This document shows, one piece after another, positions 1 through 64,000 of a stretch of 64,000 nucleotides of DNA. The notes under the pieces were generated by a model. That model was not told the origin of the DNA. It made no database searches and saw only the letters and a list, made by a program, of their open reading frames with translations. Source of the DNA: Chryseobacterium sp. H1D6B (GTDB taxonomy: Bacteria; Bacteroidota; Bacteroidia; Flavobacteriales; Weeksellaceae); the NCBI RefSeq assembly GCF_029892445.1, contig NZ_JARXVJ010000001.1, positions 2,232,001 through 2,296,000 of the forward strand, written 5' to 3'. Within the stretch, counting starts at the first letter, position 1; the number at the start of each line of letters is the position of its first letter. The position numbers and the translations under genes were made by a program.

Positions 1-410
1 TTGCTAAAAGCAACTGCACTTTCCGACGGAAGACCTTCCCAGGTTTTCAGAATTTTTCCTTCAGAATTGAGCAAAAGGGTGAACGGAAAAAGACCTTTAG
101 AATTGTATCGCTCTGCCAGAGAAGCATTTTCTTTTTTGATCTCTTCAGAAGGTTGATTATTTTTGCTTCTTGGAAAATCCGCGTTGACATATTGTAAAAT
201 GTGATCAGCAGACAATTGTTTAAAAGTCTCGGTTTCAATAATATTCTTATGCAGCTTGATACACGGAATACACCAGTCCGAGCCGGAAAAGTTGAGAAGA
301 ATCAATTCATTTTGTTCAGAAGCTGTTTTCTTTGCTTTTTCAAAACGTGTCTGTGCATTTGCTAGTACAGAGAATAGCGCCAAAAAGATGGCTGTAAATA
401 TTGTTTTCAT
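1..410 (-). CDS. Thioredoxin-family secreted protein, 3' end cut by the window
   Basis: The 136 visible codons begin at an ATG (410) with a signal peptide ending in ANAQ near residue 20, so the product is exported. A thioredoxin-fold segment follows with the redox pair Cys47-Ile-Pro-Cys50 after a Trp (SDWCIPC), as in the thioredoxin_7-like disulfide reductases common in Bacteroidota. The reading frame runs off the left edge, so the C-terminal third and the cis-proline loop cannot be checked. It is the last minus-strand gene after the metal-efflux cluster and may repair thiols in the same stressed envelope; that link is inference from position only. Confidence 0.8.
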   Translation of the reverse strand, partial: MKTIFTAIFLALFSVLANAQTRFEKAKKTASEQNELILLNFSGSDWCIPCIKLHKNIIETETFKQLSADHILQYVNADFPRSKNNQPSEEIKKENASLAERYNSKGLFPFTLLLNSEGKILKTWEGLPSESAVAFS

Positions 411-491
411 AATGTGTATAAATTAGATTGTAGAACCAATTGTGTCTGAATGATGTTAAATTCATTCAGATCCAATATTTTGTAAAGTATT

Positions 492-875
492 TTAAGACAG
501 TCTTGGCGGCTGCCAGATAGAGTGCAAATAACCTTTAAAGAAGAAATCATTATCTGATGATGCTATTTTTTCACGTGTAATATGTCCAAAAAAAATATTT
601 CTTTCTTCAAGTTTAAAGACCTGATTTATTGTGAAAATAAGATTTAGTGGGGTAGAATGTATTACAAACGGTAGTTTCCTATCTGTTTTGTAATCTGCAT
701 CTTTTACCGGATTATCATAGTGGGTTTTAAGAAAAGCTTCAAGTGTCATTTCTGAATTCAGCTTTTTGTGTTCCATAAAATGCTCGACAAGAATCGGAAC
801 TTTCAACAGCTGATAAAGTTCAGTTGTTGAAAAGAGAAACAGTGCGAGTAAAACTACGGAAACCCATTTTTTCAT
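492..875 (-). CDS. Small membrane-anchored protein, copy 1 (unrecognised family)
   Basis: 127 residues. An N-terminal hydrophobic segment (about residues 5-20) is followed by TTELYQLLKVPILVEHF, a His/Glu-rich stretch, and a conserved NPVKDADY motif; it ends in IWQPP. It is a clear paralogue of the 126-residue protein encoded at 7132-7512 (same anchor, LVEH, PVKDADY and IWQPP motifs). The two lie on the same strand on either side of the CzcA-type efflux genes. I do not recognise the domain. A periplasm-facing metal-handling accessory is a guess from context and from the conserved His and Asp residues. Confidence 0.75.
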   Translation of the reverse strand: MKKWVSVVLLALFLFSTTELYQLLKVPILVEHFMEHKKLNSEMTLEAFLKTHYDNPVKDADYKTDRKLPFVIHSTPLNLIFTINQVFKLEERNIFFGHITREKIASSDNDFFFKGYLHSIWQPPRLS

Positions 876-877
876 AT

Positions 878-917
878 ATCAAAATTATGTAATGTTTCGT
901 TAAGAATGATTTTAAAT
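878..917 (-). promoter_or_regulatory. Upstream module shared with the 7.5-kb paralogue, copy 1
   Basis: These 40 bases lie directly before the start of the 127-residue gene and match 7515-7554, before its paralogue, at 39 of 40 positions. That is higher than the similarity of the two coding regions. On the minus strand the module contains TAATTTTG (880-887), which fits the Bacteroidota -7 consensus TAnnTTTG but sits only a few bases from the start codon. It would therefore give a nearly leaderless message, or the block may be an operator. The conservation is seen; the function is inferred. Confidence 0.5.
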
Positions 918-930
918 AGTAGGTAATCAG

Positions 931-1398
931 TTATTTCACTTCCTTTTTTATTTCATTGACCCACTTTTCTATTTCAGCATGATCAGAAGCAGATAATTTT
1001 GCATCCTGATGAATGACCGTGTAAGAAGCAAGCGGCATTTCGCCTTCTTTGACGGTTTCTACGATCTCATCGAGTTTCTCAAGCTTTTTTTCACGGCTGT
1101 AAGAATTGAATTCATCAAAGTTCAAATGTCTTTTACCCGAATTTACGTGATCAGCCAACCACCATTTCACAGGCTGCAACTTGCTGTAGGAAGGATAAAT
1201 AGTATTGTTGGAATGGCAGTCATAACAACTGGTTTTCAAAATAGATTTTACTTTTGGAGGTACATTATAATAATTTTCAATCGCATTGGCAGATTGATCT
1301 TGGCGGATATTCTTTTTAACATCAATAAACTGAATGCCGATAAACATCAACAACAATACTGTTAAAATATTTTTTATGGTAAAAAAGGACTTATTCAT
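931..1398 (-). CDS. Haem-binding-domain (c-type CxxCH) membrane-anchored protein
   Basis: 155 residues from the ATG at 1398. An in-frame ATG at 1452 would add 18 polar residues and overlap the upstream adaptor gene, so I prefer 1398. One transmembrane or signal anchor (about residues 9-25) precedes a single covalent-haem motif, Cys58-Tyr-Asp-Cys61-His62, followed by NNTIYPSYSKLQPVKWWLADHV. This is typical of the small Haem_bd family of Bacteroidota. It lies 40 bp downstream of the adaptor gene and probably in the same transcript. A periplasmic electron-carrier or redox-sensing role beside the metal pump is likely, but the exact partner is unknown. Confidence 0.8.
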   Translation of the reverse strand: MNKSFFTIKNILTVLLLMFIGIQFIDVKKNIRQDQSANAIENYYNVPPKVKSILKTSCYDCHSNNTIYPSYSKLQPVKWWLADHVNSGKRHLNFDEFNSYSREKKLEKLDEIVETVKEGEMPLASYTVIHQDAKLSASDHAEIEKWVNEIKKEVK

Positions 1399-1438
1399 AA
1401 TTTTTAATTTTTTTGGATTAATATTTATTGAAGCGGAA

Positions 1439-2593
1439 TTATTCCTCTTCACTTGCCGTATTTTTTAGCTTCATCAAAAGCGTGTACGCATTCTTGGTAA
1501 CGATTTTTCTGTTCTTAAAATCTTCAACATTTTTGATTTGAATGAAACTGTTTTCAGCTTCTCCTAACGTTACCGGAATCATTTTATAAGTTTGCTTTTT
1601 CTCCTCAACAAAAACATAATCTTTACCTTCAAAATTGACAATGCTTTCCTCTGGTAGCGCGGTGGAAAAGGATGTTTCAGTTTCAATCTCAGCGTTCATA
1701 TACATCCCTGGAGTCAGGTTTTGGTCATACTGCTCAAAATGGCAATGTACATCTGCCGTTCCGTCTGCATTGATATCTTTGCTGATCAGGATAATTTCGC
1801 CACCGTATTTTTTATCCGGCTGCGTATTGGTATTGGCGGTAAATCTTTGTCTTATTTTCAGCATTTGCATGTCTTTTTCATACACTTTAAGATTCAGATG
1901 AATGTCATTAGGATTGATGAGTTCAAACAAAACATCAGACGGATTCACAAACTTTCCGATATTCACATTCACTTTGCTCACAAAACCGTTGATCGTGCTG
2001 TAAACCGGAACACTTTTCCTGATATTTCCCGAAGTCAGACTTCCCGCATTGATGTTCACGAGCTGAAGCTGTTCCGCCAAAGTATTCATCATAATTCTCT
2101 GGCTGTTCATCTCAGACTGCGCCATCTGCATTACTTTATCACTGCTTGCCTGGCTTTGATTCAGCTTTTTTTGTCTGTTATAGTCAAGTTCTGCAAAATG
2201 AAGTTTTGATTTTGCCATCAGATAATCCTGCTGCAGCTGTATAAATTGAGGATTTTCTATCACGGCAATTATTTGTCCTTTGCTTACTCGCATTCCCGGA
2301 AGGAGATTGGTGCTTTTCAGATAACCGCCCAAAGGCACACTTACGGAAACCAGATTCTGTGGCGGAACATCTATTTTTCCATTGATCTTGAGCACCGTAG
2401 AAATATTTTTCTCAGACAATGGCATTGTTTCGATAGCCGTATTTTTGAGTTGAGCATCAGTAAGCATAACGATACTTTCATCTTTAGGATTTGATGGCTT
2501 TAGAACAACTTCTTCTTTTTGATTACACTGAACCGAAAAAAAGAGAGCAAATATTAATAAAACCGAATATTTATTTTGAATTGATTTTGACAT
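1439..2593 (-). CDS. RND efflux periplasmic adaptor (HlyD/CusB-like lipoprotein)
   Basis: 384 residues. A lipoprotein signal ends in SVQC with the acceptor Cys23, which would anchor the adaptor in the membrane. The barrel-sandwich lipoyl half-motifs are visible (VPLGGYLKSTNLLPGMRVSKG, and later VPVYSTINGFVSKVNVNIGKF), separated by an alpha-hairpin rich in Gln and Leu (about residues 115-185). The protein links an inner-membrane RND pump to an outer-membrane channel. Its start is 3 bp from the stop of the CzcA-TolC fusion gene, so the two are co-transcribed and probably translationally coupled. No His/Met-rich N-terminal metal-binding tail of the CusB type is seen. Confidence 0.9.
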   Translation of the reverse strand: MSKSIQNKYSVLLIFALFFSVQCNQKEEVVLKPSNPKDESIVMLTDAQLKNTAIETMPLSEKNISTVLKINGKIDVPPQNLVSVSVPLGGYLKSTNLLPGMRVSKGQIIAVIENPQFIQLQQDYLMAKSKLHFAELDYNRQKKLNQSQASSDKVMQMAQSEMNSQRIMMNTLAEQLQLVNINAGSLTSGNIRKSVPVYSTINGFVSKVNVNIGKFVNPSDVLFELINPNDIHLNLKVYEKDMQMLKIRQRFTANTNTQPDKKYGGEIILISKDINADGTADVHCHFEQYDQNLTPGMYMNAEIETETSFSTALPEESIVNFEGKDYVFVEEKKQTYKMIPVTLGEAENSFIQIKNVEDFKNRKIVTKNAYTLLMKLKNTASEEE

Positions 2594-2596
2594 AAT

Positions 2597-5500
2597 TTAT
2601 TGATTTAAAGTAATATATTCCAGCTCAACAATGCTTTCATTAAGATTCCAAACGGCATCTGTATAATTATTTTTGATGCTGATCGCCTGATTGGCGAGCA
2701 TTACAAATTCCAGATAATTAATTTCTCCGTTGATGAACTGTTGTTGAGCGGTTTCCAGAATCGTATCGGCATTTTTCAGTTCATATTTCTCGTACTGGGA
2801 AACAATTTCCAGGTTCTTCTGCTGAATCTCTGCTAGTTTTTTATATTGATTTTTTAAGTTAAACTCCGCATTCTGAAAATCATTTTCACTTACAGATTCT
2901 GCAATTTTTGAAGCTTCAATCCTTGCTTTTTGTCCGCCAGAAAATAAAGGAACCGAAACGCCAACCTGAACCGAATGAAATTGTGGTGAAGCATTGTACA
3001 CCTTATCATCTGCGCCCGTTCCACGAAAACTGTTGAGATTGTAGGCGAACTGTAAACCCGGCAATAATTTGGATTTTTCCAAAGCCGTTTGTTGTGCTGC
3101 AATGGTTTTTTGCTGTTCCAATATTTTTAACGAAGGATTACCGGAAACATCATTTTGCAGATTGGAAAGAGAAAAAATACGCACTCCATCAGGAATGATT
3201 TCTGTTTCTGAATTCAAAAGCCATTGCAATTGCAACTGCAAAGTTCTGAGTTCCTGTTTCACCTGTTTGATCTGGATTTCAATAGCTGATTTTTGGTTGG
3301 AAGCAGTTGCTTTTTCCAAAATATTGCTCTCACCACTTTTTAATCTTAAAGTTGCCTTATCCAGAAATTGAGCATAAAAATCCAAAGATTCATTCAGAAT
3401 TCTTTCCTTTTCCTGCCAATACAAAATCTTGTAGAAAGTCAGCGTGACGCCTTTTTTCAGCTGATATTCTTTCAATGAAATATTCAACTTGCTTTTTTTC
3501 CATTCTTCTGTGTACAGATTTTTCTGTCTTTTGTAAACAGTGGGAAATGCAATATTCTGGGAAACCCCGAATTTCATATCACGATAAGCACTGTTGATTT
3601 GCCCATAATCCGCAGAAATTCCTGTCTGAGGAATGTCTGAAGAAGTCTTGATGATAGCTTTTGCATATTCTGATTTTAATTTCTCATTCTTAAGTCCTCT
3701 GTTGTTTTTCAAAGCGATGGCAACCGCTTCATTTAAAGTAACTTTGGTCTGAGAATTCATCATATTTCCTGTTAGAACAAAGAAAATAATGAGAACAGGC
3801 GTTATTATATTTTTGCGATTATTTTTCATTTTTAATCCTTTTTCAATGGTTACATAAAGCAGCGGAAGCACAAAAAGGGTGAGCAATGTGGCAATTAAAA
3901 GTCCGCCGATGACAACGGTTGCCAATGGTCTCTGGACTTCTGCTCCGGCTCCGTTGCTCAAAGCCATCGGTATAAATCCTAATGATGCTACGAAAGCAGT
4001 CATCAATACAGGTCTTAATCTCGCTTCTCCACCGTCTACTACAATTCTTACAATATTTTTAATTCCACTTTTATAGAGTCTGTTGAATTCAGAAATCAGT
4101 ACGATTCCATTAAGAACAGCTACACCGAAAAGCGCGATGAATCCTACACCAGCACTGATGCTGAAAGGCATTCCTCTTGCAGCCAGTAACAGTACACCGC
4201 CTATAATGGAAAGCGGAATCGCAGTATAGATCAAAAGACTTTCTTTCACTGAATTAAATGCCAGAAACAACAGCACAAAAATCAAAACCAAAGCAATCGG
4301 CACTGCAATCATCAGTCTGTTTTTGGCATTTTTAAGGTTTTCAAATGAACCTCCATAGGTGACGTAATATCCAGGAGGAAGCTTCAGCTGTTGGTCTACT
4401 TTAGCCTGAAGTTCTTCTACAATACCTTGAACATCACGGTTTTTGATGTTAAAACCTACCACAATTCTCCGCTGTCCGTTCTCACGCTGGATCTGGTTCG
4501 GACCATCTTTAATATCAACATTGGCAAGCTGAGAAAGGGGAATCTGATTACCGGACGGCGTTGGAACCAATAAATTCCTGACATCATCCAGATTCTTTCG
4601 GTCATTACTGTTTAATCTCACTACCATATCAAAACGTTTTTCGCCCTCGAAAACCAGACCTGTGCTTTGTCCTGCAAAAGCGGTGTTGATCACTCTGTTG
4701 ATGTCTCCAATCGATAAATGATATTTTGCAATAACCGACCTGTTGTACTGGATAATCACCTGCGGAAGACCAGAAACGGGCTCTATATAAAGATTTTGAG
4801 TTCCCTTTACCGTATTGATTATTTTCCCGAGCTGACTGGCATTTTTTGCCAATATTTCCAGATCTTCTCCGAATATTTTCAAGACAACATCCTGTCTTGC
4901 GCCGGTCATCAATTCATTAAAACGCATCTGAACGGGATACTGAAAACCAACCGTAATTCCCGGAACATCTTCCAACGCTTTGCTCATTTTATCTGAAAGC
5001 TCCGGAAAGGTTTTGGCAGAAGTCCATTCGCTTTTATCTTTCAGAATCACCATCATATCAGAAGCATCCATCGGCATCGGATCTGTGGGAACTTCTCCGC
5101 TTCCTATTTTGGTAACTACTTTCTGAACTTCCGGAAAGCGGGTCTTCAGAATATGTGCTGCTTTTTGTGTACTTTCAATCGTAGTTTTGAGGTTGCTTCC
5201 GGGCAGAACTCTGGTATCAACAGCAAAATCTCCTTCTTCCAGTGACGGGATAAATTCGCCTCCCATTCTGCTTAAAACCACCACGGAAAGGACAAAAAGA
5301 ACAATCACAATACTGAAAATGGTTTTCGGTATTCTTAAAACTTTTAGTAAGGTTGTTCGGTAGAGATTTTCAGCCTTCGCCATCAATCGGTCTGAAAAGT
5401 TCATTTTATGGTTTATTTTTTTGCTTAAAATGATAGAACTCATCATCGGAATATAAGTCAGCGAAAGCAGAAACGCTCCCAATAAAGCGAAGGCAACAGT

Positions 5501-6946
5501 TTGTGCCATTGGTTTGAACATTTTACCTTCAATCCCTTGCAGTGTTAAAATAGGCAGATACACAATGAGGATGATGATCTGCCCGAAAACCGCACTGTTC
5601 ATCATCTTTCCTGCGGAATCTATGACAATGGTATCCATTTCCTGCTTTGAAACCGACAGCGCTTTCCGGAATTTTGAATTATGGGTAAACTGATGCATGA
5701 CAGATTCTACAATGATCACAGCACCGTCTATAATCAGCCCGAAATCCAGCGCACCGAGACTCATCAGATTTCCGCTGACTCCAAAGAGATTCATCATACA
5801 AACCGCAAAAAGCATCGCCAAAGGAATGACAGACGCGACCAACAAACCTGCCCGGAAATTCCCCAAAAACAAAACCAGTACAAAAACGACAATCAATGCG
5901 CCTTCCATCAGGTTTTTTTCAACAGTTCCAATGGCATTGTTCACCATTTTGGTTCTGTCTAAAAATGGCTCTATCACGACACCTTCCGGCAGGGTTTTTC
6001 GGATTTGCTCGATTTTGGCTTTTACATTTTTGATGACCTCGCTGCTGTTTTCACCTTTCAGCATCATCACGATAGCACCCGAAACTTCGCCGGTGTCATT
6101 GTAAGTCATTGCCCCAAATCTTGTCGCATAGCCGTAACGCACCTCTGCAATATCCCTTATAAACAGAGGAACATCATTGTTTTTGGTGGCGATCGCAATG
6201 TTTTTAATATCATCCAGATTTCCGACCAGTCCTTCACTTCGTATGTAGAGAACGGTAGGTCCTTTTTCGATATAAGAACCGCCTGTATTCTGGTTATTGG
6301 TTTTCAATGCATCAAAAACATCTGTAATCGTAATTCCGTAAGCATTCAGTTTATCCGGATTCACGGAAATTTCATATTGTTTCAATTTTCCACCGAAGCT
6401 GCTGACTTCCGCAACGCCTTTCACGCCAAGCAATTGTCTTCTGACAATCCAGTCCTGAAGCGTTCTGAGTTCTGTAATATCGTATTTGCTTTCGTATCCT
6501 TTTTTCGGACCGACAACGTATTGATAGATTTCACCCAATCCTGTAGAAATAGGTCCTAAAGCTGGTGTTCCTACATCCTGCGGAATCTGGTTCTGTACCT
6601 GTTGCAGTCTCTCTGCAACCTGTTGTCTAGCCCAGTAAATATCAACATCGTCATCGAAAACGATGGTAACTAATGAAAGCCCGAACCTAGAGAAACTTCT
6701 GATCTCTTTTAAACCCGAAATATTACTGTTCGCCTGTTCTATAGGGAAAGTAACGAGTCTTTCAATATCAGTAGCTCCAAATGATGGCGCAGTGGTTATC
6801 ACCTGAACCTGATTATTGGTTATGTCAGGCACTGCATCTATTGGTAGTTGCGTGACCTGATAAGCACCTACGCCTATCAACCCGAATACCAATAATGCTA
6901 TAATGAGTTTATTCTTCACAGAAAACTCAATGATTTTTGTTAGCAT
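2597..6946 (-). CDS. CzcA-type heavy-metal RND pump fused to a TolC-family outer-membrane factor
   Basis: 1449 residues. Residues 1-1035 are a complete HME-RND proton/cation antiporter: N-terminal TM1, two large periplasmic loops, and in TM4 the signature DFGLIIDGAVIIVE with Asp401, Asp407 and Glu414. In the Nies scheme this spacing (D, D+6, E+13) marks the CzcA/HME1 group (divalent Zn, Co, Cd, Ni) rather than the CusA Cu/Ag group. From Met1040 a second hydrophobic leader (ITPVLIIFFVLTGNMMNSQ) begins a TolC-like domain with LNEAVAIALKNNR and heptad-rich helices to residue 1449. Pump and outer-membrane channel are thus one polypeptide. The frame is continuous through the junction, so this is a fusion, not two genes. 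It is the first gene of a pump-adaptor-haem operon. Confidence 0.92.
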   Translation of the reverse strand: MLTKIIEFSVKNKLIIALLVFGLIGVGAYQVTQLPIDAVPDITNNQVQVITTAPSFGATDIERLVTFPIEQANSNISGLKEIRSFSRFGLSLVTIVFDDDVDIYWARQQVAERLQQVQNQIPQDVGTPALGPISTGLGEIYQYVVGPKKGYESKYDITELRTLQDWIVRRQLLGVKGVAEVSSFGGKLKQYEISVNPDKLNAYGITITDVFDALKTNNQNTGGSYIEKGPTVLYIRSEGLVGNLDDIKNIAIATKNNDVPLFIRDIAEVRYGYATRFGAMTYNDTGEVSGAIVMMLKGENSSEVIKNVKAKIEQIRKTLPEGVVIEPFLDRTKMVNNAIGTVEKNLMEGALIVVFVLVLFLGNFRAGLLVASVIPLAMLFAVCMMNLFGVSGNLMSLGALDFGLIIDGAVIIVESVMHQFTHNSKFRKALSVSKQEMDTIVIDSAGKMMNSAVFGQIIILIVYLPILTLQGIEGKMFKPMAQTVAFALLGAFLLSLTYIPMMSSIILSKKINHKMNFSDRLMAKAENLYRTTLLKVLRIPKTIFSIVIVLFVLSVVVLSRMGGEFIPSLEEGDFAVDTRVLPGSNLKTTIESTQKAAHILKTRFPEVQKVVTKIGSGEVPTDPMPMDASDMMVILKDKSEWTSAKTFPELSDKMSKALEDVPGITVGFQYPVQMRFNELMTGARQDVVLKIFGEDLEILAKNASQLGKIINTVKGTQNLYIEPVSGLPQVIIQYNRSVIAKYHLSIGDINRVINTAFAGQSTGLVFEGEKRFDMVVRLNSNDRKNLDDVRNLLVPTPSGNQIPLSQLANVDIKDGPNQIQRENGQRRIVVGFNIKNRDVQGIVEELQAKVDQQLKLPPGYYVTYGGSFENLKNAKNRLMIAVPIALVLIFVLLFLAFNSVKESLLIYTAIPLSIIGGVLLLAARGMPFSISAGVGFIALFGVAVLNGIVLISEFNRLYKSGIKNIVRIVVDGGEARLRPVLMTAFVASLGFIPMALSNGAGAEVQRPLATVVIGGLLIATLLTLFVLPLLYVTIEKGLKMKNNRKNIITPVLIIFFVLTGNMMNSQTKVTLNEAVAIALKNNRGLKNEKLKSEYAKAIIKTSSDIPQTGISADYGQINSAYRDMKFGVSQNIAFPTVYKRQKNLYTEEWKKSKLNISLKEYQLKKGVTLTFYKILYWQEKERILNESLDFYAQFLDKATLRLKSGESNILEKATASNQKSAIEIQIKQVKQELRTLQLQLQWLLNSETEIIPDGVRIFSLSNLQNDVSGNPSLKILEQQKTIAAQQTALEKSKLLPGLQFAYNLNSFRGTGADDKVYNASPQFHSVQVGVSVPLFSGGQKARIEASKIAESVSENDFQNAEFNLKNQYKKLAEIQQKNLEIVSQYEKYELKNADTILETAQQQFINGEINYLEFVMLANQAISIKNNYTDAVWNLNESIVELEYITLNQ

Positions 6947-7131
6947 AAATAATTCTGTTAGATCTTAATTTTAAATAGATAGTTTTGCTCTCTATTCCTG
7001 TCAATGATGTTCTACAAAATCGCTGTGCTTACAAGTAAGTACAAACCTATTTTTTCTTTTGTTGATGAACAAATAGAAGCAGGGGAGAGCTCAACACAAG
7101 ATGTGTTGTAACATAAAAATAAAACGTGTGA

Positions 7132-7512
7132 TTAACAGTTTTTTGGCGGCTGCCAGATAGAATTTACCGCGTCTTTATGATAGAAAACCGGGTTATAAGA
7201 AAAAGTTACTTTCGGGTGATCACAGGGTATTTGCTTTTTTATTTCTACACTGAAATCGGGATTCACCGTAAAGACGAGAGCGAGTGGAAAAGAATGAACT
7301 GCAAAAGGCAATTTTTGGTCTGTCGTATAATCCGCATCTTTAACAGGATGGTCGTAATGTATTTTCAGAAATTCAGTAAAGGTCATTTCCGGATTGAGCC
7401 CTTTATGCTCAATATAATGCTCTACAAGAATAGGCAGCTTCAATAACTGATTAAGCTCAGTTGTTGAAACCAGATATAAGGAAAGCAATAATATGGAAAC
7501 CCACTTTTTCAC
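7132..7512 (-). CDS. Small membrane-anchored protein, copy 2 (paralogue of the 492-875 product)
   Basis: 126 residues starting at GTG (7512), where the paralogue uses ATG. It shares MKKWVS, TTELxQLLKxPILVEH, PVKDADY and IWQPP with copy 1, but the C-terminal third has diverged (a CDHP motif and a final NC). The gene lies 185 bp upstream of the efflux pump gene on the same strand, so the pump operon sits between two direct copies. The family is not recognised. Its repeated association with a metal pump suggests an accessory or sensor at the inner membrane, but nothing in the sequence proves it. Confidence 0.72.
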   Translation of the reverse strand: MKKWVSILLLSLYLVSTTELNQLLKLPILVEHYIEHKGLNPEMTFTEFLKIHYDHPVKDADYTTDQKLPFAVHSFPLALVFTVNPDFSVEIKKQIPCDHPKVTFSYNPVFYHKDAVNSIWQPPKNC

Positions 7513-7514
7513 AG

Positions 7515-7554
7515 ATCAAAATTATGCAATGTTTCGTTAAGAATGATTTTAAAT
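7515..7554 (-). promoter_or_regulatory. Upstream module shared with the 0.9-kb paralogue, copy 2
   Basis: Second copy of the 40-base block at 878-917, one mismatch in 40. It includes TAATTTTG on the minus strand at 7517-7524 and ends 3 bases before the GTG start. The two copies lie in the same orientation 6.6 kb apart, so they could also serve as short homologies for deletion of the efflux operon. Whether it is a promoter, an operator or a recently converted tract cannot be decided from sequence alone. Confidence 0.5.
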
Positions 7555-7628
7555 TAATGATAAGCACTTCATCTTTAAAAATAGTAAAATGCTACCACAT
7601 AGATTAAATTCTAATCAGACTGAATTTT

Positions 7629-8129
7629 TTATATTTTCGTTGATAAGCTCAGGATGAGATCAAGGTCGTCCCTCACAACGATCATCCCACCCATTTTTTT
7701 TGGTGGTGTGATCTTGAAATCACTGAATTTTACATTTTTTCTTCCTATCATTTTGCTGTTTTCTATCCAGAATTCTATATTGTAACGTTTGATCTGGTTC
7801 ATCATTTTCACTTCTACCACCGCAAGAAAATTTTTTTGAGTTTTACTGAAGTTGATGAATCTGATGGTCATCTCAGGATATTTTTCTGCATTCAGGATCT
7901 TCTGAAAATCCTTGGTCATCATCTTGTTTCCGCAATCAAAATCTTTTACATTCAGAATGATATAGGGCAATTTTTTATCGAAAAAATGATAAAGACCTAT
8001 TTCTGATTTGAACTTTTTGTTGATACATTGGAAACTGTTGACGTTGGTGCTGCCATTGATCTTTACAAAGTTTTCCTGAGCATTTGCATAAAGAAAACAA
8101 AAACCAAAAAGCAAATTTAGAAGTTTCAT
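7629..8129 (-). CDS. YceI-like secreted protein (divergent)
   Basis: 166 residues from the ATG at 8129, where a signal peptide starts (MKLLNLLFGFCFLYANAQ). Longer in-frame starts to 8213 add a charged, non-signal N terminus and are less likely. The mature part has the lipocalin-like layout of YceI proteins: an INGSTNVNSFQC strand, an MTKDFQKILNAEKYPEMTIRF segment resembling the YceI LDxxKYPxxxF motif, and a closing VRDDLDLILSLS. YceI proteins bind isoprenoid-like lipids in the periplasm. A second, canonical YceI gene lies at 9602-10138 with a porin between, so the three form one minus-strand group. Confidence 0.7.
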   Translation of the reverse strand: MKLLNLLFGFCFLYANAQENFVKINGSTNVNSFQCINKKFKSEIGLYHFFDKKLPYIILNVKDFDCGNKMMTKDFQKILNAEKYPEMTIRFINFSKTQKNFLAVVEVKMMNQIKRYNIEFWIENSKMIGRKNVKFSDFKITPPKKMGGMIVVRDDLDLILSLSTKI

Positions 8130-8225
8130 ATGTACATATTTATTGTTCTTAATAGTCATATGCAATCGCTCAATCCTTATTCTAGTTTGCCTTGCAAATC
8201 CTGGCGATGTCATGACGCTTGTTTT

Positions 8226-8258
8226 AAAAAGCAGAGGTAACCTTGGAGTTTCCTCTGC
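8226..8258 (-). terminator. Rho-independent terminator after the porin gene
   Basis: Arms GCAGAGG (8231-8237) and CCTCTGC (8252-8258) form a stem. Read on the minus strand it is followed by a run of five T, 18 bp downstream of the porin stop codon. It probably separates the YceI/porin transcript from the YceI-like gene. Confidence 0.65.
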
Positions 8259-8275
8259 AACTATTAACTAAATAT

Positions 8276-9562
8276 TTAAAAAGAGATTACCGCTTCCATC
8301 ATAAAACCTTTGAATTCACCATCTTTTTTGATGCTGGTTGAAGGATATCCGTCATATTTTTGGTTGACGTATTCCAATTTTGCAAGAATATTTTTGGTCA
8401 TAAACCAGCCTCCTCCAATATTATATCTGTCCACACTGATGTCTTGTCCTGTGACAATTTTTCCGTCCACTTTGTTGTATCGCCCGCCGAAGTAGAAGTT
8501 TTCTGTGTTGCCAAATCTGTAAAGCAGTTCTGCTGCATATTGGTTATACGTTCTTCTTTCGGTTTCTACTAGATTACGTCCTGAAGCAGATTCGAAAATC
8601 CCAAAGAATTCAAGTCCTTTGTATTTCACAAATGGATTGATCATTAATGATGTCATTGTGTTTTGGAAGTCAGGATCTACCATTCCTGATCTCATTTGGT
8701 CAGCAGAAGTTGCCGCTGTGTTTTCCATCACAAAATAATATCTTGAACCTGCTCTGTCGCCATTGTAGAAATCCAGTCTTGGTGCTCTTGCAATGTTATA
8801 AACTGATCCTGTCAATCTGATTCTAAGGTCGGTTGTCAACTGTTTGTCATACCCTAATTTTCCGTAAACACCAGGACTTGTACCTCCGGTCGCAGTTTGA
8901 TTTAGCTTCCCATTGGTGATACCACCCATTACGATCACGCCATTTCTTCTGTAATAGAGCTCTGCGAAAGGAAATGTGGCATAAGCGTCCATCAGATAAT
9001 TGCCAACAAAAGGATTAAGGATAGCGTAAGCATTGTCGGTTCTTCTCAGTTGCGCATCGCCGTAATTGATCTGATCCTGACCCACTTTGATGGTTGTATA
9101 TTTCATAATGTCCTCAGCAAATCCTTTTTGGATAAAATCTAATTTATCGATTTGCAAATATCCACCTTTAACGTAGGTATCCGTGTGATGGCGGGAAGAC
9201 AGGAAAGTTCTCAGGTGCAGATTCACACCATCGTATAAAGCAACGTCAAGATCCAGATTCGCGGTTGGAAGGTTGATGTTGTTTCCAATAGGGTAGAGTT
9301 GGTTTGTGTTGACACCGGCTGCATTCAGAACAGGAGTTGAATTATTCTGGTGTTTTATTCCCTGAAACTGCAAGGCAAATGCACCGCCTACTTTCACCCG
9401 AAGGTGATCAAAGGTTGAGACTGTATCTTTCGGGTTTTCGAAAACCGTGATTCCCGTTTTGTCGCGGGGTTTCAAATTGTCCAGCTTGCCTTCCTGGGCT
9501 AATGCGAAATTTGAAATGATTAAAGATGTGAACACGCACACTTTTAGTAGATTTCTTTTCAT
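8276..9562 (-). CDS. Outer-membrane beta-barrel porin-like protein
   Basis: 428 residues with a signal peptide (cleavage after about residue 23, NFALAQ). The rest shows alternating polar/hydrophobic strands typical of a barrel (LRVKVGGAFALQFQG, NLDLDVALYDGVNLHLRTFLS, ELYYRRNGVIVMGG) and a terminal aromatic residue (MMEAVISF), the usual outer-membrane assembly signal. It resembles the phosphate-selective-porin-like or uncharacterised porins of Flavobacteria; the substrate cannot be read. It is 39 bp downstream of the YceI gene and should be co-transcribed with it. Confidence 0.75.
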   Translation of the reverse strand: MKRNLLKVCVFTSLIISNFALAQEGKLDNLKPRDKTGITVFENPKDTVSTFDHLRVKVGGAFALQFQGIKHQNNSTPVLNAAGVNTNQLYPIGNNINLPTANLDLDVALYDGVNLHLRTFLSSRHHTDTYVKGGYLQIDKLDFIQKGFAEDIMKYTTIKVGQDQINYGDAQLRRTDNAYAILNPFVGNYLMDAYATFPFAELYYRRNGVIVMGGITNGKLNQTATGGTSPGVYGKLGYDKQLTTDLRIRLTGSVYNIARAPRLDFYNGDRAGSRYYFVMENTAATSADQMRSGMVDPDFQNTMTSLMINPFVKYKGLEFFGIFESASGRNLVETERRTYNQYAAELLYRFGNTENFYFGGRYNKVDGKIVTGQDISVDRYNIGGGWFMTKNILAKLEYVNQKYDGYPSTSIKKDGEFKGFMMEAVISF

Positions 9563-9601
9563 AATAATAAGAATTTTTCAGTTATTTTTAGAATGACAGA
9601 T

Positions 9602-10138
9602 CTATTCTGCTGTCACATTTACTTTTACAGTCACAGCATCGCCGGTTTTGATTCCCAAAAATCCAGGGCGTTCCATTCCAAATTCTGAAAGTTTAATGGT
9701 CTCCGTGCCCTCGATCGTGTACGAACTTCCTTTTTTTACAATTGAGACGGGGAAGGAAACATTTTTAGAAGTTCCTGCTATGGTCAACTTTCCTGTAGCA
9801 TTGCTTTTTCCCATCTTTAGAGAAGTTGCCGTAAAAGTCATATTTGGTGCTTTATCAGCCTTCAAAGCGTTATAAGCTTTTTTCTCCATGGTTTTTCCTT
9901 TTTCTGCCTTGAGGCTTTTTACAGGAACCGTCAAAGTAACGTTGTTGATCACATTACCTGCTGCTGTCCCGGAGAAGGTGGCTGTGGAACCGGTCATTTC
10001 CCAATCGTGCATAGGAGATGTTCCGGTGATTGTTACATCGACAGATTTCTGAATTAACTTTTGAGCATTTGAGAATTGAGGTAATAAAATGGCGCCGTAT
10101 AATAAAGCGATGCTAATTAATTGTTTCGTTGTTTTCAT
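9602..10138 (-). CDS. YceI-family periplasmic protein
   Basis: 178 residues. A signal peptide (to about residue 25, FSNAQ) is followed by a canonical YceI domain: VDVTITGTSPMHDWEM, VTLTVPVKSLKAEKGKTMEKKAYNALKADKAPNMTFT, LTIAGTSKNVSFPVSI and the final DAVTVKVNVTAE. The family forms an eight-stranded lipocalin-like barrel that binds polyprenoid chains. It is the first gene of the 10138 to 8276 unit with the porin. A role in envelope-lipid trafficking or stress is known only for relatives and is inferred here. Confidence 0.85.
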   Translation of the reverse strand: MKTTKQLISIALLYGAILLPQFSNAQKLIQKSVDVTITGTSPMHDWEMTGSTATFSGTAAGNVINNVTLTVPVKSLKAEKGKTMEKKAYNALKADKAPNMTFTATSLKMGKSNATGKLTIAGTSKNVSFPVSIVKKGSSYTIEGTETIKLSEFGMERPGFLGIKTGDAVTVKVNVTAE

Positions 10139-10797
10139 TTTTTTAAAATTTTAATTTTTTGGGATTCTATATTAATAAGAATAAATTTTTGTAATAAAAA
10201 AGGATAGAGCTTTAATGCATCTATCCCTTACTCTCAACCTTTTAAAAGCATATCAAATACTTTCTGATGGTGTAATTGGAAAAATGATTGATTTATAACG
10301 TGTGTGACACCGCAAATAGAATGAATTACTACGAGCCAAAGGTGGTCATTTGTTAACTCACTGATGTTGTACTCTGATCACGAAAGTTTGCATCCTTCAC
10401 AGATTAACATTTCATCGTAGGGCAGCAGACTAATGCCAATTAGTAGTCATTGGCAATCATCTATCCCTATTCGATCGGGATAAGTAGGTAATTGATCCCA
10501 TCGAATGTCAATAAGACACAGTGAAAAAAAGTGTCCATATTTTTTTCAAATTGGAACAATTCTAAATTTCGTCTTATTCACTTTTAGTGTTGGGTGGTAG
10601 TAGTTTAATTGATGTACCTTACCCTTCACTTATTTCCGGATCAAGCCGTTTTTTTTAAAGATCATTTTCAAAATTTGAATAATCGATTTGTGGACTATTG
10701 ATGATTATTTTTTCAAATGAAGGTTAGCTTTAGAAACGATGAGATCCGCTGTGATCTCAGTTTTAATATTACTCACTACAATATATTACACTTAGTT
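10139..10797. promoter_or_regulatory. 659-bp divergent intergenic region with several small dyads
   Basis: This gap separates the minus-strand YceI unit from the plus-strand LTA-synthase-like gene. I see inverted repeats GGATAGA/TCTATCC (10202-10226), TGCCAAT/ATTGGCA (10434-10455) and GAGATC/GATCTC (10741-10758). The last lies in the probable leader of the plus-strand gene. No coding remnant or known RNA is recognised. The repeats are candidate operators only. Confidence 0.35.
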
Positions 10798-12756
10798 ATG
10801 AAAAAATTATTCAATGGCAGATTTTCAACACTCTTTGGTGTTTTAAGTTTATATGTTTTTTTATCATTTTTGGTAAGGATCATATTGCTGATCTGGTCTG
10901 TAAAGGATTTGGATCTCAACATTACGCATATACTGAGGGCTTTCTTCACAGGATTTGCCTTCGATCTTACAATGGGTTCGTTATTTTTGGCTTTGTATAC
11001 CGTTTATCTATTGCTGATTCCAAGAAAATGGATTGGATCATTATTCGATAAGTGCTTTACCTATTTGTACTTAAGCTTATTATTACTTATTATTTACTTC
11101 AGTCTTTTGGCAGAAATTCCTTTTTGGGAAGAGTTCGGCGTGAGATTTAATTTTATTGCCGTCGACTATCTGATCTACACCTATGAAGTCTTTGAAAACA
11201 TCAATCAGTCTTATCCTCTACCTTTCATTGGAGCTGTTTTGATAGGATTGATTGTCCTGACATTTTTTTTATTCAAAAAACTTGACATCTTCAAAAATAC
11301 TTTTTCCGTTAAAAATCCCATACGACACCGTTTGATTTATGCAGTTCCGGTTTTGACGATTGCTGTGGTTTTAGGATTGGTGATGAAAAATAAACAGGCA
11401 GATTTCACTGACAATCTTGTGGTGAATGAGCTTGGAAAAAACGGGGCTTTTTCTTTTGTTTCTGCGTATCAGTCAAACGAACTGGATTATGGAATATTTT
11501 ACCCGACACTTCCGGAAAAAGAAGCTTATTCGGTTTTGAAACAACATCTTTTACAGGACAATCAAAAATATACTACTGAAACAGATGATGATATTTCAAG
11601 GGTAACGCAAGGGAATAATGAGCAGAGACCGAATATTATTTTAATCACCATAGAAAGTTTCAGTGGGGAATTTTTAAAAGCATTCGGGAATAAGGATGAT
11701 ATCACCCCTAATTACGACAGGCTTGCTGATCAGAGTATCTTTTTCACAAACCTTTATGCGACAGGCACAAGGACTGTCCGGGGAATGGAGGCTTTAATGC
11801 TTTCCGTGCCGCCAACTCCAGGAAACAGCATTGTAAGAAGACCTGATAATCAGGAGTTATTTTCCGTTTCCACGATTGTGAAAGCTAAAAACTATCAACC
11901 TTATTTTATTTATGGCGGGGATGGTTATTTTGATAATATGAATACTTTTTTTGGAGGTCAGGGCTTTGATATTGTAGACAGAGACAGAGGGAATCCTTTG
12001 CCAGACAAAATTAAAACCGACAGATTTCAAATTAAAGACAACGAGGTCACTTTTGAAAATGCCTGGGGCATCTGTGACGAAGATCTTTATAAACAATCGA
12101 TAAAATACGCCGACAAAAGCGCCAAAGCAAATCAGCCGTTTTTTCAGTTTGTGATGACGACTTCCAACCATAAGCCTTTTACTTTCCCCAAAGGTAAAAT
12201 AGATCTTCCGCAAGGTGACCGAAATGCTGCTGTAAAATATACAGATTATGCTTTAGGGAAATTTCTGGCTGATGCAAAAACAAAATCATGGTTCAAGAAT
12301 ACAGTATTTGTGATCGTTGCTGATCATTGTGCCAATAGTGCAGGGAGATGGGAAATCAACATTGCCAATCACCACATTCCTGCCATCATCTATAATCTTC
12401 CTCTGCAAAAAACTGAAAAGATCAATCGTCTGACATCACAGATCGATCTGATGCCGACATTATTCGGATATCTCGGCTGGTCTTACACAACATCTCTGTA
12501 CGGAAAAGATATCAATCAAACCAAAGTGGGGGACGAGCGTGCATTCCTGGGAAATTACAGGACATTAGGGATGTTGAAGGGCACTATATTCACTCAAATA
12601 GATGACAGAAGAAGAGTAGAACAGTTCATCGTTTCCGGGGCCAACCAGTCCCTATCTGAAGTAAAGTCAAAGAATAATACACTCATTTCACAGACTATTT
12701 CCTATTATCAAACCGCCAGTGAGAGATTCAAAAATGGAAAAATGAAAGAAAAATAG
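10798..12756 (+). CDS. LTA-synthase-family phosphoglycerol/phosphoethanolamine-type transferase
   Basis: 652 residues from the ATG at 10798. An upstream in-frame ATG at 10717 would add 27 residues without signal character. Five predicted transmembrane segments occupy residues 1-205, then a sulfatase-fold catalytic domain follows. Metal and catalytic positions are visible: Glu286 in NIILITIES, a Thr in TGTRTVRGME (Thr324/326, the expected nucleophile), and Asp509-His510 in VIVADHCAN. Enzymes of this family move a phosphate-linked head group from a lipid onto a cell-surface acceptor. Gram-negative Bacteroidota have no lipoteichoic acid, so the acceptor here (lipid A or glycan) is unknown. The DUF347 gene follows 62 bp downstream. 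Confidence 0.82.
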   Translation: MKKLFNGRFSTLFGVLSLYVFLSFLVRIILLIWSVKDLDLNITHILRAFFTGFAFDLTMGSLFLALYTVYLLLIPRKWIGSLFDKCFTYLYLSLLLLIIYFSLLAEIPFWEEFGVRFNFIAVDYLIYTYEVFENINQSYPLPFIGAVLIGLIVLTFFLFKKLDIFKNTFSVKNPIRHRLIYAVPVLTIAVVLGLVMKNKQADFTDNLVVNELGKNGAFSFVSAYQSNELDYGIFYPTLPEKEAYSVLKQHLLQDNQKYTTETDDDISRVTQGNNEQRPNIILITIESFSGEFLKAFGNKDDITPNYDRLADQSIFFTNLYATGTRTVRGMEALMLSVPPTPGNSIVRRPDNQELFSVSTIVKAKNYQPYFIYGGDGYFDNMNTFFGGQGFDIVDRDRGNPLPDKIKTDRFQIKDNEVTFENAWGICDEDLYKQSIKYADKSAKANQPFFQFVMTTSNHKPFTFPKGKIDLPQGDRNAAVKYTDYALGKFLADAKTKSWFKNTVFVIVADHCANSAGRWEINIANHHIPAIIYNLPLQKTEKINRLTSQIDLMPTLFGYLGWSYTTSLYGKDINQTKVGDERAFLGNYRTLGMLKGTIFTQIDDRRRVEQFIVSGANQSLSEVKSKNNTLISQTISYYQTASERFKNGKMKEK

Positions 12757-12784
12757 ATTCTATAAAAAGAATGAAATTCTAAAT

Positions 12785-12815
12785 TTCTTCAAACTCGGAT
12801 CTCATATTTGAAGAA
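12785..12815 (+). promoter_or_regulatory. Perfect 9-bp inverted repeat abutting the DUF347 start codon
   Basis: TTCTTCAAA (12785-12793) and TTTGAAGAA (12807-12815) form a perfect stem with a 13-base loop, ending 3 bases before the ATG at 12819. It is followed by A residues rather than T, so it is not a normal plus-strand terminator. An operator or a hairpin masking the start is possible. Confidence 0.4.
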
Positions 12816-12818
12816 AAA

Positions 12819-13568
12819 ATGATGAAAGTAATTAACAAAGTAGCATCGCTAAACATCCTTTTTTGGATGATGAAAATTGTGGCAACTACTTTAGGGGAAA
12901 CTCTGGGCGATTTTATTTCCATGACGCTCAACCTCGGTTACACCGTGGGAATTGCAATTACAGTGTTGTTTTTTCTAATCAGCATTTCCGTTCAGTTGAA
13001 TGTAAAAAGGTATATTCCTTTTATTTACTGGATCGTCATTATTGCCACAACAACGTTGGGAACTGAGATCTCGGATTATATAGACAGAACATTGAAGGCA
13101 GGTTATCTGTTGGGCAGCTTGATCTTGGCAAGTGGTCTTGTATTGACCCTTCTTTTATGGTATAAAAAGTATAAGAATCTCGAAGTATATCCTATTTTTG
13201 GAATCAATAAAGAAATCTATTATTGGGTTGCTATTCTTTTCTCCAACAGTTTGGGAACAGCTTTTGGAGATTTTCTGAGTGATAATTTAGGTTTTAGTTA
13301 TTGGGTCGGGGCTGTAATCACCGGAGCTGTCGTGCTTGTAGTGGTACTTCTTCACTATTTCACAAAGATCAACCGTATTGTATTATTTTGGATCGCATTT
13401 ATTTTTACAAGACCATTCGGAGCAACTTTCGGTGATTTTCTGACAAAATCTATCGCTAAGGGTGGTTTAAACCTCGGTACCCTTAACGCAAGCTTGGTAT
13501 CTTTAGTTCTGATAGTAATAATGATCATTATTTCATATCGAAACCAAAATGAAAAATTAAAGTATTAA
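12819..13568 (+). CDS. Integral membrane protein with four DUF347 repeats (COG4705-like)
   Basis: 249 residues, almost all hydrophobic, with four internal repeats of about 60 residues. Each carries a W/Y-x-x-I start and a (T/S)(L/P)(G/F)xxxGD(F/Y) core: TTLGETLGDFIS, TTLGTEISDYID, NSLGTAFGDFLS and RPFGATFGDFLT. This matches the DUF347 layout, in which each repeat contributes two membrane helices, giving eight. The family is uncharacterised, often described as a membrane-anchored protein of unknown transport role. There are two tandem ATG codons (12819 and 12822); either could start translation. It may be read through from the upstream LTA-synthase-like gene. Confidence 0.8.
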   Translation: MMKVINKVASLNILFWMMKIVATTLGETLGDFISMTLNLGYTVGIAITVLFFLISISVQLNVKRYIPFIYWIVIIATTTLGTEISDYIDRTLKAGYLLGSLILASGLVLTLLLWYKKYKNLEVYPIFGINKEIYYWVAILFSNSLGTAFGDFLSDNLGFSYWVGAVITGAVVLVVVLLHYFTKINRIVLFWIAFIFTRPFGATFGDFLTKSIAKGGLNLGTLNASLVSLVLIVIMIIISYRNQNEKLKY

Positions 13569-13649
13569 GTGCAGAACTTAAAATTTGCTTAACGTCGAAA
13601 TGAAAAGTTGATTTTATTGTATCGATAGGGGAGTGAGTCTATAAACTAT

Positions 13650-13657
13650 TATATTTG
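13650..13657 (+). promoter_or_regulatory. Bacteroidota -7 promoter box (TATATTTG)
   Basis: TATATTTG matches TAnnTTTG and lies 29 bases before the ATG of the histone-H1-like gene. No clean TTG -33 element is seen at the usual spacing. Confidence 0.5.
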
Positions 13658-13686
13658 CCATTCAATTTAATTTTTATCATTACGTT

Positions 13687-13863
13687 ATGAAAGAACTTAT
13701 CGAAAAGATCAATGCAGAGTTTGAAGCGTTTTCAAATGAAGCCAGCCAGCAATCTGAAAAAGGAAACAAGGCAGCGGGAACAAGAGCAAGAAAATCAGCT
13801 TTAGAGTTGAGCAAACTGTTCAAGGATTTCAGAAAAGTTTCTGTTGAAGAATCAAAGAAATAA
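13687..13863 (+). CDS. Histone-H1-like small DNA-binding protein (Hc1-like)
   Basis: 58 residues, short and charged: MKELIEKINAEFEAFSNEA, then QSEKGNKAAGTRARKSALELSKLFKDFRK and a KK end. The basic KAAGTRARKSALELSKLFKDFRK helix is typical of the chlamydial Hc1-like proteins widespread in Flavobacteriia, thought to bind DNA or chromatin. It has its own -7 box 29 bases upstream and a strong terminator 15 bases downstream, so it is a single-gene unit. A decayed second copy lies at 38859-39023. Confidence 0.85.
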   Translation: MKELIEKINAEFEAFSNEASQQSEKGNKAAGTRARKSALELSKLFKDFRKVSVEESKK

Positions 13864-13877
13864 ATTCTGTGAAAGTT

Positions 13878-13905
13878 TAAACCCTGCATTTAGTGCAGGG
13901 TTTTC
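13878..13905 (+). terminator. Rho-independent terminator of the histone-H1-like gene
   Basis: Perfect stem AACCCTGCA (13880-13888) / TGCAGGGTT (13894-13902) with a 5-base loop, followed by TT and a mixed T/C tract. It begins just after the stop codon at 13863. Confidence 0.85.
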
Positions 13906-14052
13906 CTTAGCAAATTCTTTTTGTAATCAATTACAAAAAAGTGAGTTCATTGGTATAATCTTCACAATTTAATAGAGTTTCCAAGCTTGATGAAATTTGA
14001 TTAATTTAACTGGAAAAATAAAATCAAAGTTTATCTTTCTAAAAAATATACG

Positions 14053-14817
14053 ATGACAAGACGATTTCAAATTTTAAATACGGTTGCTCTGGTTGTAACA
14101 ATTGGCATCAACTATCTCTCCAACACCGGAATTTTAAATAATGAAACGATGGCAACCATTTCAGCCAAGTTTCAGAACCTATTTACTCCTGCAGGATATG
14201 CTTTTTCTATTTGGGGGCTTATTTATCTCGGGCTTTTTGGTTTTGTAATTTATTTCGGCCCTTTTACAAAAAATACCGATGCCAAGGAGAAGATTATTTT
14301 AAATGTTGGATGGTGGTTTGTTATTTCCTGCATTTCTAATAGTCTATGGGTATTTACCTGGTTGTACGAATATACTTTTCTTACCATTCCCATTATGGTT
14401 CTCTTGTTTTTTTCCTTGCTGAAGATTATAGAAAATAATCGTGATCTGATACGATCCAAGGACTTCAAAACAACAATTTTCCTTCGCTTGCCCTTTTATA
14501 TCTACTCAGGTTGGATCTCTGTCGCTTTAATTGCAGATGTAGCAGCATATTTGAAAAAAATACAATGGTCAGGGTTCGGAATTTCGGAGACTATATGGAC
14601 AGTTGTGATGTTTATCGTAGCAGCCATTATTCATTTGTATATGGTTTGGAAGCTTAATATGACCGCATTTGCTTTGGTGGCGGTCTGGGCATTAATTGCT
14701 ATTTCAGTAGCGAATCAGGATTCCAACCAGACAGTTTACATTGCGGCTATCATCACGGCAATATTCATTTTTGTGAATGCTTGTTTTCAGATGTTGAAAA
14801 AAAGAACCGCGCTCTAA
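14053..14817 (+). CDS. TspO/MBR-family-like tryptophan-rich membrane protein
   Basis: 254 residues with about seven hydrophobic helices. The segment FTPAGYAFSIWGLIYLGLFGF (about residues 43-63) is the typical start of the TspO/tryptophan-rich sensory protein relatives of Bacteroidota, followed by NVGWWFVISCISNSLWVFTWLYEY with clustered tryptophans. Classical TspO proteins have about 160 residues and five helices, so this is the longer subfamily. TspO proteins bind porphyrins and sterols; the ligand of this subfamily is not known. It is monocistronic, ending at a terminator. Confidence 0.72.
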   Translation: MTRRFQILNTVALVVTIGINYLSNTGILNNETMATISAKFQNLFTPAGYAFSIWGLIYLGLFGFVIYFGPFTKNTDAKEKIILNVGWWFVISCISNSLWVFTWLYEYTFLTIPIMVLLFFSLLKIIENNRDLIRSKDFKTTIFLRLPFYIYSGWISVALIADVAAYLKKIQWSGFGISETIWTVVMFIVAAIIHLYMVWKLNMTAFALVAVWALIAISVANQDSNQTVYIAAIITAIFIFVNACFQMLKKRTAL

Positions 14818-14827
14818 AAGCTAGTAT

Positions 14828-14863
14828 TTCCACATTTTTTTCTATGTGGGATCTTTTTTTTAT
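14828..14863 (+). terminator. Terminator downstream of the TspO-like gene
   Basis: Stem CCACAT (14830-14835) / ATGTGG (14844-14849), extendable by a few pairs, followed by a run of eight T at 14853-14861. It starts about 12 bases after the stop codon. Confidence 0.7.
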
Positions 14864-14984
14864 AATTGGTAAGTAATTTACATTCGTTTCATACCAAGTG
14901 GGCTTAAATGGGAAACACTTTACAACACTAATAACGGAAACCCTATTTTAAATACATTTTAATAAAAATAAATCAAAATAATTG

Positions 14985-15602
14985 ATGTTAACTTATTTTA
15001 CCAATCAGCAGATAGCCGATTTAGAGGAAAGGAAAAGAATTGCAATGATCAATTCTCTGAGCGGCTTTAAAAGTCTTAATTTAATTGGAACCATCAACAA
15101 AGAAGGACAAACCAATCTTGCTATCTTTAATTCGGTGATGCACATTGGTGCAAATCCTGCTTTGATGGGGCTTATTTCTCGCCCCGATTCCGTTGAAAGA
15201 CATACACTGGAAAATATAAAGCAAACAGGCTATTATACAATTAACCACGTTAATAAAGATATTTTTGAAAAAGCACACCAAACATCAGCACGGTACCAAA
15301 GGGAACGGTCAGAATTTGATGCTGTGGGACTGAATATCGATTACAAAAATAATTTTGTAGCGCCTTTTGTTCAAGAGTCGAATATTCAAATGGGTTTACT
15401 ATTGAAAGAAATTGTTTCTATCAAAAGCAATGGTACGCAATTGATTGTTGGTGAAATTGTGGATTTGTATTTCCCCGGAGAAATTTGGGAAGAAACGGGT
15501 ATTATTGATATCGAAAGGGCAGGAACCATTGCCGGCTCTTCTCTTGATGGTTATCATACCACCCAATTAATTAAAAGAATGAAATATGCGAAGACACAGT
15601 AA
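14985..15602 (+). CDS. Flavin-reductase-like FMN-binding protein
   Basis: 205 residues from the ATG at 14985; the TTG just before it is in frame but ATG is the likely start. The fold is that of the flavin reductase-like domain: SGFKSLNLIGTINKEGQTNLAIFNSVMHIGANPALMGLISRP, where the NLAIFNS region binds FMN phosphate, then HTLENIKQTGYYTINHV and a long C-terminal part with AGTIAGSSLDGYHTT. The family reduces or binds flavin for partner oxygenases, or acts as a stand-alone flavoprotein. No partner gene is adjacent. Confidence 0.8.
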   Translation: MLTYFTNQQIADLEERKRIAMINSLSGFKSLNLIGTINKEGQTNLAIFNSVMHIGANPALMGLISRPDSVERHTLENIKQTGYYTINHVNKDIFEKAHQTSARYQRERSEFDAVGLNIDYKNNFVAPFVQESNIQMGLLLKEIVSIKSNGTQLIVGEIVDLYFPGEIWEETGIIDIERAGTIAGSSLDGYHTTQLIKRMKYAKTQ

Positions 15603-15708
15603 TATTAATAATTGATTTGATTTCCGTAAACTATGATCTAAAATCTTAGTCGTTACCTTATGTTTGTCAATTCATTTTGACAAATCTAATTTTAATGTAG
15701 TACATACT

Positions 15709-15813
15709 TATCAATTTATATCATATTTCTAAGTTTCCGGTCTTATACCCATAACCGAAGAGATATCGAAATATTTGGTGGAAGATCTACAAAGAATTTC
15801 TACAATTTCAGAA
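15709..15813 (+). pseudogene. Remnant of a Crp/Fnr-like N terminus, copy 1
   Basis: In the 325-bp gap after the flavin reductase, bases 15709-15776 match 54457-54524 at 60 of 68 positions without gaps. Read forward the frame gives QFISYF, a stop, then VSGLIPITEEISKYLVEDL and on to an in-frame stop after INPML. The spacing resembles the start of the intact Crp/Fnr protein at 57911 (NQLEKYF, then DDKTLSYISSYF). I interpret it as a broken N-terminal piece of a Crp/Fnr-family gene. The repeat is seen; the family is inferred. Confidence 0.45.
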
Positions 15814-15927
15814 GTAATTAATCCTATGTTGTGAGCAGCCCCGAACTATATTCGAACAAATATTTTAAGGATATTTAATGGAATTTAAGTGATTTGTTTC
15901 TAAATATTGATATCAAAAAAAATAAAA

Positions 15928-16467
15928 CTATTTTACTACCTTTCCGTCGATCTTAATGCTTTTCCAACCATCATCTAAACCTTGTCCCCTAATATACGTT
16001 ACTTTATGTGGATACCCTTTCATATTTTCTTGGTAAATCATATCAAAAGAAAAAGTCATCTTTTTATCAGTTTTTTCAATGACAGTTACTTTATAATCAT
16101 TGGTGCTTTGGTCATTTAGAGTAAAGAAACTATCGCCAACTTTGCTATTAAAATTTGCGCGCGTATATTCCCTGCCGGCTGCTTCAGGCCATGATTCCTT
16201 TAGTTGATTATTCTCATCGATTCGAAGATACACTGTTGAAACAGCATCACCTCCAATTAAAGAATAGAATTTATAATACAATTTTCCATCTATTCTAATG
16301 GTATCCTGTATCTCGGTATAATTTTGTGCATCCATCTTCCAATAGTTTCCGATTTGCATCGGTAAGAAAGATTCAGAAAAGTTATTTTCAGTATTTTTTG
16401 GATCTTGCATCTTACAAGCCACAAAAAGGAATGGCAGGATAAGCAATTGCAGAATGTTTTTTTTCAT
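15928..16467 (-). CDS. Lipoprotein of unknown function
   Basis: 179 residues. The signal LPFLFVACKMQ has a lipobox with acceptor Cys18, so the product should be lipid-anchored. The mature part looks all-beta (MQIGNYWKMDAQNY, TIRIDGKLYYKFYSLIG, STVYLRIDENNQLKESW, KVTVIEKTDKKMTFSFDMIY). I do not recognise a family. A candidate -7 box TAAATTTG lies on the minus strand at 16573-16580, about 105 bases upstream. It appears monocistronic. Confidence 0.7.
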   Translation of the reverse strand: MKKNILQLLILPFLFVACKMQDPKNTENNFSESFLPMQIGNYWKMDAQNYTEIQDTIRIDGKLYYKFYSLIGGDAVSTVYLRIDENNQLKESWPEAAGREYTRANFNSKVGDSFFTLNDQSTNDYKVTVIEKTDKKMTFSFDMIYQENMKGYPHKVTYIRGQGLDDGWKSIKIDGKVVK

Positions 16468-16757
16468 AAATTTTGGTTGTAAATATTAAACTCTAATATT
16501 ATGAGTTAGGTTTTGGAATATTGTACCGATAACAGCTATACAGTAAACCTACAATAATATTCCGTCTATTTGCAAATTTAGAAAACGAAATCAACTAATA
16601 ATTGGTTACTATTAGTCTAAAACATAAGTTTTCCTCTATTATAAAAAGTCAGAATCCTTACAAGAAGTTGATGCTGCGGTCATCAAAACATACTGGAAAC
16701 ATAGCGAAGAAGAGTTCGCTTATGATACTCTAACTATACTTACAGATTTATTTCTAA

Positions 16758-17765
16758 TTAAAGTTTTTTAATATAATCTTCATATCCACTTTTCGATAAG
16801 ACTTCTTTAACTGTTAGGGTATAAAGATCTTTCCAAGAATCTTTTCCATTTTTCTCTACATACTTTGTGATTATTCTAACCCCCAACCAATAATTCAGCG
16901 TTTTTGGTGCATCAGGAAAAAGTTTGATTTTCTCGTTCCTTAAAAGCGGATTATTACCGGAAGTATCTGAAAAGAAATCTTTTACTTTATTGAATATTTC
17001 TTTCTCATTTTTGATATACCAATCCCATTGTTGTTGATTCATGTTTTCCACTGCCTCATGTTGCGTGATTTTTCTGTCGAAGAAGACGTAGGTAAAATAG
17101 CAGGCAAAGCCCTCATCTATAGTCTGGCTTAATGCTGATTCTCTATCTGAATCAGTATTTCTGAATTTTTCATAAACAAGGTGATTGAATTCATGTGGCA
17201 ATCCTTTCGTGAGCGTATACTCAACATCAACCCCGGGATTGTTGAGTTCAAGCGCAAATTGTTCAGCATTGCAGCCCCCAAAACCGATACCTGTGATTGG
17301 TGTAAAAAGTAAACTTAATTTTGCCTTCGGCTGGTAAGGAACCAGCTTACTGAATTTACTCAGGTTTTTCTTGATCAATTTGTTTAGATTGATATCTGTT
17401 ATGAGTTTTGTTTTTTTGATCAGATCTTGTTTGTTTTCGGAAAGTAATGTTCTGTTCCATTTGATCATTCCAGTAGGATTGTTGAATTTTTCCCCATTCT
17501 CATCACCGAAAATCACACCGTAGCAACTGTCCCATAATTTTTGATGAGGCCTGTATACATTTCTGTCTATCATCGTTGAGTCAAAAACTGTGGAATGATG
17601 AGCTAATATTTGATATTTAAATAAGTTCTTGACGGTAATATTCTCAATTTGGATTGAGTCAGATATTTGTTCAATTTTTTTATAATCAAAATCACTTTTC
17701 ATAGAAGTTTTGGTTGAACAAGAAATGATTGTGAGGATGACAAATAATAAAGAAATATTTTTCAT
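16758..17765 (-). CDS. DUF2268-type predicted zinc-protease lipoprotein
   Basis: 335 residues. A lipoprotein signal ends in ISCS (Cys16). The central segment LPHEFNHLVYEKFR contains a gluzincin-like HExxH variant, His-Glu-Phe-Asn-His, and IDEGFACYF about 25 residues later supplies the probable third ligand Glu. This order is typical of the DUF2268 predicted Zn-dependent proteases. An upstream GFGGCNAEQFALELN stretch is also typical. The substrate is unknown. Its 3' end overlaps a short plus-strand coding-like stretch (16646-16771) that may be debris of another gene. Confidence 0.78.
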   Translation of the reverse strand: MKNISLLFVILTIISCSTKTSMKSDFDYKKIEQISDSIQIENITVKNLFKYQILAHHSTVFDSTMIDRNVYRPHQKLWDSCYGVIFGDENGEKFNNPTGMIKWNRTLLSENKQDLIKKTKLITDINLNKLIKKNLSKFSKLVPYQPKAKLSLLFTPITGIGFGGCNAEQFALELNNPGVDVEYTLTKGLPHEFNHLVYEKFRNTDSDRESALSQTIDEGFACYFTYVFFDRKITQHEAVENMNQQQWDWYIKNEKEIFNKVKDFFSDTSGNNPLLRNEKIKLFPDAPKTLNYWLGVRIITKYVEKNGKDSWKDLYTLTVKEVLSKSGYEDYIKKL

Positions 17766-17867
17766 AAGAATTTTTTAAGATGACTTTAAAATAGGGAATC
17801 TTTAACTACAGACAACTGACTGGATTGTTTTATTACATATAAAGATCCCACGATTTATCATTCAATT

Positions 17868-17978
17868 TTATTGATATTTATCTAATTGAGATTCGTCTAA
17901 AGGTTCATTAAGTTCCCGATAAAATTCAGTTCTTAATATTGATAAATATCTGTCGAATTTTTGAATTATTTCGTCCAT
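17868..17978 (-). pseudogene. Truncated N-terminal gene fragment, SMI1/KNR4-like at best
   Basis: 36 codons from the ATG at 17978, MDEIIQKFDRYLSILRTEFY then RELNEPLDESQLDKYQ and stop. After a one-base frame change the sequence continues IKLNDKSWDLYM and stops, so it looks like a decayed gene rather than a mature peptide. The LNEPLDESQLDKY...L...W layout recalls the start of SMI1/KNR4 (SUKH) proteins, but this is weak. It lies 24 bases after the attC-like palindrome at 18002-18128, where the next cassette of an array would begin. Confidence 0.35.
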
Positions 17979-18001
17979 TCGTTTCGTTTTGTAGTATTGC
18001 T

Positions 18002-18128
18002 GCTAACGGCAAAGTATAAGCGTAGCACGGGATTTCGAAACGATTTACTTTCCGTCACTCACTTACTGAAAGCCAAAATACTCAACTTTAGCCGATCAGC
18101 CGCATTACGCTTATATAAATGTTACCTG
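18002..18128 (-). repeat. attC-like imperfect palindrome behind the 70-residue gene
   Basis: About 125 bases with ends GCTAAC (18002-18007) and GTTACC (18121-18126), and matching inner arms TATAAGCGTA (18015-18024) and TACGCTTATA (18106-18115). Between them lies a middle with smaller dyads. On the minus strand it begins inside the stop codon of the preceding gene (AGG-TAA-C) and ends with GTTAGC 24 bases before the next ATG. Terminal TAAC/GTTA sites, imperfect long-range pairing, length, and a stop codon embedded in the site are all features of integron attC sites. No integrase is in the window. It could instead be an unrelated dispersed palindrome of Flavobacteria. Confidence 0.5.
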
Positions 18129-18334
18129 CGTTTATTTTTCATTTTCCGGGTGTTCATAAGACAGTAATTGCAAGCTCTATCTTCTTTATATTCAATTTTA
18201 TGTTCGGATAGAAGTTGTACAATTATTTCTCTGGTTTCATTTTCATCAAGACCAAATTTTTCTCCAAGGTCAATTTCATTTAACTGACCATTATTTTTTA
18301 TTAAAGCGTTGTAGTATCTCTCTTTATTTTCCAT
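18122..18334 (-). CDS. Small winged-helix-like protein
   Basis: 70 residues: MENKERYYNALIKNNGQLNE, then a helix-turn-helix-like IDLGEKFGLDENETREIIVQLLSEHKI and a basic, Cys-containing tail (CNYCLMNTRKMKNKRR). It could bind nucleic acid, but the family is not recognised. It overlaps the methyltransferase gene by 11 bases and so is translated with it. Its stop codon is part of the attC-like palindrome, as in a cassette. Confidence 0.6.
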   Translation of the reverse strand: MENKERYYNALIKNNGQLNEIDLGEKFGLDENETREIIVQLLSEHKIEYKEDRACNYCLMNTRKMKNKRR

Positions 18335-19163
18335 AATTCGTTTGTTTTTTTACTGCGATCATCATATGTGGACTGAATGGTAAAAGATAACTGTCGTTTT
18401 CTGTGAATTGTATAAGTGCTAGCAGTGTTTTTTTCTTTTCGTCATTTAACATATTGGCAAAGTAATCCTTGTCCAACCAAGCCATACCTTCAACTGCATA
18501 AGTATTTAGATAGGTTAATTCCTGTTTCATAAACTCTTCTTTTAGCTGTTCAGGTCTGTGATAATATGCCTCAGCTAAAAGCCAGGGAAAATCATCCGGA
18601 GGATTATGAATTCCTGTTGTTAATTCCTCCTTGCACATTTGGAAAAATGTTTTTTTGTGAATGAGACCATTTAGAAGTCCTGTCAAGGTTGATGCAGTAT
18701 AGTTAATTGCAAATCCCAAAATGATTCCGTCATTTTTTAGAACCCGTTTCGCCTCTTTAATAGCTAATTCTCTGTCTTCTTCTTTTTGTAGATGATAGAG
18801 AGGTCCATGTAAAATAATCAGGTCTGCAAAATCATTTTGAAAATCTAAGCTTTTAGATTCGCCCAAGTGAACAGAAAATTTATTTTTTAATTTACCAGCT
18901 CTGTTTTGAGCAATTTTTATATGTTTAGAAACGGGTTCCACTAAATGAACCTGATGTCCTTTATTTGCAAGCCATTCCGAGTACTTACCCGTACCACCTC
19001 CAATATCGATTATTTTTGAAGATGATGAATAAATATGTTTTTCTATGAGTGACTTAATTCTTTCAAATTCAAATATGCCCATTCCTTTATCGAGTCTGGT
19101 CTCTTCTGATGCTTTATTATAAAATACTTCTATATTTCTGTCTATTAACTGCTTGCTTTTCAT
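18324..19163 (-). CDS. Class I SAM-dependent methyltransferase
   Basis: 279 residues from the ATG at 19163 (a start at 19187 is also in frame). The SAM-binding motif I is clear, IIDIGGGTGKYSEWLANKGH, followed by VHLVEPVSKHI (acidic residue at the end of strand 2), FADLIILHGPLYHL (motif post II) and AKRVLKNDGIILGFAINY (motif III region). This is a methyltransferase_11-type enzyme. The C-terminal part with FFQMCKEELTTG and WLDKDYFANML resembles small-molecule methyltransferases; the substrate is unknown. It forms a two-gene unit with the downstream 70-residue protein and has a candidate promoter about 225 bases upstream. Confidence 0.85.
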   Translation of the reverse strand: MKSKQLIDRNIEVFYNKASEETRLDKGMGIFEFERIKSLIEKHIYSSSSKIIDIGGGTGKYSEWLANKGHQVHLVEPVSKHIKIAQNRAGKLKNKFSVHLGESKSLDFQNDFADLIILHGPLYHLQKEEDRELAIKEAKRVLKNDGIILGFAINYTASTLTGLLNGLIHKKTFFQMCKEELTTGIHNPPDDFPWLLAEAYYHRPEQLKEEFMKQELTYLNTYAVEGMAWLDKDYFANMLNDEKKKTLLALIQFTENDSYLLPFSPHMMIAVKKQTNYGK

Positions 19164-19660
19164 TTTTAATCCTTGTATTTTTATCACTTATTGGAATGTT
19201 AAAAACATAGAAAAAGTGATAAATCAATCGATTCGTGATCAATTGTTTTTGTTTAAAATTTGATGAAATAACTGGATATGATTATCTGTGCACAAAAAAC
19301 AGAAAGATTTCTATGTGCAAATTACTCGTTTTGTCGAGATTGTCTTTTTAAGAAAGACGCAGATAATATGTTGAGTTAATATAACAGACGACAAATATAG
19401 AAATTTGTGATTAATTCTTTCTGATTTTTTGCTTTTAATTGCAGATGGTGGCAAAATACTTAAATGTACCAGAAATAACCTTTATGTAAAACATCAGTTT
19501 TACTACTAGATACAAATAACCTAGATTGATTATAGACACATAATTTTTATATTTTTGATTTGGTACATTCAAATATATAGTTGTCAAAAAAATATCCGTA
19601 TCTCTATTTTACTTAATGGCTCTTCGTAATTAATCAATAGCATATCAAACCTATCAATCA
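19164..19660. promoter_or_regulatory. Gene-free 497-bp divergent region with a -7 box
   Basis: No coding remnant or RNA is recognised. On the minus strand TATATTTG lies at 19392-19399, followed by TCGTC, a good match to TAnnTTTG. It would give the methyltransferase message a leader of about 220 bases. Nothing comparable is certain for the plus-strand gene at 19661. Confidence 0.4.
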
Positions 19661-20188
19661 ATGAAAAACCAAAATCCACAATTTCTAATATTCTTTATTT
19701 TTTTCTTTGGATTATCAACTGCACAAGTGAAGAAAGCAGAAATTATTCAGACTAAAAATAAAATTTCAAACAAAGGGTCAGCTGAACTTTTTAATAAAAT
19801 TTTAAAAGAGGACAGTCTTGTTTTTGAAGCCTTTAATAAGTGTGATACTCTAAGTTATCGTAAGCACTTCAAAGATTACCTGGAATTCTATCATGATCTT
19901 GGCGGGTTGACTGTTGGCATAGAAAACGAAATGAAGTCGATACGTGAAATGTGCAGTCGGGGAAGCAATATCAGGAGAGAATTAGTTGTTGGGTCAATGG
20001 AAGTTTATCCTCTAAAGAATTATGGTGCGGTTCAAATTGCCGTGCATCGTTTTTATCATAGAAATCAAGGACAAAGCGAAAAGCTGAGTGGCGAATATAA
20101 ATTCATCCATATTTGGCAATTAACAGACGGAGTGTGGAAAATTTCCAGGATCATCAGTTATGGGCATGATGTGATGAATAACGATTAG
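19661..20188 (+). CDS. Secreted NTF2/SnoaL-like (DUF4440-type) protein
   Basis: 175 residues with a signal peptide (FFIFFFGLSTAQ, to about residue 21). The domain runs FNKILKEDSLVFEAFNKCDTLSYRKHFKDYLEFYHDLGGLT, then a strand pair with YGAVQIAVHRFYHR and YKFIHIWQLTDGVWKISRIISYGH. This is the cone-shaped NTF2 fold of DUF4440-like proteins. Members are often of unknown function or ketosteroid-isomerase-like; no catalytic claim can be made. Another NTF2-like gene is at 56307. It stands alone between divergent neighbours. Confidence 0.75.
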   Translation: MKNQNPQFLIFFIFFFGLSTAQVKKAEIIQTKNKISNKGSAELFNKILKEDSLVFEAFNKCDTLSYRKHFKDYLEFYHDLGGLTVGIENEMKSIREMCSRGSNIRRELVVGSMEVYPLKNYGAVQIAVHRFYHRNQGQSEKLSGEYKFIHIWQLTDGVWKISRIISYGHDVMNND

Positions 20189-20384
20189 ATTTTAGCAAAA
20201 TTTAGATAATTAAATTACAATGATGAAAGAAAATTTATTAACAGCTTTAATCTCTGGTTTCTGTTTCTAAACTTACGTGATATAAGGAAATAATAAGCAA
20301 ACCAAACTTCAAAATAATTGAAAATTGTTTAAATAATATGTTTATTGACCAATAGCGGATATTTACCAACACATTAATGAAATA

Positions 20385-21224
20385 TTATCGTAAAAATTCA
20401 TCAATCTCCCGAAGCTTAAACTGACCGGAGAATTGGAAAAGTTGCCTTAACATATGAGTATGTCCTGCACCATAGATGATTAATATACGTTTGGTTTCAG
20501 GCTTTATGGTATTTAATGCAGATCTAAAAGTCTTGTAGTCACGGAAACTTCCAATCTCTGTCCTTTCTGCACCTAATTTTGGATCTAAATATAATTCACT
20601 TAATCTGTTGGCTATATATAATTTTTCGATATTTTTTCGATCATTTAGAGTCAAATACATTTCTTTCAGGGAAATGTTTTTTTCAATTCCATAGTACTTT
20701 CCAAATTGACGGTGTATTGAAGCAATTGATTCTGAATACACATTATCCACTTCATATTTTATGGTGGGATCTAAGACACTTTTGGCATATAGGAAATAAT
20801 TCTTTTCAATATCACTCGTAAAATGGTCATCTTTAGAATTCAGATTTGGTAATCTCCAGTCTATTCCCTGCACACTTTGAGGGAGTCTTAATTCCGCAGC
20901 TACTCTTATTCCTAATTGATAAATTTCATTATTGAGAAGCCAATCTATATCTTTTGGTAAATTTTGACCTTTTTTAGCATATTCAAATGCTGTATCAAAA
21001 ATAGAATCCTGAACAGATGGTCTTTCCACTAATATTTGTTGAGGATTAAACTTTATCAAAGCATCCAAAATTCCCTTAAGTTCTTTCTGTTTCTGATCAC
21101 TGTTGATAGAATCTGACTTAATATTAGAATAATGGGCTGTTCCCAAAATAAGAACTTCCCGGTTTTGTCCATATATAAAATTGATGAAGCAAACCAGAAA
21201 GATTGTAATTTTAATTGATTTCAT
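20385..21224 (-). CDS. TraB/TIKI-fold-like (DUF5694-type) secreted protein
   Basis: 279 residues from the ATG at 21224, where the signal peptide starts (IKITIFLVCFINFIYGQ). The N terminus EVLILGTAHYSN has the GxxH motif, QQILVERPS gives the conserved ER, and near the C terminus RILIIYGAGHTHML has the second GxxH. These three elements mark the TraB/PrgY/TIKI-like fold, whose animal members are metal-dependent proteases; bacterial ones are mostly uncharacterised. It shares this architecture with the product of 60060-61232. No partner gene is close. Confidence 0.7.
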   Translation of the reverse strand: MKSIKITIFLVCFINFIYGQNREVLILGTAHYSNIKSDSINSDQKQKELKGILDALIKFNPQQILVERPSVQDSIFDTAFEYAKKGQNLPKDIDWLLNNEIYQLGIRVAAELRLPQSVQGIDWRLPNLNSKDDHFTSDIEKNYFLYAKSVLDPTIKYEVDNVYSESIASIHRQFGKYYGIEKNISLKEMYLTLNDRKNIEKLYIANRLSELYLDPKLGAERTEIGSFRDYKTFRSALNTIKPETKRILIIYGAGHTHMLRQLFQFSGQFKLREIDEFLR

Positions 21225-21339
21225 AATACTCTTTATATGTAGACATTTCAAGGCAATTACTTGTTACATACAATCTTCAAAGACCATTGAATTGATTGTT
21301 ATTATATCACAATATTAAATAAGAATTTTTGATACTTTC

Positions 21340-21726
21340 TCAACTAATATCTTTCTTGTAACTGAGTGATTTTCCTCCAAATTGTATTAAAATAACGGCA
21401 ATAATAATAAATGCAGATGTTAATTTGTATTTTATGAATGTTGAGAATATCATTAGAATAAACTCTGAATCAAGTAAATTAATAAACAGCGGAATACTCA
21501 TTACTACTAAAATAGAAATAAGACCATAGATCTTTACATTAAATCTACGCTGTTGCTTCGCTTCGATTTTCCGGATGATGTTCTTTGAAAATCCAAGAGA
21601 AAAACTGTCAGTATTTTCTTTTTCAAGATTACTATCCAGAAAATCATAAACTTGGGAATCAAGTCCTGAAATTTCATTGTTATTTTCTTTTTGCTCTTCG
21701 ATGATTTTTTTTCTAGGGATATCCAT
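21340..21726 (-). CDS. Membrane protein coupled to the ECF sigma factor (probable anti-sigma)
   Basis: 128 residues. A charged N-terminal half (residues 1-60, with LDSQVYDFLDSNLEKENTD) precedes two hydrophobic helices (about 67-84 and 99-115). Its start overlaps the 3' end of the sigma-factor gene by 14 bases, the usual arrangement for sigma and its membrane-bound antagonist. The cytoplasmic part lacks the HxxxCxxC zinc motif of ZAS anti-sigmas. The anti-sigma role is inferred from context only. Confidence 0.65.
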   Translation of the reverse strand: MDIPRKKIIEEQKENNNEISGLDSQVYDFLDSNLEKENTDSFSLGFSKNIIRKIEAKQQRRFNVKIYGLISILVVMSIPLFINLLDSEFILMIFSTFIKYKLTSAFIIIAVILIQFGGKSLSYKKDIS

Positions 21727-22258
21727 CTTTCTGTAATTTTTCTTTTAATAATTTTCTGGCCCGCAGGAGATACACTTTTATGGTCCCTTCCGGGAATTTA
21801 GTGATCTTATGAACTTCCTGAATATTCAGTTCATCCAAATGATAAAGGGTGATCACAGTTCTGTACTGCAGCGGAAGCTCACGGATCAGCTTATTCAAAT
21901 AGGTGTCAAATTCTTTTCCGATCAGTTTAGATTCCGGTGTTTCTGAAGTGAACTGGAAATCGATACTGTCCTCCAAATTATCGTATTTCTTTTTGACTTC
22001 CTTTTTCAGATAATTAATGGCAATATTATAGGTGATCCTGGCGATCCAGGTCGATAATTTGGATTCTTTTTTAAATGACCTCAGGTTTTCAAAAACCTTG
22101 ATAAACACTTCCTGACCAACATCTTCGATATCTTCGTCATTGGTCAGCATCCTGTTCAGAATAGAGTAGACCAGGTTCTGATATTGCTTTACGACGATCT
22201 GAAAAGTATTCAGGTTGCCTTTTAAAATATCAGAAATGACTTTCTCTTCATCGAACAT
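21713..22258 (-). CDS. ECF-type RNA polymerase sigma factor
   Basis: 181 residues. Region 2 is visible in FQIVVKQYQNLVYSILNRML, then DIEDVGQEVFIKVFENLRSF and KLSTWIARITYNIAINYLKK. Region 4 follows in LPLQYRTVITLYHLDELNIQEVHKITKFPEGTIKVYLLRARKLLKEKL. The size and two-domain layout are those of extracytoplasmic-function sigma factors. It is followed by a membrane protein with overlapping frames. An inverted repeat GGTTACAA...TTGTAACC lies just upstream, between it and the divergent gene at 22364, and may be its own target promoter region. Confidence 0.92.
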   Translation of the reverse strand: MFDEEKVISDILKGNLNTFQIVVKQYQNLVYSILNRMLTNDEDIEDVGQEVFIKVFENLRSFKKESKLSTWIARITYNIAINYLKKEVKKKYDNLEDSIDFQFTSETPESKLIGKEFDTYLNKLIRELPLQYRTVITLYHLDELNIQEVHKITKFPEGTIKVYLLRARKLLKEKLQKDGYP

Positions 22259-22286
22259 ATTCTATTAGACAGCATTTTTTAATATC

Positions 22287-22323
22287 GGTTACAATTTTCT
22301 AATATATTTAAAATTTTGTAACC
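22287..22323. promoter_or_regulatory. Inverted repeat between the ECF sigma gene and the divergent gene
   Basis: GGTTACAA (22287-22294) and TTGTAACC (22316-22323) are perfect 8-base arms 21 bases apart in an AT-rich centre. Each arm points towards one of the two divergent genes. It could be a regulator site, or paired GTAAC-type ECF -35 elements. Confidence 0.45.
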
Positions 22324-22363
22324 TGAAATGCATTTATTTGTCTATTGGTTAAAATCATCTACA

Positions 22364-22696
22364 ATGAAACATCTTGCACCCTTTATAGTAATGATCGCAA
22401 TCTTAATTGCAATCTCCATCGTGATCGTAGTTTTAACGAACTATGACCTGAAAAAGAAGATACTGAACAAAGAAAATATTGATGATAAAATGTTTATCAT
22501 CCTTAATAACCTGACAGGCTTTGGTTCGGAAATGCTGAAATGGGGAATTATTCTGCTGTTTGGCGGAATTGGTTTGATCGTTTTGGAATTTGTCCCTTAC
22601 AATGAAAACTCCCCGCTCCCTTATGGTGTGATGACTGTCTTTGTCTCACTCGGTTTCCTAGGCTATTATTTCTTGATGAAGAATCAAAAGAAATAG
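22364..22696 (+). CDS. Small inner-membrane protein
   Basis: 110 residues from the ATG at 22364; the longer frame from 22328 is less likely. Three hydrophobic segments are seen: HLAPFIVMIAILIAISIVIVVL, MLKWGIILLFGGIGLIVLEFV and GVMTVFVSLGFLGYYFLM. Polar loops lie between, with DDKMFIILNNLTGFGSEM. No family is recognised, though a similar layout is seen in DUF6249-like membrane proteins. It is divergent from the ECF sigma factor and shares the inverted repeat upstream, so it may be a target of that sigma factor. Confidence 0.65.
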   Translation: MKHLAPFIVMIAILIAISIVIVVLTNYDLKKKILNKENIDDKMFIILNNLTGFGSEMLKWGIILLFGGIGLIVLEFVPYNENSPLPYGVMTVFVSLGFLGYYFLMKNQKK

Positions 22697-22791
22697 TTTT
22701 TCTATCTAAATAATCAATAATAATATTCACTTTTTTGAGAACAAAAACCTTGTTCTCAGGATTCTTATGTCCAAAATTTAAAACAATAATT

Positions 22792-24936
22792 ATGAAAACT
22801 AAAATAATTTCAATATTATCTTTTATCCTTCTAATGATCAATGTAAATGCTCAGGAAAAAGTAAAAGATTCTGTTCCATATCAACAGGAAACATCTATTC
22901 AGGAAGTAGTAATAGATGGCAAAAAACCATTGATCAAAACAAAAATTGATGGATTGGTTTATAATGTCCAGTCAGATCCGGAAAGCAAATCCAAAAATCT
23001 TCTTGAGATGATGAAGAAGATGCCTTATCTCTCTTTGGATGCCAACGAAAATATTCTCTTTAAAGGCAATACTAATTTTAAAATTTTGATCAACGGAAAA
23101 GAAACACAGCTTCTTACCAATAATCCCAAAGAGTTTTTGAAAAGTATTCCAGCAAGCACGATCCAAAATATAGAGATCATTACTAATCCGTCTTCAAAAT
23201 ACGATGCTGAAGGCGCTTCCGGAATCATCAACATTATTACGACAAAGAAAATGAGTGACGGTTACAACGCTTCTGTAAATCTTGGGTCAAGGTTTCCAAA
23301 ACAGGAGCAGAATGCCGGATTTTCTTTGAATATTAAACAAAATAAATTAGGGATTTCGGCATACGGTGGTTGTTATTTAAAAGACAATCCAGAGATCAAT
23401 TATCAAAATTCTCAACAGACAGTTTCCAATAATTTACAACAAAACGGAAGAACCTCAGGGAAAGGAAACGGCGGTTATTTCAACGTCAATGCCAGTTACG
23501 AAATTGATAGTCTGAATCTTCTAAATGTTCAGCTGGGTTCTAATTTTGCCAATAACAAATCTAAAGATTTTCTTAATTCCAATTTTTCTCAACACAATAT
23601 TCTGACAGAAAACAATAGTTCCAACAACAATTCTGATAGTAATGGAAAAGGTTTTGAAGCCTCTGCAAATTATCAAATTGGGTTCAAAAATGATAAAAGC
23701 CAGCTTTTGACCTTGTCCTACAAATTCAACAATTACTATTATGCGGTAAGCAGTATAACGGACTTTCAGAATAAATTGAACGGATCTTCGAGTAATATCA
23801 ACCAGAATAATGACAATCAAAATAGCGAAAATACATTTCAAATTGATTTTGTGAAAAATATTGAAAAAGTTTATCTGGAAACAGGTATGAAAGCTATACT
23901 CAGAAAAAACAGCAGTCAGTACACAGCGATTCCTGAAAACTTTTTAAACTCCGATGAATTTTCAAACAAACAGAATATTTACGGGGCTTATTTTACGACA
24001 AAATTCAATTTATTTGATTGGAATTTCCAGACGGGATTAAGGTTGGAAAGTACAGATACAAATGTGAATTTCACTTCTACTGACACCAAAGTTGATCAGA
24101 ATTATTTTAATCTGATCCCGAATATTTCCATCGGTAAGAACTGGAAAGAGCACCACGGCATCAATTTCGGATTTTCTCAAAGGATCAAAAGACCAGGAAT
24201 CATTCGTCTGAATCCTTTCGTCAATCAATCAAATCCCTATTTTCAGATCAGTGGGAATCCTTATCTGAAACCTGTTATCAATAATGATCTGATGGCCAAT
24301 TATTCCTATAATCATAAGGTCAGTCTTAACCTTGGATTAGGCTATTCCTTTTCTAATAAGATCGATCTTAAAGTTTCAACGTATGATCCTGCGACAAATA
24401 TTACAAGAACAACTTATGAAAACTCAAGCAGTGTCAGCAGATTGGGTTTAGATTACAACTTTAATTATCCTGTTACAAAGCAACTGACTTTAGAGATCAA
24501 TGGAAATTCAGCTTTCTTTTTTATCAAGGGAAAAGTGAATGATATTGAAGTTGAAAACAATCTTTTTACTTATTATATGTATTTCTCAGCCAATTACCAA
24601 TTTGAAAATAACTGGAATGTGAGTTCAAATCTTGAGATCAATAGCAGAATGCCTGCGGGTCTTCAAAGCACGTCGAATGCTTATACAGGTTCATCTTTCA
24701 GTTTCAGTAAAAGTATTTTAGATAATCAGCTGTCGTTTTCAGCTTATATCAATAATCCTTTCAATCAATTCAGGAAAGCAGTTACTGAAACTCAGGGAAC
24801 AGATTTCTATCAGAATAATTATGTAAGGGATTATTACAGGTCATTCGGTTTCAATGTCACATACAAATTCGGAAAACTTAGAGACGAGGTTAAAAGTACA
24901 AGAAGAAAAATTGAAAATAATGATCTGGCGAATTAA
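22792..24936 (+). CDS. TonB-dependent-receptor-like outer-membrane beta-barrel protein
   Basis: 714 residues from the ATG at 22792, where a signal peptide starts (ISILSFILLMINVNAQ). There is no carboxypeptidase-regulatory domain; the protein begins directly with a plug: IQEVVIDGKKPLIKTKIDGLVYNV, LLEMMKKMPYLSLDANENILFKG, ILINGKETQLL, then IEIITNPSSKYDAEGASGIINIIT. The rest is a barrel of the outer-membrane beta-barrel family 3 type, ending RSFGFNVTYKFGKLRDE with a basic tail. The usual N-terminal TonB box is not clear. The ligand is unknown and there is no SusD partner. It lies downstream of the small ECF-divergent gene with a 95-bp gap. Confidence 0.85.
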   Translation: MKTKIISILSFILLMINVNAQEKVKDSVPYQQETSIQEVVIDGKKPLIKTKIDGLVYNVQSDPESKSKNLLEMMKKMPYLSLDANENILFKGNTNFKILINGKETQLLTNNPKEFLKSIPASTIQNIEIITNPSSKYDAEGASGIINIITTKKMSDGYNASVNLGSRFPKQEQNAGFSLNIKQNKLGISAYGGCYLKDNPEINYQNSQQTVSNNLQQNGRTSGKGNGGYFNVNASYEIDSLNLLNVQLGSNFANNKSKDFLNSNFSQHNILTENNSSNNNSDSNGKGFEASANYQIGFKNDKSQLLTLSYKFNNYYYAVSSITDFQNKLNGSSSNINQNNDNQNSENTFQIDFVKNIEKVYLETGMKAILRKNSSQYTAIPENFLNSDEFSNKQNIYGAYFTTKFNLFDWNFQTGLRLESTDTNVNFTSTDTKVDQNYFNLIPNISIGKNWKEHHGINFGFSQRIKRPGIIRLNPFVNQSNPYFQISGNPYLKPVINNDLMANYSYNHKVSLNLGLGYSFSNKIDLKVSTYDPATNITRTTYENSSSVSRLGLDYNFNYPVTKQLTLEINGNSAFFFIKGKVNDIEVENNLFTYYMYFSANYQFENNWNVSSNLEINSRMPAGLQSTSNAYTGSSFSFSKSILDNQLSFSAYINNPFNQFRKAVTETQGTDFYQNNYVRDYYRSFGFNVTYKFGKLRDEVKSTRRKIENNDLAN

Positions 24937-25069
24937 CATAAGAATTACGAGAGTTTCAAAAGAAATCCTAAATCAGTTATGTCACTTAATTAAATGATTT
25001 CTTATGCATAAATTTAGTTTTTATGAGCGATTAAACTATAGATCAACTGGTTTTTTTAAGGCATAGGGA

Positions 25070-25768
25070 TCAAATGATTTTATTTTTTAATTCCTTATAC
25101 CTTGATCGTCCGATAGGCAGAATTTCACCTGTTTTGAGAAGTGCGCTGTAACGCGTACCCGGATTGATGAATATCTTTTCAATCTGTTCGAAATTGACCA
25201 GGTAAGATCGATGGATTCGTTCAAATCTATTAGGAAGAAGTTGCTGCAAATGTTCAAGTGATTTATCGTGGAGTTCTTTTTGCCCGTTCTTAAGATGCAG
25301 TTCGGTATAAATTCCTGCTCCCTTGATGTATATCACCTCTGCAATATTGACCAGCTGAACCTGTCCGGCCCTTTTGATGGCCAGGTATTTAATGCCTTCA
25401 TCCTGTTTTAGGACAGGACTGACAAATCTTGTCAAAGCCTTAAAAAGCCTTTCCTGATCAAAAGGTTTGGGTACGAAGTCGAGTACGCCGTAGGCAAAAG
25501 CAGTGATCGCTTTATCAGTATTTGCTGAAACGATGACCGTATGGAAAGATTCTGCCACCATCTGTTCCAAAACCTCAAAACCATTGTCACCATTGAGGTT
25601 CAGATCAAGTAATAATAGGTCGGGAAGTTGATTTCCAATTTGATCTACGCCCTTTTGCAGAGAATCGCAGATGAATATGCTGGTCGGTTTATTCGCAAAG
25701 AATTCAGCAGTCATACGCTCCAATCGCCGTGCAATACGTGCCTCGTCCTCTATGATCAATATATTCAT
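25070..25768 (-). CDS. LytTR-family response regulator
   Basis: 232 residues from the ATG at 25768, which overlaps the kinase stop codon in ATGA. The receiver domain has the acidic pair (IIEDE), the phospho-acceptor Asp55 in LLLLDLNLNG, Ser in VIVSANTD and Lys in VPKPFD. The LytTR DNA-binding domain follows from about residue 130 (YLAIKRAGQVQLVNIAEVIYIKGAGIYTELHL, then LPNRFERIHRSYLVNFEQIEKIF). It is paired with the histidine kinase gene directly upstream, and a TonB-type receptor gene diverges from the kinase promoter, a likely target. Confidence 0.92.
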   Translation of the reverse strand: MNILIIEDEARIARRLERMTAEFFANKPTSIFICDSLQKGVDQIGNQLPDLLLLDLNLNGDNGFEVLEQMVAESFHTVIVSANTDKAITAFAYGVLDFVPKPFDQERLFKALTRFVSPVLKQDEGIKYLAIKRAGQVQLVNIAEVIYIKGAGIYTELHLKNGQKELHDKSLEHLQQLLPNRFERIHRSYLVNFEQIEKIFINPGTRYSALLKTGEILPIGRSRYKELKNKII

Positions 25769-27432
25769 TGTCGTAAAATTTGAATGGTAGATTTCCAACC
25801 GTTCCTTGTAGAACTGGATTCGAATTTCCAGTTTTGACCGTAGCTTTCGGTGAGACGTGCTTTGATATATTTAAAACCATTTCCGCCTGTCCTGTCTTTC
25901 ATTATTTCCCGGTTTTGAGCAATAGTTTCAAAAATATACTGGTGAGATTTTTTTGATAAGAAATAATGGATTACGAATGTAACGGTATTTCCGGGAAGCG
26001 GTTCGCTATGGGTAATACCATTTTCCAACAATGTATGAATGATGGCGGGAGGTATCAGTTGCGTTTCATCTATTCCCGTCTCTTCCCAGCTGTAGTTTAT
26101 TTCTTTACGAAAGCCCATTACAGATAAATGCTGTCGGCAGAGCTCAAGTTCTTTAGTGATGGGAATCAGGGTTTGTTCTGAGATCTCGTTCATGATATCA
26201 AATTCTGCAGCAAGCGCCTGTATAAACCGGGCTCCTTCTTTGGGCGATTCTTCCACCCAATCCATCATAGAAGTCAGGGTGTTTCTTAAAAAATGAGGTT
26301 GGATATTCTTTTTAAGCAGTTCTAATTGCAGCCTTGAAGAAAGCAAAACCGCATTCTGATGTTCTGCCTCAATGACACTCGCCCGAATAGAATGAAGATA
26401 AAGCATAGATAACACAATTATGGTAAAGCTAATGAACAAGCCATAATCATAAACAACAAACTTATTCACTAATGCACTTGCCACAAGCGCCAGCATTGCA
26501 ATAAAACCTCCTTTTTCTTTTTCAATAATACCGTTCAGTACAACAATGAAAGCGGCGATCAGCATAGCCAGACTGTAGAGACGAGCTGTCAGGTCATAAT
26601 GTCCGTAATTTAGCCAATACATTAATAGCAGTGTAGCCAGAAGCGCAGCCATCAGCCATTTTTCTTTTCTAAAATTAAACTGGATGATAAAATACCACGG
26701 AACGAGTAGCGCATTGATAAAAGTCAGCCAACCTATAATTTCCAGTCGTATAAAAAACTCAGAATAGGGAATCACGACATGGAATTTTAGGTACTCCATA
26801 ATTAATAAAGCAAAAAAGAGAAGGCATATGGTAGCGAAGATGAGAATGTCCCGCTGTTTGCGTTTGCTGTTCAGATAGATAAAAAAATAATACACTGCTG
26901 CAATGAGAAATGCTCCTGCCATCAGGTTCATATAAGACATGGTGACCAGCGGTTTGGTAAGTAATGTTGCGTAATTATTTATTTTAAATCCAATACTGCG
27001 CTGTACATTCGGATGCATTGACTGTGAACTTCGCATAGCAATCGTATGAAGACCAGGCGAAATTAAATGATTCGGAATCCTGTAATAGCTGCTCTCTGTA
27101 CCTGGCTGTTCTGATTTTCCGTCTTTTGGAAGCTGTCCGTTTTTGCCTATGAATACGCCATCCCAATAGACCTCAAAAGACCCGAAGGATTCGATCTGCA
27201 GCCCAAGTGGTTTTAGGTCGTTTTCTACCTTGCCCAGATCTAGATGCGTGCGAGACCAGAATATATGGTCTGAAGTATTACCCCTTTTCTCTGACCAGCC
27301 TTTATCATTATAATTTTTAGCTGCCCATGCCATATCATCGCCTGTTTTGTAAACCGGTACAGGGTCCTCATTACGTATAATAGGCGAGGATAATAAACTG
27401 AGCAACGTCAATAAAAATATCAAATTATGCAT
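25765..27432 (-). CDS. 7TM sensor histidine kinase of the LytS/YehU-like type
   Basis: 555 residues from the ATG at 27432. After a signal sequence comes an extracytoplasmic jelly-roll-like region (residues 20-165: WAAKNYNDKGWSEKRG, LQIESFGSFEVYWDGVFIGKNG), as in 7TMR-DISM or beta-galactosidase-like sensors. Seven hydrophobic helices follow (about 170-360). The kinase part has the phospho-acceptor His in IQPHFLRNTL and the N-box LLENGITHSEPL. The latter is a slightly divergent form of the usual LVENAIKHG, and a G-rich turn GGNGFKYIKARL closes the domain. It overlaps its regulator gene by 4 bases. Confidence 0.88.
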   Translation of the reverse strand: MHNLIFLLTLLSLLSSPIIRNEDPVPVYKTGDDMAWAAKNYNDKGWSEKRGNTSDHIFWSRTHLDLGKVENDLKPLGLQIESFGSFEVYWDGVFIGKNGQLPKDGKSEQPGTESSYYRIPNHLISPGLHTIAMRSSQSMHPNVQRSIGFKINNYATLLTKPLVTMSYMNLMAGAFLIAAVYYFFIYLNSKRKQRDILIFATICLLFFALLIMEYLKFHVVIPYSEFFIRLEIIGWLTFINALLVPWYFIIQFNFRKEKWLMAALLATLLLMYWLNYGHYDLTARLYSLAMLIAAFIVVLNGIIEKEKGGFIAMLALVASALVNKFVVYDYGLFISFTIIVLSMLYLHSIRASVIEAEHQNAVLLSSRLQLELLKKNIQPHFLRNTLTSMMDWVEESPKEGARFIQALAAEFDIMNEISEQTLIPITKELELCRQHLSVMGFRKEINYSWEETGIDETQLIPPAIIHTLLENGITHSEPLPGNTVTFVIHYFLSKKSHQYIFETIAQNREIMKDRTGGNGFKYIKARLTESYGQNWKFESSSTRNGWKSTIQILRQ

Positions 27433-27542
27433 AATGTAAATATACAAGGTAATTTGAAAAACGTTGTGGTCGTTTGCAAGTCCGTAGAGTTGTTCAAATG
27501 TTTAAACAAAAGAGAGACCAGCTGGTGATTTAAATTTACACT

Positions 27543-29918
27543 ATGAAACAAACCATTACCATCATTCTGATCATCTTGACTTCTCAATATGTCTTTTCAC
27601 AGAAAGGACAGGTCACGGGTGTCATTCATCAAGATCCGACAACGCCATTGCCCTATGTGACCATAACACTAAAAGAAAAAACAGATATACCCTTAGCTGC
27701 AGGTATTTCCGATGATAAAGGAATATTCCGCCTGGAAAATATCCCTTCAGGAAATTATACCATCAGTTATAGTCTTATGGGTTTTGAGACGATCAGCAAG
27801 CCAGTAGAGGTTAAATCAAACGAGCAGGTAAACATCGGAACAATCATTTTAGAGACCGATGCAAAGTTATTGGAAGCGGTAACGATAAACGGACAACGAG
27901 CGGCGGTCAGCTTAAAACTTGATAAAAAGGTCTTTGAAGTTGGAAAAGATGTACTCTCACAATCGGGAGCGGTCACTGATCTGCTCAACATCGTTCCTTC
28001 GGTCAGCGTCAGTCCAAGTGGTGCGATCAGTCTTCGTGGCAACAGCAATGTGCTGGTATTGATCGACGGTCGCCGTACCGGATTGACCCAAGGTAATGCG
28101 CTGGAACAGGTTCCTGCTGATCAGGTGGAACGAGTGGAAGTGATCACTAATCCTTCTTCCCGCTTTGATGCAGCAGGTTCGGCAGGGATCATCAATATCA
28201 TCCTTAAAAAGAATAAAAAAGGAGGTTTCAGCGGACAGTTACGTCTGGTTGGCGGAATTCCCAATGAGACCCGCATCAGTCCCAGCTTAAGCTATAAATC
28301 CAATAAAATCAATCTATTTGCGACCTACGGTCTGCGATTATCAGATTACGTCGGTCTTTATACTATGAAACAGTCTACCGGCCTTTCAGGTACACCGGTT
28401 TATCTGAACCAGCGACAGGATGAAAACCGCCACGATGATGCCAGATTATTCTATTTTGGGGCAGATTTCAATATAAATGATCACAACACGATTACCGCGG
28501 CCTTTATGCGAAACGCAACAAATGATCACGACAAGACGAAGCTGAATTATTTATATTCAAACAAAAACGGCGTTATTGACAGTAGCCTCAGTCGTAGTGG
28601 TGAGTCTTGGGAAAAGAGAAGCTATAACCAGCTTGAGTTTAATTATACAAAAAGCTTTGATAAAGCAGGAAAGAAGTTAACGGTAGATATGCAATATGAT
28701 TTTTGGGACAGTGGGAAAGACTGGAATTTATCAACCAGCAGAGTTTTTCCAGAAGTTGTTAATTTACCTATGATCAGGACAGGCTCGATGGGAAAGAGTA
28801 AAGATCTGATGATCAAAACAGATATGATACAACCGCTGGACAGTATTTCTACGCTGGAATTTGGTCTGAAAATGGAGGATCGCAGGGTAAACAGTGATTT
28901 TATTGCAGAGCAGCAAAATCCCGTTGGTTGGGAGATTATCGACGATATCGAGAACCATCTGTTATACAAAGAATTGATCGGAAGTGCTTACTTGCAGTTT
29001 TCAAGTAAAATAGGAGCACTCAGCTATCAGGCTGGTTTGCGTGGCGAGCTTACCAATATCGGAATCGAAGACCGGATGGGAAACTACAATAATAAAAAGA
29101 ATTATAACCGATTGTTTCCAACATTGAACATGAGCTATCATTTTAATGAAAAAACAAACCTTCAGGCAAGCTACAGCAAACGGATCAACAGACCTTCGTT
29201 GGGTATGATTTATCCTTTCAATGAACTGACCGACCTGAGCACACGCTATATTGGCAATCCGGATCTTAACCCATCCTATGCAGACGTTTTTGAAATGGCT
29301 TTTCTAAAGAATTGGAAAACGTTAACTTTTAATCCTTCTTTTTATTATCAAAATAATAGCGGTGTAATGGAAGATTATACGTACCAAAATGCTGAGGGAC
29401 TATTCATCACAATGCCGGTGAACATTAATAAAGAAACACGTACTGGTTTTGAATTATCAATACTTTACAATCCGGTAAAATGGCTGCAGGTAAATACCGA
29501 GCTCAATATCTTTCATTACGTTGAGACGGGAAGTTATCAGGTGCAGAGTTTCGATTATTCAGGGAATACTCTAACTGCCCGTGTAAGCGCACAGCTGAAA
29601 CTGAAAAATAAACTTGCTTTCCAGACGCTGTATAATTTCAGGGGTGCCAATGCAACCTCCCAAACCTATACCAAGGCGCTTCACAGTGTTGATCTTGGAT
29701 GCAGTAAGACGTTTTTAAAGGATAAGGCAACAGTTTCGTTTGATGTGAGCAACCTCTTCGACCTTCGGAAAATAAATACTAGAACTATTGGAACAGATTA
29801 TTCGGTCAGTCAGACCAGTATTCCCAATGCGGCCCGATATAGATTAACATTGGTCTATCGGATTAACCTGAAAGATAACCAGTCCGTAAGACAGGCTAAA
29901 AGTGGTAATCGCAATTGA
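27543..29918 (+). CDS. TonB-dependent-receptor-like protein with carboxypeptidase-regulatory domain
   Basis: 791 residues. The signal peptide ends near residue 19 (QYVFSQ). A CarboxypepD_reg-like Ig domain (about 22-105: GQVTGVIHQDPTTPLPYVTITLKE, GIFRLENIPSGNYTISYSLMGFETI) is followed by a plug with LLNIVPSVSVSPSGAISLRGNSNVLVLIDGR and VERVEVITNPSSRFDAAGSAGIINII. A large barrel then runs to the C terminus, of the same family as the product of 22792-24936. The gene diverges from the LytTR kinase/regulator pair across 110 bp, so regulation by that system is likely. The ligand is unknown. Confidence 0.88.
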   Translation: MKQTITIILIILTSQYVFSQKGQVTGVIHQDPTTPLPYVTITLKEKTDIPLAAGISDDKGIFRLENIPSGNYTISYSLMGFETISKPVEVKSNEQVNIGTIILETDAKLLEAVTINGQRAAVSLKLDKKVFEVGKDVLSQSGAVTDLLNIVPSVSVSPSGAISLRGNSNVLVLIDGRRTGLTQGNALEQVPADQVERVEVITNPSSRFDAAGSAGIINIILKKNKKGGFSGQLRLVGGIPNETRISPSLSYKSNKINLFATYGLRLSDYVGLYTMKQSTGLSGTPVYLNQRQDENRHDDARLFYFGADFNINDHNTITAAFMRNATNDHDKTKLNYLYSNKNGVIDSSLSRSGESWEKRSYNQLEFNYTKSFDKAGKKLTVDMQYDFWDSGKDWNLSTSRVFPEVVNLPMIRTGSMGKSKDLMIKTDMIQPLDSISTLEFGLKMEDRRVNSDFIAEQQNPVGWEIIDDIENHLLYKELIGSAYLQFSSKIGALSYQAGLRGELTNIGIEDRMGNYNNKKNYNRLFPTLNMSYHFNEKTNLQASYSKRINRPSLGMIYPFNELTDLSTRYIGNPDLNPSYADVFEMAFLKNWKTLTFNPSFYYQNNSGVMEDYTYQNAEGLFITMPVNINKETRTGFELSILYNPVKWLQVNTELNIFHYVETGSYQVQSFDYSGNTLTARVSAQLKLKNKLAFQTLYNFRGANATSQTYTKALHSVDLGCSKTFLKDKATVSFDVSNLFDLRKINTRTIGTDYSVSQTSIPNAARYRLTLVYRINLKDNQSVRQAKSGNRN

Positions 29919-30071
29919 TGGTCTCAAAAATAGCAATTTCTGTAAGAGAAAAAAAATAAAATTAATTTTGGCGATGTTTTTATTCATAATTTAGATAAAG
30001 GTAAATGTTTAGAAACTGTATTGGGAGTATGTATCTGGTATGATGTTTTAGGCTTATTTTAAATTAGAACT

Positions 30072-30989
30072 ATGAACGCATTGGTAATTTCAGGGGGCGG
30101 CAGTAAAGGTGCTTTTGCAGGAGGTGTTGCCGAATATCTTATAAATCATACTAAAAAAGAATATGATCTTTTTGTAGGGACTTCAACAGGAAGTCTGCTG
30201 ATTCCTTTTTTGGCTTTAGGTGATATCGAACGGATCAAAAAACTTTATACCAATATTGAGCAATCGGATATTTTTACCATCTGTCCATTTAAGATCAGGA
30301 AAAAGAATGGTAAAGTAAAAGTAGGGATCAACCACTTTGGTATTATCAAGCAATTTATAAAAAGACAAAAAACCTTGGGAGACAGTACCAATCTCAGAAA
30401 CCTTATCCGAAATAACTTTACAGAACAGGATTTTGAAAGGATAAAAATACTTAGAAAAGAAATTGTTGTCACTGTCGCAAATCTTACCAGTCAGCAAATC
30501 GAATATAAATCGTCTAATGATTACAGTTATGAGGATTTCTGCGATTGGATCTGGGCTTCTTCGAATATGGTTCCTTTGATGAGCCTTTGTCAAAAAAATG
30601 GGAATGAATATGCGGACGGTGGTTTTGGCAATCTTATACCTTTGCAGCAGGCACTTGTGAAAGGAGCGACATCTGTCGACACGATTGTGTTGCGATTAGA
30701 AAAGAGCTCTTATAATAATCCGCCTTTACAAAATGTGTTAGATGTTTTTGCGCGTACCACCGACTTTATGCTGAACCAGATCGCCAGTGATGACCTTATC
30801 ATTTCACAGTTGGAGGCTGCAAGCACCAATGTCCATATTAATTTCTACTTCATTAAAAGAATATTGACCACCCATTCCTTTATATTTGATAAAGAGGAGA
30901 TGACCCTGTGGTGGCAAGAAGGTTTGGAGCTTTTTCAAACCGCAGAATGCAAAAGCCATTTGTTGAAAGCGAGATCAGTAAATTCTTAA
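30072..30989 (+). CDS. Patatin-like phospholipase
   Basis: 305 residues. The oxyanion loop GGGSKG (residues 8-13), nucleophile elbow GTSTG with Ser38, and the DGG motif with Asp182 (EYADGGFGN) give the complete patatin Ser-Asp dyad. There is no signal peptide, so it should be cytosolic or membrane-associated. The C-terminal 80 residues are helical and not recognised. Members hydrolyse acyl chains from phospholipids. It stands just before the lipid-modification genes at 31-35 kb, but on its own promoter. Confidence 0.88.
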   Translation: MNALVISGGGSKGAFAGGVAEYLINHTKKEYDLFVGTSTGSLLIPFLALGDIERIKKLYTNIEQSDIFTICPFKIRKKNGKVKVGINHFGIIKQFIKRQKTLGDSTNLRNLIRNNFTEQDFERIKILRKEIVVTVANLTSQQIEYKSSNDYSYEDFCDWIWASSNMVPLMSLCQKNGNEYADGGFGNLIPLQQALVKGATSVDTIVLRLEKSSYNNPPLQNVLDVFARTTDFMLNQIASDDLIISQLEAASTNVHINFYFIKRILTTHSFIFDKEEMTLWWQEGLELFQTAECKSHLLKARSVNS

Positions 30990-31021
30990 AAATAATAGAC
31001 AAGACCCGACTCAAGTTTTTT

Positions 31022-31750
31022 TTATTGAGGATAGAACCTCATTTGTTCAAAAACATAATTAGGATTTGTTCTCAATAGATCAATAAGTTCCTTTAGCTCA
31101 GATTCTTCCCAGCTTTTTTGGAACATTTCATCGTGAATAAGGATCACCACATTATTTTTGGTAAATGTATTTCCTGAACTGCAAAGTTTTTGTACTGACT
31201 TGTACATTACATCGACGGGTTGTATCGGCGTTCCATCACTGTCACTATGCTGCCATTCGATATCCCAACCCATAACCTTATATCCAAGTTTTGACAATTG
31301 ATCTGCGGTTTGTATTCCGTTTGAGAGATCATTCTTTGATTTCCCGTTCAAGCGCCACATATTTCGCCCTGGCAATCGTACGATTTTGTCTGGAAGCTTT
31401 AATAAAGCCTGATTGTAAAGGATATCATTGACTGATTTCTGAACATTATCATAAAATGCTTCATAATGGTTTTTTGCGTGTGTAAAACTATGATTATACT
31501 CATCGATGTATGGATTTTGGTCATAATATTTGGCATAGGTATCCATCTGCTTGTTCTTGATCACATGTTCACCTACCATGAAAACACTGATCTTGATCTT
31601 TTCTTTTAAAATAATATCATTGATGTTCTCACTTCCGTTAAGCGGACCATCATCGAAGGTAAGATAGATATAGCATTTATTCTGTGAAAACAACTTACTA
31701 AAAAGGACTGATAAGATGAATACAGCCAGAATATAAAACATTTTTTTCAT
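31022..31750 (-). CDS. Secreted polysaccharide deacetylase (NodB-like)
   Basis: 242 residues with an N-terminal signal or anchor (FYILAVFILSVLFSKLFSQ). Motif 1 is CYIYLTFDDGPLNG with the metal/catalytic Asp pair, motif 2 is HSFTHAKNH (H-x3-H), and motif 3 is VRLPGRNMWRL where the usual RxPYG is altered. Motif 4 with the DIEWQHSD region and motif 5 VILIHDEMF complete the fold. It should remove acetyl groups from a glycan in the periplasm. The altered motif 3 suggests a specialised substrate. A second NodB domain is fused in the protein at 35221. Confidence 0.82.
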   Translation of the reverse strand: MKKMFYILAVFILSVLFSKLFSQNKCYIYLTFDDGPLNGSENINDIILKEKIKISVFMVGEHVIKNKQMDTYAKYYDQNPYIDEYNHSFTHAKNHYEAFYDNVQKSVNDILYNQALLKLPDKIVRLPGRNMWRLNGKSKNDLSNGIQTADQLSKLGYKVMGWDIEWQHSDSDGTPIQPVDVMYKSVQKLCSSGNTFTKNNVVILIHDEMFQKSWEESELKELIDLLRTNPNYVFEQMRFYPQ

Positions 31751-31795
31751 TATAAATAGTTTTTATAAAGATAACTAAAATGAAGATATTTTATT

Positions 31796-31803
31796 TATTT
31801 TTG
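31796..31803 (+). promoter_or_regulatory. -7 box upstream of mprF
   Basis: TATTTTTG matches TAnnTTTG and lies 36 bases before the mprF start, a normal distance for a short leader. No clear -33 TTG is seen. Confidence 0.45.
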
Positions 31804-31839
31804 ATAGCCATACTATTGAAGTAAATTAATAAAACCGCT

Positions 31840-34416
31840 ATGAAAATTATCAAACTCACAAAAGTGATCCAGCATATCCGTTGGAAGGAGATTCTTGCTG
31901 TCATCGTTTTACTTTTGGCCTTTGTCTTTTTCAGAAGTGAAAGACACGAATTATCATCTATTGGTCCGCAGCTTAAAGATTCAAAGCCCGGATGGATATT
32001 AGCTGGGGTTCTTCTTGCTTTAATTTACATCTTACTTCAAGGGTTGATGTATGTCACAAGCTTTCGCAGTACCCAGCTTAATGTAAAACTTTTCGATGCT
32101 GTCAGCCTGTTTCTTAAACGTAATTTTTTAAGTGTATTTCTTCCTGCAGGTGGCGTCAGCTCTTTAGCATATCTTCCAAAAAACATAAGGATTCTGGGAT
32201 ATAGATCTTCCAAGATCCATCAGGCAAGCGCGATCTATGGTTTTGTGGGATTTCTGACCGTTCTTATCGTGGGAGTTCCTTTGATTATCTATGCCGTATC
32301 GGTCAATAAAGCTTTTGATAACATTTGGGTCGGGATCGTTTCCTTGTCGATATTAGTTCTGGTTTTGTATTCCATTTATATCTCGTTCCAAAAGAAGAAT
32401 TTTGCTTACCGTTTTGCAAAAAGGAAATTTCCAAAAATAATCAGTTCTGCTGACGAGATATTCAGCAATGAGATCGATCAAAAATATTTTTGGTATACTG
32501 TAACAGTCTCCTTGGTCATAGAGTTTTGTGGTGTATTTCATTTGCTGATCGCTATGTATGCCTTTGGGGTCGAACCTTCTTTTTCAGCTGCTGCGATCTC
32601 TTATGTTATTTCTGTGTTATTGATGATCGTCTCGCCTTTTTTACGAGGATTAGGTGCAGTCGAATTTTCACTGACCTACATACTTTCCAATTTTGGCTAT
32701 CATCATACGGATGGATTGGGCATCACATTGTTGTATAGATTCTTTGAGTTTTGGCTTCCTCTGATCTTAGGAATTGTGGCATTCCTATGGAGCGGTAGAA
32801 AGCTATTTGCAAGATTATTGCCTGTTCTGATGATATTCTTTCTGGGCATTATCAATATCCTTTCCGTGATCACTCCTGCACTGACAGATCGACTAAATAT
32901 CGTGAAAAGTTATCTGTCTGTAGATTTCATCCATCTTTCGAAGATGTTTACTCTTATCGCCGGTGTTTTGCTGTTGGTCACTTCTGCCAATCTTTTCAAA
33001 GGGACGAAAAGAGCCTGGTATTTTGCCATCATTCTTAGCATCACTTCAATTATTTTCAATGTTACAAAAGCATTGGATTACGAAGAAGCTCTTTTTGCAT
33101 TATTTTCCCTTGCATTATTAATATACAGCCGTAAAGAATATACTTTTAAAACCAGTAGAGTTTCTCTTCAGCGTGGATTCAGTTGGTTCATAGGGATTTT
33201 CATAACCATTTTCATATTTAATTATCTGACATTTTATTTTATTGATCAATCTCATTTTGGAATAGACTTTACCAAAAAGGAAGCTTTCTATTATACTTTA
33301 CACACCTTCCTTTTATTCAAAGATCCGGGATTGATCCCGCATACGGGTTTTGCGAGAGATTTTCAGAAACTTAATTATATTTTAGGTGCAGTTTCCTGGT
33401 TGGTCCTTATTTTTTCATTTTACAAAACAAACTCATCTATTGATAAAAAAGATGTTGAGGATCATAATGATGCAGAAGATCTTGTGGGCGAATATGGCGC
33501 TTCATCGTTGGATTATTTCAAACTGACCTGGGACAAGCTATTCTTTTTTTCTGAAGATAGGGAAGGTTTCTTGTCATACAGGATTGCCAATGGCTTTGCT
33601 ATGGTTTTAGAAGATCCTGTCTGTGCAGAACGGGATAAAATTAATTTGATCAAAGAATTCGAAAAGCATTGCCGGAATAACGGCCTTAAAACTTCTTATT
33701 ATCGGGTTGGTGAAAGTGGATTGGTCTATTTTTTACCCTTCAGAAAACAAAAATTATTTATTGGTCAGGATGCTATCCTTGATACTGAAAAGTTTAGTTT
33801 GACAGGTAAAGACAAAAAATCGATTCGGAATGGAATCAATGCTCTTGATAAATCAGGATATGTGACAGAAATAAAATATACGCCTCAAAATGAAGAAACT
33901 CTCGATAAAATTCAACAGGTTTCCGACGAATGGTTAAAGGAATTTGACAAAAAAGAAATTGTTTTTGCAGAGGGAATGTTCGAACGTGAAACTGTCAAAG
34001 ATCAAGACTTGATAACGATTTTTGATAATGAGGGAAATTGTGTGGCATTTCTCAATATCATTCCCCATTGTGCTCCTGATGAATGCAGCTATGATATGAT
34101 CAGGAAAACTGAAAATGCACCCAATGGCAGCATCGATGTTCTGATCGTCAAATTGGTGGAATATGCCAAAAGCAAAGACCTGAAATTCATCAATATGGGA
34201 ATGACTCCTATGGCGGGAATAGAACAACCGGAGAATACGGCTGAGGAAATATTGAAATTTGCATATCAAAGAGTAGGGAGTTTCAAACATTATCATACGC
34301 TTAGGGATTTTAAGGAAAAATATGCGGATATCTGGGAAAATAAATACCTGCTCTATACTAACGATCTGGACTTGTTGCAAATCCCGTCTGCATTAAATAA
34401 AGTCATGAAGCCATGA
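31840..34416 (+). CDS. mprF: Bifunctional lysyl-phosphatidylglycerol synthase/flippase
   Basis: 858 residues. The N-terminal 500 residues have about 12 hydrophobic helices with the flippase signature region SVFLPAGGVSSLAYLPKNIR and SPFLRGLGAVEFSLTYIL. The cytosolic C-terminal half (about 540-858) is the DUF2156 aminoacyl-transferase domain: FLSYRIANGFAMVLEDPVCA, KKSIRNGINALDKSGYVTEI, and INMGMTPMAGI. MprF transfers lysine (or alanine) from tRNA to phosphatidylglycerol and flips the product outwards, reducing negative surface charge and sensitivity to cationic peptides. It overlaps by 4 bases (ATGA) with a gene for an AcvB/VirJ-type hydrolase, so synthesis and breakdown are coupled. Confidence 0.92.
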   Translation: MKIIKLTKVIQHIRWKEILAVIVLLLAFVFFRSERHELSSIGPQLKDSKPGWILAGVLLALIYILLQGLMYVTSFRSTQLNVKLFDAVSLFLKRNFLSVFLPAGGVSSLAYLPKNIRILGYRSSKIHQASAIYGFVGFLTVLIVGVPLIIYAVSVNKAFDNIWVGIVSLSILVLVLYSIYISFQKKNFAYRFAKRKFPKIISSADEIFSNEIDQKYFWYTVTVSLVIEFCGVFHLLIAMYAFGVEPSFSAAAISYVISVLLMIVSPFLRGLGAVEFSLTYILSNFGYHHTDGLGITLLYRFFEFWLPLILGIVAFLWSGRKLFARLLPVLMIFFLGIINILSVITPALTDRLNIVKSYLSVDFIHLSKMFTLIAGVLLLVTSANLFKGTKRAWYFAIILSITSIIFNVTKALDYEEALFALFSLALLIYSRKEYTFKTSRVSLQRGFSWFIGIFITIFIFNYLTFYFIDQSHFGIDFTKKEAFYYTLHTFLLFKDPGLIPHTGFARDFQKLNYILGAVSWLVLIFSFYKTNSSIDKKDVEDHNDAEDLVGEYGASSLDYFKLTWDKLFFFSEDREGFLSYRIANGFAMVLEDPVCAERDKINLIKEFEKHCRNNGLKTSYYRVGESGLVYFLPFRKQKLFIGQDAILDTEKFSLTGKDKKSIRNGINALDKSGYVTEIKYTPQNEETLDKIQQVSDEWLKEFDKKEIVFAEGMFERETVKDQDLITIFDNEGNCVAFLNIIPHCAPDECSYDMIRKTENAPNGSIDVLIVKLVEYAKSKDLKFINMGMTPMAGIEQPENTAEEILKFAYQRVGSFKHYHTLRDFKEKYADIWENKYLLYTNDLDLLQIPSALNKVMKP

Positions 34417-35114
34417 AGAAAAAAGTAAAATTAACAATCGGAATGGTGTTGTTAGCAGGATTCTTATTAGCAGGATATCTTAAATATAGGTCGAAGGAAG
34501 ATTTCAAGGTGACAGAATGGAATTCCCATTCCGACTGGCCTATTATTTTTTACATCAGTGGAGACGCCGGTTTCAATACTTTCTCAAAAAATCTGGGGAA
34601 AGAGCTGCACGTATTCGGATATGACGTTTTTGCATTGAATACAAAAGCCTATTTCTGGGATCAGAAGACCCCGGAAGAAACATCTTTGGATATAGAAAAT
34701 TATATTAACAAGCAGCTCGAAGGTCGTAAAGATCAAAAAGTGATCATTGTCGGATATTCTTTTGGGGCAGATGTCACGCCTTTCGTTTATAATAGATTTT
34801 CTGAAGATTTAAAAAATAAAGTTCAGAAGGTAGTCATTATTGGACCTTCAAAGAGTAATGATTTCAAGATCCATTTGGAGGAATATTTTGGGCAGGAGAT
34901 CAAAGGAAGCTTGTCAGTTATTCCTGAGATCAATAAAATGCAGAACGTACCTGTAATGCTCGTGTTAAGCGATTTTGAGTTTGCCAATTTTCCTTACCAA
35001 CAAATAACATTAGGGTCAAATTATCAGATGCAGCATATTGTTGGTAATCATCATTATGGTGGAAATACCCAGATGCTGGCAGATTTTATAAATGATCACT
35101 TGATCAAAAAGTAA
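34413..35114 (+). CDS. AcvB/VirJ-family lysyl-PG hydrolase-like protein
   Basis: 233 residues. An N-terminal hydrophobic signal or anchor (LTIGMVLLAGFLLAGYL) is followed by an alpha/beta-hydrolase fold: WPIIFYISGDAGFNTFSKNLGKEL, VIIVGYSFGADVTPFVYNRF with the nucleophile Ser in GYSFGAD, and a C-terminal VGNHHYGGN with the probable His. This is the VirJ/AcvB domain. In Agrobacterium and Rhizobium, AcvB/AtvA proteins hydrolyse lysyl-phosphatidylglycerol in the periplasm. Overlap with mprF in ATGA makes that function very likely here as well. Confidence 0.88.
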   Translation: MKKKVKLTIGMVLLAGFLLAGYLKYRSKEDFKVTEWNSHSDWPIIFYISGDAGFNTFSKNLGKELHVFGYDVFALNTKAYFWDQKTPEETSLDIENYINKQLEGRKDQKVIIVGYSFGADVTPFVYNRFSEDLKNKVQKVVIIGPSKSNDFKIHLEEYFGQEIKGSLSVIPEINKMQNVPVMLVLSDFEFANFPYQQITLGSNYQMQHIVGNHHYGGNTQMLADFINDHLIKK

Positions 35115-35162
35115 ATTTGTGGAATTAAAAAAAAGCTACGGGTAATTTTAATATTTTTTTAA

Positions 35163-35193
35163 TTGAATATGGAGTAGTATTTCATACCTTTTG
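35163..35193 (+). promoter_or_regulatory. Promoter of the GH18-NodB-GT2 gene
   Basis: A -33 TTG (35163-35165), 19 bases, then TACCTTTTG (35185-35193), near TAnnTTTG. Transcription would start around 35199, about 20 bases before GTG 35221, which supports that unusual start codon. Confidence 0.6.
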
Positions 35194-35220
35194 TAATCCA
35201 TCTACAACAATACTATTATC

Positions 35221-38200
35221 GTGGAAAACTCAAAGCAGATCTTTCAGACTGACAACAAAAAGCGTTGGAGAAACGTACAATGGGGAAGCCGTGTGTTGAT
35301 CTTCATTGCTATCTTGCTTTTTCTGGCTTTAGGTCTGATGATGAAACTTGATAAAAATCCTATAATTCCTTTTAAAGAAGATTATAAAGCGGTCATTACA
35401 GCAAGCAAACCCTATCTTCAGGAAAATAAGATCTCTAAAGAATACAAAGGTTTCAGAAATTTCATCTCTGAAAAAACGATCCATACCAATCTTTCAAAAA
35501 TTGAAAAGGCACGAGCCGAAAGACTCAAAAATCAAAACAGAAACTGGACACAATTTCCGGGAGGAATACGTGCTGCATTCTACGTAGCGTGGGATCCGCA
35601 ATCGCTGATGTCCCTAAAAAGAAACATCAAACATATCAATCTCGTTTTCCCCGAATGGTTTTTTCTTGATCCGAAAACCGGTGATCTGAAAACCAATGTC
35701 GATCCTGAAGGTTACAAGATCATCAAAAGAACAGGCGTTGCTGTAATGCCGATCTTGAGTAATAATTTTGAGCAGGAATTCCATTCTGAAGGGTTGGGAA
35801 AAGTGTTGAAGGATCTTCAGAAAAGGACACAGCTCATTCAGAAGCTGACACAGCAATGTCACAAACTTCATTTTAAAGGGATCAATATCGACTTTGAGGA
35901 TATGAATATGGATTCTGATGAATATCTGATTGCTTTTATGAAAGAGCTTTCTGAGACTTTCAGAAAAAACAATCTGTTGGTATCAATGGATATTATGACA
36001 GATAATGATGACTATAATATTCAGAAACTGAATCCTTTTGTAGATTATTTTGTATTGATGGCATACGATGAATATTCCTCTGACAGTGATTCGGGACCTA
36101 TTTCATCCCAGAAATGGATCGAAGCCCAGACTGATAAAATTTTAACAAAAACATCACCCAATAAAATTATTTTAGGATTGGGAGCTTACGGCTACGACTG
36201 GAGTAGTAATATAGATGATAATACTTCTGTCACATATATGCAGGCGATTACCAAGGCGAGTGCGAGCAAAGCAGTGATGAATTTTGATGATAATACTTTT
36301 AATTTAAACTACTCATATACAGATTCAAAGAAAAATACACATACAGTGTTTTTCAACGATGCAGCGTCCATTTTTAATACGATGCGCTTTTCCTCTGAGT
36401 ATCCTTTGGCAGGAACGGCACTTTGGAGATTGGGAAGTGAGGACAGTCGTGTCTGGAATTTTTATGATAAAGACCTGACCTCTGGAGGATTATCTAAATT
36501 AAATTTGAAAAGCCTCGAAAATGTAAGAGGCCAGACGATGGTCGATTACATCGGTGACGGCGAAGTGTTGGATGTCTTGAATACGCCTCACGACGGAAAG
36601 ATTTCCCTTGAAATTGATCTGAAGGAAAATATCATTACAGATGAAAATTACATTAGCTACCCAAGTTCTTATGAAGTAAAAAAATATGGTGAAGCCCCTC
36701 AGAAAGAATTGGTTTTGACTTTTGATGATGGTCCGGATGAAACTTATACGCCGCAGGTTTTGGATATTCTGTCAAAATATCACGTTCCAGCTGCATTCTT
36801 TCTGGTAGGATTGAATGCTGAAAGAAATTTGCCTTTGGTCAAAAGAATTTACCGAGAGGGCCACGAAATTGGAAACCACACATTCACCCACGAAAATGTG
36901 GCAAAGGTAAGCCCGGAAAGAGCCTTGCTTGAATTGAAACTTACAAGATTGCTGATTGAATGCATAACCGGACACAGCACCATTTTATTCAGAGCACCTT
37001 ATAATGCAGATTCAGAGCCGACGACTTCTGAAGAGATCATTCCTGTAGCTTTGGCGAGACAGCAAAATTATCTGGATATTGGAGAAAGTATTGATCCCGA
37101 AGATTGGCAACCCGGAATAAAAGCTGATGAGATCGTAAGACGGATAATGGCTGGAATCAAACAGGAAAGAGGAAATATCATTCTCCTTCACGATGCAGGT
37201 GGAGACACTCGAGAAGAAACCATTAAAGCGCTTAAAATACTGATTCCAACGTTGCAGAAACAAGGCTATCATTTTACAAATCTGGCGAGTATTCTTCATA
37301 AAAGTAAGAATGAATTGATGCCGGCGATTCCGAAAACGAAATCCTATTATGTGATGCAGCTTAATTTGGTTTTGGCTACGGCCATTTATGGGATCAGTCA
37401 TTTTCTAGTGGCACTTTTTACCATTTTCATTGGGTTCGGATTGATAAGATTGATCATTATGCTGTTTTGGGCATTAAAGGAAAGAAAAAAAGAGAAAAAA
37501 TTAGAAGAATTCCCTGTTTTGAAATCTTATCCTAAAGTTTCTATCATCGTTCCTGCGTATAATGAGGAGGTCAATATTATTTCTTCTTTACATAATTTAT
37601 TAAAGCAGAGCTATCCTAATTTTGATATTATTATGGTGGATGACGGAAGTAAAGACTCCACCTATGAAAAGGCAAAATCAGAATTTCCCAATCATCCTAA
37701 ATTGAACATTTTTACAAAGAAAAACGGTGGAAAAGCAACCGCTTTAAATTTTGGCATTTCTCAAACCGACTCAGAATATGTCGTTTGTATTGATGCTGAT
37801 ACCAAACTTGAGCATAATGCGGTAAAATATCTGATCGCAAGATTTTTAAACTCAAATTCAGAAGAAAAAATTGCAGCCGTTGCAGGAAATGTAAAAGTTG
37901 GAAATACGGTAAACTGGCTGACGAAATGGCAATCTATAGAATACACGACTAGTCAGAATTTTGATCGATTGGCTTATGCATACATCAATGCAATTACAGT
38001 AATTCCTGGAGCAATTGGTGCATTTAAAAAATCTGTAATTGACGAGATTGGTGGGTATTCAGCAGATACCCTTGCAGAAGATTGCGACATTACGGTGAAA
38101 ATTTTAAAATCAGGTTATACAGTTGCTAATGAAAACAGAGCCATTGCCGTAACCGAAGCTCCGGAAAGCGTAAAACAGTTTTTAAAACAGCGTTTCAGAT

Positions 38201-38619
38201 GGACTTACGGAATTATGCAAATGTTCTGGAAACAGAGACAAACGTTCCTCAATCCAAAATATAAAGGTTTGGGACTTTGGGCGATGCCAAATATTTTATT
38301 GTTTCAATATATAATTCCGTTTTTTTCACCTTTAGCAGATGTGATTATGTTTTTCGGGATTTTATCAGGAAACGGCGAGAAAATATTTAGTTATTATTTA
38401 CTATTTCTTTTGGTTGATGCTTCATTGGCTTTAATAGCATTCATTATGCAGAAAGAAAAATTAGTGAATATATTGTACGTGATTCCGCAAAGATTTGGCT
38501 ACAGATGGCTGATGTACATTGTTTTGTTTAGAAGTCTGAGAAGAGCTCTGAAAGGTGAAATGCAGTCTTGGGGATTTTTAAAAAGAACAGGGAATGTAAA
38601 AGAAATACTATCTTCTTAA
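35221..38619 (+). CDS. Three-enzyme fusion: GH18 glycosidase-like, NodB deacetylase and GT2 glycosyltransferase
   Basis: 1132 residues from a GTG; no ATG is suitably placed and the promoter fits. A transmembrane helix (about 25-42) is followed by a GH18-like domain (about 95-410) with INIDFEDM, the catalytic Glu226 in DxE, and YFVLMAYDEYSSDSD. The NodB domain (about 490-700) has TFDDGPDE and HTFTHEN. Two more membrane segments enclose a processive GT2 (about 765-1000) with VPAYNEE, VDDGS, DAD, AEDCD and QRFRW at 990-994. The set polymerises, deacetylates and possibly trims a beta-linked N-acetyl-hexosamine polymer across the inner membrane, like PgaB/PgaC joined in one chain. Confidence 0.9.
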   Translation: MENSKQIFQTDNKKRWRNVQWGSRVLIFIAILLFLALGLMMKLDKNPIIPFKEDYKAVITASKPYLQENKISKEYKGFRNFISEKTIHTNLSKIEKARAERLKNQNRNWTQFPGGIRAAFYVAWDPQSLMSLKRNIKHINLVFPEWFFLDPKTGDLKTNVDPEGYKIIKRTGVAVMPILSNNFEQEFHSEGLGKVLKDLQKRTQLIQKLTQQCHKLHFKGINIDFEDMNMDSDEYLIAFMKELSETFRKNNLLVSMDIMTDNDDYNIQKLNPFVDYFVLMAYDEYSSDSDSGPISSQKWIEAQTDKILTKTSPNKIILGLGAYGYDWSSNIDDNTSVTYMQAITKASASKAVMNFDDNTFNLNYSYTDSKKNTHTVFFNDAASIFNTMRFSSEYPLAGTALWRLGSEDSRVWNFYDKDLTSGGLSKLNLKSLENVRGQTMVDYIGDGEVLDVLNTPHDGKISLEIDLKENIITDENYISYPSSYEVKKYGEAPQKELVLTFDDGPDETYTPQVLDILSKYHVPAAFFLVGLNAERNLPLVKRIYREGHEIGNHTFTHENVAKVSPERALLELKLTRLLIECITGHSTILFRAPYNADSEPTTSEEIIPVALARQQNYLDIGESIDPEDWQPGIKADEIVRRIMAGIKQERGNIILLHDAGGDTREETIKALKILIPTLQKQGYHFTNLASILHKSKNELMPAIPKTKSYYVMQLNLVLATAIYGISHFLVALFTIFIGFGLIRLIIMLFWALKERKKEKKLEEFPVLKSYPKVSIIVPAYNEEVNIISSLHNLLKQSYPNFDIIMVDDGSKDSTYEKAKSEFPNHPKLNIFTKKNGGKATALNFGISQTDSEYVVCIDADTKLEHNAVKYLIARFLNSNSEEKIAAVAGNVKVGNTVNWLTKWQSIEYTTSQNFDRLAYAYINAITVIPGAIGAFKKSVIDEIGGYSADTLAEDCDITVKILKSGYTVANENRAIAVTEAPESVKQFLKQRFRWTYGIMQMFWKQRQTFLNPKYKGLGLWAMPNILLFQYIIPFFSPLADVIMFFGILSGNGEKIFSYYLLFLLVDASLALIAFIMQKEKLVNILYVIPQRFGYRWLMYIVLFRSLRRALKGEMQSWGFLKRTGNVKEILSS

Positions 38620-38637
38620 AGTATTCTTGAGAACAGA

Positions 38638-38810
38638 ATGCTTAAATTCAATACAAAAAAACTTCCCATAAGGAAAGTTAAAAATCTTAACAAAGTTGTA
38701 AAACGTGAAACATTAGGACTTATGGAAGAGAGGGATATGGTGCTGGATATAAAGTCGGAGATTTGATACAAAGAGTCAATATGAAAATAAAAATGGATAT
38801 TAAAAAATAA
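38638..38810 (+). pseudogene. Frameshifted remnant of a short peptide gene, leader-like
   Basis: The ATG at 38638 opens MLKFNTKKLPIRKVKNLNKV then VKRETLGLMEERDMV and stops at 38766. A shift to another frame at about 38718 gives TYGREGYGAGYKVGDLIQR and stops at 38810. The first part resembles the K/L/N-rich leaders of Bacteroidota ribosomal peptides (kxLNKVvkRExL), the second a Gly-rich core after a GG-like site. Together they look like one precursor gene broken by a frameshift. No maturation or export gene is nearby, so the identity remains speculative. Confidence 0.3.
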
Positions 38811-38858
38811 TCATTAAGCTTTCTATTTTACAGTTTATTTCTAAATTGAAGGTGAAGG

Positions 38859-39023
38859 GGAGTACTTATCAATGCTGAGTTTGAATTGTTTTCAAGCGAA
38901 GCTTCACAGCAATCTGAAAAAGGAAACAACGCAGTAGGAACAAGAGCAAGAAAATCGGCTTTGGAGCTTAGCAAATTATTCAAAGATTTCAGAAAAGTAT
39001 TTGTTGAAGAATCAAAAAAATAG
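38859..39023 (+). pseudogene. Decayed second copy of the histone-H1-like gene
   Basis: The frame from 38871 to the TAG at 39021 encodes NAEFELFSSEASQQSEKG and so on to VEESKK, differing from the intact 58-residue protein at only a few positions. The first codons are lost: a 9-base in-frame deletion removes EKI, and no ATG, GTG or TTG replaces the start (an in-frame TGA lies at 38853). The DNA is also close to that at 13708-13863. A duplicate that lost its start and promoter fits best. Confidence 0.85.
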
Positions 39024-39150
39024 GGTAGTCCCTAAATCGAAATCCAGCTTTTGATCTTACACCTTTTAAGAATAATTGATCAGCAGCATTGGTAATCGCA
39101 TGATTGAATCGTCTGCAATGATATTTAATTATTGTTTATCCATAATTCAT

Positions 39151-40338
39151 CTATTCTCCACGCTTGATTAAATAATCATGTAAAACCTTGCCTTCCTGTG
39201 AAATAACCAAGACTCCGGATATGTAATCGTGATCCTGTCCCGATGCATATTCGATTGCGAAGCCCTCATTACACTTAGCAGCACTTCTGTAATAAAAAGT
39301 AATGGCAGGCTGTGACCAGATGATTGCTCCTGTTTCCGTATTCAGGCTTTGCAGCATTACGGGTCCATCTGTATTTGCAGTCGCGTAAGTTGCAATGATT
39401 ACATTTTTAGCATCCTGATAAAGAAGTTGAGGTCTGAAAAACTTGCGGTTGGGCAACAGTTTGATACCATTTGGCTTTAAAGTGCTTTTATCCACTGTCA
39501 TCTTCATCAGCTCATCAGATAGAAAAGAGTCAAACTTCAGCCAAGAATCAGGATATGTGCTGTAGATTGCTTTTTCAACTTCGTCACGATTATCAGTAAG
39601 TAAATCTACTTTAGGAACATAATAGTATTGATGACCATCGTTTGCCATCAGGTCAAAATAGTCTTCATTGAGGGTGATTTTAGCAATTCCGGAACTCATT
39701 TCGGGATGCTTACTGAAAATAGATTTGGTCACCTCCACGAGCTTATCATTTTTACGATCGATGGTGAATATTTTCTCTCCGGGATAGATCATATATATCG
39801 TTCCGTCCTGAAAGATTTCGAAAGTACTCTGATAATTATCCAGTCTTCTGGTGCGTTCGAAGATCACGTCATCCTTGAATTGTTTTTTACTCACCGGATC
39901 AATAAAAACGGCGTGGGTATTCACATAATCTATACTGTTATCTTTTCCAATAATGTTTTCGCGCCCCAGTCGTAGAAAGACTGCTTTGCCTGTGTTCGTA
40001 TTCTGATAGACGATCTGTCCACCATAATAATCATATTTCACTTGTTCTTTGTCACCTGACGATGCTTCGGCAGGGTTTCTTGTTAAGTAATTGATCACCG
40101 TAAACATAGTCAATACAAGTAATATCGCTGTCATTACGACTGCAGTTGTATTTTTTTTTGCAGAAGGTAATTGTTGTGAACCTTGATATGGGGTATGATT
40201 AATATTGATATTAATGTCATCATTGTCAAGGAAATATTCGGTGTCGCAATGGAGGCATCGAAAGTAATCCGTTCTGATCTCAGTCTTTTTGATGCTGCCA
40301 CAGTTGGGACATTTAATTGCTTTGATGTTCTTCGCCAT
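39151..40338 (-). CDS. Zinc-ribbon membrane protein with a beta-propeller-like domain
   Basis: 395 residues. A zinc ribbon at the N terminus has Cys10-x2-Cys13 and Cys28-x2-Cys31. A linker (to residue 60), one transmembrane helix (about 67-87, VVMTAILLVLTMFTVINYL) and an extracytoplasmic part follow. The latter has repeated beta motifs such as IDPVSKKQFKDDVIF, FEIFQDGTIYMIYPGEKIF and LNTETGAIIWSQPAITFYY, like PQQ/WD40 propeller blades. It is the last gene of an SPFH operon, 14 bp after the 79-residue gene. The order SPFH plus zinc-ribbon protein recalls the ydjGHI genes of Bacillus subtilis. Confidence 0.75.
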   Translation of the reverse strand: MAKNIKAIKCPNCGSIKKTEIRTDYFRCLHCDTEYFLDNDDINININHTPYQGSQQLPSAKKNTTAVVMTAILLVLTMFTVINYLTRNPAEASSGDKEQVKYDYYGGQIVYQNTNTGKAVFLRLGRENIIGKDNSIDYVNTHAVFIDPVSKKQFKDDVIFERTRRLDNYQSTFEIFQDGTIYMIYPGEKIFTIDRKNDKLVEVTKSIFSKHPEMSSGIAKITLNEDYFDLMANDGHQYYYVPKVDLLTDNRDEVEKAIYSTYPDSWLKFDSFLSDELMKMTVDKSTLKPNGIKLLPNRKFFRPQLLYQDAKNVIIATYATANTDGPVMLQSLNTETGAIIWSQPAITFYYRSAAKCNEGFAIEYASGQDHDYISGVLVISQEGKVLHDYLIKRGE

Positions 40339-40352
40339 ATTCAGTTTTGCTA

Positions 40353-40592
40353 TTAAAGTTTGGGATGAGCTTTGTTACCTTTTTTCTTATGGTATTCCTG
40401 ATCGTTATCTCTTAAAAAAATGCCGTAAACGATTATGAATATTACAATTGCCAGACCAAGAAAAATCAATGTAGCACTGCTTTTTAAAAGATTTTTGATA
40501 CTTACTATTTCAATATTCCAGATTCGCAGTACGATGACACTTAAGAATGTCAAAATGAGAAGAATAATAGCAATTCCTGTAATTTTTTTCAT
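40353..40592 (-). CDS. Small two-helix membrane protein of the SPFH operon
   Basis: 79 residues with two hydrophobic helices, ITGIAIILLILTFLSVIVLRI (residues 4-24) and SATLIFLGLAIVIFIIVYGIF (about 39-59), and a basic tail (HKKKGNKAHPKL). No family is recognised. It lies between the SPFH gene (10-bp gap) and the zinc-ribbon gene (14-bp gap), so it should be part of the same membrane complex or unit. Confidence 0.75.
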   Translation of the reverse strand: MKKITGIAIILLILTFLSVIVLRIWNIEIVSIKNLLKSSATLIFLGLAIVIFIIVYGIFLRDNDQEYHKKKGNKAHPKL

Positions 40593-40602
40593 TTTTTATC
40601 AT

Positions 40603-41604
40603 TTAAAATTTGTCCAGCCACGCTTTTTTTTTGATGTCATATTCTTCCTGAGTGATAATCTTCTCATCAAGAAGCAATTTCAACTGCTGTAATTTTGTGA
40701 CAATATCAGGTGCATCAGTGTTTAACTGTTCTTCTTTGGCCGCATGAAAAGTTTTGCCTAACTCCGTACCAACGCCTAATTGCAGACCTGCACCCACCAG
40801 GCCACCTTCGTTACGTGCTGCATCCCGAAGTGCTTTAAGCTTCTCCATATCTGTATAGGATAATCCACCTTCAGCAGCAGCCATAGATTCTGCCGTAATA
40901 TCGGCTATTTTGCCAATTCTTTCCGTGGTAGAGTGATCGAAAATAGTCCCGTTGAGTTTAAAATCAGTAAGTGTAAATCCCAGATTTTTTACTTCCGGTA
41001 AAAGCTGTTCATAAATATTTCTGGATAAAGAAGGTAGCTGTTCATCAATATGCTGATAGGAAACGGCTCCACTTGCAAGAACTGAAGAAAGACTTTGCGG
41101 GAACCTGCCCTGGAGCAGCTCGCGCGCCTCCGAAACTAAAAATTCGTTTCTAGAACCAACGACATTTGTAAAAAGATGTAAGGGATCGGTTATTTTAAAA
41201 GAAAAAGTACCGTTAGCTCCTAATTCGATAGGGATTTTATAGATAGGATCAACGTATTTGACAGCTTGGGATGTTCCCCAGCCCTGATTGACGACCTGTG
41301 AGGTACGGTAGAAATATATTTTTAATTTATGTTCACTTTCAAAATTCGTACGTAGTTTGAGAAAAGTTGTGATAAATGGATGATTATCACTTTCAAGATT
41401 GAAAATGCCTTCGTCTGTCAAATGGTCTGTCACTTTGCCTTCATAGATCAAAATAACACCCTGACCTGGTGCTATTATAAGTTTTGATGCATTTTTAATC
41501 TCATCATTTTCAGATTGAAATTTATGAATCAAAACATCTGTCTGCTGGTCTTTCCACTCAATTACCTGCGAAAGCTGGCTTCTGAAAAAATCTCCTAAAC
41601 CCAT
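40603..41604 (-). CDS. SPFH-domain protein with a SHOCT-like C terminus (YdjI-like)
   Basis: 333 residues without a transmembrane helix. The SPFH region (about 20-220) has VIEWKDQQTDVLIHKFQSENDEIKNASKLIIAPGQGVILIYEGKV and ELGANGTFSFKITDPLHLF, like the YdjI-type virion-core-related SPFH proteins. A helical, Ala/Gly-rich segment (AAAEGGLSYTDMEKLKALRDAARNEGGLVGAGLQLGVG) follows. The end LQQLKLLLDEKIITQEEYDIKKKAWLDKF is a typical SHOCT motif. SPFH proteins form oligomeric scaffolds at membranes; YdjI relatives respond to membrane stress. It is the first gene of the three-gene operon. Confidence 0.85.
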   Translation of the reverse strand: MGLGDFFRSQLSQVIEWKDQQTDVLIHKFQSENDEIKNASKLIIAPGQGVILIYEGKVTDHLTDEGIFNLESDNHPFITTFLKLRTNFESEHKLKIYFYRTSQVVNQGWGTSQAVKYVDPIYKIPIELGANGTFSFKITDPLHLFTNVVGSRNEFLVSEARELLQGRFPQSLSSVLASGAVSYQHIDEQLPSLSRNIYEQLLPEVKNLGFTLTDFKLNGTIFDHSTTERIGKIADITAESMAAAEGGLSYTDMEKLKALRDAARNEGGLVGAGLQLGVGTELGKTFHAAKEEQLNTDAPDIVTKLQQLKLLLDEKIITQEEYDIKKKAWLDKF

Positions 41605-42050
41605 ATTATTTTTAGTTTAATTTTTTTTAATCAATTTGCTGTCCAAAACTAAAGTGGAGACGTTTTTTTGTTATGATAAGATCGTTTTATTAAAAATAAG
41701 TGTCTATTGACAGACGATTTTATTAATCTCCATATTTTATTTCATCATCATCACATTCTCACGAAACTAGCACCAACAATTTTAAAACACTTGTAAAAAA
41801 AGAAATATTGTCAAATAAAAACGATATACTCTTAGCTATATTACTTATTTATAAAAGCTCCTGAATATTTGAAATGATTAATCGTTAACTGTCGAAAGCT
41901 TATACCATGTATTTGATTTCGCAAGTTAAAAATTCCTTAGATTAGTAGATGTAAAAATTTTTTAGTCATTTTAGAAACGTCATCAGCAAATACTAAAACC
42001 TCATTACTAAATAATGTCAATAACCTTTAATCCGATCTCTTAACCAGATT
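41605..42050. other. 446-bp divergent gap without recognised features
   Basis: AT-rich sequence between the SPFH operon and the plus-strand gene at 42051. I see no coding remnant, RNA or strong terminator. It must hold promoters for both sides, but no unambiguous -33/-7 pair could be picked. Confidence 0.4.
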
Positions 42051-42671
42051 ATGAATTTTCTATATCAACATTTACTTGGCAGGGTATTGCACGCCGCAAT
42101 CTTTTATGCGACATTTTTTTTCGGTATAACCGCAAATGCGCAGAGCGGAACTTATCAACTCAAGAACAAAAATGGATCTTATTGCAATATTTCATTATTA
42201 AAAAAAGGAAATTATGTAACTGCAGAGATATTTGCCTGGTGGAATACACAAAGTGCACAAACAGGCTCATATTATGGTAAAGGCACGTTAAGTGCCAATA
42301 ACTTGACCTTAAAAAGTGTTGAAAATGAGCCGGAATGTAAAGTAACTTTGGCATTGGAACAAAACAAATTACGCGCATCGTTTGAAAATTGTGCAGTAGA
42401 TCATTTACCAGAAGATTTTAATGGGTTGTATGATAAAATTACTGTTGCTACAGCAGGGGATTATGTCGTTTCCGTTCCCAAGTCTTACTTTCATAAAAAA
42501 CCGAATGGTGCTGCAAAACTTAAATCTTATGTGGTCGGTGGAAATCGTGTGACTCTCAATCTGGATAGGATAGAGGTAGGCAATTGGGTGTATGTATATT
42601 ATGTTGATCCATCAGGGAAAGAAAGTGCAGGGTATCTTTCACTCGCACATCTGGAGAAGTTAGAAAAATGA
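42051..42671 (+). CDS. Secreted protein with an SH3-like C-terminal domain
   Basis: 206 residues with a signal peptide (ATFFFGITANAQ, to about residue 30). The N-terminal half is beta-rich (GTYQLKNKNGSYCNISLLKK, YVTAEIFAWW). The C-terminal half (about 135-206), VSVPKSYFHKKPNGAAKLKSYVVGGNRV then VGNWVYVYYVDPSGKESAGYLSLAHL, resembles bacterial SH3_3 domains that bind peptidoglycan or protein. The full-length family is not recognised. A remnant of a paralogue lies 13 bp downstream (42685-42792). Confidence 0.65.
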   Translation: MNFLYQHLLGRVLHAAIFYATFFFGITANAQSGTYQLKNKNGSYCNISLLKKGNYVTAEIFAWWNTQSAQTGSYYGKGTLSANNLTLKSVENEPECKVTLALEQNKLRASFENCAVDHLPEDFNGLYDKITVATAGDYVVSVPKSYFHKKPNGAAKLKSYVVGGNRVTLNLDRIEVGNWVYVYYVDPSGKESAGYLSLAHLEKLEK

Positions 42672-42684
42672 TTTTAATTAAGAC

Positions 42685-42792
42685 AGATGTAAAGGTGACA
42701 AGTATTACAAACTATCTGTTAGCTTAATTAGCGAGGAAACATATTTCGATGCGTTTATTTATATGCAAAGCAACGGCGGAAATGACAGTTGA
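42685..42792 (+). pseudogene. Remnant of a paralogue of the upstream SH3-like gene
   Basis: An open stretch of 35 codons between stops, without a start: RCKGDKYYKLSVSLISEE then TYFDAFIYMQSNGGNDS. The part VSLISEETYFDAFIYM lines up with ISLLKKGNYVTAEIFAW in the N-terminal half of the intact neighbour. This suggests a tandem duplicate that has been deleted down to one segment. The alignment is by eye and short. Confidence 0.45.
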
Positions 42793-42838
42793 ATGTTATC
42801 TAAAAGTATAAAAATTCCATTCACAAAAGAAAAAACAA

Positions 42839-43450
42839 ATGAAAAAAAGAAATTACATTAACATCGGAATTTTAGCGTTTGTCGCTTTATTAGTGATCGG
42901 AGGCATCATCGTATTTGACGGGTTGAGCAGTATGGGAAACCCTAATGGAAGCAGTGCTCCTGATTATCCTTATTTTGTAACAACCGAACCAGTAACGGTC
43001 AAAAAATTAGCATTGCCGAAAGGTACAAAACTAATTTATGAAGAACAATTTTTCAGGGAAGGACAGCAGGACAGAATAATGAATGAAAAAAAGCTTACCG
43101 GAATAGAGTTGCCAAAAGGAAAAATGATTGATTGGGGTGGTGTTCCTGTGTATATGATTACAAAATTTTTCAATCCTGAAATGAAGGGATTTTCAGCCGG
43201 TGCAGATTTTGGACAATTAAATGATGACAAAAAAACCAAGTTTTCAGAAATGTGGCAAAGTTGCGGGGGGGAATTAGGGGTTTTAATCAAAAACAGCGAT
43301 GACTGGACTTTTAACACAAAAAATATTGTTGATATTTCAGATTGCAGTGTAACCTATCAGCGTTTTTTTAAGGAAGATCTGCAACAGCAGAATTTTCTTG
43401 ACAGGCTGCTAGGTGAACTCAAAAAAGTGGGTCAAAGCCAAACGAAATAA
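42839..43450 (+). CDS. Membrane-anchored protein of unknown function
   Basis: 203 residues. One N-terminal transmembrane helix (INIGILAFVALLVIGGIIVF, about residues 6-25) anchors an extracytoplasmic part. That part has PKGTKLIYEEQFFREGQQDRIMNEKKLTGIELPKGKMIDWGGVPVYMITKFFNPEMKGFSA and two Cys (MWQSCGG and ISDCSV) that may form a disulfide. No family is recognised. It follows the SH3-like gene and its remnant and may share their transcript. Confidence 0.65.
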   Translation: MKKRNYINIGILAFVALLVIGGIIVFDGLSSMGNPNGSSAPDYPYFVTTEPVTVKKLALPKGTKLIYEEQFFREGQQDRIMNEKKLTGIELPKGKMIDWGGVPVYMITKFFNPEMKGFSAGADFGQLNDDKKTKFSEMWQSCGGELGVLIKNSDDWTFNTKNIVDISDCSVTYQRFFKEDLQQQNFLDRLLGELKKVGQSQTK

Positions 43451-43545
43451 AAAATAAAAAACACAGGCACCAAGATTTTGCAGAATTCATTCTGAAATAA
43501 TTGTATACAAAAACTATATGAAAGAAATTTTTGATTAATGTTATT

Positions 43546-43605
43546 TTCTTTAGACTAGTTTAAATATTTTTCAATTTAAAAATTCAGCATTGATTTTTTA
43601 TAAGA
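43546..43605 (-). pseudogene. 3' tip of a TIKI-like gene, copy of 60051-60110
   Basis: 60 bases match the 3' end of the gene at 60060-61232 at 57 positions. On the minus strand they read SYKKSMLNF, then TAA in place of the Tyr codon, then IEKYLN and TAG. Similarity stops abruptly on the upstream side. It is the last trace of a paralogue that was deleted, or of a transfer of the tip. Confidence 0.7.
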
Positions 43606-43666
43606 AAAGAATCGCCGGACATAATCTTTGTTATTAGATATATTCTATAACCTCACTTATTTGCCT

Positions 43667-43700
43667 CGAAAGATCTTGCCGACATCGGCAAGATCTTTCG
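43667..43700. terminator. Strong 16-bp inverted repeat, probable terminator
   Basis: CGAAAGATCTTGCCGA (43667-43682) and TCGGCAAGATCTTTCG (43685-43700) are perfect complements separated by CA, and are followed by ATTTTAT. It is 217 bp after the 42839-43450 gene and 224 bp from the end of the convergent minus-strand gene. It may act in both directions, but the T tract is weak. Confidence 0.6.
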
Positions 43701-43764
43701 ATTTTATCCAATTGATTCCCTGTTTAAATTTCGAAACTTTATTTTTGCAATAATTTTATAGGTA

Positions 43765-43875
43765 ATGGCGGTTAAACAAATCGAGGCAGAAAGAATTCTT
43801 CTAATTCCTTATAATAAAACTCTGATAAATAAAATAAAGCAACAAGATTACACCATCTTAACGATATGGAGATAA
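43765..43875 (+). pseudogene. Truncated GNAT-acetyltransferase-like N terminus
   Basis: The ATG at 43765 opens MAVKQIEAERILLIPYNKTL then INKIKQQDYTILTIWR and stop, 36 codons. The (T/A)ERILLIPYNxxLI start is that of RimJ/RimL-like GNAT acetyltransferases, whose full length is about 170 residues. A -7 box TATTTTTG is retained at 43740-43747. The rest of the gene is missing. Confidence 0.45.
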
Positions 43876-43923
43876 TACTTATTTATATTTTACAGTTATT
43901 ATGATTGTCAAAAAAATACACAT

Positions 43924-45708
43924 TTAATAAGAAACGTGTCCGAAATAATTATTTCTATTTTTTGCAAGTTCTATAAGCTCTGAAGAAAGATTGCCTTTTT
44001 TAGTGGATACGGTCAAAGTAGGGTTATAAAAACCTATCCAGTCTGTTGTGGTACTTCCATTGACAATTTTATTAAGTAAAACCATTTGCCTGCTTCCATT
44101 GGAGATAAATAATGATAAGAATGTATCTCCCTCTTCTGTAACAGTTTCTACATTCATAATCTTATAATCAATAGGAAAGAGGCTTTTTATGAACTCATTA
44201 TATTTTGTATTTCCGGTATTATTACTGTTATCTACAAGAAAAGGGTCAATTTTACTCACGGGAAATTCTTTATGGAAATTGTAAGACCCGTCTTTTACCT
44301 CATAACAAACGGAACCCGCGAAATCACAAGGTGCGCAATGTCCGTTTTTCATACCGCAGCCATATGGGCAAGGGCCTTTGCAGGAATAGTGGTATCCCAA
44401 AATGATACCTACTGGGGAAGTGTCAATAATCGGTGTGAATTCCGTTTTGCTCTCTTTGCCATCCCAATTGACCACTTTAAGATATTTTTGGCTTCCGTCA
44501 GCAATTACGGATGCTTTATATTGAGTAGATTTATTCATCTTTTCTACAAAACGATCTATACTGGGTACTATCATATAGTCTTCCGGGACATCAAAAAGAT
44601 TTTTAATCGTACCGTTCCAGTTTTTTATTGGCGACAACGGCCCAGTATCAGAGTTTACGTGTAAATCTCCCATTATGCCGGCTATCGGCCAAGTGCTCGT
44701 ATCGCAAGGAATATCAGAATATATAGGGGCGGGATTTTCCACCAGTCCCTGGCTGTTATAATATTTCATCACTTTCTTTCCATCTATGCAAAATACGCGG
44801 GTATGTATCATTGCTGGTATGACGCCTGTATTTGGGTTTAAATGTGTACTGCCATCTCCTGTATATCTGATTCTGTTTCTCCCGCACAATCCTATCACAA
44901 CACCGCCGCTGATGCTGAAAGCTCTGTATTTACCGCTTGTTTCGGAGGTTGTGTAACTTGGGAAGTTCATCTGTCCCAAATCGTATGTACCATCCTGGTG
45001 TATATTTCCTTCGGGATGATAAATGGTGGAAACCGTACTTATTTTCGGACCTATCGCGTAGCTTCCTTCCATCCAGATTCCGATCCTGCCGAGCATATAC
45101 AGCAGCCTCAATTTTGGAACAATTCCCAAACCGTTGGTTTTAATTTCGTTTTGGTTCAGCAAATCCCAATGGTAAGTAGTGCCATTCACTTGGGAAGTTT
45201 GTGTGGCGGTAAAACTTTTTTGATTAATGTTGAGGTAGGCTGCATTAAGACTTGGATTAATACCAAAACCACTACGGCCTACTTTTACCATTGCAGAGGG
45301 CCCGGCTTCAAACCTGAAGCCTTGCTGTTTTGGGCTTCCTGATCCTTTTGCCGTAATCACGGGTGGACTGCTTTGTCCGGTTACCTGATAAGGATTCGGT
45401 AAACTCCTAAAATCACTGCTATTATTGAAGCCGTAATCGAAGCCTGTATTCAGTCCAAAACTCAAGTTTTCTTTTTTAATGACAGGGAAATATGAATTAA
45501 GATTAAAATTGATCAGATTCTCAAGATTTGAGCCGGATTTCAGCCCTTTATCAACATTGGAAGTACCTGCGCCAAGAAAAATTAAGGGATGATTTGCCCA
45601 AATGACAACAGTCGTTCCGTTACCGTCACTTTCGCGGCCCTGTGCCCTGATATTTTGATAAATTATTATAGAGCAAAACAATACTAAAATAATTTTAATT
45701 CTTTTCAT
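43924..45708 (-). CDS. Large secreted/surface protein of unknown function
   Basis: 594 residues with a signal peptide (CSIIIYQNIRAQ, to about residue 22). The N-terminal half is barrel-like (NFNLNSYFPVIKKENLSFGLNTGFDYGF, IGIWMEGSYAIGPKIS, YRAFSISGGVVIGL), so it may insert in the outer membrane. The C-terminal half has a Cys-rich knot CKGPCPYGCGMKNGHCAPCDFAGSVC (about 445-470). I recognise no family. It is 18 bp downstream of the T9SS-substrate gene, with which it is probably co-transcribed. Confidence 0.7.
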   Translation of the reverse strand: MKRIKIILVLFCSIIIYQNIRAQGRESDGNGTTVVIWANHPLIFLGAGTSNVDKGLKSGSNLENLINFNLNSYFPVIKKENLSFGLNTGFDYGFNNSSDFRSLPNPYQVTGQSSPPVITAKGSGSPKQQGFRFEAGPSAMVKVGRSGFGINPSLNAAYLNINQKSFTATQTSQVNGTTYHWDLLNQNEIKTNGLGIVPKLRLLYMLGRIGIWMEGSYAIGPKISTVSTIYHPEGNIHQDGTYDLGQMNFPSYTTSETSGKYRAFSISGGVVIGLCGRNRIRYTGDGSTHLNPNTGVIPAMIHTRVFCIDGKKVMKYYNSQGLVENPAPIYSDIPCDTSTWPIAGIMGDLHVNSDTGPLSPIKNWNGTIKNLFDVPEDYMIVPSIDRFVEKMNKSTQYKASVIADGSQKYLKVVNWDGKESKTEFTPIIDTSPVGIILGYHYSCKGPCPYGCGMKNGHCAPCDFAGSVCYEVKDGSYNFHKEFPVSKIDPFLVDNSNNTGNTKYNEFIKSLFPIDYKIMNVETVTEEGDTFLSLFISNGSRQMVLLNKIVNGSTTTDWIGFYNPTLTVSTKKGNLSSELIELAKNRNNYFGHVSY

Positions 45709-45726
45709 AATGTTTGATTTTAATGG

Positions 45727-46704
45727 TTAGTTTTTGATGAATTTTAGGTTATACTTTTTATTTGTTCTGGTAATCACTTCCAATAGATAATTTCCGTTAG
45801 AAAGACTGGATATATCAATCTGATTATCTTGTTTAATCGTGGTATCAATCATTCTTCCGTTAGAATCATAGATGTTGATTTTAGAAATGTTTTTAATATT
45901 TTTAATGTGAATAATATCCCTTGCAGGATTTGGGAAAATACTTGGGCGCTCAAATGGCGAATCTGCTGTTGAAAGTGTAGCCGTAGCAATGCTGTTACTT
46001 GTAACATTACCGGCAGCGCAGGTGTTCCCGGAACTTATGGTAAGCACTATAACATCATTATTCGCCAGTGTACTGTCGGAATAAGCCGCGCTGTTTGTCC
46101 CTACATTGATGCCGTTTTTCTTCCATTGATAATTTGGGCTCAGATTGGAGGGATTTAGTTTACCACCCTGTAGAACTGAATAAAATACCGCGGTAACGCC
46201 GGGCGAAATTGTTCCCGGAACAGCTGTTATTTTTGGGGAAGTGGCATATAGATCTGCCGGGTTAGAATTGGTATTACAATCACAGGCGTCGCCAATGCCA
46301 TCTGAGTCTATATCTACCTGCGAAGGATTATTTACAAAAGGACAGTTATCTGAGGAATCCGCAGCTCCATCATTATCAGCATCCGCGACTACGCTTACAT
46401 TAGTGATTCCATTGATAGAGCCTTGCATAGCACCGATTGTAGTGCTTCCTAGTCCTACATTCGTTGCAAAGCCTTGGTTTCCGGCTGCATTGCTTACCGT
46501 GGACACTGTTGGAATTGCAGAGCTCCAAACCACACTGTTGCTAATGTCCTGACTCGTATTGTCTGTATAAAAACCAATCGCCTTATATCTTTGGTAGGTA
46601 CCGATGCCCAGTGTGGGATTTTCTGGAATTACCTTTATGGAAACAAGACTTTGGGCATTACAGAATTCATTTAGCCCTATCAGAAAGAGTAAAAAATATT
46701 TCAT
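45727..46704 (-). CDS. T9SS substrate with Big-like and thrombospondin-type-3 repeats
   Basis: 325 residues with a signal peptide (FLLFLIGLNEFCNAQ). A Big_2/Ig-like domain (about 20-105, VIPENPTLGIGTYQRYKAIGFYTD) precedes a calcium-binding thrombospondin type 3 repeat, DADNDGAADSSDNCPFVNNP then QVDIDSDGIGDACDC. A PKD/Ig-like part follows, and the C-terminal type A sorting domain (about 255-325) has SIFPNPARDIIHI and INIYDSNGRMI. The product is exported by the type IX system to the cell surface or medium. It heads an operon with the 594-residue protein, next to a two-component system. Confidence 0.85.
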   Translation of the reverse strand: MKYFLLFLIGLNEFCNAQSLVSIKVIPENPTLGIGTYQRYKAIGFYTDNTSQDISNSVVWSSAIPTVSTVSNAAGNQGFATNVGLGSTTIGAMQGSINGITNVSVVADADNDGAADSSDNCPFVNNPSQVDIDSDGIGDACDCNTNSNPADLYATSPKITAVPGTISPGVTAVFYSVLQGGKLNPSNLSPNYQWKKNGINVGTNSAAYSDSTLANNDVIVLTISSGNTCAAGNVTSNSIATATLSTADSPFERPSIFPNPARDIIHIKNIKNISKINIYDSNGRMIDTTIKQDNQIDISSLSNGNYLLEVITRTNKKYNLKFIKN

Positions 46705-46828
46705 TGTATTTAGTTTTAAAAGATTGACAAGTCAAAGTTGTAAAGAAAACACACAAAAAAAAATCCCTAATTATAGGGAGCTAAAAAGAACTAAGATAAG
46801 AGTAGAACCGAAAGCGATTTTAATCTGA

Positions 46829-47473
46829 TTATTTCTGACCGTTATCTGTCCAATGGGAGGGATTGTTTTTATAAAACCAGGAAATGGCCTCTCCCAAAGA
46901 TGAGATGTGAAGTTTTTCGTAGATGTGTTTGATATGGGAATTTACAGTGGAGTAGCTTACTCCTAATTTATCGGCTGTCATTTTATAGCTTAGACCATCT
47001 GCCAAGAATTTCAAAACCTCTTTTTCTTTTGGAGTAAGAATCTCAGTCTCACGGGTAGGCATAAAATATTCCAACACTCGTTTTGCAATAGCGGGATTCA
47101 TAGAAGCACCTCCTTCATTCACTTCTTCTATAGCCTGCAGAATGCGTTTTGGATTGTCACTTTTCAGAATGTACCCACTTGCACCGTTAGAAATGCTCGT
47201 GAAAATTTTTTCACTGTCATCATATGCCGTTTGTATCAAAACCTTTATGTGCGGGAAATGGGATTTTATCAATTTCAGACCTTCAATTCCATTTGAAATT
47301 GGCATATTGATATCCATCAAAACCACATCCGGAGTGTATTCCTGCATTTCAGCCAATACATTTACACAGTTTTCAGCATTGCCAACATATTCCAGATGGT
47401 CACTCAGGCTAATCAGCGCTTTAAGGCTTGTCAAGCGTTCCGAGCTGTCATCGTATGCAAAAATGCGAATCAT
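46829..47473 (-). CDS. NarL/FixJ-type response regulator (LuxR HTH)
   Basis: 214 residues. The receiver domain has acidic Asp8-Asp9, phospho-acceptor Asp54 (VVLMDINMP), Thr in LIQTAYD and Lys in LKSDNP. The C-terminal GerE/LuxR helix-turn-helix (about 140-205) reads ILTPKEKEVLKFLADGLSYK, MTADKLGVSYSTVNSHIKHI and YEKL. Its partner is the propeller histidine kinase whose gene lies 90 bp upstream. The T9SS gene block downstream (46704 to 43924) is a likely target. Confidence 0.92.
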   Translation of the reverse strand: MIRIFAYDDSSERLTSLKALISLSDHLEYVGNAENCVNVLAEMQEYTPDVVLMDINMPISNGIEGLKLIKSHFPHIKVLIQTAYDDSEKIFTSISNGASGYILKSDNPKRILQAIEEVNEGGASMNPAIAKRVLEYFMPTRETEILTPKEKEVLKFLADGLSYKMTADKLGVSYSTVNSHIKHIYEKLHISSLGEAISWFYKNNPSHWTDNGQK

Positions 47474-47562
47474 TTTATTATTTTCAAGGTTGCAGGATTA
47501 TTTGATATAGTTGTTGTAAACCTGTTGTTATATTACAAAATTATGATGAAATTCTCTGCGTA

Positions 47563-50559
47563 TCAATCCCTAGATTTAGGGATGCAGATTTTAATACAGG
47601 TTCCATTCCTTACCGAAAGTTCAAATCTCCCGTGCATCTCTTCGGTTCGTTTTTTCATATTATGAATACCATTCCCTTTTTTTTCCTCAGGATTGAAACC
47701 GATTCCGTTGTCTTTGATTTCTAAAATGTATTCATCCCCAAAGATTTTGAAAATGATAAAAACTTCCGTCGATTTACTATATTTAGCTGCATTGTTTAAA
47801 GCTTCTTTCGTAATGAGCATCAGATTTTTCCTGGCTGTAATATCTGTGATTTCGGCATCAACGGCTTCGTCAATTGTGATGGAGTAATAAATATCTGTAC
47901 TTCCAAGAATCTCATTGGCAAAGTTTCTGATTCTTGTGCTCAGGGTCATCAGCTCATCTTTTTTTGGTTTCAGGCTCCAGACGATTTCGCCTATATTTTC
48001 AGAAAGATTTTTAGACTGTTGCTGTATCTTGTTTAAAATAGATTTGGCTTCAGGCAAATCATTCTTTTCCAAAAATGCCGCAGCAACCGCCGAATTTATC
48101 TGTAAACTGCTCAGAGTAGCACCAATGTCATCGTGCAAATCGGCTGTAATTTTACCGCGTTGCATTTCCAGTGCGAGCTGCTGGTGGTAATAGTGTTTCT
48201 GTTTCATCAGTTTCCATCGGGTAAAAGCCAAAATAATACCTCCAATGATGCTGCCTCCTAAAAATGCCCAAAACCAGAAGGTCTGATAAAAAGCCTTTTT
48301 TATATGGATGAAAAGTTTTTTTTGTGGGGTAATGGTCTGACTGAATTTGTTGTAAATCCCAAATTCCAAATCATATTGGCCGGGAGAAAGACTGCTTAAA
48401 ACCAAGGGGTTTTTATGGGTGACTGCTTTCCATTTGGCATCCAGATTTTTAAATCTGTACATTAATCTTTGTCGGTTTCCATTTTCCAAATCTTTTACGA
48501 GGGCTTTTATTGAGATGTTGTTTTCATCGTTCTCTAAGTTGATTTCTGTGATTTGGTTGATGCCTTTTTTAGTATTGAATCTGATGTTATTTACTTTAAT
48601 TTCATCAAAATAAATTTCAGGTTTATAGAAATTTTCAAATTTTAAAGGAGGTTTGAAATAATTAAATCCATTGACGCCGCCAAAAAGCATAGTCCCGTCC
48701 CGTCCTTTATAGAAACTTCTGTTGTTGTAATCCCAATGCTGTATTCCATCGGTTTTATCATAATTGACGATGTGGAAATTTTTCTTGTCAATACTGCTCA
48801 ACCCGTGCTGATGGCTGCACCAGACTGTTCCAGAATCATCGAGCAGAATTCCGTAAATATAGGTTCCCGACAAGCCGTTGTTACTATCAAAATGTTTAAG
48901 GACTTTAAATTTTTTATCCAAAAGAAAAACACCTTCATTGGTGCCAACCCAGTATTGATGCTTTTTTTCGTCTTCCTGGATGTAAAATGACTGAACACTG
49001 GGTAAAACCTTGCCCAGGACCTGAATGTTATTTTCCGAATTTATTTTTGCAAGAATCATATCATTATTCAGATAGCTTATCGCAATCCGGTTGTTGCTAA
49101 GGATATTGACCACAAAATTGGATTGATTGGGGAGACCCGTGATTTTTTCTAATTTTTCGTCCTGTATATTTACCCAAAAAACACCTTCACTGCTTGATAA
49201 TATGGGTTTAAAACCTTGTGGAAAGGCAATGTTTTTAACAAAAAAATCAGGCTTTCTTATGATGATTTTATGGTTGCTTTTATCATCAGCCATTTTTATG
49301 ACAGCTGTATCGTCATTGATTTTATAAGAGCACCAGTTTTCTTTTTTTAACTTATCAAAAAAAACGTTGATATTCATATAATTTCTGTTCTGCGAAAGTT
49401 TTAACTGATTGGTTTTAGCATTTAAGCTATATATACCCTGCACCACAAAATCTCCATTTTCAGCTTCAGAAATATTTCCAACTCCGGTGTCTTTAAATAT
49501 ATTTTTAAGTTCGTTTTGTATATCATTAGAGTTTTTCAGAAGAGTTCCTTTAAAATTTAGAATAATCTGTCCCTGCCCATCATCGCACATCCAAAGTCTT
49601 CCAATTCTGTCAAACGAGTAAGAAAAACTTCTTTGATAATCTTCTTTTAACACTTTAATTTTAGAAAAAGTCGTATTACAGAAATACAGTCCATTGTTTT
49701 CAGAGCGAAGCGCAATAAAGTTACTATATATGGAAATCATATTCACAGAAGATAGTTTTTTGTGATTGATTTCGTTAACTTCTTTGACTAATTTGTATTG
49801 ATTATTTAAAACATAAATTCCTTTACTATAACCGATATAAAGCAATTTTGTGTCTTTGTTATGAGCGGCACAGTAAAAGACCTCATCATTCGAAATACCA
49901 AAAGGTAAACTGATTTTTTTTGTTTTGATATTGTATGTTAATACCTGATTTTTAGTAATAAAACAGATGTTTTGTCCTTCATCAATAAAAGGCATTTTTT
50001 GATAGACCGCCAAGCTGTTATTGTCATAAACGTGAATAGATTTTAATGGAGCTATTGGTAATTCAGCTTCCAGTTTTATCTTTTTCGTGGCCGTATTGTA
50101 GCTTAGAATCTGATAATCTAAATTGAAACACCAAATCTTATGGTCACTAAAACCAACGGGTATCACTGTTTTTTTCTTTGAAATATTCTTAGAGATATCA
50201 ATTAACGTGAAAGCATCTTTTTTATAGTCATAAATGTATAATCCGCGGGTGGAACCAATATATAGGTTATTTTCATCTTCTGCAAATCCATAAGCCTGCT
50301 GAAGAGCGGGACAGTTTTCGAAATAATAATTGAGGTTGTAGACCTTTACAGAAGACCCGTCATAGCGGTTTAGTGCATCGTTTCCCGTAATCCACATAAA
50401 TCCTTTCTTATCCTCATACCGGAAATAGTTGGAGCCTTGCGAAAGCCCGTCGTCCTGCGTTATTCTGCTTACCGAAAAATAATCAAAGCTTACCTGCGCC
50501 TTAATGGTGAGAAAAAGGAAAGTGAATAAAAAATAGGATAAAATTTTATAATTCCACAA
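47563..50559 (-). CDS. Two-component sensor kinase with Reg_prop propeller and Y_Y_Y domain
   Basis: 998 residues. A signal peptide (LFTFLFLTIKAQ) precedes two seven-bladed propeller-like regions (to about residue 670; ITQDDGLSQGSNYFRYEDKKGFMWITG, ILLDDSGTVWCSHQHGLSSI). A Y_Y_Y domain (about 690-755; QRLMYRFKNLDAKWKAVTH, LSPGQYDLEFGIYN) and one transmembrane helix (about 765-785) follow. Then come HisKA_3 with the phospho-acceptor His in ITADLHDDIGATLSSLQ and HATPase_c (EALNNAAKYSKSTEV, DNGIGFNPEEKKGNGIHNMKKR). Kinases of this type sense glycans or other surface signals. It is paired with the NarL-type regulator downstream. Confidence 0.92.
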   Translation of the reverse strand: MWNYKILSYFLFTFLFLTIKAQVSFDYFSVSRITQDDGLSQGSNYFRYEDKKGFMWITGNDALNRYDGSSVKVYNLNYYFENCPALQQAYGFAEDENNLYIGSTRGLYIYDYKKDAFTLIDISKNISKKKTVIPVGFSDHKIWCFNLDYQILSYNTATKKIKLEAELPIAPLKSIHVYDNNSLAVYQKMPFIDEGQNICFITKNQVLTYNIKTKKISLPFGISNDEVFYCAAHNKDTKLLYIGYSKGIYVLNNQYKLVKEVNEINHKKLSSVNMISIYSNFIALRSENNGLYFCNTTFSKIKVLKEDYQRSFSYSFDRIGRLWMCDDGQGQIILNFKGTLLKNSNDIQNELKNIFKDTGVGNISEAENGDFVVQGIYSLNAKTNQLKLSQNRNYMNINVFFDKLKKENWCSYKINDDTAVIKMADDKSNHKIIIRKPDFFVKNIAFPQGFKPILSSSEGVFWVNIQDEKLEKITGLPNQSNFVVNILSNNRIAISYLNNDMILAKINSENNIQVLGKVLPSVQSFYIQEDEKKHQYWVGTNEGVFLLDKKFKVLKHFDSNNGLSGTYIYGILLDDSGTVWCSHQHGLSSIDKKNFHIVNYDKTDGIQHWDYNNRSFYKGRDGTMLFGGVNGFNYFKPPLKFENFYKPEIYFDEIKVNNIRFNTKKGINQITEINLENDENNISIKALVKDLENGNRQRLMYRFKNLDAKWKAVTHKNPLVLSSLSPGQYDLEFGIYNKFSQTITPQKKLFIHIKKAFYQTFWFWAFLGGSIIGGIILAFTRWKLMKQKHYYHQQLALEMQRGKITADLHDDIGATLSSLQINSAVAAAFLEKNDLPEAKSILNKIQQQSKNLSENIGEIVWSLKPKKDELMTLSTRIRNFANEILGSTDIYYSITIDEAVDAEITDITARKNLMLITKEALNNAAKYSKSTEVFIIFKIFGDEYILEIKDNGIGFNPEEKKGNGIHNMKKRTEEMHGRFELSVRNGTCIKICIPKSRD

Positions 50560-50736
50560 ATTTCAGGTTTTGCATATATTTTTTTAAATGTCTTTACCAA
50601 AAATAGAAAATTAATTGATTATTTGGAAATATTGGAGGTCAATTCACAAAATTCAGTAACATAAATAGCTGAGATTTAAAAAAAGTCTTGTATTAGTTGA
50701 TGCGGTTTAAAGCGACATTTCAAGTGACCCTAAAAC

Positions 50737-50820
50737 ATTATTCGTGAAAATGATGTCGTAACATTCGATTTACAAAATGGTAACAAAGGTGTTAATACGG
50801 TAAACGTTAAAATAGCGTAA
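50737..50820 (+). pseudogene. C-terminal remnant of a cold-shock protein gene
   Basis: The frame from 50737 to the TAA at 50818 encodes IIRENDVVTFDLQNGNKG then VNTVNVKIA, which fits the C-terminal third of CspA-like proteins (EGxxVxFxxxxGxKGxxAxNV). Upstream the frame is interrupted by TAA and TGA, and the RNA-binding KGFGFI and FVH motifs are not readable. The former gene's terminator is still present at 50849-50880. Confidence 0.65.
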
Positions 50821-50848
50821 CTTAATTAACAACCATCATATGGTATAG

Positions 50849-50880
50849 AGAGCAGATAATTATTTATCTGCTCTTTTTTT
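50849..50880 (+). terminator. Intact terminator of the broken cold-shock gene
   Basis: AGAGCAGATAA (50849-50859) and TTATCTGCTCT (50864-50874) form an 11-bp stem with a 4-base loop followed by seven T. It is 28 bp after the remnant's stop codon, with no other plus-strand gene upstream. Confidence 0.8.
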
Positions 50881-51148
50881 ATTTTGATTTCAATAAAAGT
50901 TGTTTCCATAAAGTCATTGTTAAATATTCTCTTAAAGTAGTCGGTGTTCTGACCGTTAAAGTTTCCAGTTCATTACCTGCTACATCCCAATCACCCATCA
51001 GTAAGCTTAACTCCTTTTCCTTCAATTCTACTGATTTCTAAATCTCAAATCAAAGCTGAAAATGTCCTTAGGTTAGATTCCTTTTTTAATTAGGAAATCT
51101 ATAGAGGCATCACCGAATTGTCCTGTTGCACGGGTACTAAAATCTTAC
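50879..51148 (-). pseudogene. Gutted NmrA-type NAD(P)-binding oxidoreductase gene
   Basis: On the minus strand, about 51148-51085 reads KILV, then after a one-base shift RATGQFGDASIDFLIKKGI, the Rossmann start of NmrA/SDR proteins (normally VTGATGQFG). The end, about 51037-50879, reads VELKEKELSLLMGDWDVAG, NELETLTVRTPTTLREYL and TMTLW to a stop, which fits the family's C terminus. About 200 codons between are missing and no start codon remains. Confidence 0.6.
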
Positions 51149-51210
51149 TTATTCTATTATCTCTAGTTTGATATCATTTTTCGTAAATTTATACCTAAGA
51201 ATATATATAT

Positions 51211-51948
51211 ATGTTCAGACACAAAGGCAAGGCACGTACCTACACCCACAATCTTAAGCTGGCTTCTATATTATCCACTGTTGCCGGAATTGTCAATATT
51301 GTTGGGGTATTAGCTGTTCATGTTTTAACGACCAACGTAACAGGCCATTTTGCATTTTTCTCTGAACAGTTGTTCTTGAAAAGTTATAGCGCTGCTCTTA
51401 TTTATTTGTATTATATTTTAGTTTTCCTGCTCGGAGCATTTATATCTGGATTGATTGCCGAATCGTCAGCAAAACGGAGATCCCATATCTCATATAGCAT
51501 TCCACTGATCATAGAAATATCCATTATGTTATCTATAAGCTTTTCTTCTTTTTTGTCTAATAGTGGAATTCAATCATTATCTATAGTTATATCTTCAGCC
51601 TTGCTTTTTGCGATGGGTTTACAAAATGCGTTGGTAACCAGAGTGTCACAATCCGTTGTAAGAACGACCCACCTGACCGGTTTATTTACAGATCTTGGTA
51701 TGGATCTTTCCAAATTATTTTTCTTTAAGGAAAAATCAGAGTCTATAAAATTGAATAGAAGTATTTTTTTAAAATTGATCATTATTGGCTGTTTTTTTTT
51801 CGGAAGCATGCTGGGCGGATTCGGATATAGGTATTTTGAATTAAAGACACTCTTTATTCCCGTGTTCTTTTTATTGTTGGCATTATGGTACGATCGGATA
51901 TTATTTCGTTTTTATACGCTGAAAAGAAAGTTCAAACATCTTGAATGA
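51211..51948 (+). CDS. YoaK/DUF1275-family membrane protein
   Basis: 245 residues with about six hydrophobic helices. Characteristic DUF1275 features are the first helix with AGIVNIVGVLAVHVLTTNVTGHFAFFSEQL, where the family has a TGN/TxxTGxxxxL motif, and the later LFAMGLQNALVTRVSQSVVRTTHLTGLFTDLGMDLSKLFF. The C terminus closes with LGGFGYRYFELKTLFIPVFFLLLALWY. The family is common and uncharacterised; a transport role is often assumed. It stands alone, downstream of the NmrA-like remnant. Confidence 0.85.
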   Translation: MFRHKGKARTYTHNLKLASILSTVAGIVNIVGVLAVHVLTTNVTGHFAFFSEQLFLKSYSAALIYLYYILVFLLGAFISGLIAESSAKRRSHISYSIPLIIEISIMLSISFSSFLSNSGIQSLSIVISSALLFAMGLQNALVTRVSQSVVRTTHLTGLFTDLGMDLSKLFFFKEKSESIKLNRSIFLKLIIIGCFFFGSMLGGFGYRYFELKTLFIPVFFLLLALWYDRILFRFYTLKRKFKHLE

Positions 51949-52241
51949 GCTCTATTGATCTGTCACAGGATTTATATTATAACAGCATTATATCTGTCCT
52001 TGTAAGTTCTATTTATAGAGAACACAAATCACATTTATGTTTCTGCTGTTTGGATATAGACGAGTCATAGCATCCACCGTTCTCGGAAAGACCACGAACT
52101 TTGATTTCACAAAAAAGACCATCGTCAAGGCCAATACAGTTTGACACTTGCGAACGGTCTGCAGGAAAATCGGGAGCGCAAAATAGAAAAAGCGACAATC
52201 CCAATGCAAAAACCTATCAGCTTGACCTTTCGATTGATCAT

Positions 52242-53081
52242 CTAAACCTGTAAGCTTTTGAACACTGATCGATAATCATCTTTAAGAAGTTCTTCATTTA
52301 AATGATATTTTCCAAAATTTAAATAAGTAAAGAAATCTTCATTTTTAAAATCTGTAAAGGCTTTAGGGTAAAAATCCTCATTATCTAATATTTCAACAAG
52401 ATCAAAATGTGTATCAAAATCAATGGTTGTATTAAAATGATTTTGATTACCATAAAACCATTCTACACGGATAGAGCCATTAATGATACTCCCGGCGAAA
52501 CCAATATTATTTTCCTGACCAACATAAATGGTGGGACCAAATGCTATATTGCTTCTGTACTTATTCTTTGAGTCAAGCTTAAGGTATTCAGTAAATCCTT
52601 TTGTGACCTTATTGAAATATATTTTGATGTGAAAGTTATTGATTGATTCGAGACCTAAGATGAACAGTCTCAGTTGGGAAATATCAACATAATTTAAAAA
52701 ATTGCTGGTCATTATTTTGCAGCCTGCATGTTTGGCAAAATAGCGATAAAGGTTCATCCTCGAAACTTTCCAATCGCTACCAAAGACCTCCTGATAACTG
52801 ATTTGGTTTGTTGTTTCTATCATATTGTTGATCAGGTCGATCTTTTCAAAGAACAAAGTGTAGGCGGTATCCGCATCTCTTGTCTGATTGTTATTACAAT
52901 CAATACAGATCACTTTTGGAAATTTGATCAGTTTATCTTTAGGCGAATTAAAAGGGTGTAAATTTTCACCATCATAGTAAATGGCATCAAATGACTTTCC
53001 GAATTGACGTCTGATATCCGATGCCTTGAATTTATGTTCTTCGGAATTCGCTTCATTATTTTCACATATCCAGCATTTCAT
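52242..53081 (-). CDS. HNH-like zinc-finger protein of a two-gene module
   Basis: 279 residues. The N terminus CWICENNEANSEEHKF has Cys3-x2-Cys6 and an EEH motif, and CIDCNNNQTRDADTAYTLFF (about residues 58-77) has Cys-x2-Cys-Asn-Asn-Asn. This order (CxxC, EH, CxxCN) is that of HNH/His-Me nuclease-like proteins with a structural zinc. The remaining 200 residues are not recognised. Whether the HNH core is active cannot be told. It lies 15 bp after the 345-residue gene and must be co-transcribed with it. Small HNH-plus-partner units are common among mobile defence genes. Confidence 0.6.
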   Translation of the reverse strand: MKCWICENNEANSEEHKFKASDIRRQFGKSFDAIYYDGENLHPFNSPKDKLIKFPKVICIDCNNNQTRDADTAYTLFFEKIDLINNMIETTNQISYQEVFGSDWKVSRMNLYRYFAKHAGCKIMTSNFLNYVDISQLRLFILGLESINNFHIKIYFNKVTKGFTEYLKLDSKNKYRSNIAFGPTIYVGQENNIGFAGSIINGSIRVEWFYGNQNHFNTTIDFDTHFDLVEILDNEDFYPKAFTDFKNEDFFTYLNFGKYHLNEELLKDDYRSVFKSLQV

Positions 53082-53096
53082 CGTTTTTCATACTTT

Positions 53097-54134
53097 TTAA
53101 TAAGTTTGATTCTTCCGTTTTAAATCTAAGATCTCTTTTATATTTGGAGGATATGACCCATTAAAATATTCATAGACCAGGGGATTTCGAGAAAAAAAAT
53201 GGCTTGTCAGATCAACCCACTTTTCAGTAGATATCTCTCCATTGATCTTAAATAACTTTTTTGATCTTGATTTAATTTGCGAATGGTCTTTTCTGTTATA
53301 GTTCAGGTCAGAATCCCGTCTCCGGAAATATTCTTCTTCAGTATAGAAATGGAATGCCCCGTCAAAGTGTCTAAAGTTAAGGGTGTTCATATCAAATTCT
53401 GCATGGACATACCTGACAGGGAAATAAACGATGCCGTCTATCTTCACTTTGATGTTCTCACTTTTAAATTCCTCTGCCTGAAAAGTTTTGATTGTTTTTG
53501 AAAGAGCCCATTTGATATCAACAGAGTAGGTGTCTGCGAAGAAAAATGAAATTTCGGAATCGTCAAATTCAGGTGAAGGTCTCAATTTGACCAACTGGTC
53601 AGAGATGTTCTCTACATTTTGATCGAAGACAGAACCATACCACGTATCCAGTTCCAATTGGGCAGAATCTTTTGTATCAATTTTTAAATGGTGTTGATTT
53701 AAACTTATCTTTATTTCATCATAGTCGGAAGGTGCTAAGGCCCAAAACTTTTCAATAAATCGAGGCTGAAATCCGTTTAAAGAGGAATAGTTTCGTCTAA
53801 ATAAAGGGCTTGCCATTGCGATATAGTTGTCCGCAAAAAAATACCCGTCAGAGAACATTTGTTTTTTAAATTTAGAATTGAGCAGCTTATAGTCAAAAAG
53901 TCCATCTTTATCAGGGACAATATCATCATTCAATCTTAAGAAAATATCAGTTGATTCAACCACAATGCCTGATTTTTGGGTATATTTAAAATCCTGTTCA
54001 GTTAATTCGATATCTTTATTTTCAGCAAAACGTATAAAATCCATTATTAATTTTTCACTGTCTTGCAATACCTTTTTTTCCTCTTCTTCAAGCTGTTTGA
54101 TATGGTTTTTCTTAAAATCGGACATTTCACTCAT
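53097..54134 (-). CDS. Unrecognised 345-residue protein, first gene of the HNH-like module
   Basis: 345 residues, no signal peptide or membrane helix. Residues 1-35 form a charged coiled coil (KKNHIKQLEEEEKKVLQDSEKLIMDFIRFAENKDIEL). The rest is mixed alpha/beta, with YFPVRYVHAEFDMNTLNFRHFDGAFHFYTEEEYFRRRDSDLNY as the most distinctive segment. An alternative start at the third codon downstream (54125) is possible. I recognise no domain. Its fixed partner is the HNH-like gene 15 bp downstream. The pair lies among gene remnants, which points to acquired, accessory DNA. Confidence 0.6.
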   Translation of the reverse strand: MSEMSDFKKNHIKQLEEEEKKVLQDSEKLIMDFIRFAENKDIELTEQDFKYTQKSGIVVESTDIFLRLNDDIVPDKDGLFDYKLLNSKFKKQMFSDGYFFADNYIAMASPLFRRNYSSLNGFQPRFIEKFWALAPSDYDEIKISLNQHHLKIDTKDSAQLELDTWYGSVFDQNVENISDQLVKLRPSPEFDDSEISFFFADTYSVDIKWALSKTIKTFQAEEFKSENIKVKIDGIVYFPVRYVHAEFDMNTLNFRHFDGAFHFYTEEEYFRRRDSDLNYNRKDHSQIKSRSKKLFKINGEISTEKWVDLTSHFFSRNPLVYEYFNGSYPPNIKEILDLKRKNQTY

Positions 54135-54456
54135 AATTGCTCTTTAGTCATTAAATGCCTTGTAAATTACAATTCCTTTTGGTTTTGATATTCCATTATC
54201 TTAATATACTTTTTTATTTCTCCAATCACAAAGCAATCCCCTAGAAGTAAAAAGATCATAAAATAGGGATAAAGCTAAAAATTTCCTATATTGATAAAAA
54301 ACATAAATGGCACCTGCATATCATTCTATTTGACTGACAGATAGAAATATCACGTAAAGTATTCGATGCCGATAAATATCTTGAGGTATTTTATAAGTCT
54401 GAACGATAAAAAATATCGATTATTTTTATGATTATTAACCGCTAAAATTAGTTACT

Positions 54457-54524
54457 AATCAATTAATATCATATTTCTGAGTTTCCGGTCTTGTACCCAT
54501 AATCGAAAAAATATCGAAACATTT
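54457..54524 (+). pseudogene. Remnant of a Crp/Fnr-like N terminus, copy 2
   Basis: Matches 15709-15776 at 60 of 68 positions. The forward frame reads NQLISYF, stop, VSGLVPIIEKISKHLTID, stop. It lies in a 464-bp gap between the HNH-like module and the TetR gene. The rest of that gap shows no gene I recognise, apart from a 22-codon coding-like stretch near 54345-54410. Confidence 0.45.
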
Positions 54525-54598
54525 AACCATTGATTAGAGAGAATTTCAAGTCTTTTTAATTAAAATTTAACCTAAAATTATAAATAGAATCTATTAAT

Positions 54599-55165
54599 TT
54601 ACTTCTCAATGATTGTTATGAGTTTTACCATCATTGCGATTACTTTTTCCTTAGTAAGAGGAATAACATTATTAACAATGGTGTATCCTTCAACAAAAGG
54701 GATAAGAAAACTTACGATTTCTTCAGGCTTACTGCAAAATATAGAGACCAGATCGATCATCCACAGGCAATAGGTTTTATAATATATTTCCACAGCGTTT
54801 TGCAATTCCTTATTTCTGGATGCTAAAGTCCATATTTCTTGAAACATCAAAGTTTGGTGACTGGATCTTCCGTCAATCAGTAACATGCTCAAAACCTTTT
54901 CCAGGAAACCTTTTTTATCCGGTGTGCTGTCCGCTGCCAAAAGTGTGATAGCTTGAGTCAGTTCTTTCTTGCAGCTTTCAAAGAAAAATTCCACTGTGGC
55001 AATTAAGAGAAGATCTTTATCTTTATAATAATACTGGAGATTACTTAAAGACAAATTGGCGTTTTTAGCTACTTTCCTCATAGAAAGATTTTCTGCCCCT
55101 TCCTTTATTAGTATATCTATTGTTGTAGACAAGATTTGATTTAATCGCTCTTCTTTTTTATCCAT
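54599..55165 (-). CDS. TetR/AcrR-family transcriptional regulator
   Basis: 188 residues. The N-terminal HTH domain is clear: RLNQILSTTIDILIKEGAENLSMRKVAKNANLSLSNLQYYYKDKDLLLIATVEFFF. The C-terminal helical domain (about 60-188) would bind the effector. It is divergent from the oxidoreductase gene at 55273, and the 107-bp space between contains two palindromes that suit a TetR operator (55207-55247). It therefore probably represses that gene and itself. Confidence 0.92.
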   Translation of the reverse strand: MDKKEERLNQILSTTIDILIKEGAENLSMRKVAKNANLSLSNLQYYYKDKDLLLIATVEFFFESCKKELTQAITLLAADSTPDKKGFLEKVLSMLLIDGRSSHQTLMFQEIWTLASRNKELQNAVEIYYKTYCLWMIDLVSIFCSKPEEIVSFLIPFVEGYTIVNNVIPLTKEKVIAMMVKLITIIEK

Positions 55166-55206
55166 TCTGTAAAATTAGAAAATAAAATATTAAAATATTT
55201 TTTATT

Positions 55207-55247
55207 TAGGTCGGATGACCTATATTTGCAATAGGTCATTTGACCTA
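55207..55247. promoter_or_regulatory. Double TetR-type operator around a -7 box
   Basis: TAGGTCGGATGACCTA (55207-55222) and TAGGTCATTTGACCTA (55232-55247) are palindromes with shared half-sites TAGGTC/GACCTA, 25 bases apart centre to centre. Between them TATATTTG (55221-55228) fits TAnnTTTG for the plus-strand gene. Binding would block RNA polymerase directly. Confidence 0.75.
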
Positions 55248-55272
55248 TAGTTAATTTTTAAAATATTTTATT

Positions 55273-56277
55273 ATGGAATTACAAAGAAAAAGAGTTCTGA
55301 TTGTTGGCGGCTACGGTCAAGTAGGAACCAACATCGCACGTTTGATCAGAGAAGCTGACAATACCATCGAACTTATTCTTGCTGGTAGAAATCCCCAAAA
55401 AGGAGAATTGCTGGCTAAAGAATTAACCCACGCTGACACAGCCTATATAAATCTGGAAAAAGGTTTTAATTTAGCTCAATTTAGAAAAATTGACCTCATC
55501 ATATCAGCTTTGGATGACCACAGTAATATTTTAAGGGAAACGGCTATTCTAAATGGTATTGCCTGTATTACGGTAAGCGAATTGGCTGACCAGATTTCTA
55601 CTACAGCATTTCTGAGTATGCATAAAACGATTTCTGCCCCGATAGTATTTGCCGGGCATTGGCAGGCAGGATTGTTGACACTAGTTGTAAAGCAGATAGC
55701 TTCTGGTTTTAGTAGGATCACCCAAATAGAAACTGCAGGACTGTATGATGAAAAAGATCCCGTCGGACCATTGGTTACAGAAGAGGTTACTGGCTTTGTT
55801 GGTAAAGCACTGGTCCGTCAGGATGGAAATTGGCTGTATGTGGATTCAAAAAATAATGCAAGATCGATCAATCTTAATGGTGGATCATCAGCGATAGGTC
55901 ATCCTATGAGTACCCTCGACGTTCCAAGCATTGCCGCTTTTACGGGCGCCCGCAATATTCGGTTTGATTTCATTGTGGGGGAATCAATTGGCAGCAGTAA
56001 AGGTTTGGCAGCTTCGCACGATCTATATATTGAGATAGAAGGTATCTTGTTATCCGGCGAACGAAAAAAAATTAGGACTATAGTGTCCGGACCAAAAGGT
56101 AATTCTCATATTACCGCTGTCGGTGTATATTTGATCGCAGAGAAAATTTTAGGACTTAATAGGCAATCTGCGCAGGAAATAGGAGGTCTCTATCTTCCCG
56201 AAACTATCCTCCCATCAGACAATATTATCAGCCGTTTGGCAGAATTCGGAATTCAAACTATTGAAGAGAATGTCTAA
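55273..56277 (+). CDS. NAD(P)-binding oxidoreductase, saccharopine-dehydrogenase-like
   Basis: 334 residues. A Rossmann start KRVLIVGGYGQVGTNIARLI (GxGxxG) is followed by ELILAGRNPQKGELLAKEL and IDLIISALDDHSNILRETAILNGIACITVSELAD, as in the saccharopine dehydrogenase-like NAD(P)-binding family. The C-terminal part (about 130-334) is not a classical catalytic domain. The substrate is unknown. The gene is divergent from the TetR regulator with its operators, and the NTF2-like gene follows 29 bp downstream, so an inducible detoxification unit is likely. Confidence 0.8.
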   Translation: MELQRKRVLIVGGYGQVGTNIARLIREADNTIELILAGRNPQKGELLAKELTHADTAYINLEKGFNLAQFRKIDLIISALDDHSNILRETAILNGIACITVSELADQISTTAFLSMHKTISAPIVFAGHWQAGLLTLVVKQIASGFSRITQIETAGLYDEKDPVGPLVTEEVTGFVGKALVRQDGNWLYVDSKNNARSINLNGGSSAIGHPMSTLDVPSIAAFTGARNIRFDFIVGESIGSSKGLAASHDLYIEIEGILLSGERKKIRTIVSGPKGNSHITAVGVYLIAEKILGLNRQSAQEIGGLYLPETILPSDNIISRLAEFGIQTIEENV

Positions 56278-56306
56278 TAATCACTATCGATACGCTACAA
56301 TTTAAA

Positions 56307-56759
56307 ATGAAAAAAATATTAATAATTACTGCTCTAATCCTTGCCATTTCCAATGTTAGTGCCCAAACAAAAAATAACAATCTAAAACAACAGACAAAAA
56401 TGAATAATACAACAATCCTACACACAGCCAATGAATTCGTATCAAAAGGCGATTATGAAAGTTTTTTAGCTTATTGTACCTCTGACACAAAATGGGTATT
56501 TGTAGGCGAGCGTATCCTTAATGGGAAAGAAGAAGTTCGGGCTTATATGAAAGAGTTCTATAAAGAACCACCGGTGTTCAGTGTCGAAAAGGCAATCGAA
56601 GAAGGCAATTTCGTTATGGTGACAGGGGAAATCCGATTAAAGAGTAAAGAAGGAAAGTATGAGTATTTTGATTATTGCGATATCTGGCGATTCGAGAATG
56701 GCAAAATAGCAGAGCTCAAAGCATTTGTTATTGAGAAAAAACCTTCGGGGAACATTTAA
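56307..56759 (+). CDS. SnoaL/NTF2-like secreted protein
   Basis: 150 residues with a signal peptide (ALILAISNVSAQ, to about residue 20). The SnoaL-type NTF2 fold has TANEFVSKGDYESFLAYCTSDTKWVFVGERILNGKEEVRAYMKEFY and a strand end VMVTGEIRL, YFDYCDIWRFENGKIAELKAFVIE. Such proteins isomerise or hydrolyse small molecules or only bind them. It is in the TetR-controlled unit, 29 bp after the oxidoreductase gene. Confidence 0.8.
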   Translation: MKKILIITALILAISNVSAQTKNNNLKQQTKMNNTTILHTANEFVSKGDYESFLAYCTSDTKWVFVGERILNGKEEVRAYMKEFYKEPPVFSVEKAIEEGNFVMVTGEIRLKSKEGKYEYFDYCDIWRFENGKIAELKAFVIEKKPSGNI

Positions 56760-56955
56760 TTACATAATTTTATATTTTTCATAAAAAAGCATATTTCTTT
56801 GAGTAAATGTTATAATGGATCTACCAGACCATAATTTATAAAAAATGTCAATTCTGCCACTTTTCTACAATTAAACTGGATAATTTCCGAACAAAAAAAT
56901 ATTTAGTTGCTTAAATGTTTTTTTTAAATTTAAAACTTAGACACACTTAAAAAGG

Positions 56956-57647
56956 ATGCATTATCATAGCACATTATCAGAATTATATGATCGTCTGTTT
57001 GTCAATCTATCGGTAAAATACAAAAGGGTGACATTTTGCCGGACGAGATGATTAATAGCCCGAATGACAGACGCCGATGATTGACGTTGCTTATAAGACC
57101 TAGTAATATTATCTTAGATAAAATTCACAGATTTCAAAAGGAAATGAAAAGCATCGATTGAGAACAATATTACCAGCCTCTTTCTGATCTGCATATCACA
57201 GCACTTTCGATTATTTCGTGTTATGATGGTTTTGACCTCACGCCAGTATCTGTAACAGACTATGTGCAAATTATTGAGGAAAGCATAAAAGACATTTCTG
57301 ATATCAAATTGAATTTCCACGGAATAACCACCTCCCGAGAAGCGGTAATGATACAGGGATTTCCCATGAGTAACGGTCTTGATAAATTAAGAAGCCAACT
57401 GAGAAAAAATTATGGATGTTCAACTCTACAACAAAGCATCGATTCAAGATACAAACTATCGGCGGCACATATTACCGCAATGCGCTTTTAGAAAATACTG
57501 AAATCACCTGGTAGCTTTGCGTCAGTACTGCAAAGCTATCGGGAAACCGACTTTGGCGAAATGCAGGCAGAATCCGTGGATTTTGTACATAATGACTGGT
57601 ATCAGAACAGTACGGTTGTTAAAACGCTTCATCGCTTCACTCTATAA
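56956..57647 (+). pseudogene. 2H phosphoesterase (2'-5' RNA ligase-like) pseudogene
   Basis: The ATG at 56956 opens MHYHSTLSELYDRLF, then a frame change near 57003 leads to SIGKIQKGDILPDEMINSPN. In-frame TGA codons follow near 57087 and 57159, and a TAG after HITAMRF. The rest reads to a final stop at 57647 (DWYQNSTVVKTLHRFTL). Both 2H motifs survive, LHITALS and AHITAMR, and the segment CYDGFDL and MIQGFPMSNGLDKLRSQLR is typical of a Flavobacteria 2H family sometimes labelled mutarotase. With one frameshift and three stops it cannot be functional. Confidence 0.75.
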
Positions 57648-57770
57648 AAAGTCTGAAAGTATAACAGCGCAAAAAAACTATCTTTTTGAAAAAAAGTGAC
57701 AATTGGATCTTCTGGTTTTGCAGTCTGGTTTTTGATGGAAAACTTTTCCGGTTATAATGTGGAATCTGTG

Positions 57771-57778
57771 TAATTTTG
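57771..57778 (+). promoter_or_regulatory. -7 box upstream of the Crp/Fnr gene
   Basis: TAATTTTG matches TAnnTTTG, 133 bases before the ATG at 57911. The -33 element is not evident. Confidence 0.35.
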
Positions 57779-57910
57779 CTTTCAATAAGAATTCTGGATG
57801 AATTTCAAAGTATAGGTTGAAAGCATTTTGAAAGTGACAAAAATTAAATTGATACAATGCATAAATTGGGGAGTAACCATGGTTTTTAACAAAATTATAT
57901 ATCGTTTAAA

Positions 57911-58480
57911 ATGTATAATCAATTAGAAAAATATTTTAAAGCAAGAATTGAAATTGATGATAAGACACTGTCTTATATTTCCTCATATTTCAAATTTAAA
58001 AAGACCAAAAGAAACGAATTTCTTTTAAAAGAAGGGGAGATTTGTAAACATTTCTATTTTATAAATAAAGGTTGCATACGACTTTTTAACATTAATAAGG
58101 ACGGAGAAGAAGGAACGAGATATTTTCATTTTGAGGATGCTTTTGGAACCGCGTTACCAAATCTTATCAGTCAAAAACCATCGTATGAATTTATGCAGAC
58201 TATTGAACCTTCGGAGTTGCTGGTCATCAACCGTGAAGATTACTTTCATTTGGTTGAAATTGTTCCACAGTTCGCTATCGTTTACAGACAGATTTTAGAA
58301 TTGGCTTATCTCAAATCCCAGGAACGTATTTACTGTTTTCAAAGTTTAGAAGCCATAGAAAAAGTTCGTTGGGTTTTGACCAATCAATCAAAATGGTTGA
58401 CAAGGCTATCAAACAAAATGGTTGCATCGTATTTAGGTCTCACCCCTCAAACATTAAGCAGATTAAAATCAAAGCTGTAA
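57911..58480 (+). CDS. Crp/Fnr-family transcriptional regulator
   Basis: 189 residues. A cyclic-nucleotide-binding-like beta-roll (about 25-115) has RNEFLLKEGEICKHFYFINKGCIRLFNINKDGEEGTRYFHFEDAFGT. The dimer helix (about 115-145) leads to a shortened HTH, LSNKMVASYLGLTPQTLSRLKSKL. The cAMP-binding Arg/Glu pattern is not complete, as in many Bacteroidota members that respond to other signals. It lies 79 bp upstream of the NmrA-type gene, its probable target. Confidence 0.88.
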   Translation: MYNQLEKYFKARIEIDDKTLSYISSYFKFKKTKRNEFLLKEGEICKHFYFINKGCIRLFNINKDGEEGTRYFHFEDAFGTALPNLISQKPSYEFMQTIEPSELLVINREDYFHLVEIVPQFAIVYRQILELAYLKSQERIYCFQSLEAIEKVRWVLTNQSKWLTRLSNKMVASYLGLTPQTLSRLKSKL

Positions 58481-58559
58481 AAATGTGAACATAGGACAAT
58501 GTTTACAAAAAATACTCTGGTCATCTTTGCACTTTAACAAACAATAAAAAAGTTCAAAT

Positions 58560-59435
58560 ATGATTTTGGTAACTACGCCGACAGGCAACACAGGTTCAAT
58601 GATTCTGCAACAATTAGTAGAGCGAGGACAACAGGTGAGAATTTTTGTCAGAAATCCTGAAAAAATATCGGCTGACATATTAGAAAAAGTAGAAGTTGCC
58701 ACAGGATCTCTGCTGAATGAATCTGAATTTACAGAAGCATTACAAGGATGCGAAACGCTCTATTTTTGTGTACCTCAGAGCAACACACAAGAAGACGTAA
58801 ATGCCTATTATGAAAACTTCGCCAACGTGGCTTCAAACGCAATTAAAAATGCAGGTACACGAAGAGTTGTTTATTTGTCAAGCGGTGGGAAGGAAAGCAA
58901 TTTGCAGGCAGGTCTTATAACAGCACTCCATAAAGGCGAAGATATTATCATCCAATCAGGAGCATCAGTAAGAGCATTGCGCTGCCCTGTATTTGAAACC
59001 CTTTTGTATCAGATTACATCTCTAAAAAAAATCGGAGTGTTCTCTTTACCAATTGACGGAAATTATAAATCTCCACAAATCGCTGTAAAAGATATTGCGT
59101 CAAAAGCAGTCGAATTTCTAATTGATAAAACATGGACAGGAGTTGAAGGATTTGCAGTTCAAGGTCCGGCAAAAATAAGCTACAACGAGATTGCGCTGCA
59201 AATGAGTGAATTAACAGGGAAGCCTGTTCATTTTCAGCAAGTTTCAAAAGAAGACTATATAAAAACGCTTTTGGAAGAACATCATACCAGCGAAGCATTT
59301 GCAGTCTCTTTAACAGAAATGTTGACGGCTATTAGCAATGGCTTATATGACACAGAACCAAGAACAAAAACAAGTTCAACACCGACTCCCATTAAAGAGT
59401 GGCTAAGTGAAAGTTTAGTTCCCAAAATTTTATAG
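58560..59435 (+). CDS. NmrA-type NAD(P)H-binding protein
   Basis: 291 residues. The Rossmann start MILVTTPTGNTGSMILQQLV is a variant GxxGxxG, followed by VRIFVRNPEKI, which favours NADP, and CETLYFCVPQSNTQEDVNAYYENFANVASNAIKNAGTRRVVYLSSGG. The NmrA/HSCARG-like family includes redox sensors and quinone reductases. It probably forms a unit with the Crp/Fnr gene upstream. A decayed member of the same superfamily lies at 50879-51148. Confidence 0.85.
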   Translation: MILVTTPTGNTGSMILQQLVERGQQVRIFVRNPEKISADILEKVEVATGSLLNESEFTEALQGCETLYFCVPQSNTQEDVNAYYENFANVASNAIKNAGTRRVVYLSSGGKESNLQAGLITALHKGEDIIIQSGASVRALRCPVFETLLYQITSLKKIGVFSLPIDGNYKSPQIAVKDIASKAVEFLIDKTWTGVEGFAVQGPAKISYNEIALQMSELTGKPVHFQQVSKEDYIKTLLEEHHTSEAFAVSLTEMLTAISNGLYDTEPRTKTSSTPTPIKEWLSESLVPKIL

Positions 59436-60059
59436 AAAAGTTGAAATTTCTGTAACAATTATTTTTAAATATTTAGAAGAGGAAGAAAGGTCGCCGTATA
59501 TATCCTTTTTATAGATATGAAGTTAAATTAATTTTAACACTAATGTAGATATAGATAGTATTAATCGTTGCACATTCTCAATAGTGCTAAATTTAAATTA
59601 TTGATAGTTTGGAGTTGCTTAGCCTGCTAAATCACAATTTTGCTATGCCCTAATTTTAATAATATGAGAAAGATCAGAAGAAGGTTACATTTTAGAGTTA
59701 AAGACTCAAGCGGAATCTTTAAGTGCAAATTGGGATAAAATCTTAGTCCTTTAGAGATAAAATAAAGTTAAATAAAGAAAATTAAAAGTCCCGTAAATAG
59801 ACTGAATCTTAGTCAAAATTATTAGATGGAAAGAGTGCGGTACTGTACCAAGTTCCTTCCTTGTAAGTTAATTCTTACTCTGTAGTGGTTTTAATAATTG
59901 ATATACTGTTTGTCTCTGGTAAAAATTTATGCACCTGACTGTGTTTTTATGTAAAATATGAATGACTAATGATAATCAAATACTAGGAAAATAAAACAAA
60001 TAAAATAGTAGAACAAACTTTCCCAGACTCAATTTTTGAATAATGATATCTTCTTTAAA
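59436..60059. other. 624-bp gap without recognised features
   Basis: AT-rich sequence between convergent genes. I found no coding remnant that survives in one frame, no clear terminator and no RNA. Only the last 9 bases belong to the 60-base repeat shared with 43546-43605. Confidence 0.4.
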
Positions 60060-61232
60060 CTAGTTTAAATATTTTTCAATGTAAAAGTTCAGCATTGATT
60101 TTTTATAAGAATTCAAGCCTGAATTAATTATTTCAATCTGACTGTGAAACTCCTTGTGTTTTAAAAGTTTTCTATATTCTCTTGCCAGTTCAAGCCGTAT
60201 TCTATCTTTGAGTGTGAGGTTTCCGAATGGGTCAAAATAAGAATCTATGCGGGATACATCTTTTACGCCAGTCCAAGACCATTTTTCGTTACCAATTTTA
60301 TCAAACAAAATCTGATATTGATTTAAAGCCTGCTTTGAGGATATTTTTTCAAAAACTACATCTCTTCGTATTTTGAAAAACTCCAGCTCAAGTGACTCAT
60401 CGTTTCCAAACTTTGCCAAGGCGTAATCTACCAGTTTCTCGTTGACTTTTTTAATTTGACTTTGCATCCCAAGAAGGTTAAATGACAGGATAGAGTAGCC
60501 GTCCTGTTTCCTGAACTGGTCATCGATTTCCTGCTGACTCGTATTACCAAATGCAGAAGGTTGAATGATTTGATAACCCTGTTCCTTTAGGTTGTTCTCA
60601 ATATCGTTTTTATGAAATGCGCCTATAACAACCAATACCGTGTCACGAGAAGAATTACTCTCAAGAACCTTTTGAATTCGTTTTGACTGTAGAAATGTGC
60701 GGTAGAGGAACATACGTCTGGGTAGATCGAATGCTGTCTTTTCTGGTTTTGACGAATACCAGGAGGCGATACGTTTCACATAATCCTCCTTTTCTGCGAA
60801 ATAAAGATCATCTTCAAAATCGCTTTTTTCGGTAAAGGTTGTAAACCCTAGAAATCCTTCTTTCTGCCTCACAAATCGTGGTACACTGAGGTCTTTTATA
60901 CCAAAGCCTAATTCTGAATCTGTTTCAGAAGGAATCCAGTCAACAGGATAAAGAGGGATATTATTTTCCCTAGCATAAGGAACAACTGCAAATTGCTGTT
61001 CGTAAGTAAATTCATAAAAATCATTTCGTGAAAACTCTTCGGGAGAACGTTCTATACAAATAGCGGATGGTTTAACTTTATTGATAAATGCTCTTATTGC
61101 TGCAGGCTGATGGTTATAATTGACTAGTTGTGTAGAGTGTCCGACGCCTAAAATAACCACCTTTGGTTTCTGTCCTAACAGTGTCATTGTCGATACGATA
61201 AGAGTAATTAATGCAAACAAATTTTTGATCAT
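60060..61232 (-). CDS. TraB/TIKI-fold-like secreted protein, second member
   Basis: 390 residues with a signal peptide (FALITLIVSTMTLLGQ). The same three elements as in the 20385-21224 product are present: KVVILGVGHSTQ (GxxH), SAICIERSPEEF (ER) and, about 140 residues later, VLVVIGAFHKNDI (GxxH). The C-terminal 150 residues form a helical extension not found in the shorter paralogue. Function is unknown; a metal-dependent hydrolase is suggested only by the fold. Its last 60 bases recur at 43546-43605. Confidence 0.7.
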   Translation of the reverse strand: MIKNLFALITLIVSTMTLLGQKPKVVILGVGHSTQLVNYNHQPAAIRAFINKVKPSAICIERSPEEFSRNDFYEFTYEQQFAVVPYARENNIPLYPVDWIPSETDSELGFGIKDLSVPRFVRQKEGFLGFTTFTEKSDFEDDLYFAEKEDYVKRIASWYSSKPEKTAFDLPRRMFLYRTFLQSKRIQKVLESNSSRDTVLVVIGAFHKNDIENNLKEQGYQIIQPSAFGNTSQQEIDDQFRKQDGYSILSFNLLGMQSQIKKVNEKLVDYALAKFGNDESLELEFFKIRRDVVFEKISSKQALNQYQILFDKIGNEKWSWTGVKDVSRIDSYFDPFGNLTLKDRIRLELAREYRKLLKHKEFHSQIEIINSGLNSYKKSMLNFYIEKYLN

Positions 61233-61700
61233 TTTTAAAACTAAATTTATAGTGATAGGTCAAATTTACAAAAGTATTATCATTTAACAAATTTATCTTT
61301 AAGGAATTCGAAGATTAACTTTTTCTCTAAAACTGCTGCTAAGAGATATTCTATGTTTATGTAGTTTGCCATTGGCTGCATCTGTTTTATTCACATTGTC
61401 AATATAGGACGGTGTAGTTGAGAGAAAGTTTTTTCGAATATTTGCTTCAAGGTGGTAAATACAGTACCATTGATCTATTTTATATTCGTTTACAGCCTTG
61501 TAATAAACTGTCAACTATTTCTGAGACAATATTTATGTATTCCTTATGCTACATTTTTAGATTGATTAGACATTAAATTTTAATGCTCTCTTACGGTTAA
61601 ATTTCTTAAACTGTAATTTTTTATGATTTTTTATTAAAGATAAAGAGTATAAGAATAGTGTCCTAAATAAGGTAACTCCAGCATTAGCCTTTTTTTAATT
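61233..61700. other. 468-bp gap, one doubtful short frame
   Basis: The gap between the TIKI-like gene and the LytTR regulator holds a 71-codon minus-strand frame (61299-61514). Its end, IRKNFLSTTPSYIDNVNKTD then AANGKLHKHRISLSSSF, looks coding-like. It has no promoter or family I can name and may be another gene fragment. Nothing else is seen. Confidence 0.3.
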
Positions 61701-62384
61701 TTAAACAATACGATCGATGACCATATCCCTCAAATTTCTCGCTACCGGTATTTGATGAGAGTCAACTTTCAACTGATTTCCATCAATAGCAATGACATGA
61801 TTTAAATTGACAATGTAGCACCGGTGAACCTGTAGGAAAATATCCTCTGGTAGCATTTCCATCATTTTTTTAAGAGTGATATTTACAATTTCTTTAGAAT
61901 ATGATGTATGGATGATCACATAGTTTTCCATACTTTCTATGAAAAGCAGATCTTTGATCTGTATCTTTTTTAACTTTTTATCACTTTTTACAAAAATATA
62001 CTCTTTCTTATCTGCTTTGTGCTCTCTCTGAAAGATCTCATAAACCTTATTCACAGATCTGAAGAACCTTTCAAAGGATATAGGTTTCAGAAGGTAATCT
62101 ACTACATTGAATTCATAGCCTTTTAGTGCATACTGCTCATAGGCGGAGACGATGATGACCTTTGGGGAATTTTCAAGGGTATTCAATAATTCCAGCCCGG
62201 TCATGTCCGGCATCTCAATATCCAGAAAAATAAGATCCACAGATTGATTTTTCAGCTCGGCACTGAGTTGTAAGGCATCTTCACACTCACCGACCAAAGA
62301 TAGAAATCCTATTTTTTCAATATAGCCTTTTAATCCTTTTCTTGCCAAAGGTTCATCGTCTGTGATAACACATTTTATTTCCAT
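61701..62384 (-). CDS. LytTR-family response regulator, second pair
   Basis: 227 residues. The receiver has TDDE (Asp9-Asp10), phospho-acceptor Asp55 in LIFLDIEMPD, Ser in VIIVSAYE and Lys in YLLKPISFERF. The LytTR domain (about 125-227) has IFVKSDKKLKKIQIKDLLFIESMENYVIIHT and LPEDIFLQVHRCYIVNLNHVIAI. It is 1 bp from the stop of its kinase gene. The target is not known; the acyltransferase gene upstream may belong to the same unit. Confidence 0.92.
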   Translation of the reverse strand: MEIKCVITDDEPLARKGLKGYIEKIGFLSLVGECEDALQLSAELKNQSVDLIFLDIEMPDMTGLELLNTLENSPKVIIVSAYEQYALKGYEFNVVDYLLKPISFERFFRSVNKVYEIFQREHKADKKEYIFVKSDKKLKKIQIKDLLFIESMENYVIIHTSYSKEIVNITLKKMMEMLPEDIFLQVHRCYIVNLNHVIAIDGNQLKVDSHQIPVARNLRDMVIDRIV

Positions 62385-62385
62385 A

Positions 62386-63408
62386 TTACTCTATATTAAT
62401 TTCCAATTTTGCAATAAATAGATCGCTTATATGTTCTGTGTGAAAATTATACTTTCCAGGGTATAAAAGATCGAGGCGTTTCAACAAGTTGTCCAGACCA
62501 ATTCCAGAATTGTTTTGTTTTTCTTTTTGCCAAATTGAAGATATTGTGTTTTCAACATAAAACACGATCTTATTATTCTCCTTTTTAAGCTCTATTTTTA
62601 TTTTATATTCTCCTCCAACATATTTAAATGCATTTTCTATGATCGGCTGAAATAGCATAGGATGTATTTTCTGCTCTTTCAACTGAGTATCAAAATAGGC
62701 ATTCAATAAAAGTCTTCTGCTCATTCTTATTTTTTGAAAAGATATGTATGCTTGCAGATAATTGATCTCCTGTTCAAAGGTTACCTCCTTCTCTATGTCG
62801 TAAAGCTGGTAGCGCAAAAGATCGGATAATATTTCGATGCTTCGTTTGGCTTCAATATTATTATCATCGATCTGGAAATAGATAGTGTTCAAGGCATTGA
62901 ATAAAAAATGAGGATGGTACTGTGATTTTAAGAATTTGAGCTCTGACTCCGATCTATCCGCCTTTAGTCTGTCCAGCATCAATATTTTGTCCTTGTAATC
63001 TTTAGCTACCTTGTCATTTCTTATCAGCGTATAATAGATAAGAAGAAATGGTATAAAACATACGTTGATCAGCATATAGTCGATCCAACCGCTCCCCATA
63101 TAGAATATCCCTGCATACTGTCCGATCAAAAGGAATATGTTGATGCCGGATAACTGCAAAAGTATCTTTGAGTATTCTCTTATTATTGATAGGTCACCAG
63201 CCGGAAAAGCAGAATTGTCGAGCTGCCTACGCCATATGAGATCATAAAAATAACAAAGTGAGATCGTGAAACTAATGCCTATCAAATGTAATATGAGGCT
63301 ACCTGACCAAAAGACCTCGTGTTTGGTGAGGTCTGTGATCGCGCGCAAAGTGTTGAACAATACAAGCCCGAGAAAAAAGGGATATGACCGGCGCAGTGAT
63401 ATTTTCAT
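62386..63408 (-). CDS. Sensor histidine kinase, LytS/YehU type
   Basis: 340 residues. Four transmembrane helices (about 10-145) form the sensor. The His_kinase domain has the phospho-acceptor His in SQYHPHFLFNALNTIYFQI, and HATPase_c follows with LFQPIIENAFKYVGG (N-box) and SGIGLDNLLKRLDLLY (G-box). There is no large periplasmic domain, so the signal is probably in the membrane. It is translationally coupled with the LytTR gene. Confidence 0.9.
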   Translation of the reverse strand: MKISLRRSYPFFLGLVLFNTLRAITDLTKHEVFWSGSLILHLIGISFTISLCYFYDLIWRRQLDNSAFPAGDLSIIREYSKILLQLSGINIFLLIGQYAGIFYMGSGWIDYMLINVCFIPFLLIYYTLIRNDKVAKDYKDKILMLDRLKADRSESELKFLKSQYHPHFLFNALNTIYFQIDDNNIEAKRSIEILSDLLRYQLYDIEKEVTFEQEINYLQAYISFQKIRMSRRLLLNAYFDTQLKEQKIHPMLFQPIIENAFKYVGGEYKIKIELKKENNKIVFYVENTISSIWQKEKQNNSGIGLDNLLKRLDLLYPGKYNFHTEHISDLFIAKLEINIE

Positions 63409-63457
63409 TTATTTAGAACAATATTTAATTACACGTAAAATTACAAAATATGAAAAA

Positions 63458-64000
63458 TTATGTTTTCAACCCAAATAAAGGCCTGGTCCATTTATAACGT
63501 CTGATCCCAAATTCGTAGATAAGCAAACTGAATCCAAATGTACCGAGAACCATTAATGAAAATTTTAAGGCAAGGTTCCATCCTGTATCCTTCAAATAAT
63601 AACATAGAACGACAATGACCGTCTGATGTAAAATATAAAGCGGATATACCGATTCATTGGCATACTTGAGAAATTTACCGGGCTTGTTGAGATAGGCAGC
63701 TCCATATCCGATTATGGTCAGGATCCAGGACCACAGGTTAAATACTTTCACAAAAGAGGAAAGATAGGACTTCCCTTGGAAATCACCAGTTGCAAACCAT
63801 AAGACCATCAATAGAGGAAATGCCGTCAAACCAAAGGTCAGGTATAGCTTTCTGTTGTTCATTACGGTTTGCCAGAATATATCTTTGAGACAAATAAGCA
63901 GAAACCCGAAAATAAAAAAAAGTCCCGTAATTGATCAGGTTATACCAATCTCCGATCAATGCATGGGTGGATGGGAACTCTGGAGTAAGATATTGTTCAT
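63458..64000 (-). pseudogene. Acyltransferase-3-like gene with an apparent frameshift, cut by the window
   Basis: The in-frame part 63862-63458 encodes the C-terminal helices of an acyltransferase family 3 protein (KYANESVYPLYILHQTVIVVLCYYL is the typical last motif). Upstream, 64000-63922 continues in another frame as EQYLTPEFPSTHALIGDWYN then LINYGTFF. The two join if one A of the 8-A run at 63914-63921 is removed, giving NYGTFFIFGFLLICLKDIF. So the gene is either broken by a one-base slip or the base is a sequencing error. The 5' end lies outside the window. It is 49 bp upstream of the LytTR kinase gene. Confidence 0.7.

Follow-up and report, generated by a model that had tools for sequence, protein, structure and literature searches.

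An attC-type site in Chryseobacterium that very probably belongs to a Bacteroidota-wide integron family with an I2-less integrase

Between a 70-residue gene and a truncated reading frame, the genome of Chryseobacterium sp. H1D6B carries a long palindrome, which raises the question of whether it closes a mobile gene cassette and, if so, to which recombination system it belongs. A first-pass annotation of the window (the whole 64-kb stretch of DNA analysed here) had proposed an integron attC-like site from its anatomy, and that anatomy could be recovered in full. The GTTACC and GCTAAC ends lie at 18121-18126 and 18002-18007, the inner arms pair as described, the element measures about 125 nt, the TAA of the 70-residue ORF (18122-18124) falls inside the R''-like end, and the ATG at 17978 opens a frame of 36 codons. 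The locus comprises the following features.

18002-18128, minus strand: attC-type site, identified from its sequence, its blastn relatives and two covariance models, R1 and R2
18123-18121, minus strand: AAC of the R'' box GGTAAC
18007-18002, minus strand: R' box GTTAGC, with its GTT at 18007-18005
18015-18024 and 18106-18115: inner arms of the site, TATAAGCGTA and TACGCTTATA, 10 nt each
18005-19444, minus strand: whole gene cassette of about 1.44 kb, delimited by a putative G^TT crossover at both ends
18324-19187, minus strand: ORF 1, class I SAM-dependent methyltransferase of 287 aa (Pfam Methyltransf_11, E 4.7e-16), conserved in locus L007
18122-18334, minus strand: ORF 2, 70-aa protein from the ORF list, with its stop codon inside the R'' box
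17868-18004, minus strand: start of a second, truncated cassette, opening with GTTAGCAGCAATACT and holding the 36-codon frame MDEIIQKFDRYLSIL...
19445-19590, minus strand: possible divergent attC-like site of a preceding cassette, arms ATATTTGAATGTACC and GGTACATTTAAGTAT, 80% identical to L180 6363-6500

Taken alone, the palindrome is unremarkable: the window holds one, against a mean of 0.23 and a maximum of 3 in 60 Markov shuffles, and its minimum free energies give z-scores of -0.4 and -0.2. The significance of the element comes from its relatives. An Rfam search of the window gave no match and, since blastn against its own genome returned the element itself and nothing else, a covariance model was needed to follow it further.

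Over 59 relatives, blastn found one full copy, in the congener G005 (L007; E 3.6e-23, 79% identity), which carries the same cassette of methyltransferase and small ORF. The homology between the two loci ends on the 3' side at the core GTT (CCGTTA/CCGTTG) and begins on the 5' side at CTGCAATTAAAA, a break lying within about 4 nt of the expected cassette start. Both ORFs are kept as a unit in G005, as expected of the single cassette they had been proposed to form, and this unit stands there in a different context, not at the fixed position that would have spoken against gene exchange. Another unit, closed by a second site, follows it. Further afield, a Riemerella anatipestifer plasmid carries a relative of the element (blastn 3e-14) after lnu(I). 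That gene is part of an array that also includes aadS, tet(X), blaOXA, estT, aph(3') and others, most of them likewise followed by similar elements. No exact-pattern match was found in viral contigs.

The borders of the window cassette are somewhat worn. Its 5' boundary is the CTGCAATTAAAA at 19444, where the R'' complement ACCTGCG predicts a start of GTTACCTGCAATT, and the core there is partly decayed, with GCCACCATCTGC in place of GTTACCTGC. An exact empty site was not found in G024, G241 or G035, because the region is rearranged. In G024, the segment 19445-19590 continues into ATTGTTACCTAAATG without the methyltransferase cassette; its assignment as a divergent attC-like site is tentative, since neither R1 nor R2 matches it. 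On the other side, the start of the truncated cassette fits the GTT(N)7-A pattern of cassette starts, and neither model finds a closing element for it downstream in the window. The 70-aa protein has a single, sub-threshold Pfam match (TFIIE_alpha, E 0.0018) and is possibly winged-helix-like. An inverted repeat (ATTATCTGYGTC/GCACAGATAAT, 19264-19378) lies inside the cassette upstream of the methyltransferase ORF and is conserved in G005.

The first covariance model, R1, was built from 12 elements including that of the window, which makes its score of 94.5 bits for the window site circular. A second model, R2, was therefore built from 20 elements of other genomes, leaving aside those of the window, G005 and lnu(I). 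It matches the window element at 27.1 bits (E 0.0017) and nothing else in the 64 kb; the G005 copy reaches 63 bits, and the modest value for the window copy is due to small indels. Both models of this family, used in place of a generic attC model, thus match the site that had been claimed to close a cassette, and we conclude that it is a slightly decayed but genuine attC-type site at the end of one. The earlier attC reading holds as to the type of site; membership of the known IntI/attC family, as set out below, is rejected.

Similar sites behind other genes, which the first-pass annotation had recommended seeking, do exist in the same genome. Besides the window element, R1 finds two at 808-811 kb and four or five at 4271-4281 kb. 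Within each cluster (808.3-810.9 kb and 4271.5-4281.0 kb) all sites lie on the plus strand at ORF ends, and R2 scores them at 46-68 bits, with one weak at 17. Both clusters have the make-up of a CALIN, which lacks an integrase gene and has two or more sites separated by less than 4 kb, while the window element is solitary. A simple palindrome finder was abandoned in favour of the model after giving equal numbers of matches in shuffled and real loci around relE.

Across 148 Bacteroidota genomes, the covariance model finds sites in 80. Cassette arrays, in which every ORF unit ends in a site and the sites all point the same way, are seen in relatives and in the window genome itself. The arms covary in 102 distinct sites, with two to four pair types at most positions; because the alignment was fitted to the model structure, absolute percentages lean towards the model, but the switches between pair types are there in the letters themselves. 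Three positions carry fixed A.C mismatches on the top strand, which are G.T pairs on the bottom strand. When 54 sites were reconstructed in circle form, the bottom-strand hairpin was the more stable in 52 (-35.2 versus -30.7 kcal/mol), a bias that disappears in shuffled sites and is also absent from the fold of the window copy. Set against the canonical attC layout, these sites have AAC...GTT, a purine after GTT in nearly all cases and the arms; the RYYY/RRY consensus is not strictly followed.

Many of the genomes with such sites also encode a tyrosine recombinase that matches the IntI profile TIGR02249 at about positions 2-180 and 240-315 only, and so lacks the IntI-specific I2 region (about 181-239). 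The insert seen in the IntI of L081 is missing from 14 aligned Bacteroidota proteins. Five of these integrases score 169-221 bits with TIGR02249, below the NCBIfam cut-off of 265 bits, which was exceeded in one of 19 genomes, by the true IntI. Their best relative of solved structure is 2a3v, annotated as integron recombinase IntI4; they also score 191-236 bits with the Xer profile NF040815 and carry an IntI-like C-terminal SPLD motif. They measure about 280-580 aa and usually bear an N-terminal 'WS...W..P' module, which could do the work of the I2 helix when the folded site is bound. L068 (4047-5105), L074, L075 and L076 have this module in one to three copies at the N-terminus, and PF18974 (DUF5710) matches that of L076 (E 1e-6). 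In a tree of 37 proteins, four IntI form one clade (100/100) placed among the Bacteroidota integrases with modest support and apart from Xer, a placement that long branches make tentative.

The integrase and the sites go together. Full-length homologues occur in many genera of the window's family, and none were found in viral contigs. Of the 148 Bacteroidota genomes, 50 have the integrase and 46 have both, so that sites occur in 46/50 integrase-positive versus 34/98 integrase-negative genomes (Fisher p 5e-12). At 28 of 40 integrase loci there are sites, 79 in all, and 77 of them occupy the strand opposite to the integrase on its 5' side, even though the flank searched was 2.8 times longer on the 3' side (about 403 kb versus 146 kb); of the other two, one is on the 3' side and one on the same strand. 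Among the 12 loci with no site, the contig extends for less than 700 bp on the 5' side in five. Other lineages (L068, L077) have the integrase and the array in the same direction.

These loci have a third component. Just before the first cassette start, as located solely by its pairing with the first R'' box, nearly every integrase locus shows the attI-like motif TTYGTATATTTGAG[A/T]; it occurs within 350 bp at 24 of the 40 loci and nowhere else in 590 kb. The relatives of the window site thus display the anatomy of an integron: array, adjacent integrase and attI. A blind scan of viral contigs gave 23 matches to the motif, none with an integrase by tblastn and one only (L205) with an R1 site nearby, so in large collections the motif by itself is no specific marker. 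Matches were also seen in 6 of 60 genomes of the same genus, for instance at G241:C33:110502 and G001:C69:17294 (L183-L189).

The cassettes themselves carry a trace of how they may move. In 79 of them, the 7 nt after GTT at the cassette start pair with the cassette's own R'' box at 484 of 553 positions, against 246 +/- 11 after permutation; pairing at 6/7 or better is reached by 68/79 with their own R'' and by 8/79 with the preceding site. Circularisation between G and TT predicts this pairing. In intact members of the family, the I2-less recombinase would excise and insert circular cassettes by crossing over between G and TT of the core, at an attI (TTYGTATATTTGAG[A/T]^GTT) about 150-260 bp 5' of its divergent gene, each cassette bringing its own attC-type site behind its ORF or ORFs. 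The recombining form of the site is probably the folded single bottom strand.

In the window genome we found no integrase of this family and no attI match, Xer-like recombinases being the only ones present, in agreement with the earlier remark that no integrase was nearby. The two small clusters and the solitary cassette would thus be a CALIN-like remnant, mobile in trans if at all, and the window copy is presumably inactive at present. A partial tyrosine recombinase frame of 136 aa lies at the end of the only contig (L013, L094; G000:C1:4555940-4556200), with a 281-aa relative 10 kb away.

Taken together, the evidence leaves us highly confident that the window element is an attC-type recombination site marking the 3' end of a cassette in a Bacteroidota-wide integron family. 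Against this reading stand the imperfections of the window copy, namely the 27 bits obtained with R2, the missing bottom-strand bias and the decayed 5' core, as well as the failure to find an integrase of the family or an attI in its genome, or an exact empty site, and the 12 integrase loci with no site. Four other explanations were weighed. It is improbable that the element is a Xer/dif-type (pdif-like) module recombined by the housekeeping XerC/XerD instead of a linked integrase. The purely Xer-like complement of the window genome, the closeness of the integrase family to XerA in profile scores and the distance of about 0.5 Mb between integrase and array in G128 would fit such a module, but a dif site of 28 bp does not resemble these sites, which measure about 124 nt, have covarying arms and are strongly linked to, and oriented with respect to, a dedicated integrase and its attI.

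Even less probable is an ordinary attC from an integron of the known IntI type that was taken up from another phylum. The R''/L''/L'/R' layout and core GTT are those of attC sites, and IntI genes do occur in a few Bacteroidota relatives such as Balneolaceae L081, but with R1 a class 1 integron plasmid, a Geopsychrobacter genome and a Proteus record that contains IntI yield no match (best E 6.2), the sites accompany the I2-less integrase in nearly all of its Bacteroidota carriers (the 46/50 above, from one sample), and no close DNA relative was found in plasmids or phages from outside the Bacteroidota. There is very little to recommend a chance or regulatory palindrome, a terminator or attenuator after the 70-aa ORF: the unremarkable statistics of the palindrome would suit it, but about 90 nt of loop separate the arms, there is no T-run, the 79% identity in the congener stops sharply at the outer end, relatives follow unrelated genes, and an independent model matches the element. 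A miniature transposon or transposon end can practically be dismissed, for while inverted repeats recurring in many genomes are to be expected of one, the copies are found where genes end, all oriented alike within an array and spaced like gene units, no target-site duplication was seen at the boundaries compared, and transposition does not predict the pairing of each cassette start with its own site.

Returning to the integron family, an experiment by others bears directly on it. A unit made up of 27 nt, the aph(3')-IVb CDS and 140 nt entered the R. anatipestifer chromosome by transformation, beside relE-hthR and without flanking homology, and an attC-like fold was suggested for its 3' region (PMC13148043, 2026). 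Integration of this one cassette-sized unit was precise and independent of homology. The aph(3') cassette of plasmid NZ_CP073240, included in the array analysed here, is predicted as 28 nt, CDS and 139 nt, the same total flank of 167 nt as published with an offset of one base, and the attC-like 3' region of aph(3')-IVb almost certainly belongs to the same site family. Genome G128, taken to be R. anatipestifer, has a relE identical to the plasmid's and a full-length integrase at 510 kb, which would act in trans. Its contig ends (G128:C1, 2.149 Mb to 0.04 Mb; L231-L234) hold a superintegron-like array of about 41 sites on one strand, about 0.5 Mb from this integrase, the only full-length one found; the last ~8 kb of the array region occur at both contig ends, probably as an assembly overlap.

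Other resistance genes are found in the same setting. In G081, G201 and G100, lnu(I) and tet(X) come after the integrase, and in some the next gene is ere(D) or one resembling a class D beta-lactamase; next to other integrases, aadS and aph(3') cassettes are found. The 'xerD/TnpF' gene before tet(X3)/tet(X5) on Acinetobacter plasmids, known from the xerD(TnpF)-tet(X3)-res-orf1-ISVsa3 segment (PMC7494873), is a truncated member of the integrase family, its product sharing 47% identity with the integrase over the latter's C-terminal two thirds. On Acinetobacter and uncultured plasmids (L190 4001-6073, L192 4001-6180), an attI-like TTTGTATATTTGAG follows this gene, tet(X) opens with the intact cassette start GTTATGTGCCATTTTTGAATGACAATGCG, and in L192 a 3'-truncated site lies behind tet(X3). 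In the literature searched we found no earlier link of this segment to integrons.

The wider picture is a likely one: phylum-wide Bacteroidota integrons whose I2-less integrases handle attC-type hairpins and which may be the stock of IntI, with tet(X), lnu(I), aadS, ere(D) and aph(3')-IVb having begun as cassettes and the 'xerD' of tet(X3) being a piece of integrase. If so, a major platform of gene capture has been overlooked in a dominant phylum, and the origin of tet(X) and other Flavobacteriia resistance genes as mobile units, whose mobilisation has been called poorly understood (PMC7494873), would be explained; the cassettes include clinically important genes such as tet(X). The I2 helix has been held exclusive to and required for the single-strand hairpin recombination of integrons (PMC7790495), a claim that would become directly testable. 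In the literature searched, the Bacteroidota pass for a phylum almost devoid of integrons: IntegronFinder 2.0 reports one complete Bacteroidota integron, in Salinibacter ruber (PMC9024848), and we found no description of an I2-less class from this phylum in the open-licence literature, preprints excluded.

Compared with known systems, the study of aph(3')-IVb integration (PMC13148043) gives the attC-like fold only, while the Acinetobacter xerD(TnpF)-tet(X3) segment (PMC7494873) is a truncated and relocated fragment in which the start of tet(X) is intact. XerA, XerC and XerD share superfamily and catalytic fold with the Bacteroidota integrase, but they are solitary housekeeping enzymes acting on dif, whereas the latter occurs in linkage with arrays and attI and has the SPLD motif. 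The closest likeness is with the IntI integrons (class 1, Vibrio superintegron), which have the same divergent integrase, attI and one-orientation array of ORFs with palindromic sites, the same core GTT, R''/R' pairing in the circular form and bottom-strand fold bias, as well as resistance cassettes and integrase-less, CALIN-like clusters. In contrast, the Bacteroidota integrase has no I2, scores below the TIGR02249 cut-off, bears an extra N-terminal module and is codirectional with its array in some lineages, and its sites have R pairing extended to about 15 nt, a fixed A.C mismatch and asymmetric spacers (about 3 versus 6-7 nt), alongside an attI consensus of their own. These features support a Bacteroidota type of integron in which the integrase lacks I2, the attI is its own and the attC architecture is distinct.
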